DNA of 64,000 bases from Cytidiella melzeri (taxonomy: Eukaryota > Basidiomycota > Agaricomycetes > Polyporales > Irpicaceae). Below, piece by piece: positions 1-64,000 of the stretch. Position numbers and translations under genes: made by a program. Position 1 is the first letter of the stretch. Every line of letters begins with the position of its first letter. The stretch spans positions 37,632-101,631 of the forward strand of contig JABYQR010000153.1 in the NCBI GenBank assembly GCA_022592445.1. The letters run 5' to 3'. The notes beneath the pieces were generated by a model, which did not search any database, was not told where the DNA came from, and worked only from the letters and a program-made list of their open reading frames with translations.

Positions 1-1516
1 TCGATGGAATAGGAATCTTTTCTTTTAATCCCTTTGTTCCTTTGTGAAGATTTTCGACAATCTTATTCCCTGGGTGTCCTAGTCGATTATGCCACAACGT
101 GTAATCATTATGACTAACTTTATTAATTGAGTCTATCTTCCTGACTAGACGTCCTTTAATCCAATAAAGTCCGGCATGATCAGGTTGACCATTTATAATC
201 TCTTTTCCTTCATTATAAATTGTCCATCCTTTCGATGTAACACTGCTGGTGCATCCTTGTTGCAGTGCTCTAGAAGGAGAAAAGAATCTTGTAGTCGCAT
301 CTGGTATATAGAGGACATTGTTCAAAGTTGTGCGATGTATTTTATCTTTCACAAGGACCGTGTCAAGTACAACCGTTCCTTTTCCCAATATTTTGACAGT
401 CATATCTTTACCTGCTACAGAGCATGTACCTGCTACCGTTGCTGGTTGATACGAGATAAAGTCGTCAATTTCATTGGTTATGTGACTAGTAGCACCACTG
501 TCGATGAGCCATTCAACGCTTTCAGTCTCACACGTGGAATACAGAGAAACGTTGATGATTTCATTATCGTGCTCGAAGACAGGTTTGGTATCTACTTGAA
601 GATTATTTACAGTCGCTTTGTCTTTGCCTTTGCCTTTGGACTTCTTTCGTTGTCCTCCTTTCTTTCCTTTATTCTCCTTGTTACCCTGCTTGTTGTTGGT
701 AGAAGATCCTTGCTGATTATTTCCATTACCGCGAGACTTGTTCTGGTTAGGTTTCCCTTTATCCCAGTGCTGACTCGTAGTATGGTTAGAAAGCCCACAC
801 TTCTTGCATTTTTCCTTCGGTAAACGCGTGGTCTGCGTAATCCGATTCGCATTTTCACTGTTTGAACCCTTTCGACGTAACTCTTCCGCAAGTATCTTGG
901 GGATGAGCGTGTCAAACTTAATTTCTTCGGGTTTTGCAACAGTGCCAATGTATGCAGAAATGGCGGTTTCATATGACGTTGGTAAAGCCCACAAAAGAAT
1001 ATGAACTTTAATTTGATCATCAAGGTCTAACCCAGCAACTTTGGTATCTCCAATCTTAGTACGGAAGCCTTGAATTTGTACGTTCATATCCTTAGACTCA
1101 TCAAAAGTTGAGCTAAGTAGGTTTCTGAACGCAACAGAGCTTGCTAAGACTGATGTCTTCTCAAAATCTGTTTTCAACTTCTTCCACACTGCGGAGGCCA
1201 AATCCTCTCCTTCAAGATAGGATTGCAAAGTAATGTCAAGGTAAATATTGAAATAAGCTAAAGCGCGTTGGTTCCGAATTTCCCAATCCTTAAGTTCCTT
1301 CTTCTCATCAGAAGTGTCAGGAGGTGCAGTAGTCGTACCAGAACCTGAACTGGTTGCAGCTGCTGCGGGTAAGGTAGGTTTTGTTTCGGTTCCATTCACG
1401 ATTAACCAAGTGTTTGAATATCTGAACAAGCCAATCATAGCGGTGGACCATTTCTTGTAGTTTGAACCGTCAAAGACGATCATTTGACTACCGCTAATCT
1501 TTCCTGGTTCAGCCAT
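1..1516 (-). CDS. Ty1/copia gag-pol polyprotein, N-terminal part
   Basis: An uninterrupted frame of about 505 codons starts at ATG 1516 (MAEPGKISGSQ) and runs off the left edge. It begins with a copia-type gag domain (FDGSNYKKWSTAMIG), followed near residue 240 by a zinc knuckle of spacing C-X2-C-X4-H-X4-H, a Lys/Gly/Asn-rich linker, an aspartic protease motif WLIDSGATSH near residue 335, and the GAG-pre-integrase region (LWHNRLGHPGNKI) close to the edge. The gene would make virus-like particle protein, protease, integrase and reverse transcriptase for retrotransposition. The last Cys of the knuckle is replaced by His. No stop is present in the visible part, so the copy may be recent. Confidence 0.85.
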   Translation of the reverse strand, partial: MAEPGKISGSQMIVFDGSNYKKWSTAMIGLFRYSNTWLIVNGTETKPTLPAAAATSSGSGTTTAPPDTSDEKKELKDWEIRNQRALAYFNIYLDITLQSYLEGEDLASAVWKKLKTDFEKTSVLASSVAFRNLLSSTFDESKDMNVQIQGFRTKIGDTKVAGLDLDDQIKVHILLWALPTSYETAISAYIGTVAKPEEIKFDTLIPKILAEELRRKGSNSENANRITQTTRLPKEKCKKCGLSNHTTSQHWDKGKPNQNKSRGNGNNQQGSSTNNKQGNKENKGKKGGQRKKSKGKGKDKATVNNLQVDTKPVFEHDNEIINVSLYSTCETESVEWLIDSGATSHITNEIDDFISYQPATVAGTCSVAGKDMTVKILGKGTVVLDTVLVKDKIHRTTLNNVLYIPDATTRFFSPSRALQQGCTSSVTSKGWTIYNEGKEIINGQPDHAGLYWIKGRLVRKIDSINKVSHNDYTLWHNRLGHPGNKIVENLHKGTKGLKEKIPIPS

Positions 1517-2085
1517 TATAACCAAAAGCAATCAAGGATCAAGTCGTAGTACGGAATGTACACTTCAGAGATATGAGGTACTACAGGTGCAATTACAGGT
1601 GATGACGTCTGTTTAGAAGTTTCTTCTAGAAGATCTTCGACTTCGGTGTTTTCTCCGGAATCTGAGTTCTTATCTAGAGATTGACTGGATGTGTCACCAA
1701 TGTAAGTTGTGCCTGTGATGATCTCTGATGGTTCCTGATCTATTACTACTTCTGGTTCGTTGTTCTGTGGTTCTGATTCTCGACGATTTGCTAAGTCTAG
1801 AAGGTATGAATTGACTAAAGCAGGTACGTCAAGATGCGGTACAGATCCTATGTAACCTCTAATGAGTTCTTTCTGATGTTCAAAAGGTTCAAGATATCGG
1901 TCCTGTGTTACCAATGCAATAATTCTATAAACTTCGTTTAAATCTGCTTCAAACGAATATCTATAGCGGTTAGGGCACGGTTGTGTTTCACAGGGTCTTG
2001 CAACACTGTCGACGTCACAAAAGTTCTCTGAGTCAAAGAGGTGCAATTCGGAATTCGTACACGCTAATGAAGCCAGAGTACAACG
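1516..2085 (-). CDS. open frame ending in a TAATG overlap with gag
   Basis: A frame open from the stop near 2086 to the TAA at 1516-1518 encodes about 189 residues with no internal methionine, acidic and Ser/Thr-rich in its C-terminal half. Its TAA shares its last base with the gag ATG, giving TAATG. No ATG start is visible, so it is probably entered by splicing (a pyrimidine-rich stretch ending in CATTAG lies just inside the open frame near 2065), by frameshift from the broken ORF upstream, or is a remnant. I do not recognise the product. Confidence 0.35.
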   Translation of the reverse strand, partial: RCTLASLACTNSELHLFDSENFCDVDSVARPCETQPCPNRYRYSFEADLNEVYRIIALVTQDRYLEPFEHQKELIRGYIGSVPHLDVPALVNSYLLDLANRRESEPQNNEPEVVIDQEPSEIITGTTYIGDTSSQSLDKNSDSGENTEVEDLLEETSKQTSSPVIAPVVPHISEVYIPYYDLILDCFWL

Positions 2086-2296
2086 TTACAAACTAAGTAA
2101 AGAAAAGTCATAAAAGTTCGTCAGAATGCGCTACGTGATGGTCGTGACTCGAAGCAGAACAGAGAGAGATAGAGAAATATACAAGTACACTACGGACTAC
2201 GCTAATGAAAATGACCGTTTGTAAAAGTATAAAGTACACATCGCGATATTTTATAGTATACAGTGCGCGGTATAGTTCGATTTGCAGAGAGTCCGT

Positions 2297-3693
2297 TCAA
2301 AGAGAAGACGATCCAGGCTCTAAAGAAGGCTCGAGCGCAGCGGGCTCGATCTTTACCTCCTTCATTTTACCTTTGAACTCTTCCTCCCTATGAAAGATGC
2401 TCATCCAGTCTTCCTTCTTCTCCATACGTCTCTGAGTCAGCCAGACCAGCTGGTGATCGCTAAGATGATCGCGACCATTGAAGACCTCCATCGCTGTGTG
2501 AAAGTCCGCAACTGAGATGAAGTAGTGTTCCAGATGTTATCACAGTCCGGCCACTGTCCCCTCTTGAGTTGAGGTAGATCGGGCACAGGCTGTATCTCTT
2601 GATCCTCTGAGACTTGGCAAACTCTTCCAACTCCTCACCATCTCCGATAGTGTCGCATTTGTTCCCATGCTACGACCATCGTGTCGACGAGTCCCCTAGA
2701 GCGTAGACAGCTCATTGGGCGTATAGTTGGGTGGTTGACGTGTTGCATAGCGAGGATGGAACAAACCTGCTCCGGCCTGAATACCTCCCCCTTTGGTCCA
2801 TCCACGCCATAAACCATACCACACGATAGACAGGCGAAGCCGGCCTAGTGTCGGTACGATCGACGTGGACCCAGTCGTCGAATGAGAAGGTGGGAACGAC
2901 TGGTTGGGGAGCGAATACCGTTGGCCATTCATCTTCAACCTGTCCCTCCTCCTGAGTAGTGGAGGACGGAACCGGAGTAGGCTCGGCAGCAGAAGCGGCC
3001 TGGACTACTGGTTCTGAAGAATCATGAGAAACTGGTGAACTGATATTTAAACCGTTCATACCATCAACGATATCCGGAATGACCGGTGTAGGCGGATTGA
3101 CCATTGTAGAAGAAGTCTGTGGAGATGCAAAATTATTTAATGCTTGGGCAACCATGTCCCAAAGCGATAATCCTGCACTCACAAAAGGCGGTGGCATTGG
3201 AGTAGGATGACGATGGGATGAGGGTGCGACGGCGACGCAGATCGGCGCGGAGGTGCAGCATTAACCCTGGAAGAACTTTGGGTTTGATGCGCCCTGATTT
3301 CCGCACTGACATTACGAGGCCTTCGTCTGTATAAATCCAATTCCGCCTCACGATTGGCTTCATCGATGATACGATTAACCTCTCGGAGGTGCCTTTGCCT
3401 GTCACTCTGCCTGAACCTGTCCCAGCCATGACGACCGAGAAGGCTGTACTCCATCGATTCCATGCGCCGACTCCGTCCCTGTCAACGTAGTTGACATTGA
3501 TCCTGGCATCCTGAGCATCGGTTTGACTCATACGGATAGAGATGGGAGTTGCTGAACTCCTTATCTCCATAACGATGGGGTGACCCATACGGTCAAACCG
3601 AGTGTAGTCATGAACGCGGTAGGGATCATTGGGAGAATGGGGAGCGAAGCGGGCATTGACGCGACGGGAAGTGCGGCGAGAGTTGTTCGGCAT
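2297..3693 (-). pseudogene. frame-broken accessory ORF in the copia leader
   Basis: From the ATG at 3693 coding-like sequence continues leftwards to the stop near 2297 but switches frame several times: around 3465, 3215, 2815, 2640 and 2540. The pieces have protein character: a basic Arg-rich N-terminus (NNSRRTSRRVNARF), an acidic/basic helical stretch, a Pro/Ser-rich middle and a charged C-terminus ending near GSSSL. Joined, it would exceed 400 residues. I do not recognise the family. Its place between primer site and gag suggests an extra ORF carried by the element, or a host fragment; part of the switching could instead be introns. Confidence 0.45.
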
Positions 3694-4470
3694 CTTCAAA
3701 AATATAATGGTCTGGAAGAAAGAATCGAAAGTATAAGATTTATGTCGTCGTATTCAATCCACAACACTTTCCTTGAGAAAGTCCTGGGGATTGCTAATGG
3801 AAAAGTCGAATGTGAGTAAAAGTTTTCCACAAGTGATTCAAGACGAGTATGACCACTTGCAACTTCGACTTCTACCAGTCGGTATGATACGACGAAAACA
3901 TAATGGCGCATGTAAGAAACACCACGAAGTATAGGAGAGTCCACAATCTCCGTGATACCAAAAGTAAAAGTGGACGACATGCCTCAAGAAATTCTACAGC
4001 TACAAAAAGCGGCGATTTCTAATTCCAGGACTGACTGACGTGCGCCAACACGAAGGTCCTAGGCCTCTAAGTCACGAGCTTAGAGTGCCACTCAACACTA
4101 CCCTCCTATTGTACTACTCCGCCGATCTACCACTTGTACAAGTGGGAGCTTGTTCCTCCACCACCGGATTTTACACTGCGTGTTAGGCAGATTCCGCGTA
4201 ATGCACGACTCGTTAAAGTCGAGAACCACCAAGGGTGGCTTAAGTATTCAGCTGGGTTGGGAGTGCGTACGCAAGGGGCAAGTAGGTGAGGGAATTAGCT
4301 GTAGAAGATCAGTTGGGAATATTGTATTCGAAGCTGAGGCAGTCAACCAGTACAACTCTACTACTACTATGTGGCCAAACAAAGTAAAGTAGAGAAACTT
4401 ACTTATAAGAAAGCTTGGGGGATACTGGTTGGTGGATGTCGTTGAGAGTGTGGATGTAGTTAAGTTAAAA

Positions 4471-4486
4471 GCCGGGGCTCATAACC
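4471..4486 (-). other. primer-binding site matching initiator tRNA-Met anticodon loop
   Basis: The minus strand reads GGTTATGAGCCCCGGC directly after the LTR end. Its reverse complement contains GGGCTCATAACC, the anticodon stem-loop of eukaryotic initiator tRNA-Met. Drosophila copia is known to prime from an internal fragment of this tRNA rather than its 3' CCA end. The same motif sits next to the LTR of the right copia element (57243-57258). Confidence 0.7.
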
Positions 4487-5046
4487 TAACAAAGTGGAAT
4501 ATGTGTGCGAGGGGTAGAGGCTGTTAAGCTTCGAAGATGAGTCTTATTATTCTTGCTGCTTCAGCAGCTCTGCTTATATACATGTCTGTATCTACTTATG
4601 TAAGCGACTACTATACATGTCTACTTCAGCTATTCTACTGTACTACTAAGTGCATGACTCATGCATGACTCATGCTATGAGTGCATGACTCATGCATGAC
4701 TCATTGTATGACTAGGTTCAGCACTTGTACCAGAGGCGTACATAATGAGTAAATGACTCATGCTAGTACTTGTCCTCAGATGTATGCTTTAGGCATCCTC
4801 TGGAGTCATATGTGCTTTCCATGTCATTTCCTATGCTACTAGAACACAGGCGTACATATATGTATAGTATACTACAACCCATATCTGTACGTCTCAGCTA
4901 ATGTGATGGTTACTACTAGAGTTTCCATATACGGCTGCATAATTCCCATACTAAGACTGTGGGAACTCTGCTACCTTAAGCGTCCTTGTAATAAGGCGTG
5001 GGAAACTACATATCATATCATATTATTATATTATATAGTTTTAACA
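4487..5046 (-). repeat. putative 5' LTR of left copia element
   Basis: On the minus strand the block begins TGTTAAAAC and ends CTTTGTTA immediately before the primer-binding site. The inner edge is fixed by the primer site. The outer edge is inferred from the TG start only, since the partner LTR is not in the window. It contains five perfect TGACTCA motifs and an AT-rich stretch near 5018-5045. Confidence 0.5.
4655..4760. promoter_or_regulatory. array of five TGACTCA (Gcn4/bZIP-type) sites in the LTR
   Basis: Perfect TGACTCA occurs at 4655-4661, 4666-4672, 4686-4692, 4697-4703 and 4754-4760. TGACTCA is the known binding site of yeast Gcn4 and AP-1-like bZIP factors. Position inside the putative U3 part of an LTR suggests an enhancer; activity is inferred. 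Confidence 0.45.
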
Positions 5047-5721
5047 GCTACGTTCAGTAGTGTGTGCTTGAGTAGAGTGAAAGTAGGTGTGGATTGGAGT
5101 AGCTACAGACATCCTTACATACATGTAGATGGAGCTACATACAAAAATAGTACAAACTAGAGAAGTCATAAATTATACATACAGAGTATATATGGTGGCT
5201 ATTAGTTGCCACATCTATGGGGAGTATAAGTACTGTATATATCAGGGCAGGGCGGATGGGGCTGGGACATGTGACAAAAAGTTCCTAGCGGATGACCGGA
5301 TGGGACAGGTTTCATCTGTGACGCGCGCAAAAGAACAGGATTCCAGTTTATACTGCAAACCACTGTAAACCACAAGCAGGCACTTCTCCTTTGTCCTCCT
5401 GGTTATTTGACCGCTATGCCCAATTCGCCAAGGCGTCACATCTTCGCTTTTGCTTTTGTCACGTTGGCCGAACATGATGCATGATGCATGAGGACTTGTG
5501 CGACAGTTTGTATCAGAGCGCGCGAAGGTCTCCTCCAGGAGAGCGAAATAATTACACCGCCCCTCCTTACATGCTTCCAGCAAACAGAATCTACATAAAA
5601 ATTGGCTAATCTGCGTGAGCAGGATTACATATGTCTAGACCTCACGCTCGCTCGTCAGATACAAGGTCGACATCGAAAAGCGAACTGAGGCCCACCGTGC
5701 TTCTTTTTCACGTCCTCCAAG
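5047..5721. other. intergenic, no supported gene
   Basis: Between the copia LTR and the end of the thiamine gene. Open frames here (for example 5242-5583 minus) have no recognisable domain. Simple TA-rich tracts occur near 5165-5190 and 5230-5245. Confidence 0.5.
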
Positions 5722-7844
5722 TTACAGCAGATTCAAAGCCATGTCCCAAAATCCTTTTTCTAGCCTTGTACACCGCTCCCAAACAGCTCGCCATTCTTCA
5801 AAGCGGGCTGGACTTGGAGGATCTGCCGCAGCAATAGCCTCCATCGTAGCTACCAGACACAACTACACGTCAGCAACCTTACACGTACCAAAATGAGGAA
5901 TCAACAGTATCAATACTCTCACCTATACCAACCTTCACGGCGCTCTGGTATTGTTCACCGCCGTAGTCGTCCATCCAATGCGCGTATGGGTTCCCGTCGA
6001 CGACAACCCACGTTCCTTGTTTCCGCGCTTCTCTCTTCAGCCACAGCCCAACCTCACCGTAGCCCAAGAGACAGGCAGCGGCAGCCATCGTCAACTTTGT
6101 CGCGTCGCCTGCGGACCACGATCATTGAACGTGTCGTTCGACCCCCCAGAGTACATTCGGCGTACCTTGAATACCACAATCAATGATGTACGCTCCATAT
6201 GCAGTTGTCGCAGGTGACTCTACTGTCGCGAGGAGTTCAGCCTCGCTTATGCCCCATTTCGCGCAAAAACCTTTGTGGGTGGAGATTTCGTTGATGACGT
6301 TCATGATGGTGTCCGTGGCAGACTGTATCGCAGCAAAAGAGGTGGATTTCGCAGCGAGAAGGCTATGTCAGTGTGTCAACTTCATGTTCGGTTTCGCTCT
6401 CTGGCATAAATTTAGCATACCCGTACGCCCTTGCGTAATACCTCAAGTACAGGTAGTCTTGCCTTGGAACCGTTGAGCGAGGTCTTTAAATGTAAAAAGA
6501 TGAGACAACGTACTTTATAAAGTGCAGGAAACACTCCTTGGGAAGCGTCCCTTTGGCTAGCTGTTTCACAAACTCGTGCTGTACATATTCTTTCCATATG
6601 CCCGCAGTGGACTTGATGAGCATCCGGATTAAGGGATGCGGGTCACTTGGTGTCGGCCTGTCAGATGATATGTTCAGAGTGAATGCTCAGGCAAGAAGTG
6701 GAGCGTGTATGAAATACCTAGGGATAACTCGAATGGTAAACGAATGCATGTGGTTCAAAGGACCGTGCCCTCTGCCTCTCGGGGATGCGGTTTCGATGGC
6801 ACGATGAGTGTATTCAGTGGCAAAAGTCGTAGCTTCATGGACTTGTTTGTCTGTCAGCAGGTACGGCTGAGAAAAGGTGACTATGAAGACGCACCGGTCC
6901 TGTTGCGACTGAGCTCGCATGACAATGCTGCGGACAGAGTGCAACCTGTTCCATGAGTGCTTTTGGAGTTGATCCGAGGACGCAGGAAGAGAGTGGGCCC
7001 TTCGGTACCCTGTAGCACATCTACGACAATATCGCGGCCTGCATAATCATCCTCTGCTATCTGCAGTATTTCCAAGTTCTCGTCATATAACCCGTTGGAG
7101 ACTATCCGGAGATCTGGTCTTGCTGCTTTGAGTCGCGCTACGTCGTCATAGGATACGGTGAGATGTCCACCTTTGAGGAGGACGTTCGTAGGACCAAGTG
7201 TAAGGAGCTTTCGAGCGGCCACTAGCATGCCTTCAACGTTTGTGATCGTTGAACCATCTAAACCTCGAGCAGATAGGATAAGCTCTGCCTCCGCCTTGTT
7301 AGGGGTGAGGAGAAACGTGAAGGGAAAAAGCTCCGTGACGAGGACATCGAGAGCGTCGGACTGCAGTAGGGTATGTCCAGATGTCGAAACACATACAGGA
7401 TCGCAGACCAGCGGCGGCATTGATTCACTACCGCCCGGATACTGCGATTTTAGGATGCCTACAACCGCACGGATAGACGCTGCGTCGAACAACATTCCCG
7501 TCTTTATCGCCTTGATATCGATGTCATCCAGCACGGAGCGTAACTAAAAGACCATAGTAAGCGTTGATGTCGTCGATGAACATATGCCACTCACTTGTTG
7601 CTCGATGAAGGCAGGAGGCGAGGAGTGTACTGCTTGAACACCCACGGTGTTTTGTGCGGTCATCGCAACGACCACGCTCGTTCCATAGCAATTGTGGGCT
7701 GTGAAAGTCTTCAGATCTGCCTAGGAGCAGCTTTGAGTTCTGGATATGTGTGTCAAGGAACTGGTCACGTACTTGTATGCCAGCACCACCGCTACTATCC
7801 GTTCCAGCTATCGTCAACACGGCTGGCTGGTCTTCGGTCGACAT
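5722..7844 (-). CDS. THI20: bifunctional HMP/HMP-P kinase and TenA-type thiaminase (THI20-like)
   Basis: Nine exons close in frame to 558 aa: 7844-7773, 7720-7595, 7543-6895, 6850-6718, 6657-6514, 6462-6421, 6362-6166, 6108-5923, 5849-5722. The N-terminal half is a ThiD kinase (ribokinase fold): TIAGTDSSGGAGIQADLKTF at residues 11-30, the LTPNKAEAE segment, and the phosphate-binding STHGTGCTLSAAL near 265. The C-terminal half is TenA/THI-4: EYTHRAIETASP, WKEYVQHEFVKQLAKG, QDYLYLRYYA, CLLGYGEVGLWLK, and a C-terminal RFEEWRAVWERC helix. Such fusions phosphorylate hydroxymethylpyrimidine for thiamine synthesis and salvage degraded thiamine in the cytosol. I found no TPP-riboswitch core in or near the gene. 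Splice sites are all GT-AG. Confidence 0.93.
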
Positions 7845-9812
7845 GGCTTTGCGAAGCAGGTTGTGGTCGAGGACTGAGGACTAACTACCCAAAGTCCTGT
7901 CAAGCTACGAGATATTCGCGCCAAAAATCGGCCGACATCAATATCCACAACGCAACTCTTTCCAGCAGTCGCTGAGCCACTGCCCAGCAGCGTCCTACTG
8001 CTTTTCTTCCTACGTATCATCGATGTAGCGATCTTGAGGCATAGGCTGGCACAAGTTGCTGGAAAGGGTGCATGAAGTGCAGCGCGCCGTAGTGTCACTT
8101 CGGCGTAGCGTCGGATAAAATAATTGTCCAACACCAACTCGTCGACGACGTACTTAGCAAAGAGCGTACCAACACTCGCAGAGTCGAGCATTGTCAAGTC
8201 TCGGGAGCGACAACAAAAGTTGTATACATGCACACAAGGTGAATAGAATGTCCATGCCGAATATTCTGTAATGTTTACGGTTTGAAGCCACCTTTGGACA
8301 GACCTCAACCACGTACATGACTGTGCCGTTGCAAGGCATCGTCTGCCATCTGCTGCTCAGCCTCCGCCGCGTATTTTTAGCTGAGTTATTGATTCTATCA
8401 CAGTGTGAAGAAACAAGGCGGAACGTACACGTTTTACACCACGTGAAGTCGTCGAAGGACTCCGCGACTCTCAACCCGTCTTCGGACCACGTCTACGCAT
8501 AGAACAAGATGCACACTTTTACACGCTTAGTCCGGCCATGTGGACTTGGACTGCGCAAGAAACAGTATCTTAACTGTCTCTCTTCCATCCAGAATGTCCT
8601 CACATAACTGCTCATTCAGCTGCCCTTCTTGTAGAATGCACCGTCAGCAAAGTGCAAGCTGCATGATTTGAATGCGAACATAAGCATATACTTCAAGGCG
8701 AGTCGTTAGGCCTCGCTCCAGGTACTTGAAAGCCAACTGATTTTTGATTCATCCCTGGCTGCTCGTGCCCATTCATCGATATGGTAATATAGCCCATTGC
8801 GTAGAAAGTGACGGCGTGAAGCAGCTCGCTTTGCTGCCCCAGTTTCTTTTACGAGCACTTGTCATACGTTGGATATGACAGTGAACGCTCTCGTTTGGGT
8901 TCTGCGCAGCGATGTCATGACTGCGGCGACGCAGCTGCCCGCCATGTCTGCTACAACGGAGTCACGGCTCAAGAAAACAGTAGAATGGGTAACAACATGG
9001 GATACCAATAAAGGCCACGTGTATGTGCATTAAGCCGCATGACAAAGGCGACGAGCGAATTCTCAAAACGCAGCCGAAGCTCAGGTCAGTCAGAGCCCTC
9101 ATATCTACGCTCATTCCCAGTCTTTTGACATCTGCCATTTGTTTATAGCTCTCGTGCGGCCCACTGCTGCCACTGACCCGTTCAAACCAGCAACTTTTGA
9201 ACTGTCGACGAGCGGTGCACTGTTCGGGAGCAATTTCTAATGTCGAAGACATCTGATCGTTTTTGGACTATGGGATTTGGCGTTTGGCGCGACAGCCATG
9301 AGAGCGTTAGCACGAAGTCCCAAACATACGAGTAAGCTTCGTTCGTCTTTGATGAACATCCTGAGCCACTGACCGAATGTGATTGAGAAAGGTTGAGCGG
9401 CGTATACAATTGAGGTGTTCATTATGTTGGTCTCAAAGACGCGCTGCCGGCATCACAGCCCCTCGAATACAGCACCCGCCCTTGCTTGTGTACAAAGACC
9501 TAGAATCAAATATATCGCTGGCCGTACGTGTACGACGTCCACTTTGACCTTCCCTTGTGTCTCACTCAATCTCTCTGTGCCCAACTTTGCTGTCGGTCCA
9601 CAATGCCTCAAAATCCCAGCCAATGGTGTCTCGACGCTTTATGATCAAATGGACTACGAGTGCCCTACCCATGGCCAACCTTTTGTCCAACAGCCAGCTC
9701 AGTAGAGCTCTTGCCCGAACTATGGACGTCTGGCGCTTACCAAGTATGTGTACTGAGAAGTGCATAAAACCAGGCTCGGACAAGGTGAGTGGGCATCCTA
9801 CTGAACCCCACC
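7845..9812. other. 2-kb intergenic stretch, possible unresolved small gene near 7900-8480 (-)
   Basis: It lies upstream of both the thiamine gene (minus) and the first P450 (plus). On the minus strand, fragments with protein-like composition occur (a Trp/Cys-containing WSEDGLRVAESFDDFTW piece near 8450, an LFAKYVVDELVLDNYF piece near 8120), but I could not join them in frame or identify a family. 8500-9812 shows nothing I can support; shorter ORFs there look random. Confidence 0.3.
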
Positions 9813-11006
9813 ATGCTTGACGGAATTCTGTATGCCTCTCTTTGCGTGTTTTTCGTTGCTCTCGTCTTCGCTCGTCGCGACGTTGCTCTCAGACACGTCG
9901 CAATCAGTCGCACTGTCGATGTGACTGAATTACGAGGTGTCCGAACGCTTCTTGCACCGACGGACGTTCCCATTCTTGTACAACTGCAATCGCGGGCGAC
10001 TCCAAACCTGCGCCTCGTGCGCGCATTCGGTCTGACCAACACATTCGTCTCCTCGGACATGGACGTGCACGCGCAGTTCGGCACAGCCGCACGCAAGATG
10101 CTGGCGGCCGCGACTCCAAAGGGAGATTGGCTAGGGTTCGCTACGGCTACCACCGAGATTGTTGACGAAACTCTCGCCTCCGTCCCTCTCGGATTCGATC
10201 TCTTCGTCCAGCATGTAGTCCTGAAGGTCGTGCTCCACACCCTCTTTCAGGTACCCACTGGACAGCTTGATGAGCGCGGTATTGAGCTTGTGGCACGCGG
10301 GATTAACAAGCTGTGGAAGTTATCTAAGACCCGAGAAGACCTTCCTTCCGACCTCCTCCCCGGCATGAACGCGCATCTTCATGCCTGGCTCCCTGACTTC
10401 GCCAATCCCCTCGATTTTGTCATCCCGACTTTCGAGACAATGTGGCGGGTCGTGGCCATCACAGTCGCTCTAGTCCACAAAGACGAGCACGCTCTGCATG
10501 CACTGAGGTCTTTCCTGCAAAATCCTACAAAGGCTCAGTTCAAGCATTTTTACCCAGACACGCCAAGCGTCAGTGCTATCGTCGCTGAAGTCATGCGCCT
10601 TTATCCGCCCACCAGGACAATCTCTCGAGCCCTCGTCTCCTCGCCTAGCACACTCGGTGCATGGTTGCATTCCATCGTTCCTTCCATGTTCCCTCCCACC
10701 GTCCACGTCGCCAACATCCGCGCAGTTCAACGCGACCCAGCCATCTGGGGCCCGGAAGCCGACCACTTCAAGCCCATGCGCCATCATCCACGGACGCTCA
10801 CCAACGAGCAGTCCATGGCAATGTTAGGCTTTGGTGCAGGCAAGCTTCAATGCGTAGCGAATAGCTGGGCCCCTCTCGCGTCTGGTCTACTCGCCGCAGC
10901 CATTCTTGCCAAGGTCGGGGACGGTCTAGAAATCATAGAGGGCGAAGGCATTGGGGGGAGAGATGGGTGGGATGGATGGGCGGTTGTTGTGCCACCGTCG
11001 ACTTAA
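9813..11006 (+). CDS. short cytochrome P450-like protein (paralogue 1)
   Basis: An intronless ORF of 397 aa. The ATG at 9813 is chosen because it has a good context (CCCACCATGC) and begins the hydrophobic anchor LDGILYASLCVFFVALVF; the frame upstream has only a GTG. P450 landmarks: I-helix DFVIPTFETMWR (usual A-G-x-[D/E]-T-T replaced by P-T-F-E-T-M), K-helix EVMRLYPPT (ExxR), FKPMRHHP in the PERF position, and heme loop FGAGKLQCVA with the Cys ligand but Leu instead of the usual Arg. It probably sits in the ER membrane. It is about 100 residues shorter than most P450s. It is convergent with the ABC transporter and has a paralogue at 18794-20020. Confidence 0.75.
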   Translation: MLDGILYASLCVFFVALVFARRDVALRHVAISRTVDVTELRGVRTLLAPTDVPILVQLQSRATPNLRLVRAFGLTNTFVSSDMDVHAQFGTAARKMLAAATPKGDWLGFATATTEIVDETLASVPLGFDLFVQHVVLKVVLHTLFQVPTGQLDERGIELVARGINKLWKLSKTREDLPSDLLPGMNAHLHAWLPDFANPLDFVIPTFETMWRVVAITVALVHKDEHALHALRSFLQNPTKAQFKHFYPDTPSVSAIVAEVMRLYPPTRTISRALVSSPSTLGAWLHSIVPSMFPPTVHVANIRAVQRDPAIWGPEADHFKPMRHHPRTLTNEQSMAMLGFGAGKLQCVANSWAPLASGLLAAAILAKVGDGLEIIEGEGIGGRDGWDGWAVVVPPST

Positions 11007-11447
11007 GTATCCGAGTCCGCAATCAGACATTCATGAAGCGGGGGCTTGTAATTTGCTTGTTTTATCCTTACCTTGTACTCTGAGTCGATATACCGTGTAT
11101 GCCCGATCCTTCCTTGGATGATCTCTAGTGTAGTGCGTTTTCTTGTATTCTGTTCCCACGCTTACGAGCTTCTCTATCTGGTCTGTGTTTACCTTATTAC
11201 TTACGATGTATAGTAGATCTAGAGTTCTGTCTGTATTGTTAGTCTTTCAATTCTCAGCAAGTTGTGCCAAAACCACGTCCGATGATTAATGAACCATCCA
11301 GCAAGGTGCCAGGGTACAGACTTGAATATTGAATGCGCAGTCGCGGCGAATGGGGAGAAACTATGTCAGGTTTAACATGGTAGCGAACTAGCACGGATCG
11401 TGAGTTATGAGAGTGAGAAACGAACACCAGAGCTGGTGGCGACCAAA
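11007..11447. other. convergent intergenic region
   Basis: 3' flanks of the P450 (plus) and ABC transporter (minus). No gene, repeat or RNA structure recognised. Confidence 0.5.
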
Positions 11448-17636
<6,189 letters not shown>

Positions 17637-18793
17637 TTCTAACGGGCAGGTTGCGCTCAAAGTCCAAGGGGCTACATAACGTCTTATGGCTTTGCGGTAC
17701 GGGTTCCATCAGGTAATAATATCAGCGCCCAGTGAAATGTCGCAACGGCATGAGTACAGACTGTTGACTCGGATGTCAAAGGTACAGTCGGAATGAAATT
17801 CAACCTCGCTCGGTAAACGCCGGCCTCTCGTGTATTACCAAAGTTGGTAATTTGATGGGCACTCCACCTTTGAAACTGCAGCTACCCCGGGCCATGTGGC
17901 AATTTGAATACGTATGTGATGTATGACTCGATGGTATTGTGGCCATGGCATGCCTCTGTCATATGCCATACCGGAGTGCCACTACCAGCGGTGCGCTCTG
18001 ATTACGGAGGCTATGGTCACAAGTGTTTGTACAGGTCGTGTGCCATGAATCAAGGGGAGGTCACCACATGCATCTCAGTATCAAGACTGTCACTCGACCC
18101 TGCGCGGCCGGTCGGGCATCAATTCAGTTTCTGGTGAACTGCAAGTCGCCATATTTCACTTGTCTCTTCTAGGCTTGCTTGAAGATTTTGTGTACTGGGG
18201 CTTCCGAAGTATTCAGGCTTCCAGCCTCGTACTGCGCCATGTGCATGTATGTGCCGCCAGTCCCTGTCGAGAACATCCCTTTTTGTGCCTGATCCTTGAT
18301 GTTCTTGTAGCCCCGAAGATGGCACAATAAGCTCGAGTGAACTCGTCAGTACCGGTCTGTCCATCCTGAACCCGAAGCAATGTATCACGGCACACTGTCA
18401 ATCGGCCACATGCAACAGTCAGTAATCAAATTGAAACGTTGAATTCTGCATTACATAGAATCAATCAGCCACCGATGTCTTGGGTGAGCTCATGCTCGCG
18501 GTAAAGTTGATGGCATTAAGGCGTACGAGCGTCAGCTCAGTTTATAAGGCACTCCAGATGCAGTTCAATGAAGGCTGCTCATTGCAGGGCGCTGTCGTTG
18601 TGTGATCCGGATACCGCACTGGCACGACAACGCTGTCGTTGCTCATGCTGCACATCGCAAGTCTTGCCTGCAAAAATTGTCAATATTCATCAAAGTGTCA
18701 CTTGACAAAACAACGTACTCAGCGGATGAGCACTGCAAGCTGGTGGGTATTTAACATCTGAATAGATGGAATGTCTGTCCTCATCCCCAAACC
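17637..18793. promoter_or_regulatory. divergent region between ABC transporter and second P450
   Basis: 1.16 kb containing the 5' flanks of the transporter (minus) and P450 paralogue 2 (plus), with a decayed coding fragment at 18169-18410. A shared promoter is inferred from geometry only; no operator was recognised. Confidence 0.35.
18169..18410 (-). pseudogene. frameshifted remnant of an unrecognised gene
   Basis: On the minus strand the frame RVQDGQTGTDEFTRAYCAIFG (near 18375-18315) continues after a one-base shift near 18310 as YKNIKDQAQKGMFSTGTGGT and ends APVHKIFKQA with a TAG at 18169. The two parts read as one conserved-looking C-terminus with a Gly/Thr-rich loop. No start or upstream exons were found. 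I do not recognise the family. Confidence 0.4.
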
Positions 18794-20020
18794 ATGCCGG
18801 TCCTTCTCACAGAGCTTCTCGTCGCTGTAGCATTCGCATGTCTTCTCCTTCTTGCCTGCCACCATCTGCGAAGCCAACGGCTCCGGTCACAGAAGCCTGT
18901 GGCGATCGTGACGAAATTCGCAGATGTCGTCGCGCATTTGTCTGCCCAGGAATCTGATATACGGCAGATCCTCCTCTCACGCGCCATACCAAACGCCCGC
19001 CTCATCCGCGCCTTTGGAGTGACCAACACCTTTGTCACCGATGACCCTGACGTCCACCGCGCCTTTACTCGAGAAGCACGGACCATCCTTGCCTCGGCGA
19101 TACCAAACGATGCGGACTGGCACTCCTTCGCTCAGCTGGCGTCGGCGATGGTCGAGAGGTATATTTCGGAGTCACTCGACCAATCCTCTTCCGACTTCAC
19201 CATGTTCGTCCGCATTGTCACTTTCCGCATCATGGCCGTATCTCTCTTCAAAGTCGAGCCCGAATTGCTCCAGCACCACGACGTCGATTTTGTGACCAAG
19301 GGAATAAACGAGCTTTGGGCACTGTCAATGACAACGTCAACTTTTCCTCCGGGCCTCCTCGATGGAATAAACGCACGTCTCAAAATCTGGCTTCCACAAT
19401 ACCCAAACCCCATCGACTTCATTCTTCCGACATACGAAACAATGTGGCGGCTCATCGCCACCTCCATCGCTCTCCTTCACAAAGATGCCTTGACACGGCA
19501 GACGCTCGCGGATTTCCGCCAAAACCCCCTCCGCCGACAGTTCGCCGCATATCCACCACAAGGCGCCAGCGTCGAGTCTATAATAAAAGAAGTCATGCGC
19601 TTGCACCCTCCTACCCGGGGGCTCTTCCGTGCAATTCAAGTCCCGACACTTCCTCTCCTCCCTCCACCGCTTTCACGACTGTTCACGTGCACTGTCGTCC
19701 GTGCGGCGGAGATCGGTTACCTACAACGAGATCAGAGCATATGGGGCCCGGACGCCGACGTGTTCGAACCTATGCGCCATCATCCGAAGAGGTGCACCGA
19801 GTTGCAGCAGAAGAGTATGCTTGGTTTTGGGTTCGGCAGCTTGAAGTGTGTGGCGAGCAATTGGGCGCCCCATGCCGCTGGGGTCATCGTGGCAGTGATT
19901 CTAGAGCGGGTGAACGATGACATTCAAATCGTCGAGGGTCCGATGATTGGTGCGCGCGAGGGTTGGGACGGTTGGGGAGTAATATTTAGAGGTTGCCAAA
20001 AGTACGACGAGGAAAGCTAG
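18794..20020 (+). CDS. short cytochrome P450-like protein (paralogue 2)
   Basis: An intronless 408-aa ORF from ATG 18794, clearly homologous to the protein at 9813-11006 along its length. N-terminal anchor MPVLLTELLVAVAFACLLLL; shared AFGVTNTFV segment; I-helix DFILPTYETMWR; ExxR helix EVMRLHPPT; FEPMRHHP; heme loop FGFGSLKCVA with the Cys ligand, Leu in place of Arg and Ala in place of the last Gly; C-terminal GAREGWDGWGV. Both paralogues share these departures, so they look like family features rather than decay. It is divergent from the ABC transporter. Substrate unknown. Confidence 0.75.
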   Translation: MPVLLTELLVAVAFACLLLLACHHLRSQRLRSQKPVAIVTKFADVVAHLSAQESDIRQILLSRAIPNARLIRAFGVTNTFVTDDPDVHRAFTREARTILASAIPNDADWHSFAQLASAMVERYISESLDQSSSDFTMFVRIVTFRIMAVSLFKVEPELLQHHDVDFVTKGINELWALSMTTSTFPPGLLDGINARLKIWLPQYPNPIDFILPTYETMWRLIATSIALLHKDALTRQTLADFRQNPLRRQFAAYPPQGASVESIIKEVMRLHPPTRGLFRAIQVPTLPLLPPPLSRLFTCTVVRAAEIGYLQRDQSIWGPDADVFEPMRHHPKRCTELQQKSMLGFGFGSLKCVASNWAPHAAGVIVAVILERVNDDIQIVEGPMIGAREGWDGWGVIFRGCQKYDEES

Positions 20021-20112
20021 ACACATTTAGCTGTGACAACCTGTAGAAGGGGGAAGCTGAAATATCATTATCAAAGTAGTAATCATAGTCATTTGAATAT
20101 TCAAAAGTCGTT

Positions 20113-21487
20113 CTATACCAAGCCTATCAGTCTTCTGACTTCCTCTATAGTTTCCTCGGAACGCGTTCGGGCTTTCTCTGATCCAATCCGCGCAACTTGC
20201 TCCAAATAGCTTGGCTCTGCCCTGAGCCGTTCGAACTCTGCTCTAGGCCGGCTCAGCAATTCTGATACAGCGCTGGATACATCGGATTTGAGGTGACCGT
20301 GTCCCTTGTCCGCGTAGCGTTTCGCAACATCGACAACATCTTCGTCTGTACATGCGGCCAGTATTGTCAGCAAATTGGATGTACCGGGACGGGCAACGGG
20401 GTCGTATGTAACACCTCGAATTGAGTCAGTTACCGCGGCGCGAATTTTGGTTTTGATTTCAGCGTCAGTGTCGGTGAGGAGGATTCTGGATGACAAGTCA
20501 GGGGACGACTTGGACATTTTTGAGCTCGGGTCCTTGAGGGAGAGGACACGCCGGGTGGGCGCTGATACACGTCAGCTACGTGCAACTCATTTGTCAGTGT
20601 CAGGATCAAACACATACTGGCAACGTATTCTAGCAGAGGAAAAATGGAACCAAAGGTGCGATTAAAGGTGTCACCAATGTCACGACAAAGTTCTAGGTGT
20701 TGCTTTTGGTCTTCGCCCACAGGTACGTGAGTTGCCCTAATAACGTGCATATTAGACGGTATCAAATACTACAAAACGTGTGCTCACTTGTACAAGAGAA
20801 TGTCTGCAGCTTGAAGTACTGGGTATGTGAATAATCCTGCGTTAAGGAAGGATTCGTCGACCTCGGAATCATCGTTGGCGTTTCTGGACGCGGCGAGACG
20901 AGCCTAGGATGTTTCATGGTAAGTATAAATGCAAGCTATTCAGCAGCAACAACCACCTTCCAAGTCGTCATACGTCGAAGTTTTCCTATGGGTGTTATGC
21001 AATTGAGTATCCACCCGAGCTCTACATGATGGCGATTCTATGGGTGGGCGGATCAGCGCCATTTGAGAACGACTGCGATAAATACGAACCTCATCCTGGT
21101 GAAATATGGTAGACCTCTTAGGGTCAAGCCCAATAGCAAGCAAAGCTGCCAGCATATCCCGCCGAGCAACACTCAGCGTCTTCGGGTCTTGGGGAAGCGT
21201 AAGCGAGTGCCAGCCCACGATAGAGAATATCATCTCGTCTCCGGGCTGTGCATCTCGCTGAAGTTTAACCCAGTTCTGCAATGCGCCCAAAAAGTTCCCT
21301 AGCTGTCCTTGATGAGCTAGCGAGAATTGGTGTTTGGTGGCAGGAGGATATGTACATGTGGTGTGCCAGTAGGTTGAATACCTGAGAACACTATTCGTGG
21401 CTTCTTGCGCGACTTGGACAGAGTGGAGGATGTGAAGGTTTTTGCGCCGTGTGAGCGAGTTATTCGGCGTATGTTTGTTGACAACAT
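20113..21487 (-). CDS. MSW1: mitochondrial tryptophanyl-tRNA synthetase
   Basis: Six exons (21487-21356, 21302-21086, 21021-20957, 20903-20788, 20736-20618, 20561-20113) close to 365 aa. Class I synthetase signatures: [17 protein letters not shown] (HIGH-type) near residue 35, [49 protein letters not shown] and [13 protein letters not shown] (KMSKS loop) near residue 230. The Arg/Ser-rich N-terminus [14 protein letters not shown] suggests mitochondrial import; the cytosolic enzyme is longer. The start is the ATG at 21487; frames reaching further upstream have only TTG/GTG. The gene is divergent from the unknown gene at 21701 with 213 bp between starts. Confidence 0.93.
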
Positions 21488-21700
21488 GGCGGGATATCCT
21501 CCTCTGCCAGTGGTTGCACTGGACAACGCGTTTTGTCACTCGGACGCGTCGGACGCGACGCTGGTGTCTACGGTATAAGCTGTCTAAATATGGAAGGAGC
21601 GTCGGGCAACCTCCTTATACTTATACACTCATCAGCAGGTCCTCAGTGAGCTCTCTGTGCCAACGCGAGCGCGCTCTATAACAGACCTACTGCTACCAAG

Positions 21701-22437
21701 ATGTCCGATACACACCATCCGATCTCTGGGCCGCTGTCCTCGACACAGGAGCGTAAGCTCATGGACTATGTCGAAGACAAGTTCCTGGACATCACGCGTA
21801 ATTTCAAGAAGCGGTCTGTCTCTTCGATGCTACTTGTATTGCCCTCCTCATGACGGCGGATCCTACTTGCAGCTCAGATTCCTCTTCTACTCTTCAAACC
21901 CTCTTCTCCTACCTTGAGGCGACGCATACACTCATGTCTATGATACTTCAAATTCCACCTTTGGACCCCTCGACATCCCTCCGAATAAATCTGTTGCTTC
22001 GTCTCACAGGAGAGGTCTTAAGTTCTATTACTGGCTATGGACCAAACTTTGAGATTTTGCCACACCTCCTTGACTGGCTCAACGACCTGGATCGTGGTTG
22101 GCTAGCCGTCTTGCGCTCACAAGCCTGGGACACCGAGTCTCGTAGCGGCGTCGATATTTGCACCAGCAAGGAGAATGGTCGTGGATCAGTGATGCAGCGA
22201 TCCTCTACAATGAGCCAGACGGAACGCACGCGACTACGGAGTCTCTTGATTTCTGGAACGGCGAGGATGGAGGAGTGGCTTTTGGACTTGGATACAGCCG
22301 GCCAGGACTACGAAGTTGTGCTCGAAACCCTCGGTCTGCAGCAGGGCTTTGATGAACTCTTTACCGGAACCTTGGCTGAGATCGGGTCGCTTAGTGGTAC
22401 CATGAATATGCCGGTGGGGGTGGGGGGAACATGTTAA
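21701..22437 (+). CDS. conserved-looking protein of unknown function
   Basis: Two exons, 21701-21813 and 21873-22437, give 225 aa (MSDTHHPISGPL...). The intron is GT-AG with a GTCTGT donor. The protein looks helical: TQERKLMDYVEDKF near the start, LLLRLTGEVLSSI in the middle, EEWLLDLDTAGQDYEVVLE near the end, with a central Ser-rich insert. There is no signal peptide or membrane segment. I do not recognise the family. The divergent partner encodes mitochondrial TrpRS. Confidence 0.7.
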
Positions 22438-23243
22438 GTTACAAAACTGACTAGAACCAGGTCAGTGTCCGGTGTAGATCTATTCATTCACATAAGGTAT
22501 ATGAGATGCAGCTGTAACTTACAATCTACAGCTATTCTCCGGGACGTTTCGGGTGTTAGCGACCTTTCAGTGTCTACAATCGTCGAGCTTGATCGAAGCT
22601 CATCCCTTGTATCTGGGTTGAAATTGTTATGTCCATCCGTGAGTTTATTCCATCTTGTACGCAAATTCTTTGCGTGGTTGCTGCCTTGACGATCATCCGT
22701 GAAAACTCGGTTGCAGACGGCTGCTTCACCCTTTACACCGACTTGCACGTGTCGTCTGGAGTTCCGCTCCAGATGTCTGCACAGTACAATGACCAGCTGG
22801 ATATTGATATACGACGAACCATGCGATCGGTTTGCAGAAAGTCTACAAAAGTTCTGTCGCTTACTGGGGTAGTCTTTAGTGCATAGACCTCCTTCCTCCA
22901 CTACTCGATCTACTCTTCAACCTTACCCTCAACAAAAAGTAATGCAATTTTTCCTGCGAGATACTTAGGCCGTCGCACCGCCTCACCTAATATCAGCGGG
23001 ATGAGACAGCCAATCAAAAGTGCAAAAACCAATCAATGCCGACACGGAACAAAACTGAAACGCGCTCATATAAATCAAGGTTTGCTTTGGTTTTCTGTTG
23101 ACCTTTGTCTCGTCCCATCTCTCTCCTCTCCTCCAGGTTTCCTTGATCTCTGTCCCTCCTTTCCTGCCATATCCTGGTCGTGTCGTGTCCGACAAGTCGC
23201 TCTCTAAAACATATCTATCCCCGTATTCTCACGCCTCGTCACG
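22438..23243. other. intergenic, promoter side of the PL14 gene
   Basis: A TATAAA at 23069-23074 lies 170 bp before the PL14 start and is followed by a C/T-rich leader (23120-23200). 22440-22980 has short frames on both strands (for example 22488-22901 minus) without recognisable domains; I could not assemble a gene. Confidence 0.4.
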
Positions 23244-24507
23244 ATGTTCGTCTTCAAGTCTCTCGTAGCTTTCCTCGCTTTCGGCATGGTCGTTGCTCTT
23301 CCACACAGCTCGCGCGGCCATCACGCAGACATCTTTCACCACGCACGCGGCCGTACCATCTCGCGTCGCACTTGCAAACCTGATTCGGCCAAGAACGCTA
23401 CCACCACTGCTACACCTTCCGCCCACAACCTGAACGCCAGCCCAAGCAGCTCCGTTGTGCAGAGCACCTCGATCGAGGTCACAAGCGTCTCAGCCAAGTT
23501 CACCAGCGTGGTGAAGACCTCCACCTCCTCTTCTAAAGCTGCTGCTCCGACCAGTGTCTCTCCGTCAGGTTCACTCGCTGCCCTAGCTCCTGTGGGCTAT
23601 AAGAATATATGGTCGACCGCGCCATCTGCACCCAACGCTCTAGTCCTCAGCGACGCGACATTACAGCCCCACAATGTCCTCGGCGGCCTCCCTTGGAAAT
23701 ACGGTTCCGACCCGACCGGTGCACCCGCCATCGTCGTCAACTATCCTCAAGGCTCTTACAACTTCCAGCATGAACCTAGGGGTGGAATGTCAATGTACGG
23801 CGAAGGCCCTATCGATGTCACCAAGGCCAAGGAGCTCACGTATGGATACACGGTTCTTTTCCAAGAAGGTTTCGATTTCGTCAAGGGTGGCAAGTTGCCT
23901 GGTGTTTGTAAGTCGTGGTCTCCTTTGTCGTCAGAATATGCAATATTCATGCAATATTTCAGATGCTGGCAACAGCGACTCAGAGGCCACAGGCTGCTCC
24001 GGCGGTAGCCGCAGCGATGCATGCATGTCCGTCCGTCTGATGTGGCGCAAGGATGGCGCAGGCGAAGCCTACACCTATCTCCCTCCCTCCTACTCCGCCA
24101 ACAGTGCTGTCTGCGGCATTGCTCCTTTCTCTGAATGCAACCCTACGTACGGCGCCTCTGTTGGCCGCGGATCTTTCAAGTTCACTCCTGGTGTGCCCAT
24201 GGCAGTCTCGATGCGCGTACGCCTCAACGATGTCGGTGCGCAGAACGGCGAGTTCGAGATCTTTGCCAACGGAAAGAGCGTCGTCAGCGCCAGCGGCCTC
24301 GTTCTTCGCAACAGCGCCGCGGGTTTGTTCAGGGGGTACATGGCCCAGACCTTTTTCGGAGGTAGGCATCCAGCTAGTTTCACATCACACCACTAAATGG
24401 TTAGCTGATCTTGGTTTCGTGAAGGCTCCGATCCATCATTCCAATCTACCAAATCGCAGGACTCCTACTTCCGTGATTTCACCATGGCCATCACAGAATA
24501 CCTGTGA
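23244..24507 (+). CDS. secreted polysaccharide lyase, PL14-type (alginate/glucuronan lyase-like)
   Basis: Three exons, 23244-23907, 23963-24361 and 24425-24507, give 381 aa. A signal peptide is obvious (MFVFKSLVAFLAFGMVVALP). A His/Arg-rich propeptide and a Ser/Thr-rich linker (about residues 45-110) precede the catalytic region. PL14-like features: YGYTVLFQEGFDFVKGGKLPGVYAG, paired cysteines around ATGCSGGSRSDACMSVRLMW, a YTYLPP strand, and a beta-strand-rich end with GYMAQTFFGG and DSYFRDFTM. Such enzymes cleave uronic-acid polymers by beta-elimination outside the cell. Family assignment comes from memory of agaric PL14 sequences; the catalytic residues were not checked by alignment. Confidence 0.75.
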
Positions 24508-25161
24508 GCTCTCCAGAGCATCGACTCCGACCACCCCCCCTCGACCACCACGACAACACTCTTCAAGACATTAAAACTCTTGAACTCGCCGTCACATTAC
24601 CGGCTTTACACCGCTCATTTCCACCAGTTTCCTGTCTTTCACTCAACGCTCAATGCTCCACATATTGCTCTGAACCCAGGATTGATTTCCTGCTATCTTA
24701 TATTTGCTTCCCATTTCTCTCCAAGCTATCATGCTCTTTAAACTGGTTTTAGACTCCTTATTTTGTATTATTTTTTTTTTCCTTCTTACGACATGGCCCT
24801 CAGCATGCTTAGCGCTGTTGCCGTCCCCCTGTGCTCCCCACCACTAGGCTTGGGCAGGAGGACGTGTGGAGGCCGCCCGGTTGCGCTGGATATAACGTAG
24901 CTTGACGTCTGTGATGTAGCTATATATACGTATACTTTTTGAATTTCAGCGTTCAGAGTGAGTATCAATTTTGAGTGGATGGTCACACGACGTGAATTGC
25001 CCACACGACAGCAAAACGAGCAACTCGAGTCACGAAGAGCAGTGCCACATGTAGCAAGGCAAGCCCGAATTCTGGATATCGCAGTCAGGAAGCGATGACA
25101 GTCGATTTATGTCAAGTCCGAGCCTGTTGAACCGCATTGCAGCATTACAGATCAAACGATG
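24508..25161. other. convergent intergenic region
   Basis: 3' flanks of the PL14 gene (plus) and the endonuclease III gene (minus). A T-rich tract at about 24763-24781 is the only simple feature seen. Confidence 0.5.
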
Positions 25162-26595
25162 CTATGACTCCTCTGACTTGATGAGCTCACTCTCCACTGA
25201 GATTTCAATAGAAGGACCACCTGCATCCAAGGGTGATGGAGGCTCCTTGAGAGTCGCTGTTGCGAGCGTACGCTTGAGCTTCGCTTTGTTTACGCCCTTG
25301 TTCGCGCTAGGACAGAGCCCATCGCTAAGCTCGCATGAGGAACAGCGCGGACCAACCGGGAGGCAAATCATCTGAAGAAAGGTTCAAAAGCGACGATGTC
25401 GGCAGCCAACTTGCTACTGACCTGTCCAAAACCGACGAGCATATGGTTGATCTCTGGGTGCAATTCCGTAGGCAACCACGATTGCAGGTTCAGCCTAGTT
25501 TGGAATCAGCTTAGCTTGGGAATATAAGGCAGTTCGATGCACGCACCGTGTTTGTTCTGGGGTTTGCGTAGGTGGTTGATGCCAGCCTAGCCTGTTTGTG
25601 ATGCGATGGACATGTACGTCCACCCCAATACCTACATTGCTGTTGCGTTGTTGAGAAAGTAAGCAACCAGTGGTAGACGGACACAAGAGGAACTTACATA
25701 TTCCATGCAACTTGCAAACAGAGAAAGGCCATTTTAGGTCCAACTCCTGGTAAGGAACAAAGTTCGTCAACCGTCTTCGGCACGTCCGAGTCAAACTCAT
25801 CATGCAGCTTTTGCGCAGTTTGCTTGATATATCTTCAAGTTCTCAAAAGTGAGTTGCGGTTGAACACGGGATGAAGAAGCTCTCAGTCTGATTTACTGTG
25901 TCTTACGCCTCCAGAACCCGGATTTTGCGATCGCGTCTGAGACGGCTGTATCTGCTGCGTCCAAAACGGCTTGTACCGAGAGTGTTCCTCCGACAGCGTT
26001 GCGTAGTTTTGATACTGCTGCATCGGTCACTTCGTCCTTTGTCTGTGACGATAACATGAGTGATACCAAAGTAGCGAACCGACGGTTCTGCGCTGCGTAG
26101 TCAATACGTTGCTCCTATTGGCCACAAGCCTGAGCCCATACTTACCTTTGGTTCCGTTTCCTTGAATTGAGCTTGATCGCAACCCATTGTGTCCACAGGA
26201 GCGATAATATGCTCTCGCATGCGCTTTATAATGCCATACGCCTCTTGCCACCGAGGCGGCGCAGGATGAGGTACGGAGAGAGATTGTGGTACTGGTTTCA
26301 CCTTCTTTGGAGAAGAAACCTTTGGTGTACGAGACGAGGACTTGACCTCCATCACCTCTGTCTCTTCGACTTTGACTGTGGTCGTCCTAGCCTTTGGAAG
26401 CTTCGAACCACCTGCAATAGGTGCTTTCGCGTCGGCCTCTGCGTTTGAAAGGACAGGATCTGGCTCCTGCTTCACTTTGACACGCTTTGAACGTCGTGGG
26501 CCGTCTACACTGGGCTCGAAGAGTGTTACGGACGCGTGGTAAGGACTTGGACGACCCAGCAACCCTGTAGATGCGCTGCGCTTCACTGCGGGCAT
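25162..26595 (-). CDS. NTH1: endonuclease III-like DNA glycosylase/AP lyase
   Basis: Six exons (26595-26146, 26087-25909, 25832-25698, 25639-25547, 25494-25422, 25371-25162) give 379 aa. A basic, Ser/Lys-rich N-terminus (KRVKVKQEP, SPKKVKP) suggests nuclear targeting. Catalytic core: NRRFATLVSLMLSSQTKDEV, helix-hairpin-helix LPGVGPKMAFL with the catalytic Lys, GVDVHVHRITNRLGW with the catalytic Asp, then a [4Fe-4S] site with C-X6-C-X2-C-X6-C (last gap one longer than usual). It removes oxidised pyrimidines in base excision repair. The intron 25908-25833 fits only as GC-AG: the nearby GT (donor at 25906) shifts the frame. Divergent from NAA35 with 206 bp between starts. Confidence 0.92.
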
Positions 26596-26801
26596 AGTAA
26601 ATGTATACCGTCGAATTATGTTGGATACGTGGTGTAATGAACCTTTTTGCCTGCGAGAGAGGTAGAAAACAAAGTGCAAGTCGCAAATGAGATTTGCTGT
26701 GAAACAATGCTGTAGATCTCAGATCCCATCAAAACTGATCATCCCGACGCAGCCAAACTCGGACTCGTTAACTTTTCTCTCTACCTCCGACGCAAGGTTC
26801 C
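26596..26801. promoter_or_regulatory. divergent promoter NTH1/NAA35
   Basis: 206 bp separate two opposite start codons, so control sequences must overlap or be shared. No specific site recognised. Confidence 0.5.
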
Positions 26802-29583
26802 ATGGACATGGATGTTGACTATGATCTTCCAGGAGGCGAAAGCTTTGAGGACATAACCGACCTGTTTCAAAATGCGGCAAAGGGTGCGTGGTACAACCCA
26901 AAAGCTGTAGATAGCCTCTCACGTCACTCGCGCAGGTATGAGTTCAGATGAAGTCCTGTTCACGGACGGGTTTACGTTGATGGATGCTATGAGCGCATTT
27001 GAGGCAAGCACTCAATTTGTTGTGCAGTGGGCAAACTTAATAACGTTTTGCCAGATCGGTGAACCTCGAATGGATAGCGGCATGGCTTCACAGGAGAACA
27101 ACGCGCCAGGCTTTGACTCTACAGCCCTTCTCCTGCCGGAAGAGCTGTGCTGGATATCGGACAAGATGTTTGCATGCGAGGTGAACAGCTACAGTACTTG
27201 CTCGAGTCAAACAGCACAAACCTGTGTGTTTCTTCTATCCTAGATGCAATGGCACTCCGGCAACACACTTTCTCAGACTGTCTTTACACTGCTATACGTT
27301 CACGAGCTACAGGATCTGAATCCAGAACTTCTCCCTCCTGGCTGGCCTCCTCTCCGCGATTCGAGTCGTCCGATAGAGCTCCTCACCATAGTGCTCAGAG
27401 CATTGGTGTTCGGCCTCTTGAAGTGCTGTGACCTGGCTTGGAGAGAACTATCACAGCGTCGCGTTTACGATGTCAAGTGTCTACTCTTGCCGCTCCGGCA
27501 TCTTTGATGCTTATACGCAGCATTTTACCGGCAGATTGAAGACTGGCAAAGCGAGAAGAGCGAAGTTTCGTTATTGGAAAGCGTCCCGGTCAGCATTGTC
27601 CTTAGGCGACTGGAGGATGCCTGCCAATGGTTGCAGCATTCTAATCTGCCGGCAGACCAGAAAGACGCAATTATAGATAGAATCCTGCTGAGAAAGGTAC
27701 TTACTCGACATCTACCGCTACGCTCTCCTGCTCACCATCCCCAGCACCTGGTAGAACTATTCGACTTGAGCATTTCGGGAAGTTCAGAGCTCAGCCTACC
27801 GCTCGTCAGAGGTGCTCTCGAAATTCTGGCTCGTGTACAGAGCGTCCCTTCTGTTACGCCACAGGAGGGATCTCCTGCACTGGCCGCTTTTGATTCTCGA
27901 GTCTCGCGTCGACTACACACAGTTATCCCAATACGCGTCGTAGAAATGCCAGAGCAGAAAGCGGTCTGGGCTGCCATGGAGCGACTGCTATACGAATGGG
28001 CGAACCTTGATTACCTTCGTGACAACAACACATTATCTTCCTGGCAGGTCAGTCCGGATTGTGCATGTTTTTTTGCCGCCACCGTTCACCAGAAGCACAT
28101 AGATCATTGGATCACACTCGGTATGGATGCCGCGGAAAGAACACCCCTTTGCATACATGCGATCGCTCATACAGGTATTCCCCTACCACTTAGCAAACCC
28201 AATTCACATTCACTACAATTATCCACATCGTGGCTATAGGGAGTGTTTTATGACAAGCAGGTCGTAATGGACCAGTACCCAGCCGACTGGCTCGTGGAAC
28301 ACTTCTTCCTTGAGACGTTAGGCGTTTCTTACGACTCGATCTGCGATATATTGATCACAAGCTGGGCTGGAACCGATGCGCTCCAATTTCAGGACGTCGA
28401 GAAACACATCATTGAGGTGAGACTGTGCCCAAAGCTTGCGTGAGTATGATCTAGATTAATTTTACGAAACATAGATTACATCCGAAAATGTTAAGTCTTT
28501 CTGGTTCAACCCTCCTCGGCGCAGACGGTTTCTTATGAAGAGTATGGTTGAGCTGCAAGCCTTGCAAGATGCGTTCGTTTTACTCAACGCACAGGTCGTT
28601 GTTTCGGTGAGCCGCCATCTTCAGCAATCACATAGCGTGGACTGGATAGTGCTAACCTGTGTGTGTCAGAGCTCAAGAAGTGTTCACATCATGAACGCCT
28701 TGCCTGAAGCCGCAAATGTATCGAAGCTGACCGCTGCCCGCGAAATCATACTTTCAGGGTTTCAGCAGGACTTGTACCCCCCGTACGAGCGTCCATTAGC
28801 GTACTGGCTGGCTGTGCATATCATAGACCAACATTTGATTTCTCTGGAGAAGCTGTGTTCGCTTTCACTAGCTGGTTAGTGAATCTCATCTAATCCTCTG
28901 GGCTCCTGAAGCAACGAAACATTTGTAGAACCCGTGGTGCAGAGAGAATGGGAATACCAGATGACCTTTCTGAGCTCGATACAGATGATGTGCATCGCGC
29001 TCTGCTCGGTACACAAGGATCCCCGTAATGGCGCACCCATCATCACTGACAACGATCTGTTTCTAGATGACTGCCTCGGTACCGGCCCCGCCAAAATCTC
29101 GGATGTCTCTGAACTTCAGGCGTCGGTATAAGTGGCTCTTCACCTCACAAGATGGCGCTCAAAGCGAGATGTTGATTACGATACCACCTCTGTCGCAATA
29201 CCTTCGAGATCTCGAAAACCTGTCCGACGTAAGTGCTTTGCATGTCGTGAGGACATCCTGCGCTTCACTTTGCTAGGATTATAGGCAAATTGCGAGCGAG
29301 ATTACCTTTTGCTCGCGAAAGAAACCCTCACCCGCTTATCGACTATACCCGCACAGTCGCTCTGTGGAGAGGAGGAAGCAGATATGCGCCATGAGGTAAA
29401 TCGTTTCCCTGATGTGTTCCTTTGTTCCTCTGCTAATGTCATGTGTAGTTTGCTGGGACTCTGAACGACGTCAATGACAAGTTGCTCAGTTTCGTTGGTG
29501 ACGTTGAAAACAAGTCGCACTCGCTTCGATGGGACCCTGGGTATCATGCTTGGTTTCCTGAAGTTGTCGGCAATGTGACTTAG
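26802..29583 (+). CDS. NAA35: NatC N-terminal acetyltransferase auxiliary subunit (Mak10/NAA35)
   Basis: Thirteen exons (26802-26883, 26936-27003, 27055-27180, 27244-27471, 27535-28047, 28103-28174, 28240-28416, 28475-28606, 28670-28874, 28929-29008, 29067-29228, 29285-29395, 29449-29583) give 696 aa. Mak10 hallmarks: SFEDITDLFQNAAKGM, LMDAMSAFEIGEPRMDSGM, SGNTLSQTVFTLLYVH, LLKCCDLAWREL, PADWLVEHFFLETLGV and SLRWDPGYHAWFP. The subunit anchors NatC on the ribosome for acetylation of N-terminal Met-hydrophobic proteins. The second intron (27004-27054) starts GCAAGC and is best read as GC-AG; retained, it would insert 17 in-frame residues in the middle of the conserved AFE-IGEPRMDSG block. Confidence 0.92.
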
Positions 29584-29872
29584 AGTATATGTGTGTATCT
29601 CGCCAATACCGATCTTCGCCCTGTATTGAAGGGGATCCAAGCTGCCCACAATGTAATCTCCAGGAAGCTACCTTCCCTCACTTACTGTGCTTCTCTGTAA
29701 TCTCGTCACACTAGCTTACAAGTGGTTCACCCTTTCGCTGGGACATAGGTAGGTTTTGTGTGTTGTTTCGATACCGCTACAAACCATGCAGCATATTACA
29801 TCGACATAATGGGATAATACCGTCTAGTCTATCATGAAGGCAACAAGGAGTATACGGTTCTCGTCCACTCGC

Positions 29873-30559
29873 TCAACCACTGATCAAACCACCCAACGCA
29901 CTCAAACCAGACCCGCCAGAAGTGCCAGAGCCCCCCGACCCAAGACCAGCAATACCCGGTTCACTGCCTCCTCCAAGTCCAAGACCAGCGACGCCTAAGC
30001 CCGAGCCATGTCCAAGACCAGAAGATTGAGAGAACGCCTCGCGATGTCGATCGGTGTTGGAAACCCGCGTGGAATCGCCATGTTTCGAGTGGACATCGTC
30101 CTTCTGTTCATTGGTGATGAAGTCGGACGTTGCATGAGGAGGGACCGGCGCAGGCGGCGGTGGTTCAGAGAACTTGTTCGGTGGGGGTTGTTTGGCGGCG
30201 GTGTGCGTAGGAGTGTGGATCTCGCGCACTTGCAACGAGTCCAAGGATCGTTCGAGAATGTAACGAGGGAATGGTTCCACGCGCTTGCGAAGGATCTTTG
30301 GCTCTACAACCGGAGGGTGAGACGGAGATGTAGAGGCGCGGTGGTACTTTTGCTCTGAAGACATGCGCTCGAGGGCTGGATCCATCAAGATGATGGGTTC
30401 TCTCTTGGCCACTTGGTACTGGCGTCCCATCAGCGTTGTTGGTTCAGAGGGTATAACGACAGGTTGTGCGCCGGTTTGCGGGGCACCATCCATAGGACGA
30501 GCCTGAGCTAGCGTCGCGACGGAAAAAGCTGAGGCGAGGAGGACGAGACGACGGAGCAT
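29873..30559 (-). CDS. secreted Pro/Gly-rich protein with Kex2-type sites
   Basis: An intronless 228-aa ORF from ATG 30559. Residues 1-20 (MLRRLVLLASAFSVATLAQA) form a signal peptide. Dibasic KR sites near residues 53 (QVAKREP) and 91 (LRKRVEP) resemble Kex2 cleavage sites. The middle is Pro-rich (KQPPPNKFSEPPPPAPVPP). The last 55 residues are Gly/Ser-rich with GLG repeats (HGSGLGVAGLGLGGG, GIAGLGSGG). There are no cysteines in the mature part. The layout suggests a secreted, proteolytically processed, disordered protein; no family recognised and no function assigned. It is convergent with NAA35. Confidence 0.65.
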   Translation of the reverse strand: MLRRLVLLASAFSVATLAQARPMDGAPQTGAQPVVIPSEPTTLMGRQYQVAKREPIILMDPALERMSSEQKYHRASTSPSHPPVVEPKILRKRVEPFPRYILERSLDSLQVREIHTPTHTAAKQPPPNKFSEPPPPAPVPPHATSDFITNEQKDDVHSKHGDSTRVSNTDRHREAFSQSSGLGHGSGLGVAGLGLGGGSEPGIAGLGSGGSGTSGGSGLSALGGLISG

Positions 30560-30633
30560 TATGAAGATTATAGAAGTGGTATGGTATTAGTTGTCGTGAG
30601 TAAGGTAGGGACTAGCCAAAAAATACGATGTCG

Positions 30634-33212
30634 TTAGCGATGTTGGAACCAGTCCAAAGATGTGAGTTGACGGTCAAGTTGCAAGAGTCGATGGAACGAG
30701 GGAAACGGGTGAACGTCGAACTTGCCCAAACATCTCCAAACATAGGTGTAACGTTCAAGCTTAGCGTGACAGACTGTCACGCCTTCTGCTCCGCTGAAAT
30801 ATTGACTATTTTGCTGAGCAATGGACACCAGCGGAAAATGCACACACTCACTCTGGCCATATTTATCGTGGAACGACCGTTTGTTTTTCTTGTAGGATAT
30901 TTTCGAGAATGGCGTACGCTTTTTGAAGTGCCTCAGAGTAGACAGCTTGTCCAAACACCATTGCATAGCGATCTCGGCCTCCTCCTTCAACAGCGTAGCG
31001 TCCTCTCGATCGGGAAAAGAGACGGGGAGGCGGTAGCTTAACCAAATATACGAGACCAGCGTCCCATGGCTAGACTCGAGCTTTTGCATCAACCCATGGA
31101 CTTGCGCCGTGTCGTCCTTCTGCATGCGTTCCCTGACTGTCTTGTGGACTTCAAGTATACCAGCCTCTTCCGCGAATTCGCGTACTTTTACAATGCGGTC
31201 AGACGCAAATTTCCGCATCAAGCATCGCGCAGCCTCCACCGAGGTAGGGTCCCTCCAACGAATGGGTGCAAGTCGGAATCGGGTACGGTCCGCGATGGAT
31301 AGGTAGCCGCAAACCGAATCGATATGCTGAAACGTTTCTTCGAAATCGCGGGATGAGTCCAATTCGATCTTGGGGTGCTGTTTACCGATATAATGAAATG
31401 CCTCATAGGTGGCGGACGCAGGAATTCCAACTGGCAACGCTGAGATAAGTTGAGTGAACTGGTCGAGCCGAGGGGAAAACTTCGCTTTTCTCAACGGTAT
31501 AATTGGAGTGGCGAGCGCTTCGCGAACAATCGGTAGAGCTTTCGAATGAAGTGTGGTCACAATGCCGCCAGGCGAGTTACTGCCGTGGAGACCAAAGCGA
31601 CCAGCCCGACCAGCGATTTGTTTTATCTGTGGAGCACTCAGAGTTACTTCCTTGGTGCCATCCCATTTTGCCGTACGACAGAACACCATGCGCTTGATTT
31701 TGCTAAAATATGAGTGAGCGCGGCAGTGTGAACGTTCTGAGAAAGCTCCTACAGATTCAAGCCCATACCAATGGCGTCGCTGGCAACTAGCACATCATAC
31801 CCGCTGTCTGGGTCGTTGAATAGTGCTGCCTGCTGGCTCCGTACCTCCGGAGGGAGTTTGCCATACGCCACGGCACAGCGTAGTCCAGTCTCCTGCTCAA
31901 CCCTGTCGCGAATCTGGTAAATACTAGATCTGTCGAATGCAACAACACAATCGCCCTTTTCAACTTTGGAGTAATCGCCTCGGAGCGACTCTTTAGCGAC
32001 CGTCAAAGGGGATAGTCGCGAATACCTGTGCACCTCGAATTCGTCGCCCGTATCCTGTAAGAGTCTTTCGATTAGAGGCACGGCTGACTCTTCCCCACAT
32101 AGGTGAAGTTCGCGAGCGTTGGTCCCAAACAGCGCAGCAGTCCAGGAAGCTCCCCGGTCAGGATCCGTAATTAGCTGTATTTCGTCAATGACCGCGACAT
32201 CGCTGTAGTTACTTGAGGACATCTCTACCGTGCAACTCCTCAGCGGAGCGGAATCATCCACTATACGCTGATCGTCGCCTGTTACGAGATTGCACGCTCT
32301 CGCGAATTTGGGGTTCCCATGTTTTCGTACAACAGGTTTTTCCCCAGGAACAGAAGCGTCCGTGATCGTGTCCGGGTCCTCTTCTTCCGCCTCAACATCC
32401 TCCTCACATCCGAGAGGGACGATCTGCCCTTTGTTGAGACGCTCCCAGATTTCAAACGCCAGGAGTCGTAAAGGCCCGCAATAGGTACCAACCTTGGCAG
32501 CGGCGAGGGCGCGTAGCGCGTTATGTGTCTTGCCGCTGTTTGTTGGCCCAACGTGCATGATGACTTTGCGACGCGGGGAAGCACGGGTCAAGTCAAAAAT
32601 CTGGGCCGGATCAGACATATCCGCGGCTTTGTATAGGCTCGTAATCTTCATTAAGGTACTGGGGTCGACTTGAGGCTCTAGAATGGCTTGCCCAATGGGC
32701 TTTGCAGCCCACTCGAAGAACAAGCGAGTAAGCTGTACATCCAAGGATACGCCCGAGTCAGGATCTGACAGGTCCGCGATGATGGTATCTCGCTGTTCTT
32801 GAGTGTACTTCAGCTCGGAGAGGAGGTCCTGTTGGTTGACATAAGTGGCGAAGGCGGACAGCGCAAGATGCACATCGACGCTCGGAATACCGTACGTGAT
32901 AAGCCTCGCTCGAACATTCTCCTGCTGTGTCCAATCGCGAACGTTTTTGGCAAGATATTCTTGGAGAGGAATGCGGTGCAGCTGCGGTGGCCTCACCACC
33001 TCGAAAGGCTGCTCTGGCTCTCTCCGCCTTCTGTCCACGGGTGGATTTTTCCTGAAGCCACTCGTTCTACGTCGCGGCGAGTCAAATTCGAGATCAGGAA
33101 TCGGGTTGAGAGGTTGCTTGAACGCAACCTTGCTTTTGAAAGCTTTATGAACGCTAGCGGGGGAAGATAGGCGGACACATGATGAGTGGCGAAAAAGGAG
33201 GGACCTATGCAT
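30634..33212 (-). CDS. SUV3: mitochondrial ATP-dependent RNA helicase SUV3
   Basis: Two exons (33212-31753 and 31702-30634) give 842 aa. The N-terminus MHRSLLFRHSSCVRLS is a likely mitochondrial presequence. Helicase motifs: I, VGPTNSGKTHNALRAL near residue 223; II, VIDEIQLITDPDRG near 345 (DEIQ box typical of SUV3); V, ASDAIGMGLNL at the exon junction; VI, QIAGRAGRFG. The helicase supports mitochondrial RNA turnover with a 3' exonuclease. The last 60 residues, after KKNKRSFHDKYGQ, do not look conserved, so another intron or different 3' end near 30800 is possible. Start is divergent from mS33. Confidence 0.93.
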
Positions 33213-33462
33213 CCAAACGAAAGTCGAAATGCTTCCTGCGCGGTATCAAAACAACGTACAAGACGACTTTGTAGTATTCGAACCTTGGGGAGATGAGAGA
33301 CCAAGGTAGACACTAGCAAGCAGTGACGGTCTAATAAGTTCTGTGGCAAAAGTACGATAGCAGAACCTTACGATACTACGTTAGACGCTCATAGTCACGT
33401 GGTTGGCGAGCGATACTAACGCCGTGTCTACTGACCAGCTCTTGAGCTCATCCCTGTTGACC
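33213..33462. promoter_or_regulatory. divergent promoter SUV3/mS33
   Basis: 250 bp between start codons of two mitochondrial genes on opposite strands. Co-regulation is suggested by geometry only. Confidence 0.45.
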
Positions 33463-33837
33463 ATGGCGAGCATAACACCTTCTCGCATCGCTGCACTGAC
33501 CCGCCTACGATGCTCCATATTCCAAACGTCGTATAATCCCACCTCTATTCGCACTGGGGCCAAATACCTGCGCTCTCGGCTCGTTGGCCCTTCCATGGTC
33601 AACTACTACCCAGAGACCCTCACAGTAGCACAACTACGAGCTTCGACCGATTATAAGTGGGATCTTCTTGACAAAGCAGAGGTTCAGAGGCTTGAGGATA
33701 TAGAGTTTAAGAAGGCGAGAGGGAAAGGCACGCCGAAGAAGGCTAAAAGCAAAGGTGCGTGGTCCTCCATACTACAAAATTGTGCAATGGCTCAAAGCCC
33801 AATAGCCGACAGCAGGAGAACGAGCAGGAGACGATAG
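33463..33837 (+). CDS. RSM27: mitochondrial small ribosomal subunit protein mS33
   Basis: Two exons, 33463-33754 and 33806-33837, give 107 aa starting MASITPSRIAALTRLRCSIF. The block NPTSIRTGAKYLRSRLVGPS followed by MVNYYP and a basic C-terminus is typical of the mS33/Rsm27 family. The 51-nt intron keeps the frame open if retained. The start at 33463 is preferred over one 60 nt upstream because homologues begin M-A-x-x-x-P-S-R. Confidence 0.85.
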   Translation: MASITPSRIAALTRLRCSIFQTSYNPTSIRTGAKYLRSRLVGPSMVNYYPETLTVAQLRASTDYKWDLLDKAEVQRLEDIEFKKARGKGTPKKAKSKGAWSSILQNCAMAQSPIADSRRTSRRR

Positions 33838-34424
33838 ATATCGTCTCCACATACTACTCCTTCATGTCTCACCTTGCTACCACTGGAACTCCGCGTCAAA
33901 TCTACCAGAAATTCGGCGGTGTGCGTGTGTCTCTGTGTGTAAAGGCTGCTGTTTTTCAATGAACAACCCTCATCCCGATTTCACGGAGCGCGCGATTCGT
34001 ATTCAGGACAATGACTCTTTTACTCAAGATCCACTGAGCTTGATTGTACACAGCAACTGACCTTTACAGGCCCAAGAGCAGGTTTTTGTGGCCCACACAT
34101 ACGCGCGAGTACCTTTTACATACCTTGACCCTCACTTCAAGCTTAGGGCCCCATCTTGTACGTCGCAAAACTGCCGCGTTGTGATCATTCTTAGCTTACG
34201 CCACGTACAGGCTTCCGCCTGAACATCACAAAGCGGACAACGGAAACAATAGCTGACCTCTTGAGGCGCTAGGACCATTTGTGGCGTTTGCTTTCAACCT
34301 TGCTCAGCTCTTAGCAAAAAAAAACTCGCCACTGCCACGGAAGTGTCTTGCGAGCGTATAAAGGTGGACCTTGCTCCGTCCAGGGTACCCTACAAAACTA
34401 CAATCCCCCGCAACGCACATCAGC
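33838..34424. promoter_or_regulatory. intergenic, promoter of the WPGY gene
   Basis: TATAAA at 34357-34362 lies 63 bp before the ATG at 34425. A short ORF at about 33864-33962 is unsupported. Nothing else recognised. Confidence 0.4.
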
Positions 34425-35314
34425 ATGCAGCACCCCGCCACACAGCCAAATTCCGCGACTTCGCAAAGAGTTCTGCGGTCATCCGCGCATGCTCAGCAAG
34501 TACAGCCACAGGTTGATCCCAGCTGTTCGTGACGTATATCACAACTAATATTGTCGTGCTATAGATGCAGTTGGTCGGAACTAGAAGGGGACCGAACGGG
34601 ATGATGATAGGTGTATTCCAAGAGGTACCAATGCCAATGCCTTTGCCACCACACGACGGATTCATTCAGGTTCCGCAAACTCCAGCAACAAAGTGAGCAT
34701 ATCGTCCCCCTTCGAGCGTACAAGGTGCTGATGAGAAAAACAAACAGGTATAATCCACATAAGCCGCCGTATAAAGAGCGGTTTCATATATCTCTCCACG
34801 AGTACAAGAAGACGGAAACGATTATTCACTTTGCTAGGATACCTTATGAGGGAGTTTCCGTCATCGACATAACGCGCGGAGGACCAAAGGTTTTTCAAGG
34901 ACATCAGCTTGCCTTTGACAAACCCACCTTAATGGATTTCGTGCTTCACGTGAGTTTGTTGGCTTCTTGGTTGTTCTCGGGTCTCATTATCACCTGCAGT
35001 GGCCTGGTTATGACCCTCTATACCTCCACACCTCGATGAGTCAGGGTGTTTACCGGATACAACTGGCAGAATACCTGTGCGAAGCTATAGTCGCCTGGTT
35101 GAAGAAGCTGAAGGTGGGTCTGCACACCTTTACATGTTTCTTTCAGTGACTTTAATATTACACATAGGAGGACGGCGTATCGCCATCTCCGGGCTTTGAG
35201 AAATGGGACGTCAGAAAAGATATTTACGACATATCTAATCTGTGGCTTTGGGCTATCCGGAAGCTCAAAGGCAAAGACCAGGCCTGGATTATTGATCTCT
35301 TCGTCGAGCCGTGA
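34425..35314 (+). CDS. agaric-type protein with WPGY motif, function unknown
   Basis: Five exons (34425-34511, 34565-34692, 34748-34949, 35000-35113, 35168-35314) give 225 aa. Residues 1-70 are Gln/Pro-rich and low complexity (PMPMPLPPHDG). The folded part follows: YNPHKPPYKERFHISLHE, DFVLHWPGYDPLYLH, a helix around YRIQLAEYLCEAIVAWLKKL and ending with WLWAIRKLKGKDQAWIIDLF. I recall many mushroom proteins with a HWPGY-helix module of this kind, none with known function. No signal peptide or membrane segment. All introns GT-AG. Confidence 0.75.
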
Positions 35315-35815
35315 GCGGTCTATGCTTTGAACAGCTCTCATCCAAAAAAAAATATGGTTTATCTTATGTCCTTCGAATACTGCCTTGTATGTTATTCAGA
35401 ATGTTCATATCTGTCCGACAGTCCCACGTAATGCATTCGACTCGAGTTTATGTGTGGCTGAGGGAGATAGGTGTGAATTGTCGTGACCAAGGTGAGTCCC
35501 CTGAGTGTTTATTTCTGATATTTCTGACTCGCAGATAGAATTTACCATACGAGAGCGTGGCATCTTGGCGCTTACCAGTTCCCCGTTTACGCGACGGCTG
35601 TATGAAGATCACTCTGTACGGGTTTCTGCTTGACCATCATGTACACCGCGTACCTACAGCCCACGCTTGTCTGACAGAACACTCAACACGAGACGCAAGC
35701 TGCAACTGTTTGCAAAGATTGCAGCAAGGACCATCGCGCAAGATAGCACAGCCGCTTCTAGTACGGACACTGGTAGAAAAGTAGAGACAGGACGACGTCT
35801 GGACGTGCCACAGCT
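35315..35815. other. intergenic, no supported gene
   Basis: Short plus-strand frames (35311-35538, 35557-35784) lack domains or good start contexts. Likely 3' flank of the WPGY gene and promoter of the next gene. Confidence 0.45.
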
Positions 35816-37516
35816 ATGAGTTCGGTAACAGCGACAATGCCTAGGTCTTCTCCGATACTAGAACTCTTACAATCTCAAGACAATGTACGTTGCTCCGTCC
35901 CTGCAATATCACTGCCTCAAGTACATGGTTGATGCTGGCGCCACAGGGCTCTCTCGAAACCCGCCTCGACAAGTTGCGTATAGCAGAAGCACTGACCGCT
36001 CGTGACCATGCTGTACACCAAATGGAGGCTCTCTGTGCGTCCAATCGTTCCAAGGACACGGTTATAGGCAAGCTGCAACGCGAGAAAGCCGAACTGGAAG
36101 TGAAACTTGCTGGTATCTCAGCTAAGCCTTTGCCTGGAATCCTCAACATTGATCTCGGAACAGACAAACAAGAAGCCGAAAATCAATCTCGGAAGCTGGA
36201 GAAAGAAAACGCGGTCTTGAAGTCTAAAGTCGACCTGCTTTTGCAACAACATGAGAGCTTCAAGTCTCCTCGAATTGAACATACGCTCATGGTGAGTCTT
36301 CGCCATATCTCATTTCTCTCAGGCCTCATTGCCGCTGTCTAGTCACCGTTGCTTGACGAAGATTTCAAAAGTCCGCCTATTGACGTCCACAGCCCGCACT
36401 TCTCCAATCCGCCGGAATTCGTAAGTGATTGCAGGGGTGCTGACATACGCTGTTAGCTTATAGGATGCATACAGGCGGTATTGCAGGAGGCAGAAGCTGT
36501 TACACAAGCGCGTTACGCTGTTTTGGCCAACCTTCCAATTCCACCTGAATTGCCGATTGACATGCTAGTCCCGATTGTTATTCCTCCTCCGTTCACATTG
36601 CAGGACTTCTTGAGTACTGCCAGTGGTGTAAGTGAATATAATACCTTGGATCATCCCGTGTTGCTGATAATATGTTAGCACCTCAAAATCCAGTGAGTTG
36701 TCAGGTAGGATGTTGATATAACAAAATCGCTTACCGGACCAGACTGGCAAACTACCGGATATTCCAAGAGAATACGACATTTTGGTGTCCTGACCGCGAA
36801 GAACATGGGTACTACGTGACACCTGTCTACAAATGCAATACGAATCCTCGCGCAGCAACAGCCCATCGATGGACTACGCTCGACCTCGCGTCTGACATCG
36901 ACCGATCGACTGGTGTGTTTCTCATCGTGACACTCATCATGCCCTTTCTTACACAGGTGTTTTCAGAATGCTTTTACACGAAAGACGGTAAATGGTACTA
37001 TGCCGGAGTTTACAAGACTTTCAGGCTGCGCAACATCACCCCACAAGAGTGGTTACAACTGCCGGCTACAGTAAGTAGTGTCACAACACGCAGCTAGCAA
37101 TCCTGAACGATAGTCCGTGGTAGACGACGCAAGCGTTAGTCAAGGAAACGCTGAGTCTCAGGAAGAACACCTCGCCTCAGAATATCTACGAAACAAATCA
37201 ACAATACTTGGCCGGAGCTCTGAAGGCTGCCTGTATTGGCTTGCAATGCATCGGATTCAACGAAGACCTCTACAACGGCTTGCTTGCTCTGGCTCACGGA
37301 TGTAGCAAGACAGGCAGATGGAGAATTCCCGCTGCTGGACTGGGGACTGGACCTCCGACGTGGAGTACTGCTACTAGCCCCAGCCTTGGTTTCGAAGTGG
37401 TGAAGCCGACAACGCTCGTTTCTGGACTTGGACTTGGATCTGGACTGAAGGAGCTTGATGGCGCAGGCGCGGAGAAGATGCTGTCTCCCCAACTTGGACG
37501 TGAAATGCCGTGCTGA
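35816..37516 (+). CDS. DUF6697-type protein with coiled coil
   Basis: Eight exons (35816-35884, 35947-36291, 36343-36420, 36475-36627, 36679-36692, 36743-36912, 36967-37070, 37124-37516) give 441 aa. Residues 25-140 form a coiled coil (TRLDKLRIAEAL, REKAELEVKLAG, LEKENAVLKSKVDLLLQQ). The C-terminal domain carries FWCPDREEHGYYVTPVYKC, TNPRAATAHRWT, ECFYTKDGKWYYAGVYKTF, QEWLQLP and ALKAACIGLQCIGFN, which I recall from Agaricomycete DUF6697 proteins. Function is unknown. Exon 5 is only 14 nt; without it the frame is lost. The tail is Gly/Ser-rich. Confidence 0.8.
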
Positions 37517-37734
37517 ATCGCTATGCCGTGAACCCCTGCCATGGTTTCTTGATTTTCTCTCTTCTTTTTCGCACTGTATCATCGTGGAATGTTTGTTGGA
37601 ACGGTTGAAGTTACGTGTCTGGAGTCACAATACCTAACTGTTTCTGTAGTCTAATATTCGCTGTTCGACCTCCACTGTAGTCTTGAGAAGACCTGGAATG
37701 AAATCAAAACAACATTGTCTACCGAAAACATAGT

Positions 37735-38564
37735 TCATGAGGAGGATTCAGTAGCAGAGGTGTCGCTTGTAACATTTGGAGGGGGAGGCAGTTGCAAAGG
37801 CGGGGGACGGCCGGAGATTCTCGGCAGCGACAACGGTGTCCCCTCGAACTCAGCCCAACCTCCTCTCAGCCCAATCTCGACTATCCGTTCCAGAATCCGT
37901 GTCAATTCGTCATTTCTAGCAGAGTTTCAGTACGATAGCACATATAAGTCCTGAGTACCAAAACACGCGCACCTATCCCGTTCACCTAGCCAACGTTCTT
38001 CAGAGGCCGTCGCCATTGCGTCCATTCTTTGCGTGAGGCTCTCCACCTGTGCTTGCAGCTCGTCCAGCTTGTCATCGACGCCCTCTCGTCGTTTTGACTG
38101 ACTCCTTGATGAACGCCATGTTTCTCCTATGATTAGCAGCGCGGCAACACCGAACAGGAAGCCTTCGGCTAGAGTGTTCGCCCCGTTCTCTATAGCTCTA
38201 CGCTCGATGAGGAAGGTTGCAGGGCGCATGAGTAAGACAGAGTACTCACCTGGTTTCAGACAGCGGTCGAATAGCTTTCGGGGCTTCTCCCAGTAGACTG
38301 ACCCTTAGCTGGACTTCTGTCCGGTGCATCCGTTGTGCAAGACCAACGCAAAGGTTACGGAACGTTTCATGCCTTGCGGGCGTGTCAGAATGGCACGCGC
38401 AGTACTGGAAAGAGGCCCGAGCTCACTGTTTGACTTGTGTCTTTATTTGATTGCTGATTGGTTTAGCTAGTGTCTTGCTGAGCCTGAGATGCAATGTACT
38501 GTAGGTGCGGCCAGAGACGAGTACTCACTCGGATGACAAGAGTAGCTATCTTAGCAGATGCCAT
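37735..38564 (-). CDS. OPA3: OPA3-like mitochondrial protein
   Basis: Five exons (38564-38529, 38473-38427, 38372-38250, 38197-37973, 37915-37735) give 203 aa. Start MASAKIATLVIRTLAKPISN; then FRNLCVGLAQRMHRTEVQL, the conserved RAIENGANTLAEGFLFGVA hydrophobic block, a coiled coil (DDKLDELQAQVESLTQRM) and RILERIVEIGLRGGWAEFE before a Pro-rich tail. OPA3 proteins sit at mitochondrial membranes and affect mitochondrial shape and lipid metabolism. The last exon was added because the fourth otherwise reads into unconserved sequence while the spliced frame restores a family-like C-terminus. Confidence 0.9.
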
Positions 38565-38894
38565 AATAGTGGCTGAGCAAGAGGTGAGCAACAGTCGTAA
38601 GTTGGGCAGGTTAGCGGTTGTGAGATGCGAAGTGAATTCGTTCAGCACAGTCGTTTGCCTTTGAGGAAGTAGACGGCACGGAAATACGCTATGTCCTCGG
38701 CATCTCGATCAAAAGGCGCATCAAAAGGTTATATTTGGATCGTGATGCGCCGTAGCAGAGAGCAACTGACAGAGTTGCGGTAGGTAGATATTGAAATTGT
38801 TATACATGTAATCATCAGAATGAGGAACATTAAAGCAGTCATAAGTTCCAGGAAACGTAGATGTATAATACAAAGTATGGCTCGTAAACTCGAG
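38565..38894. other. intergenic, same-strand spacing
   Basis: 330 bp between the end of the intersectin-like gene and the start of OPA3, both on the minus strand. Nothing recognised. Confidence 0.5.
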
Positions 38895-41800
38895 TTATCC
38901 TCTGCGTTTCGCCGCTCGCTTCTCCGCCCGTCGAGCATCCTGGCTAGCTTTCTCAACAGCTTGCATCCAAACTTGACAGTCCCGCGCCGAGTTGGCTCTG
39001 AGATTAATCTTATCACCGCCGCGAGGGTATGCCAACACGAGTTGGAACGCAAGATCATCTGGCAGCGTGGGGTCAAATTTGGCATATGCTGCGCTCAACG
39101 AGCTCTCACCTCTTCCCGCCAGTCCAGTCACCTCCTTGACTTGAACCTCTATGAGAGGTATGGGCTATCACAACGTTAGCATCAAATCCATCTGATGACC
39201 ATAAATAGGACTCACTACTCTGTACAGAGTCTTCGCAGCCTCATCTGTGAGGACCAAGATATCGCTGCACAAGAATGCCTTCAATCGCCGACCGCTCTTT
39301 GCCTTACTCAAAACGCCTTCTTTCAGCAACTTGCGTGGCCCCATGGTCCGTGTAGGAGCCGTCAAGTCGAGACGTCTATCGACAGTTGAGTCAGAACGAA
39401 AAGGATTTTAGATGATTGCAATGAGCCACACCCTTGTCCAATCCATAGGTCCTTGGAGATAGTACGTAGGCGTTCTCTACCTTCTTGTTCCCTGATCGTC
39501 TCATTGATGTGGCTGAGCACTTTCTCTGCGGTTTCCAGCGCGTTTTCCACCAGGTGACGTTCTTCTGGCATTTCGGAATAGTGAAGAATCTTAGACTCAG
39601 TTGAGACACTGTCAATCCATCAGATCCCAGTTGATGACTTACTTGCTTTATCAAAAGTGGATAACGAGTGATGCGTTGCACTACAAATGCTGGTAAGAAA
39701 TCATTTCATGAAGATATCGCGCACTTACTAGGGGAGAGCAGATAACTAGAGAGATCGAGGTTGCGTACAGCTGGATCCTCGCGCAGCCGCTATCAAACGA
39801 ATGACTTCATAAACCTGCTCAGCGTTCGAGAAGATTTCATTACCAGAAGGGTACTTGAAAGCTCGGGAGTTGACTCTCTCAGAGACTGCAAAAGTTTTAT
39901 TGCAGTGCCATGGTTGACACAATACTCCTACAAATCACTGTCAGAGCAGCGATATCATTTGACTGGGAAAAACACTCACGAGGTAGACACCCATGTTTGA
40001 GATGTTGAGCTTGAGAATATCACCTATACTGTCAATGTAGAGCCGACTTTCTCGCTGCCGCTCCTCAAGTGTACTCAGGAATGTCTAGGTAGAAAAAACT
40101 TCACAACCGCACGTTTCGCAGCGAGTGGAAGCTTACGGTGTTGATCAACAAGAGGTCCTCCACATTGGCAAAAATGACTTTAGTCGCCTTCTCGTCAAGC
40201 ATAGGCATGAGCTTCGCATAGAAGATCTAGTACATTCGATGTTGATGAGCGTATTCTTGTCTGAAGCTGCAAAACGTACCCCGACGATTAGCTGCAAATC
40301 TCTCACGTACGCCCCTTCCGTAGCAATAAGCTCGAATATCGCTTCTTGGCGTCGACGTTCTTTGGGAGATATGTCTTCAAGAGCAGACTTGTCAATCAAA
40401 CTGGCCCAAGTCTACAAAAATGATTAAGGAACATGAGACCGCGTTGGCTCGGCGAACTCACTACGCCAAAGTCGCTATCCATAGAAGCCGCAGATGTGGA
40501 GTCTTTCATGTTTGGACCAGAGATGGGTATGGGCCCAGAAATAATGGGCATCGTCCGACCTTCACCATCGTTCGCCGGAGTCTTCCGACCGAAGAAGCTA
40601 AGAAAGTGAGAGTGTGAGCGACTCTCAGGCTCGGCAGATGAACTCAGAATTAAAGACGGCGAAGGACTGATAAGAGAAGGAGAGGTGTCCAGAGATGCTG
40701 TAGATAGACGGTTCAGGTTAGAAGTGGTGTTTTTGTAGGCCTCGTAGCGTTCGTATGCGTCGTCGAGCTTCAATGGCGTGTCTGCGCTCTCAGAGTCAGG
40801 TACTACAGGGAGATCTTTCGAAGGACGACGAGGAGGCCGACGCTGTGCAGGGACAGCAGGTGCAGGCCGACGTTTACGAGTGCTCTTCCTACGCGCAGGC
40901 CGCGGCGGAGGTTCACGTTCGGACTTCATGATAATCAGTCCGGCGGCGCTCAAGACGCGCTGGCGTTCGAGCTCTCGAGCTTCTCGCTCCTCTTTACGCT
41001 GTTCTTCTGTCAGGTTTTCTTCCTCTTCGTCTTCAGATGACTCCAGAGAGTCGGCTGTCTCATAGCTGTCGTCGTCAGAATGCCAGTCAGAGTCATCATC
41101 TTCGCCGGCCAGATTTCCCTCCGAAGTCGCGGAAGTTGCCTGAGGAACGTCCACCGAAATAGACTGAGTAGGACGATCTCCGGCCTGAGGTTGCTGAGGA
41201 TGGGGAGTAACGGGAGTAATGGAAGCACCTATTCAGTGTGATATTGAGGCGATTCGCAGCCCACGTTTTCATTGAGATTATACATGCAAAAAGAAAATAC
41301 AAGGATACTTCAGCCTGTATTCCAGCACGTAAACTGAGGAACTCAGGGGAAGTAGAATGGCCGACTAACCCTCTATGACCTGTAAGTACGCCGCTGGTAC
41401 TATGAATATGACACCGCTTTGCTCTGCCTTCCACCAATCAGCATCTGCGCGGTCCACAATGGTCAACTCATCGCCCTCAGCGAAAGGAAGCTCATCAGGA
41501 TTTGTGCCTTCGTAGGTGTAGAGCGCTGTTGCCTTGACTAGAGCGGACTCATCACGATGCAGCGTATCGAGATAGAAATGCCACATACCACTTTCGAACT
41601 GTTCCACGTACGTCTTTGGGAAGAACCCACTCTTACCATCCCGAAGAAGAGTGCCGTACCACCACTCGGTACCAGTTTTTGAAGGGTGAGCAGTCAAAAC
41701 CAAGTTCTCGCCGAAGGCTATCACGCACTTCAGCAATCACTTGAAAGGGAGGGTGCAGAGTTCGACTACTCACAAAGATCTTCCGCTCGTTGACCCTCAT

Positions 41801-44800
41801 ACGCGTACAACGAACGAGCACGGTGCTCTGAACATGAACTGAGGACCAACATCGAAGGTGTACTGTGAACAAGACTCACCGGTCGAGAAATCAACATCCT
41901 GCATCGGGTCGTCCTCGTGAGGACCCTCGTGCGCGCTATCGACCTGGATCTGAGGCACGGTAACTGGCGTGTTTGGTTCCTCTTCTTCTGCCATGGTATC
42001 AAGATGTTCCATCTTGGGAGCACCTGTGTCTGCAGCGAGCCCCGCGTACCAGCCTACCGATTCTCTATTCGAGCGGGTGGAAGCAGTGGACACATCAGCA
42101 GCCTCGTTCGGCTCGGGTGAGGGCGGAGATGGCGCTACATTGATGTGTGGAGGAGGCGCAACGTCGCCAATAACTTTACCTGACACAGGTGCAGAACTTC
42201 GATCGTTTGTCTGAGCCTTGCGCAGACGTGCGCCTCCTTGTATAGCACTGAGCAATGCACTGCGGTCACCTGAGGGAGCGGCTGCTGGAGCTGCAGGAGG
42301 CGAGGGAGCCACAGGTGCTGGCGGGGCTGCAGGAGGTGGCGGTGGTGGAGGCACGCCCGAGTTATCGACAGTAGGAGGCACTGCAGGGGCTGGAGTGATA
42401 GGCTTCGGCGTTGCGGAAGGAGGTGCAGCCGATTGCGGTCTCGATGGTGGAAGTATGCTCCCAAACAGCTGTTGAGCGAGTTTGTTTCGAGTGTCGCGGG
42501 ACGAATCCAATTCATCCTCGCTGCTGTCTTCTTCTTCTTTCTCTGCAACGTCGTCCCAATCCGACTCATCTTGAGGGGCGGTGTTGTAAGATGTCTTGAT
42601 AGCGGCTGGTGCAGGACTCTTTGACGGTGGAGGCATGACTGGCGCTGGAGGGGCAGAAGGAGGAGATGTAGGCTTGAAAAATGGGTTAGTACTACCATTC
42701 GTGGGTGCAGCTGGCGATGCAGTAGGAGTAGAGCCTTCCTTCATCAACCGGCTGAAAGGATTCGTCGTAGGTTTATCGACCGCTGAGCTAGCTACCGGAG
42801 GCGCAGGAGGCGCAGGCGGTGGCGGTGGTGGCGGCGGCGGAGCGACCGATGAGGCCGCAGAAGGTGCAGATGGAGTAGCTTGTGGCGAAGGCGCTGGTGG
42901 TGCCGCAAATTGTTTGCGTCGTGCTTCATACTCTTCCTCTAAGCGTTTGTTGGCTTCCGCTTCCTCCTCCTCTAGACGGCGCAAACGTTCAAGCCGTTCT
43001 TCTCTAGCTTTGCGCAGCGCAGCTTCCCGCGCTCGCAATGCCTCTTCCGCCGGGTCTACCTCTGGCTCTGTAGGAGGAGCAGGAGGAGGTGGCGGTGCAG
43101 GAGAAGCTGTTGAAGCAGAGGGTGTACGAGAGGCGACAGGCGGGCGTGCAGACGGCGTTTTTCTCGGAGGCGGAGGAGCGGGGGCCCTTGGCTTCGGGGC
43201 GGGAGGCCCCACCGCTGATGGCGACGTGACGGGGGGCGTAGGGGCTACAGGAGTACTAGGCGTGGGATCGCCCTTCGCTGCCTTTTCACCTTGCAAACGC
43301 TCTCGGCGTAGTCTGTCTCGCTCTTCGGCAGCGCGTTCCGCAGCTTCAGCTTTCTCCTCTGCTTCCCGCTTCTCCTTCGCTAATCTATCCTCGACGCTTG
43401 AGTCGACCTTTGTTGCGGCTGATGCTGCGGGTGTCACTCCAAGAGCAGCCATGCGCTCCTGGATACGCCGCTGTGCTTCAGCCTGCATGAAAGCTTTGCG
43501 CTCCTCAGGGGTCATCTTTTTGACAGCGGGTGCTGGAGACCTGGCTGGGGTTGGGGCAGGTGGCGGTCGGTTGATGGTGTCGGTGGGGGCCGGAGGTGGC
43601 GGAGGTGGCGGAGAGCGAGCAGCGACAGGACTGCGAGGACGGTCATGATCACTATCTCTGTTACGAGAATAAGGCCTGTCTCTGTCGGGCTCGCGATATC
43701 TATCCCCATCGCCGCGGTCATATGAACTGTAGCTTCGGTCGCGGTCGTCATCGCGGTCGTACCTTGAGGACGAGTACCTGTCATCGCGGTCATCGTACCG
43801 ACCAAATCTGTCGTTGCGGCGATCCCTCTCCCGGTTCCACTCTCGCTGCTCCCTCTTTTTGCGTTCTTCTCTATCCTGAATCCGCCGTTCAAGCTCAGGC
43901 AGACGCTCGTGCAGGATATTCAGCAGTTCACGTTCAAGCCTCCGCCGCTCCTCGTCCTTGGCAACAGTTTTGGGACCCCTGGACACGTAGTCTAAATCTT
44001 CCTGGAGGCGTTTGACACGGTATTTAAGGTCAGCCATTTCGCGATCCAGCTCTTCATCCTCTTTGGTTCGTGAAGCCGATTCTTCCGCGTTACGATCCAG
44101 TTGCTTGGCAGTATTTTCCAGCGTACGCTTCAAATCTGACAAGTCGGACGAGGGACTGTTGCTGTCGCTTGCAGTCCTGATTGCCGCACGATCGACAGTT
44201 CGGTAGCGCGATTGGTAGAAGCCTCCTGGTGGGGTATCATCGGTGTGTTTGTAGACAGTCGCGTCTTGTCGCTTGCCTGCGCCAGGAGCAGATGAGCCAT
44301 GGAAAGATCTCTCCTTGAGCTTAGATACAGGCCCGTCGTCGAAAGTTGCTGGAGAATTCGCACGCGGATCGCTCTTCAGCAGGTCCTTCAGGAAATCAAC
44401 AGAGTCGTCTAGGTCACGATGTGACGGCGGCACAAGCTCAGGTGGTAGCTGATCTGGTATTTCGTTGCCGTTGAGTTCTACCATTGTGAGGTGAGTGAAT
44501 TGAAGTGCATCTGTCAGTCAACACACGTACTGCGATATATCAACCCCATCGCGACATGAAACTCTGCGAGGTTTAATTTCCCGCGGTTGTCTCCGTCTGC
44601 GAGAGCCCTGAAGAAAAACCAATCAAGAACCTGGTTTCTTCTATACATCACGTATACTCACCATATTTTCGCCAAACTATTCTTGTCGAGCCCACTCTGA
44701 CCAAAGACTTCCAACGCTGTCTGACCGGTGATGAAACCTTCGCCGCGCGTATCCCAAGCACGGAAAATTTGATCGTAGCTCTTCTTCTCAGCTTTCGACA

Positions 44801-45476
44801 AAGTCCAAGGGACTCTTGGCGCTGCGGTGCCGCGCTGGTTCTGATTATGCTGCTGGAATGACTGCTGCAAAGATAGTCCGCCCTGGGGCAGTTGCTGCAG
44901 CTGGGGTGCTCCAACCGAGTTGTACGGAGTCGACGTGTTCGCGGGCAGGAACGTGCTGGACATCATTTGCAGGCGAGGGTCGACGAATCCGGTGGCCTGT
45001 GGGAGGAGAGGCTGCATTCCTCCGCCAGCACCGGGAAACCCTGTGGGTTGCGCAGTCAACGGGCCAGGCGACGGGTTTCCAAAGCGGTTTGGGAGCCCAG
45101 CTCCCAAGAACCCACTTTGCTGCGGTATTTGCTGCTGGAATTGCGACGGTATGGGAGGTACGGGAGGTGGTGCTCGCCGTTGGAATGCGCTCGGCTGGGG
45201 CTGGAAGCCAGTGGGTTGCGCTTGCAAGCCAGGGAAACCTGTCTGCTGGGGTTGCAATCCACCCTGCTGAAGCCCAAATCCGCTTTGCTGAGGCTGCTGA
45301 GCACCCAAAAAGCCTGTAGGCTGTGCTTGCTGGAAGGTAGGAGGTCGCTGACCGGGAAAACCGGTAGGTTGCGGGGCTACCCCAGGCTGAAATCCCTGCT
45401 GAAACTGTTGCTGCTGTTGCTGGGAATTGAATCCTGTTTGAGCAGGATATTGGTAGCCCTGCCCCCACTGCGCCAT
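38895..45476 (-). CDS. CIN1: intersectin-like endocytic scaffold and Rho GEF (Cin1-type)
   Basis: Fifteen exons close exactly to 1918 aa: 45476-44662, 44607-44531, 44477-41880, 41827-41774, 41717-41370, 41228-40462, 40411-40280, 40226-40137, 40084-39980, 39927-39844, 39789-39729, 39680-39643, 39589-39432, 39375-39216, 39164-38895. Domains: Gln/Pro/Gly-rich repeats with PTGF/QTGF (1-215); one EH domain (about 220-300, LAKIWALADGDNRGKLN); long charged and polyproline region; WH2 motif ALLSAIQGGARLRKAQT near 1040; SH3-1 (LYAYEGQRAEDLSFGE, about 1170); SH3-2 (LYTYEGTNPDELPFAEGDEL, about 1245); DH (RQEAIFELIATEGAYVRDLQ, SPMQRITRYPLLIKQ, about 1565-1765); PH (to the end). This matches the known Cryptococcus Cin1 plan, linking endocytosis, actin and Cdc42/Rho signalling. 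A C2 domain is not seen. Confidence 0.93.
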
Positions 45477-45649
45477 TTTGCGTTGCGGACGATGGGTAAG
45501 GTGATAGTAAAGGGTAACTCGCGACTGGCGGCTATCGACGTGCACTCTTAAATTCACGACGAATTACATCAGTAAGGACAAGTTATTCGTATTTATTTCG
45601 CTGAATTTCCATCGAACTTCTATTCACTGTACACGCCCAGGCCGCCACC
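45477..45649. promoter_or_regulatory. divergent promoter between CIN1-like gene and small split gene
   Basis: 173 bp between two opposite start codons; the right one has the strong context GCCGCCACCATG. Confidence 0.4.
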
Positions 45650-48600
45650 ATGCTCAAGGAGTAAGTTCTCACCTAATGTAGTCTGAGTTTTGACGCGGGG
45701 GCCTTTGCAGTAGGTTCCCGATTTGGAATTCTGTTTCCTTTTTGAGCGAGGATCAACCGTTGAGCGTTTCATCTCCTGCTCCGAACGCGCACTGCCTGCC
45801 TGCCTTCGTTACGACTTTCTACACTACTTACGCCCTCATCTGCAATCTATGCAGCACACTTGGGACTCATCCGAGTCTGGAGATGTTGCCTTCCATGTAC
45901 TCGCACCTGAGTTGACTGCTCCTCCGCTGCTTGACTCTCTGAATTCCCGCCTTGATGCCGTCCTGCAATGTATGCAAAGTCATAACTTCACGCTTGGAGG
46001 ATTCCTCGTTGAGCTCTTCCGGGCTGGATCCGACAGGACAAAGAAGAAGACCCAGCGCCATACACAGATGGTGTCCAGCTTTCTTGATGGCCGCTCAAAA
46101 CAATATGACGCTATCAGCCTTGTCAAGGAGTTGTACAACAGCAGGCACTCGACTACAAGAAACCATGAGAGTGAGGAGTTTTTGGCACGCAATAAGCTGC
46201 AACAGTGGGCGGTTGAAGTGGTTGAGGACATGGTCAGCAGAGAGGCAGAGGAACTCGCATCAAAAGAGGGTGGACTACGACTGGCTGGGGAAATGACATG
46301 GGAGTTTGCAACGCAGTTCTCGCTTGCCCCCCTTGCAAGAGCAGCTTGGAAAATGTCTCCAACATGTATTCGTGTTCTGGCTGCCACAGCTATCTCGAAG
46401 GAAGGCCGAAAGAAGCCTCCGTCCTGGTTTGCTCAAGCACAGGGTGCTCCCCAGCTGCCTAGTGCAACTACTACCAGAGCTACTCAGTCTGGTCAGGGTA
46501 AAAACAGGAGGGATCCCTGGGTTGTAAGTCATCAATTCAGTCACAAGCACATAGTCACTGACTGGTTGCACAATGCTCAGATTGTTATCATTGTATTCAT
46601 GATGCTTCTGAATGCTCGAAACCTGCGCTTTACGGTACTTCAGAAGTTGATGGGTGTTTGGCTTTTTGCAAACTCAGCTGCTCGTGGTGTATACGACGTT
46701 CTCGGAAGAATAGGCCTCTCTGTGGCATACTCAACCACTCTTGAGCTACTGAGAGGTCTGTCGCAGACTGCACAGAGCTCTCTGAGAACAGAAGCAACCA
46801 GGAGTGTACTGAGCATTGTGTACGATAACATCAATCGGAAGAGGGAGGTGTGGGATGCAGAATATGGCGAGCGGGCGGTTATTGATAGTGGAACTGTTGC
46901 AACTGCGATCATACTCGAAGATTGCGAACCAGAGATAGCATTCAACATTGCAGCCCTAGAACAAGCAAGAGCAAAGAGACTTCGGGAACAGCTCACTGTC
47001 GAAGTACTCCTTTCTCGTATCGACCAGGGCCACCTTAACCGTGTGCTTGCTGTTCACGTTGTCTCATTTCTCGTGATGGAGTTCCCGCACCTATCACACT
47101 TTCAGCCAATGCTCAATAACAAGCTCCGCACCGAACTAGCAACACATCGTATGCGAAAAGGTCGGCGTACCCAGGCATTCCCAATGGCTGCTTCAGAACA
47201 CGATGAAGGGTCTACAGAGGGGAACCGCAAGGTTATCGATGACCTGCTGCTCAACCAGCTTGGCTTGAAGAAGGATGAAGTCAAACGCATGCTTACTATT
47301 GTGACAGGCGACCAATCCACCATAGAGAAAATTCGCACCCTCAAGCGTTTCCTTGACAGCTGTCCTCACGGCTATCACCAGTATGGCTGGGTTCTACCTT
47401 TAATTCAGCTGTGGCATATGGGTTGGTCAGACCTCGAGCGGATTCTTGACACCCACTGGGGTCCCAAATCTTGCTCAAAGGAGAGTGAGGTTCGCATTGA
47501 GGATGTATCTACATTCAGCTTTGTCAATGAGCTTCTTGGACGAAAGGTGAAGAACATGAAACGCCCCGACTATTATCCAGCACAGGCTCTTGTCTTTGAT
47601 ACACTTCGCGCAGAAGTTCTTGAATGTTGGCGGTAAGCCCATGGGAGCAGATCTTAACTACTGGCAAGTAGGCTTACAGATTTTCTCACTTTTGTAGTGA
47701 ACACTATCAGACGGATGATCTCGGAGTGTATATGGTCACCAGACAGCCAACACTTGATGAGCTTCTGCAGGATGCACAGCGTCTTGTCAATACCTACCTC
47801 ACAACAGCATCTGCTGAGTGTGCTTTACAGGGCAGACTTGCAGAGACTCTGTTTTCTGCAGGCTCTCAGTGGACCAGCCCGTTCCAAGGAAGCTCAGCAC
47901 CTGCTGCACCAAGGGGAGATCAAGTACTGGCAAACACAATTCTGCGTATGCGTGATAGCATGCTACATTATGAGTTCCAATCAGCCATTGCTGACGGGGA
48001 CATTGGACGTGCTATGAATGTGATGGCAGTATGTGTTTTCTCACTGTATGCAAAGAATGTATTGTGTGTACTCAGATTTTCTATTGCAGGTGTGGGTATT
48101 ACATTCTGCGGTTCAGGCAGAAGCAAATACACAAATGAGCTTCTGGAGGTGGCTTGCAACTTGAATATGATACTCCAATGAGTTGAAGACTGCCATCATG
48201 AATAACTGGTTGTGTAACTTGACTGGGGATGAAGGACGCTGGTTTCCAATGGATCTCATGCAAGAACATAACATCAATCTCCTAAAATCAATGTCAGGCA
48301 GCCGCAGTTCACCATTTGCTGATCCATTCTTCAAAGAGGTTATTTCCCTGAACATTCGCAATTTCCTAGATATCAAAGAGTCTCTACGAACGGCTGTTGG
48401 AATTGGTGCAAAGAGTGGTAGCCACAAGCAAAAGAAAAAAGCAGTAGCTTTGAGGCATCTCCGAAACACCATGCGCGAGCACGAGCTCCACAAGTTTCGA
48501 GCAAGCCGGACCTTTGATTCATGGCTCAAGACGACTTGCAGCAGGATATGATCGCTTTGACTACACTTCTCGCATTGAGGACTTTGTACAACGGACTCTT

Positions 48601-51555
48601 GCAGACATGGGTATTTGCATGGTGTTGAAGAAGTGGACAATGAGGATGCTCTCGAAGCAGACTTTGATGCTCGAGACCCAGTATATGGCAAGATGGTGAA
48701 CTGGTATTGGGTACAGATGTAGAAGATGAAGACGATAATGTATTAGATGAGCAGTCAACAGAGTAGATAGAAGCTTAGTGGTAATGCAAGCTGTGCTACA
48801 GAGCCAAAAAAGGAACAAAGTAGATAGAAGTCAATCATTGTTATGATGGGCTTGCTTTGTTGGACGTCTGTCTCCAAATCACTCTGTGAGCGTTTCCGAC
48901 TTGATTTTGTGGTGAGCTAGGAGCTAAGGAACTAACAGAGTCAGCATCTGCTCCCCCCAAATTGTTGTCACCGATTGTAGGAAGGAGGTCGGGTTGGTTT
49001 TCTTTGTTAGCCTCCTCAGGCCAGAACCATCCAATGAGTGAGGTGCAAGACGTAGGGTTACCCGCTTCACATTGCCAAGACCTACAGCACGTAGGTTGGC
49101 ACGAACCTCCTGTATCTTCTCTCGCTGCTGCCGTGTTGACTCCCGTCTCTGCTTTAAAACCTCCTCGTGACGACTTGTGAAAGTGACAGTCATCTCGTGT
49201 TGAAGCCGTGTGACCTCATCCCACAGATAGTCCCATACCTGTCCCAATACCTCCAACCATCCAACCTTGCCCGCAGATCATCCTTGGTCTTTATGAGAAA
49301 GAATTGGTCGGTGACACGAGCAATGAGGCTACGTGGAAGGAAGCTTCGATAGCCAACAAGGAGGCTATCAGGGCCAAAAGGCATCTCGGAGTAGCGACAT
49401 TGCATGCGGCAGTATGAAGTTCTTTCGTGAGGTACTCACATCTTTTGTTGTCATCTTCATGTATGATGCAAGTGGTGGTATGGATGTAGTAGGCTGCGTG
49501 GTAGAAGAGCAACCAGTGATAGATAGAGGACGAGGGGCAGGCATAGGACGCAAGAAACAGGAACTACAATGTCCACAGTCTCGGTTGACAGCAGGGTTCT
49601 GGTAGATCATGTTGATTTGACGTACAATGCAGACACCTTGTACATGTGCAGCAATGATGAGCCAGAGAGAGAGGTTGTTGAGCCATGCGGTCGAATTGAT
49701 GGTAGCGCCGACTTTTCCCGAGACTTTCTTGCCCTCTACATCTCGTATGAAGCCCCTTAATAGCCGGCTGTCCAGATTCGGTCTTTGCAGATATGCATCG
49801 ACAGCCTCGATATCAGTCTTCTTAATGTAGATGTAGGCCGTCCCATGACGATCACGTCCACGCGATGTGCGCCCAGCCTTCTGAATCATGGATGCTGCAC
49901 TTGACGGTGTCGGAAAGCATACCACTCGGTCAAAATCCTGAACATCCATCCCAACACCTAGGACATCCGTCGCAACGTAGATCGCCGTTTGCCTGTCCTC
50001 GGAAGGTACGTAAAGACCTTCGGAAATCTGAACTTTGCAGTGAGGACAGTTCAGGGAATGGACGTGCCGAACGACAATTGTCTGCTGCGGTTGCAAGCGC
50101 CGAGGAAGCAGCGAACGTAGGTATTTGACAATCTTGTGGCCTTGAGAGATAGTCTCGCAGTAGAGCAAAGTCTTGTCAATATCGGCGACAACCGCGGCGT
50201 CGGCTGGGACAAGCCAATCAAGGTCGCGGAAATATTCGGTCGTATGGGTGTATTCAATAGTACGCATCACGATGTCGACGTTTCGGCGTTCGCAGTCCCG
50301 TCGTTCCAAGAAGAAGTTGCCGTGTTGAAAGCCCAACGCTTTCGTGATGACGTCTGTCTGTCGTTGCGGTTCGAGCGTGGCCGTCAAGCCAAGACGCACC
50401 GTTCCAGGGGGAAGCCAGGGTATCGTCCGATGAATCTCCCCGTATGCCTTTCGAAAGTCGGCCCCCCATTCGTCCACCAGATGACATTCGTCAACAACAA
50501 ACAAGGCAAGACGCTCGCGGACGTTTGCGTTCTCAATGAAGATCCTGAACGACTTGGTTTGTAGCATCTCCGGGGACATGAGGAGGATGCGGTATTGTCC
50601 TTCGCGTGCTTCCTTCCAGAGGTCGCGCCTCTCTGCTGTGGGTAAATGTATGTTCGCCAGTGTCGCGGACTCAAGAGCCTCGGAGTTGAGTGCTATAGCT
50701 GAGATGTTCAGCTTCGCGAGATTTCTGACCTGTGAAGTCGCGTGTTTCAGCAATGGAACAGACTGCCAGTCGAGAAACTCACCATATCATCTTCGAGGGC
50801 ATTGGTCGGCGCAACCACAATCGTCATGGTGTCTGGTCTCATGAGCGAGTACGTGTAGAAGATGGCCGACTTGCCATCACCCGTCGCAGAGATGACCAGC
50901 CCATGCTTGCCCATCAAAAGCTCGGCCAATGGCTTGAGCTGGAGATCGATGTTCGGCTCCCACGGGAGCTTAGGACGCAGTCGCTCTTGTAGCTGCGCAA
51001 TCCCGTCAGGTGTACGCCAGTCATACTGTCCCCGCGTCGACCAGTCGGACATTGTTGATGGTGCAGGCATCAGGACGAGAATAGACGGAGGAAAAAAAAA
51101 TGTATTCGGGACTGTATGGTAATAGCCAACATATACAAATATGCGTAGCTGGTGGACGTGAGTTGAGGAACGATAGCGAGAGTAACGCGTCGTGCTGGAG
51201 AGCGAGAGCGACGCGTCGTGCTGGGTGGCAGATCCAGATCTCAACGCGGTAAACAAGATCACGAGACACCGTAATAGCCGCTGAAACACCTACTGCAAAA
51301 GGGGGGTGAAACAGACGCAGACGTCAGACAGAGATCCTGAGGCACGAAGGTTGAACGCCCGTCTACTCTGCCTCGGGGAGACTAACCTAATGTCCTGTGC
51401 CGCAATGCTAACATCACTCTAGGTACTTCAACCACTGCTTCAAGGCCGATTTGCGCATGTTCGCCATCCGCGACGGAGCGCTCCCGACTGGTCCCGCAGA
51501 CCTGTTAGCCATCCAGCGGGCCATCGACAAGTTCATGGCCTGTGCCGTGGTTTGA
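45650..51555 (+). CDS. small host gene apparently split by a transposon in its intron
   Basis: Exon 1 is 45650-45660 (ATG in perfect Kozak context, 11 nt, donor GTAAGT at 45661). Exon 2 is 51423-51555 (acceptor CACTCTAG). Together they close in frame to 47 aa (MLKEYFNHCFKADLRMFAIR at the start, KFMACAVV at the end). The 12-bp inverted repeats of the DUF6589/helicase element lie inside this 5.8-kb intron; without the element it would be about 166 nt. I do not recognise the product. Alternatives: exon 1 belongs to the element's own transcript, or further small exons lie in 51300-51420. Confidence 0.35.
45704..45715 (+). repeat. left terminal inverted repeat
   Basis: TTTGCAGTAGGT, perfect inverse of 51288-51299. 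Allowing one T of length difference, the match extends outward by CC on both sides. Confidence 0.65.
45849..48780 (+). pseudogene. DUF6589-domain protein, frameshifted (putative transposase)
   Basis: The first exon 45849-47632 is open for about 595 codons from ATG 45849 (MQHTWDSSESGDVAF) and joins 47698 onwards by a clean GT-AG intron. The central pattern (LHNAQIVIIVFMMLLNARNLR, VLGRIGLSVAYSTTLELLRGL), then YQTDDLGVYMV, RDSMLHYEFQSAIADGDIGR, GSGRSKYTNELLEVACNL and LKTAIMNNWLCNLTG, are what I recall from Agaricomycete DUF6589 proteins. After about 48090 the frame shifts repeatedly (near 48090, 48165, 48178, 48520 and 48620), each shift restoring family-like sequence in another frame, the last ones GYDRFDYTSRIEDFVQRTLA and VEEVDNEDALEADFDARDP. 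So the C-terminal third is decayed. Confidence 0.75.
48924..51070 (-). CDS. RecQ-like superfamily II DNA helicase (transposon-borne)
   Basis: Exons 51070-50783, 50729-49440 and 49384 onwards. Motif I SATGDGKSAIF, Ia VVAPTNALEDDM, II VVDECHLVDEWGADFR (DECH rather than RecQ's usual DEAH), III GLTATL, V YVATDVLGVGMDVQDFDRVV, VI IQKAGRTSRGRDRHG, and a Cys cluster RDCGHCSSC in the RecQ zinc-binding position. A C-terminal extension follows (DSLLVGYRSFLPRSLIARV, then a helical TRLQHEMTVTFTSRHEEVLK segment). One frame change near 49262 separates RARLDG from the downstream frame, ending at the stop 48924; it may be a mutation or unrecognised intron. The core is intact, unlike its DUF6589 neighbour. 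Start could also be ATG 51052. Confidence 0.85.
51176..51225. repeat. 26-bp tandem duplication near right TIR
   Basis: Two near-identical units with period 26, both containing CGCGTCGTGCTGG, lie about 60 bp inside the right terminal repeat. Subterminal repeats of this kind are often transposase-binding sites; that role is inferred. Confidence 0.5.
51288..51299 (-). repeat. right terminal inverted repeat
   Basis: ACCTACTGCAAA, inverse of 45704-45715, lying about 220 bp upstream of the helicase start. Confidence 0.65.
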
Positions 51556-52168
51556 TGTGGTCGCCTCTGCTGTCGTGCTCTGCGCCGCGTCGCCTTTGCT
51601 GTTGTGTTCGCCCTCGTTTTTGCTTGTCCGATACTGTCGTTTCCCGTTCTTATACGCTGTCATTTACAACATTGTCGTAGCCTTTTGATAGCCTAATATC
51701 ATTGCATGCTAATATAAACCACCTGTCTGATTGTGAAAAGATTGATACATTGAACACCTGTTGCACACCGCGAGAGTACATCAGGCTGTACGCTAACTAC
51801 AAATGTACATGCGTCGTCATTACACTGTCGGTATAGTGTACAAGGTAAGTCCAAATTACAATCCTACCCGGATATTGGTGCACTATCCACGGATTATATC
51901 AACCGGATAACTGACTATTTATATCCAAGGGATGCGAGCGCGGGACATATCGCGACACTATCGTTTACGCTAATTCGTGCATACGCGGCCAGATATCCCA
52001 ACGTACCCTGGCTTCGCCTGAGCATCCGAGGTGGACTTCGCCTTGATCTTGTTTGAAAGTTACGAGTGTAGGGGATGACTTGGAAGGTCAACTAACTCTA
52101 GGAGTAAGTGTCTTATCATTTCTCTGCTCTCTAGGAGCGGTATATAAACATGTCTGTAAATAGATTAC
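51556..52168. other. intergenic, no supported gene
   Basis: Between the small split gene and the copia insertion. No coding frame or repeat recognised. Confidence 0.5.
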
Positions 52169-52173
52169 TAATG

Positions 52174-52347
52174 TTTTAACAAGGTATCAGGAGAGTTGAG
52201 AGCGTTGAGAGAGAAGACTGAGGTGGTGGTCACACAGAGAGTTGGGGATCAAAAGTGATAGCAGTGCATTGATCAAAGTAAGTCTTATATACGGTAACTA
52301 CGGCGCTAAGCGTGCGCTAAGTAGTACGAAAACAGAATAGTTAAACA
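52174..52347 (-). repeat. 3' LTR of right copia element
   Basis: 174 bp; on the minus strand begins TGTTTAACTATTCTG. Differs from the 5' LTR at two CpG-context positions. Confidence 0.95.
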
Positions 52348-52356
52348 CTCCCCTTC
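52348..52356 (-). other. polypurine tract
   Basis: GAAGGGGAG on the minus strand directly before the 3' LTR, the expected plus-strand primer. Confidence 0.8.
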
Positions 52357-55300
52357 AAGCCTGAACATGAAGTAGTTCATTGAAGTGCTTGAGTTTTTCG
52401 AGAGGTAGTGCTTTAGTAAGAGTATCAGCACGTTGATCGGCAGAAGGTACGTGGTGCACAGTGATGTACCCTTTAGTTACACGATCGCTGATGAAGTTCT
52501 TGCGAATGTTAAAGTGTTTAGTACGTTGAGAGTGTTGTTCCTCGGGGGAACGAACAATCGCAAGAGTTGACGCACTGTCGGTATATAGTTTGACAGGGTC
52601 CATAGTGCAGTTAAGTATTTCATCTATGAGGCTCTTCAAATAGATGGCCTCTGTGGACACATGAGCAAGTGCGTACAGTTCGGCTTCGGTGACCGATAAA
52701 GTTACAAGTGAACCGCGCTTACTTGACCAAGAGATAAGCGAGTCGTTGTATGTGAAAATGTAGCCCATTATTGGTTTATTGCCGTACGTAGTCATACCAT
52801 CAGAGTCGGCATAACCTACGAGTGAAGTAGAAGTAGGGTTGGCTTGGTTTCCTAGGACAAGCCAGTAGTCGCACGTTCCCTTGAGGTAAAGGTAACACTG
52901 TTTAGCTGCAGCGTAGTGTTCCTTAGCAGGGTCAGATAAGTATCGTGCTAGTTGACCAGTGCAATAAGCAATGTCTGGTCAAGTACTGTCGGCGACGTAG
53001 CGTAAGCCACCAACAAGAGACATGTAGTGTGTAATGGCGTCAGCGTCCTGACGTGGTTCGGTCACAGCACGGGGGGCTAAGTTGTGCTCGTGTACCATTG
53101 GTGTACGGCGTGAATGTTCGTGGTCAAAGTTGTATCGCTTAAGTATGTTCAGGATATAATCCCTTTGACGAAGCTTGATAATGCCTGCGGCTTTATCATA
53201 AGCAACTTCCATGCCAAGCATCCAGTGGATAGTTCCACCGTTAGTAAGTTCGACATGTTGTCTGAGTGCGATCTCAAATTTTTCGGCAACAGTAGTAGTG
53301 ATAGTGCCAAGAGTAATGTCATCGACATGAACAGCAAGTAGAAGTATAAGTTTATCACCTCGATAGAGGTAGAAGACTGCATTGTCGAATTCACAACGCT
53401 TCAGTCCAAGTGCGAAGAGTATGTCGCATAGTACTTTATACCAACAACGTCCGGCTTGCTTAAGGCCATAGATAGTCTTCCGAAGTTTAAGTACCCAGCC
53501 AGGTGGCAGGTTCGGAAGTAAGTCACCAGGAGGTGGACGAAGATAAAGGTCTTCATCGTCGTGGATGTTACCGTATAAGTATGCGGACTTGATATCGAGC
53601 TGAGTAATCTCGAAGTGTAGTGAAGCCGCGAGAGTAAGTACAAATCGTAGTGAACTCATACGCGCAACAGGTGCGAATAAGTCATTCGAGTAGTAATCAA
53701 TGCCGTCACGCTGGGAGTATCCTTGCGCAACAAGTCTTGACTTGAGTTTAGTGACTTTGCCGTGTTCATATTTTGTTTTGTAGACAAAGCGCGAACCAGT
53801 GATGTTCGCATTTGGCGGCGGGATACAGTATTCCCAAGTGCCAAGTTGTTCGAGGGTATCAACCTCAGTTTTCATCGACTTGAGCCAGTCGATTTTGAGT
53901 GGGTGGTTAAGTACGTCTTTGTAAGTAACTGGATCACCGACGTCTTCAGCGTAGTATGCGTTGAATTCAGTCAAGTAAAAGGCAATGTTTGTATCGACTT
54001 CATCATAGTTTAAGCCTCGAGCTTTGCGCGAAGGCTTAGGCTCTCTAGTAGTACGCCTAGGACCAGAAGAGTCAGGCTCGTCGATGTCCATGGGTTCAAC
54101 ATGAGGGTTCTCCTCGAGTTGAAGTTGTTTTTCAAGAGTAGGTTGTTCGATATTTGGTTCTTTCTCCCCTTCAATTTGTGCCGTAGAGTCAACAAATTGC
54201 AAGTTTCGTTTGACGCCTACGCGTGTTCCGAAGTAAACGTAGTGGCCTTTGGAATATTCAGCAAAGCCTATCCAAACGGCGCGCTTGCCTTTTGGCGCGA
54301 GTTTATTGGTTCGGTATTCGTCGTATACGATACACGGTTGACCAAACTTTTGAAGCGCATCAAGGTTCGCTTCAGTACCATAGCGTTTAAAGTAAGGAGT
54401 TTTATATTGAAGAGGAGCACGAGGAGTGCGATTATAGAGATAAACCGCATGAAGCGCAGCGTACCACCATAACCGGTTCGTTAAAGCAGCTGTGTGTAGG
54501 TTTACACGAACCAAGTTCATAATAGTCTGGTGTGTGCGCTCAGCAACACCATTTTGTGCAGGAGTATCGTGCACAGTAAGCCGGGGTATAGTACCTTGTG
54601 ACTTCAAGTAGTTTGTCATATTTGCACCAGTGAATACGCCATTGTTGTCAGATTGAAGAATCTTAACGCGAATATTGTATTGCGTAAGAAGCTCAGTAGA
54701 GAAGATAACCCATTGAGTGAAGGCATCATCTTTAGTTTTTAATGGCGCAAGTGTTAACCATCGAGTTGAGTCGTCGACGATAGTCAACCAGTACAGATAA
54801 TGACCAGTAATCGACGCAGTGGGTAGTGGCCCAAAGATGTCGATATGAAAGTGATCACCGAAGGAAGTAGCCAACAGCGAAGTACGAGCTTTGGGGACTG
54901 GAGTACGATGAATATTATTCAAGATACAGTCCTCGCACGGAGTTTCTGTGTGGTCAGTGATATGAGTAGTAATGATAAGTTTGGACGTTTCAAGTAGTTT
55001 GTTTATCTGGAAATAACTGATGTGACCGAGTTTTTTATGAAGTTCAAGCATCGTTATACCAGACTTATGCACGCTTGCTAAAGAAGTCACGCGAGTAGAG
55101 TTGAGTGAATACAAATCGTGTATTTTTCGTATCACAGCTACACAAGACGCGTTCGAGTCATATATAGTACAAGTATTTGAAAAGAAAGTAAAGCGATAGT
55201 CAGCGTCCAATTTTGAAACACTGATAAGCGTGAAGGGTAGTTGTGAGTTATAGTAGACATTCTTTAGCATAAGTTGATTATGCGTACCATTTTCTTGTTC

Positions 55301-57190
55301 AACCTCCAGTACCATGTCGCCGGCGAGTTTGAGACTTATTTGCTCTGAGTTGGCAACAGTAAGTAAGATAGTTGGTACAGAGTGAACGTTGAAAAGTAAG
55401 TCACAATATGGTGTACAGTGTATAGTAGCACCAGTATCGATGACATGAACGCACTTGTCAGACGACGAAGTTGCGAACAGTGGAAGTAAAGTAGAAGAAA
55501 TGGTACGAGTACTTACGTGCATCGTCACGTCCGAGTTAGAAAGAGACTTCACCCACGCGCTTGGGTGAGGGTTCTCGAGGACCTCTTCGTCCGAGTCAGC
55601 AGCAGCAGTGACGTTGGCCATGAAGCCAGTAGCAGTGGAAGAGCCGGCAGCGGCGGACTCTTTCTTCTTGCCTTGAGCGGCGGCGGCAGTGGACTTGCGA
55701 GTGATGCCCTTCTTTTTCATTGCAGCTTTGGACTTCTCAGTCCAGGGCAGAGGGCAAGTCGGCGTCATGTGGCCAGGCTGACCACAGTTGAAGCAGTTGC
55801 CCTGACCAGAAGTGGAGGGCTTGCTCGACGAGTAGGGAGCTGCGGCCGCGCGAGCAGTAGTGGTGGTTTTGGTCGAGCGTTCGACCGCGGCCTTGCCCTT
55901 GGCATGCGAAGCCGAAGGCGCGTGAGCTTTGTCCTTTGGGACGAAAGTGGTAGGCCCCTTGGACTCGGAAGTCTTTGGGGGGTGCGTGAGTCTCCAGTTG
56001 GTGAACTCGCGACGAAGCTCAGCGATGAGCGTGTTAGGCCTGTAGCGGAACTTCTCTCCAGCCGGAGTAGAAGAACGCACGCCAACCTCGTAGTTCTGAC
56101 GTGTGGCGGCATAGGCAGGAGGGATGATCCCGACGATGGCTGCGTAGAAGATATGGTCGGGAATGTCGACACCAGCAGCGATAAGCTTGCTGCGGATATT
56201 AGTGGCGTCGTCGAGCAGCTTGTCCATCTCATAGATAGGACGACGAAGGTGGAAGAGCTGGTAAATTTCGTTCGCGTCAGACACAGTGGTCTTTGGATCG
56301 TAACGTTCACGCAGCTTATCCATGAGTACGTGGGGCTTGTACTCGTTTAGATAGTTGGCCATGACCGAGTCAGAGATATGACCGGTCAGGACGTTGAAGA
56401 CAGCCCGCGTAACCTCTTGAGGTACGGTCAGGCCACCTCGGAGTGTATGAAACTCCAGTATAGTGGACATAGCGGTCTCAACGCGGAACTTCCACATCGG
56501 CCAGGTGTCAGCCCCAGTAAGTTTGCCAACATCGGAGAAGGCTTTGTTAATGTCGCTGAGCGACATAGTAAAGTTGTTGTCGTGGCCAGGTGGCACAGAC
56601 AGAAGTTGCGACACTTCGCGTGTCGACCTAGTGCCTATAGAGCTAGGCGGAGGCGGCGGCGGCGAGCCACCAGGAGAGCTGCCCGGAGGAGGCGGAGTTG
56701 TTGGACGGCGAGCAGGACGTTTCTCACGTCGTCGACGAGGCCTCTCATCCTCATCCATACGGTCGTCATCACTGTCATCGTCTCCTCCATGAGGGTGACG
56801 ACGACGATCATCATCGCGAAGAGTATCGAAGGGGGTGCGACGGCAATCAGCAGGAGGAGCAGAGACATGACGAGCACCTGGGATTGCCTCACGATCCTCA
56901 GAGCTAGAAGAGTGGTTGTCGTTGTTACTGGGTTGGGGGTCGACGTCAGGGACGTTAGAGTTGGATGGTCCAGCTGAGGGAGCATCGGTTTTTGTGATAG
57001 TGGTGGCAGACATCGAGGGAGGAAGTGTAGTAGGAGCAGGAGAAGGAGTAGGAGTGAATATGGGGGTTGTCCTGCGAGTGGTGGTTGTTCTTTGGCGGGG
57101 TTGAGCTCTAGTACCCCTGAGGAAGTTGGTTTGGTGACGCTCTCTAGTGGAGCGACGAAGTTGAGCTTGATCAGCGAGATCAGAGCTCAT
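52355..57190 (-). CDS. Ty1/copia gag-pol polyprotein with one in-frame stop
   Basis: One frame of 1611 codons from ATG 57190 (MSSDLADQAQLRRS) to the stop at 52355, broken only by TGA at 52979-52981. Order: basic, Pro-rich N-terminus; gag; zinc knuckle CFNCGQPGHMTPTC near residue 465; protease VIDTGATIHC near 580; integrase zinc region and core (HIDIFGPLP, QSDNNGVFTG, AQNGVAERTHQ give D, D, E); reverse transcriptase (KSRLVAQGYSQRDGIDY, LDIKSAYLYGN, VHVDDITLG); RNase H after the stop (GYADSDG, LYTDSASTLAI, RTKHFNIRKNF). The stop replaces a probable Arg codon (CGA to TGA) in ADST-[R]-PDIAY. The end of the ORF overlaps the polypurine tract. Confidence 0.93.
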
Positions 57191-57242
57191 AAACAGAGAG
57201 GAGTAGTTGTGAAAGTGAAGTAGAGTGAAGATATGAGCTTTA

Positions 57243-57258
57243 GGCGGGGCTCATAACC
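57243..57258 (-). other. primer-binding site matching initiator tRNA-Met anticodon loop
   Basis: Minus strand GGTTATGAGCCCCGCC immediately follows the LTR; the complement contains GGGCTCATAACC. Same primer site as in the left copia element despite unrelated LTRs. Confidence 0.75.
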
Positions 57259-57432
57259 TTTTAACAAGGTATCAGGAGAGTTGAGAGCGTTGAGAGAGAA
57301 GACTGAGGTGGTGGTCACACAGAGAGTTGGGGATCAAAAGTGATAGCAGTGCATTGATCAAAGTAAGTCTTATATACGGTAACTACGGCGCTAAGCGCGC
57401 GCTAAGTAGTACAAAAACAGAATAGTTAAACA
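57259..57432 (-). repeat. 5' LTR of right copia element
   Basis: 174 bp; its inner end abuts the primer-binding site. Outer end flanked by the TAATG target duplication. Confidence 0.95.
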
Positions 57433-58568
57433 TAATGCCACAGTAATGTCATATGAGTAAGGATTGGTAAGGATTGGTAATCATATGAGTAAGGATTGGT
57501 AATGCACAGTCCTGCTTGCTAATACTACTGAATAGAGAATGAAAGCGATGACTGAGCATCCTACATAACTGAATGGTGCTGACTGAGCCTTTAGTAAGCT
57601 CAATACACTTGGTATATGAAATATGAGTCTTGCAGAAGCCGCATGGTACTTCTGCTATTCAGTCATGGAAACTACTGGAACACAATGCCATAAGGTGCAA
57701 GTATTGCATTGTGTGTGGCCATAATGATGATGGAATCACATGCTATGTACTATCTGATCTTATCTAACCTACATCGTCTATATTTCTGATCTCTGATAAT
57801 TAGTGATACAATCTTGCTTTGACATTGAGTGACAAGCAGCTCTGCTTGTTTGCAAGCAGAGTGCCTCGTTGGAGCTTGTTGCTGCAAGGGGGCTGCAAGG
57901 AAACCAAGAGTGGCAAGGCAAAGTGCCAGTGTGCTTGAGGCTGCCCAAAACTTGTGAAAGACATGGACAAGAACTCGCGTTGAGACACTGAGTCATGCTT
58001 CAAACTAAGAACAACCTCAAAGACAACACCACCAACCACGAAGTGGCAATAGAAGTGTAAAGGTGTGGAAGCGCGGAAGTGTTAAAGTAATGCGAGGTGG
58101 CCTAAGAGTCCTAGTTTTACCTGTGCTAAAAGAGCAACAAGGTTTTTGTGATAAAGTTTTATATGAAGGGAGCTAGACGGGCAACTACCACGCGTATCGC
58201 GGGAAAAAGGGCAAGTCGGCGCGGTGAAAGCGAAAGAGTTATAGCGCGGCTCCAAGAGAGCGCGCGTGAAAGGTCGCTGGTTGTAGGAAAACGGCGCGCG
58301 GAGGGACGCAGAAGATAAACGTAGACGCAATATGAATCTCAAACACAAAACGCGGTCGCTGGTGAAGATGAAGTGGTCGCTGTAAAACGCGGGCGCAGTG
58401 AAAGTGAACGCAGTAAGCTCGACGCAGTGAAGATGAAACGCAACGCAGTAACGCAGTAAAATAACGCAGTTAAAAAGCAAACGCAGTATAACGAAGCCGA
58501 AAGGAAGTGTGAGAGAAAGATAAACTAATGGCGCGCGAGTCGCAGCGGAAGGCTATGTGAGATCGCAG
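57433..58568. repeat. gene-free stretch with short tandem repeats
   Basis: 57450-57503 holds a partial tandem duplication of CATATGAGTAAGGATTGGTAA. 58394-58486 holds seven copies of CGCAGT within about 95 bp. No coding frame with a recognisable domain; probably remnants of a retroelement. Confidence 0.5.
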
Positions 58569-59096
58569 TTAAGTGGACTCGACAGACTGCGCGCGGGGGC
58601 GGTAGTGTAGAACGACACCTCCCGAACGGCGATGCGTATTACAGGCAAATGTGTGGCCAACGACGACGTTGGCTGAGCTGGTAAGATTGAACTGTACTAG
58701 TTCGCACTCGTGCTCCTCGCCTTCAAAGTCTGGAGATAGCCAGCAACCTGGGTGCGGCGCGCGCGGGCGATCGCAGTCGAGCGGGACGAAAGGTCCTGAA
58801 CGCAGGGGAATTGGATGATCGCTCTGAGTATCGCAGTAAGAGCAGTTTTCAAGCGAGTCCGCGACGGAGGCGACGGACGACGCTGGCGAGGGTGATTTAG
58901 GAGTTGATCTCGCAGGGGAGACCGTAGGCGCTGCTGAGGGTTCTGGCGGCGGCGTGGGCGCGGGGATGATGGGGTAACGGCGTAGAACCTCGCGCGGGCG
59001 CGGGCGGTAAGGGCAGCGACCGTCGGGCAGGTGGGGAACAGTTGGACAGTAACGGCAGACTCGAGGCGGGTTGTCGTTGGTAGATGCAGCGGACAT
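58569..59096 (-). CDS. Pro/Ser-rich ORF with CxxC motifs, possible retroelement gag remnant
   Basis: A 175-aa ORF from ATG 59096 (MSAASTNDNPP). CRYCPTVPHLPDGRCPYRPR near the start and CSYCDTQSDHP in the middle are small Cys clusters; between them lies a Pro/Ser/Ala linker. The tail (NVVVGHTFACNTHRRS) carries a further Cys and His. No family recognised. It lies downstream (minus strand) of a region with a polypurine-like tract, so it may be the first ORF of a non-autonomous LTR element, but a host gene cannot be excluded. Confidence 0.4.
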   Translation of the reverse strand: MSAASTNDNPPRVCRYCPTVPHLPDGRCPYRPRPREVLRRYPIIPAPTPPPEPSAAPTVSPARSTPKSPSPASSVASVADSLENCSYCDTQSDHPIPLRSGPFVPLDCDRPRAPHPGCWLSPDFEGEEHECELVQFNLTSSANVVVGHTFACNTHRRSGGVVLHYRPRAQSVEST

Positions 59097-60056
59097 AAAC
59101 GTGGGAAAGGTCGCAGTGAGACAACGCAGAAGAAGCTACGGCTATGGGCGCGAAGAGACTCCCTCGACGCGAACACAAAGCGTAAAGTGAACTCTGGAAA
59201 CTGGGGTGGGGATTGATTGGTTTCTACGCAGTACAAGCAACACCTTTTTATATACCCTGAAGACCCTCTCCTAAACCTTTCCTTCTATGTCCTAAACCCA
59301 AACGCGAGAGCGAGGAAACGGGGTGGCAGAATACTTCCGTCTGCGGAGGCAAAATGTCCAGCGAGTCGACGCCCGGCGGGACACAGCGTTGGTCAACGCG
59401 GCGTAGCGGCGCGCGCCCTTGCGCTGCAGGGGCGCCAATCGTTGCGAGCAGGTGATGAGGCGCCGTCCAGGAGTTGCACAGCGTGGCGTGATAGGAGTCT
59501 TCCTGAAACGGGGTTCGCGCGTCAAGTTTCTTCTACCGTTGGTCCGACCCGTGTCCGAAACGCTTGGTGGCTGGCCGGCCCATGCTCCGATGCCAAAAGG
59601 GGCGTGTCTGTGTGTCAGAGTTCGGTGCGATTCCTCGGCCTCGGATGTTTCCGGCGTATTGCTCCTTGTCAAGTCCTCGGATCCTCGGCGGACTCCTCGT
59701 GACCTCGGCGAACTCCTTGCGCTCTCGGCGAACTCCTCGCGCTCGTGACGCTGGGAAAGTGGAGGGACTTGCCGCTCAGGATGACGCGGGCCGCGCAAAT
59801 GGCGGGCTGCTGCCGGGTCTCCGCGCCTAGCCGATTTCCGGGCGTATCATTCTCCCCCCAACTAAAATTTGAACCGTCCCCGTTTCTCGCGTGGCAAGTC
59901 GAACCGTGGGAACTCTGACCACGAGGATCCTCGCGCTATTGTGTCGTTGGACTTCGAGTTTTTTTTCGCCCTCTCTTCCTCTGCTTCTCACCCTGCGCCT
60001 CCTTCTGCTTCCGCCCTCTAACTTCTCGTCCTCTCTCTGCTTCCGCTCTCCTCGAC
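59097..60056. other. GC-rich intergenic region with polypurine-like tract
   Basis: CTCCCCCCAACTAAAATTTG at 59852-59871 nearly repeats the tract at 61914-61936. 59640-59760 is rich in CCTCGG/CTCGGCG short repeats. Long antisense frames here are low-complexity. 59940-60056 is a pyrimidine-rich leader for the next gene. Confidence 0.4.
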
Positions 60057-61710
60057 ATGTCCGCACAGGCCTCATCTTCTCGTCGCGTCGCTCCTCGCCC
60101 AGCCACTCGCCGCAACCGCTCACCGCTCCGCACCATGACCGCCCGCGTGGGAAGAGGTCTCACTCCACCACCACTTTCTCCTGCTGAGCAGCTGCTCGCC
60201 GTGCGCAAGCAGCTCGAGGCGTCCTCGGCGGTCCTGAACGCCGTCCTGCAGATACGTGGCGACCTGACTGGGGGTTGGGCGGACGACGTGATCGAGGCCT
60301 TCGTAAGCACCTTCTTCTCCTCTACCACCTCCCAGCTCACTCTCTTCTCTAGCAAGCGTACGAGGACGTGTCGCCTCTCTGCGAGGACCAAGGCACCAAC
60401 CTCGCCTTCCTCGACCTCTTCTCACCCTTCGCTGCCGAAGAACACCGCGTCCGCCTGCCGCAAGCCCAGCAGGTTGCCCTCCGCAACGCCCTCCGCCCTC
60501 TCTGGCGCAGCCTCAGCGCCCACCTCCGCCAAGCGTCTTACGTCGAGGCTCCCCTCGTCACCCTCCTGCTCGAATGGGACTGGTGGGTCGGCGACTGGCC
60601 TAAACACGAGGCCGACCTGGATGCTGAGGGTTCCGCCGACGAACACGAGTCCTCGGTTTCTCGCTCGCGGTCTGCCAGCATCGCGCAGGAGCCCGAGCTC
60701 GTCGTGATCGAGCTCATGGACGAGGACGAGGACGAGGCGCAGCCCCGTCCTCCGCTGAAGCGCAAGAGGGCAGCGTCTTCCGCCTCTCTCGAGGTGAGGG
60801 CCGGTCCACCGGCCAAACGACTTTCTCAGGCGCAGCAAGACCAGCTGCAAGGCGTGGGTCCCAACCCGCTCACCGGTAAGGAATGGCGTAACCTGCCAAC
60901 GCACTGGACCGCGACCACGGTCGCCCTTGGCGAGAGCCGGGTGCGTCCTTGCTTTTTCTTTTCCGCTGTTCATCTCCACTAACCTCCCTACCTCTCTAGT
61001 GCGACTACTGCAAGGAGAAGGATGTCGAGCGGTGCTACCGTCCTAGCAACGGTACGCGGTGCTTCCGGTGCCTGCCTTGCGCGGACATCAAGCACGCTTG
61101 TCGGTTCAACGGCAAGCCCTTCGACGAGGTCGCGCCGGACGTCGCCCAGGCGCAGGAGGATGCCGTCGTCGTCAACGAGGAGCCGGCCGCTCCGCTCTCC
61201 GTGTCTTCCGCCGCAACCTCTCGCCCTGTGGTCGCCGCGTCTATCGCTTCCGACACCAAGGGCAAAGGTAAAGCCCCCGCCACTCCTCCTCGTGTCACCG
61301 CCGCAGGTCCCAGCGGCCTCAAGATGGACGTGGTGTTGTCCCCTCTGCGACCTGAGCTGCGCCGCCCTCAGGACGCCCGACCTTTCTCTCCGGCTCCTGC
61401 CCCCGCCGCCTCTCACATCGACGACGTCCTCGAGGAGGTGCCTGGCCAATCCGCGGAGCTCCCTGGCGGCGCTCCTCCCGCTCCTGCCCCTGCCCGCGTT
61501 ACCAACCGGGTGGTACTTCAACAGTACCTCAACGCGCTCGAGACCGAGCTCGGCGCCGTCCTCGGTCGGCTCACCGTTGGCGAGGCGCGGATGGCCGCCC
61601 TGCGCACCAACGCAGCGCTGTACAAGGCCAAAATCTTGGCCGCGCGGCGCGAGTTAGAGCAGGTCACCGCTGAGGAGGCCGCTCTTTTCGCCGGTTCGTC
61701 GTGTCGGTAG
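60057..61710 (+). CDS. Cys-rich (zinc-finger-like) and coiled-coil protein, unknown function
   Basis: Three exons (60057-60302, 60353-60940, 61000-61710) close to 514 aa. The N-terminus is Arg/Ser-rich; a helical region follows (EEHRVRLPQAQQVALRNALR); an acidic stretch (LMDEDEDEAQ) and KRKR suggest nuclear location; then CDYCKEKDVERCYRPSNG and CFRCLPCADIKHACRF give six to seven clustered Cys resembling a binuclear zinc cluster; the C-terminus is a coiled coil (LNALETELGAVLGRL, RRELEQVTAEEAALF). I recall many mushroom proteins of this plan, often near retroelements, with no known role. GC content and Ala/Pro/Arg use are higher than in the housekeeping genes. Confidence 0.75.
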
Positions 61711-62144
61711 GGGACCCGTGGGTTGTTGTCGCCGTGGCTTGTCGCTGCTGTCTTGTTCTTTGTTATGCTGTACTACTTGCTATCCTGTACCAGTCCTTCT
61801 GCAATGCATTGTTTTCACCGCTTCTTTTATGAGTGAATGAAGAAAAGAAAGGAAATTCAGGAAGAAAGAATAAATAAGATGTGAGGCTTTGGGTGTGAGG
61901 CGCATGTGTATCCCTCCCCCCAACTAATAAAATTTGCCCTGTCCTCAGGGCGCAGACGTCGAATATGTGAAAAATTTTTGTTAGCGCAAACAACTCTCAG
62001 TAAGTCATCATGGAATCGCCGCGCGCAAAATGGTAGTCCGTAAGATATGAAGGAAAAATACGCGAGACGCAGCCAAGAAAAAAAAAAAAAAAAAATGGAA
62101 ACAATATGATATAAAATTACAACTCATCGTCGAGTGTGTTGCGC
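61711..62144. other. intergenic with polypurine-like tract and A18 run
   Basis: CTCCCCCCAACTAATAAAATTTG at 61914-61936 is a likely polypurine tract (minus strand) for the gypsy element to the right, implying a 3' LTR beginning near 61913. An A-run of about 18 lies at 62079-62096. LTR limits could not be fixed. Confidence 0.4.
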
Positions 62145-63560
62145 CTAGGCGTCGAGTGCGCCCGCCGGCTCTTCTTCGTCCTCTGCCGCGTGTGTGTCGC
62201 CTAGCGGCTCGTCTTCATCGTCGTCGCCTTGCGACCGCGACGCCTCCATCTCCTTGAGCCGTTCTAAAGTGATCTCGGCGAAGCCGTCTGGTAAGGGAAT
62301 TTCAGCGTGCGCGAGATACGGAATGACTCTGAAGGCTGCCACTGGCCGGTCCAACACCGCGCCGTCCAACTCGCAGAGAACGTAAGCTCCTCCTCGATTT
62401 CTGGCGACCACGATTAGCGGCCCGAGATACCGCGCGCGCATCTTGCGGTTCAACGCCTTCTCGATCGCTGTGTTGCGGATCAGTACGAGCGATCCTCTCT
62501 TGAAGTCGAAGTCGCGGATGGTATGCATGTGCTCGACCTTGAACCGCTGCGCCGCCTTAGTGCGCGACTCCATAACCTTGTCTCGTAGCGCGACCAGATG
62601 CTCCCGACGCTTTTGTAGCGCGATCGCTCGCCGACTGATAAGGTCTTCGATAGACAACACAGAGTCCGGCGCCGGCTGTAGGTAGGTTGCTTCTACGATG
62701 TCGAGCGGAATTATTGGATGCGTGCCCGTGACTGCAAAGTAGGGGGAACAGCCCATCCGTTTGCACGTTGTGATTCGCTCCGACCAGAACACCGATGCCG
62801 CGATCTGTGACCACCGACTCACGTCCCCATCCGCCGCCTTATAGAGTGCCTGGCGAACATCGTAGTGAGCTCGCTCGACCTGTCCGTTCGCTCGCGAGTT
62901 GTAGCCGCTGATTCGGATGTGATGAATATGGTAACGCTTGCCCAGGTATTCGATCGCGTTGACGAACGCGCCTCCGTTGTCCGAGACTATTTCCGACAGC
63001 GCGCCCCAGCAACAGAGAATGTCGGTGAAAATCCAATCGCCTATCGTTTTCCCAGTTTCGGAGCGAAGGGCGCGGAACTCCGGCCAATGCGTGATTGAAC
63101 AGCGCCCTTGTACCACGTACTTGAAGCCCCCAGACGCTGGCAGGTGCATAGTGTCCATGTATACTTTCGCGAAGAGCGGCGCCGGTTGTTGGACTGTCGG
63201 AGGAAGCAGAATCTGCCGCTTCTGTCGCGTCTGGCATATATGACAAGTCCGGATGTACCACGCGATATCCGCTAAATGAAACGGCCACCAAAAACGCTCT
63301 GACACCATCGCGGCCGTCGCGAACACTCCTCGATGAGCGGCGCCGTCGTGGCAGTCGCGAAGTACTTTCATGCGGTCGGCTGGCCATACGACTAGCTTAT
63401 GCGCGCCCGTGGCATCCCGTCGGAACAGCCTTCCCCCGTCCCTAAAGAACAGAGTCGCGTATCGGAGGAACGCCTGCAGCTCTTTTTCGCCCATACCCTC
63501 CGGCGTTTCGAGCGTCTCGTGAAAGCGCGGGATGGCCTCTAACTTACTATCCGCGTCCAC
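62145..63560 (-). CDS. gypsy integrase
   Basis: 471 aa from the first ATG; the frame is open somewhat further upstream (YSACPRTKKAV). Zinc-binding HHCC: HDGAAHRG and CHICQTRQ. Catalytic D, D, E in VYMDTMHLP, IVSDNGGAF and NGQVERAHYD. A C-terminal SH3-like region (KRGSLVLIRNT, RYLGPLIVVARNRGGAYVL) follows, and an acidic tail (DDDEDEPLGD). It inserts element cDNA into the genome. The stop is at 62145. Confidence 0.9.
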   Translation of the reverse strand: MDADSKLEAIPRFHETLETPEGMGEKELQAFLRYATLFFRDGGRLFRRDATGAHKLVVWPADRMKVLRDCHDGAAHRGVFATAAMVSERFWWPFHLADIAWYIRTCHICQTRQKRQILLPPTVQQPAPLFAKVYMDTMHLPASGGFKYVVQGRCSITHWPEFRALRSETGKTIGDWIFTDILCCWGALSEIVSDNGGAFVNAIEYLGKRYHIHHIRISGYNSRANGQVERAHYDVRQALYKAADGDVSRWSQIAASVFWSERITTCKRMGCSPYFAVTGTHPIIPLDIVEATYLQPAPDSVLSIEDLISRRAIALQKRREHLVALRDKVMESRTKAAQRFKVEHMHTIRDFDFKRGSLVLIRNTAIEKALNRKMRARYLGPLIVVARNRGGAYVLCELDGAVLDRPVAAFRVIPYLAHAEIPLPDGFAEITLERLKEMEASRSQGDDDEDEPLGDTHAAEDEEEPAGALDA

Positions 63561-64000
63561 TGCCTTTTTGGTGCGGGGACACGCGCTGTACTCCAGGCTT
63601 GGTCCTGGGCCATCGTCGATAGGATCGTAGATGTAGGCTGTCGCGGCGAGGGATTAGGAACCGCCAGTCGCGGTCGCGGTGCTCTCGCTAGCAAGTGCAT
63701 GGTAAGGAAGCATGGTCCAATTGGCTCGTCGTCGTCATCTTCAGGCACTTCTCGGTCGCCCTCTTGAGGTGGTCGTCGCGAAAGGCCGTCTGGTCCATGT
63801 TTATCGCCCGGTACGTGTACGAGCTTGAAGTGGAAAGTCATAATGGCCGCGATCCAGCGATTGATCGACGCTGAAGGCGCCAGGTCGGGATTCTGTAGCA
63901 TACCCTTGATGTGCTGCGCGTCGACTTCCAGAACAAGGTTTCGTACGCCTAAGAGGTATAGCTTCAACGCCTTGAGGGTCCGATACACGCCGTAGAAGCT
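63539..64000 (-). CDS. gypsy RNase H domain, C-terminal part
   Basis: The frame is open to the window edge (SFYGVYRTLKALKLYLLG) and ends at 63539. LVLEVDAQHIKGML and the diagnostic HVPGDKHGPDGLSRRP mark the C-terminal part of a Ty3/gypsy RNase H. The tail after DGLSRRP is acidic (EVPEDDDDEP) and then loses family-like sequence where the integrase frame should start. Confidence 0.8.
   Translation of the reverse strand, partial: SFYGVYRTLKALKLYLLGVRNLVLEVDAQHIKGMLQNPDLAPSASINRWIAAIMTFHFKLVHVPGDKHGPDGLSRRPPQEGDREVPEDDDDEPIGPCFLTMHLLARAPRPRLAVPNPSPRQPTSTILSTMAQDQAWSTARVPAPKRQWTRIVS

Follow-up and report, generated by a model that had tools for sequence, protein, structure and literature searches.

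A probable cut-and-paste DNA transposon encoding a DUF6589 protein and a RecQ-like helicase in Cytidiella melzeri

The question raised by this locus was whether a DUF6589 gene and a RecQ-like helicase gene lying between short inverted repeats form a mobile element and, if so, where it ends and which protein moves it. The DNA analyzed was a stretch of 64,000 nucleotides from the wood-decay fungus Cytidiella melzeri (Polyporales; the window), in which an initial annotation had proposed a transposon bounded by perfect 12-bp inverted repeats, with DUF6589 as its transposase and the helicase as partner. The 5706-bp unit delimited in Table 1 is very probably a cut-and-paste DNA transposon with DUF6589 as its DDE transposase and the helicase as a conserved second protein. 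The DNA evidence comes from this one species, other fungi being represented by proteins alone.

The 12-bp repeat TTTGCAGTAGGT and its exact inverse were found precisely where they had been annotated, and at up to one mismatch the sequence had two matches versus 0.23 expected (3 of 100 shuffles reached two). A search of the genome for further copies, using the 5596-bp unit from repeat to repeat, gave 37 matches. Copies contiguous over the whole query were found on three contigs, C61 (the window), C724 and C229, the last two being 98.6% and 97.7% identical to the window copy over their full length; the C168 copy comprised the whole query but was split by another insertion. In the copies listed, the 25 bases beyond the 12-bp repeat were closely similar on the side or sides read. 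With the right flank of the window as the query, identity continued for 85 bp and then ended in most copies (40 of 85 candidates were scored), the remainder of the flank matching further genes from a host family. The left flanks of the copies diverged from TAGTCT outwards, and the window sequence upstream of 45680 matched host genes on C204 and C23. The outer limits of the copies are TAGTCT...AGACTA, and TTTGCAGTAGGT is an inverted repeat in subterminal position, beginning 26 bases in from the left end and 86 bases in from the right, and a candidate binding site for the transposase.

Table 1. Features of the DUF6589-helicase unit (positions in the window)
Feature	Position	Strand	Basis
Whole probable transposon, 5706 bp	45679..51384	+	homology between copies at unrelated sites ends here
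Left copy of 8-bp target site duplication ACCTAATG	45671..45678		single copy at uninterrupted C23 paralogue site
Left terminal inverted repeat TAGTCT	45679..45684	+	copy-flank comparison
Left subterminal inverted repeat TTTGCAGTAGGT	45704..45715	+	repeat search, copy comparison
DUF6589 gene (probable transposase), introns and stop included	45849..48766	+	PF20231, E 6.5e-52
First catalytic Asp candidate, D307 of P0001 (VYDN)	46824..46826	+	27/27
Second catalytic Asp candidate, D469 (GDQ)	47310..47312	+	27/28
Catalytic Glu candidate, E746 (QEH)	48264..48266	+	23/23
RecQ-like SF2 helicase gene, as far as open here	49368..51070	-	open frames 49368-50753 and 50747-51070
Helicase Cys cluster CGHCSSC (presumed)	49557-49577	-	motif
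Helicase motif VI (presumed)	49860-49883	-	motif
Helicase DECH (presumed)	50478-50498	-	motif
Helicase Walker A (presumed)	50864-50887	-	motif
Right subterminal inverted repeat	51288..51299	-	inverse of TTTGCAGTAGGT
Right terminal inverted repeat (AGACTA on +)	51379..51384	-	copy-flank comparison
Right copy of 8-bp target site duplication ACCTAATG	51385..51392		adjoins right terminus

Both ends were legible in eight copies of the window's family. Perfect 8-bp duplications were observed in five of these, namely ACCTAATG (window), GAGTTGAG (C724), GTTGTACT (C229), GTTTTGTA (C157) and GTCTCACG (C435). The duplication was absent from the copies on C168, which is split by an insertion, C390, whose right end is displaced by another insertion and altered, and C136. 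Terminal inverted repeats with duplications of fixed length, as looked for in a cut-and-paste DDE transposon, are therefore present at unrelated sites. When the flanks of the window copy were joined with one ACCTAATG, the resulting sequence aligned across the junction to paralogous genes: at this uninterrupted site ACCTAATG stands once in C23, and ACCTACTG in C204 and C623; the match on C49 covered the downstream part only. The pieces of the host gene lie at 45635-45678 and 51393-51600 of the window, and relatives of this small gene were found on C23, C49, C204, C623 and C707. By eye, the GTAAGT...TAG limits of the insertion site suggest that the element sits in a short intron of this multi-copy gene. 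Shared ends, target duplications, an uninterrupted site and several insertions thus bear out the annotation of the unit as a DNA transposon.

Other rearrangements were observed among the copies. The insertion in C168 is about 5.4 kb long (C168:103420-108877, L011), and the two halves of the element overlap by 3 element bases (2837-2839), as a 3-bp-duplicating transposon would leave. The copy at C157:40781-42496 (L013) is a non-autonomous derivative that has lost query positions 257-4245 by internal deletion and retains intact ends and its own duplication. The right end on C390 (L016, L030) is interrupted by an insertion of about 3 kb with inverted ends ACTTGACGTTAATC...GATTAACGTCAAGT and an apparent 9-bp duplication, GACAGAGAT, which was read as another transposon. 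The last ~62 bp of the right end (window 51323-51384) recurs at many loci with up to 100% identity, and 18 of 43 right-flank matches are confined to about positions 16-89 of the flank (for example, C290:95397-95458, C54:48560-48621, C24:212243-212304 and C713:83442-83510). The four such right ends that were read have only this ~62-bp stretch in common, and no TAGTCT left end was found within 1.8 kb of them; pattern searches for left-end partners of those on C290 and C54 were unsuccessful, one giving a single match on a different contig and the other nothing. These may be solo ends, or else non-autonomous elements whose interiors differ. Beyond the element, an open reading frame at window 52355-52795 on the minus strand resembles, by eye, the RNase H-containing end of a Copia-type polyprotein.

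The two genes inside the unit converge, as annotated, with DUF6589 on the plus strand and the helicase on the minus strand. Annotated relatives of the DUF6589 protein are P0001 from C724 (annotated 913 aa) and P0002 from C168. The best relatives of known structure for the helicase were RECQ5, BLM and bacterial RecQ, and its stretches listed in Table 1 are those that we take to be the Walker A, DECH, motif VI and Cys cluster. In the window the main open frame of the helicase spans 472 aa, against 653 aa in C724, and towards its 3' end the window's DUF6589 gene departs from the frame of P0001; the window copy is thus slightly decayed. The existence of a copy 98.6% identical to it with both main frames open suggests fairly recent movement of the element.

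The assignment of DUF6589 as the transposase was supported by its predicted fold, which is DDE-transposase-like with the anticipated RNase H-like core (one model, moderate scores) and to which Hermes was the nearest fold. Between its second Asp and its Glu lies a long insertion that is mainly helical. A D-D-E triad is conserved with the spacing D-(153-164)-D-(246-287)-E (the counts in Table 1 are from 29 aligned rows, gaps left out), and these residues are candidates for the catalytic role. No match was obtained for the DUF6589 profile against PDB sequences up to E 10, and the Pfam matches of 29 DUF6589 proteins included no other transposase family. Between the second D and the E, no single position carried a C/DxxH motif in more than 4 of 22 sequences. 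The named relatives in three protein searches were all fungal, accompanied by unnamed metagenome proteins; each search scored 7992-7996 candidates, so the absence of animal proteins is weak evidence. A search of viral contigs gave 35 pattern matches and no relative. The Pfam PF20231 model starts after the first catalytic Asp candidate, and the DUF label has perhaps hidden such elements thereby. A literature search of partial coverage, with Repbase outside it, found no account naming DUF6589 or C. melzeri, and of four papers containing PF20231 none, judged by title, concerned a protein family. No listed title or abstract start described the element, which may nevertheless have been described before.

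The association of the two genes was evident from their distribution. A search of the genome with PF20231 gave 120 matches, which were merged to 82 loci. With the window helicase alone as the query and the nearest helicase taken, 51 of the 82 loci had a helicase within 12 kb, and all but one of these pairs (50/51) were convergent. Addition of matches to a second-family helicase raised the helicase loci to 88 and the DUF6589 loci paired within 8 kb to 59 of 82, against a random placement expectation of about 3%; the median gap was 2.1 kb and all 59 pairs converged, with a slight bias towards convergence since the convergent helicase was preferred where several were nearby. The other 23 loci were unpaired, and at least one of these (C93:6-1253) adjoins the end of its contig. 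Because loci within a family are related, the 82 do not count as independent events. A helicase is accordingly the usual partner of DUF6589 in this genome, as the initial annotation had supposed.

A second family (E) was represented by copies on C352, C173 and C667, mutually 99.7-99.8% identical, each with a DUF6589 gene (PF20231 E 7.5e-36 for C352) and a helicase that is 27% identical to that of the window. Their homology ends at TAGTCTCG...CGAGACTA, and 9-bp duplications were observed in two of the three (GGTACCAAC on C352 and GTGGGAAGG on C667; none on C173). Family E also has subterminal inverted repeats, which differ in sequence from TTTGCAGTAGGT. The common terminal hexamer, similar duplication and common gene pair of two such distant families are strong evidence that this gene pair goes with these ends. 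Clear ends were not found for family D (C579/C212), in which the true termini could be more distant or could differ from copy to copy. A sequence of ~40 bp was seen by eye next to the left limit of one family D copy and, inverted, next to the right limit of the other (L049-L052). On C314 a matching left end was present, and no right end was found in the stretch read.

The following mechanism is proposed. DUF6589 would recognize the element ends, and perhaps the subterminal inverted repeats as well, would cut at TAGTCT/AGACTA and would insert the element at cuts staggered by 8 bp (by 9 bp in family E), probably by cut-and-paste rather than another DDE pathway. The convergent RecQ-like helicase probably opens the ends or aids repair or replication of an intermediate or gap. 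A likely function is thus suggested for an uncharacterized Pfam family found repeatedly in mushroom genomes, and predicted "host genes" with this domain need to be checked as transposase genes. Given exact ends, duplications and, in an identified species, a copy with both main frames open, what a helicase contributes to DDE transposition is directly testable.

Other explanations were weighed against the same data. That the unit ends at the 12-bp repeats can almost certainly be dismissed: the repeat is perfect and rare by chance, yet copies at unrelated sites share 25 bp (left) and 85 bp (right) beyond it before homology stops, and the 8-bp duplications lie at those outer limits in five of the eight copies. 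The flanks of the copies also contradict the 3-4 bp target duplication that had been expected, 8 bp being observed here and 9 bp in family E; the transposon itself stands with its limits moved outwards. A segmentally duplicated gene pair or a subtelomeric RecQ repeat, with no transposon involved, would accommodate the several decayed copies, and RecQ-like genes do occur near fungal telomeres. Such readings were rejected as extremely improbable, because the copies have different flanks, common termini and target duplications, and a site without the element exists. It is also very unlikely that movement, whether replicative, Helitron-like or peel-and-paste, is driven by the helicase with DUF6589 as an accessory. 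The frequent pairing of the helicase with DUF6589 (59 of 82 loci) would be expected in that case also, but inverted termini together with duplications of a fixed 8-9 bp are what staggered insertion by a DDE enzyme typically leaves, it is DUF6589 that has the DDE-like fold and triad, and no other nuclease was seen when five reading frames from the unit were scanned against Pfam.

A finer version of the DUF6589-transposase reading is that the element is a fungal member of AcademH, DUF6589 being the Pfam name for the AcademH transposase, and the chances of this appear evenly balanced. Judging by the title of a 2020 study by Kojima, AcademH reportedly encodes a helicase. According to PMC10799480, AcademH elements, reported from Basidiomycota, Ascomycota and Mucoromycota, are among the sources of transposon helicases; like them, the window unit codes for a transposase candidate and a helicase, here RecQ-like. 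Target duplications of 9 or 10 bp are given for AcademH in PMC10045372, a range that includes the 9 bp of family E and excludes the 8 bp found in all five window-family copies showing a duplication. The wider DUF6589 group thus straddles the AcademH range: the 8-bp duplications are the reason that the element was not filed as AcademH, and the 9-bp duplications of family E leave kinship with AcademH quite possible.

Kolobok elements target TTAA, unlike the window family, none of whose five duplications is TTAA, and the sites here are varied 8-9-mers. KolobokH, as described in PMC9587614, is a fungi-only DNA transposon that resembles the present unit in having a RecQ helicase besides its transposase. 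The same paper places that helicase downstream of the transposase domain (one algal Kolobok has RecQ on the other strand) and gives a C/DxxH motif for Kolobok, whereas here the genes converge and the motif is rare. The Kolobok reading was rejected because both target site and motif fail. The 8-bp duplications of the window's family are shared with hAT, but family E has 9 bp; Hermes, a hAT transposase, gave the nearest fold. Differences from both hAT (Hermes) and the P element are that DUF6589 is the sole transposase family in the Pfam matches, that it has no conserved C/DxxH and that a helicase is carried. Zisupton (KDZ), likewise found in fungi, has 8-bp duplications according to PMC12730594; its companion is a TET/JBP dioxygenase rather than a helicase, and no KDZ family appeared among the 29 proteins as judged by Pfam matches only. 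Tentatively, and with somewhat less confidence than AcademH membership, the DUF6589-RecQ elements could constitute a separate superfamily of helicase-bearing DDE transposons distinct from Academ, Kolobok and hAT, and possibly characterized by TAGTCT termini, 8-9 bp duplications, a triad without C/DxxH and a wide distribution in Agaricomycetes.
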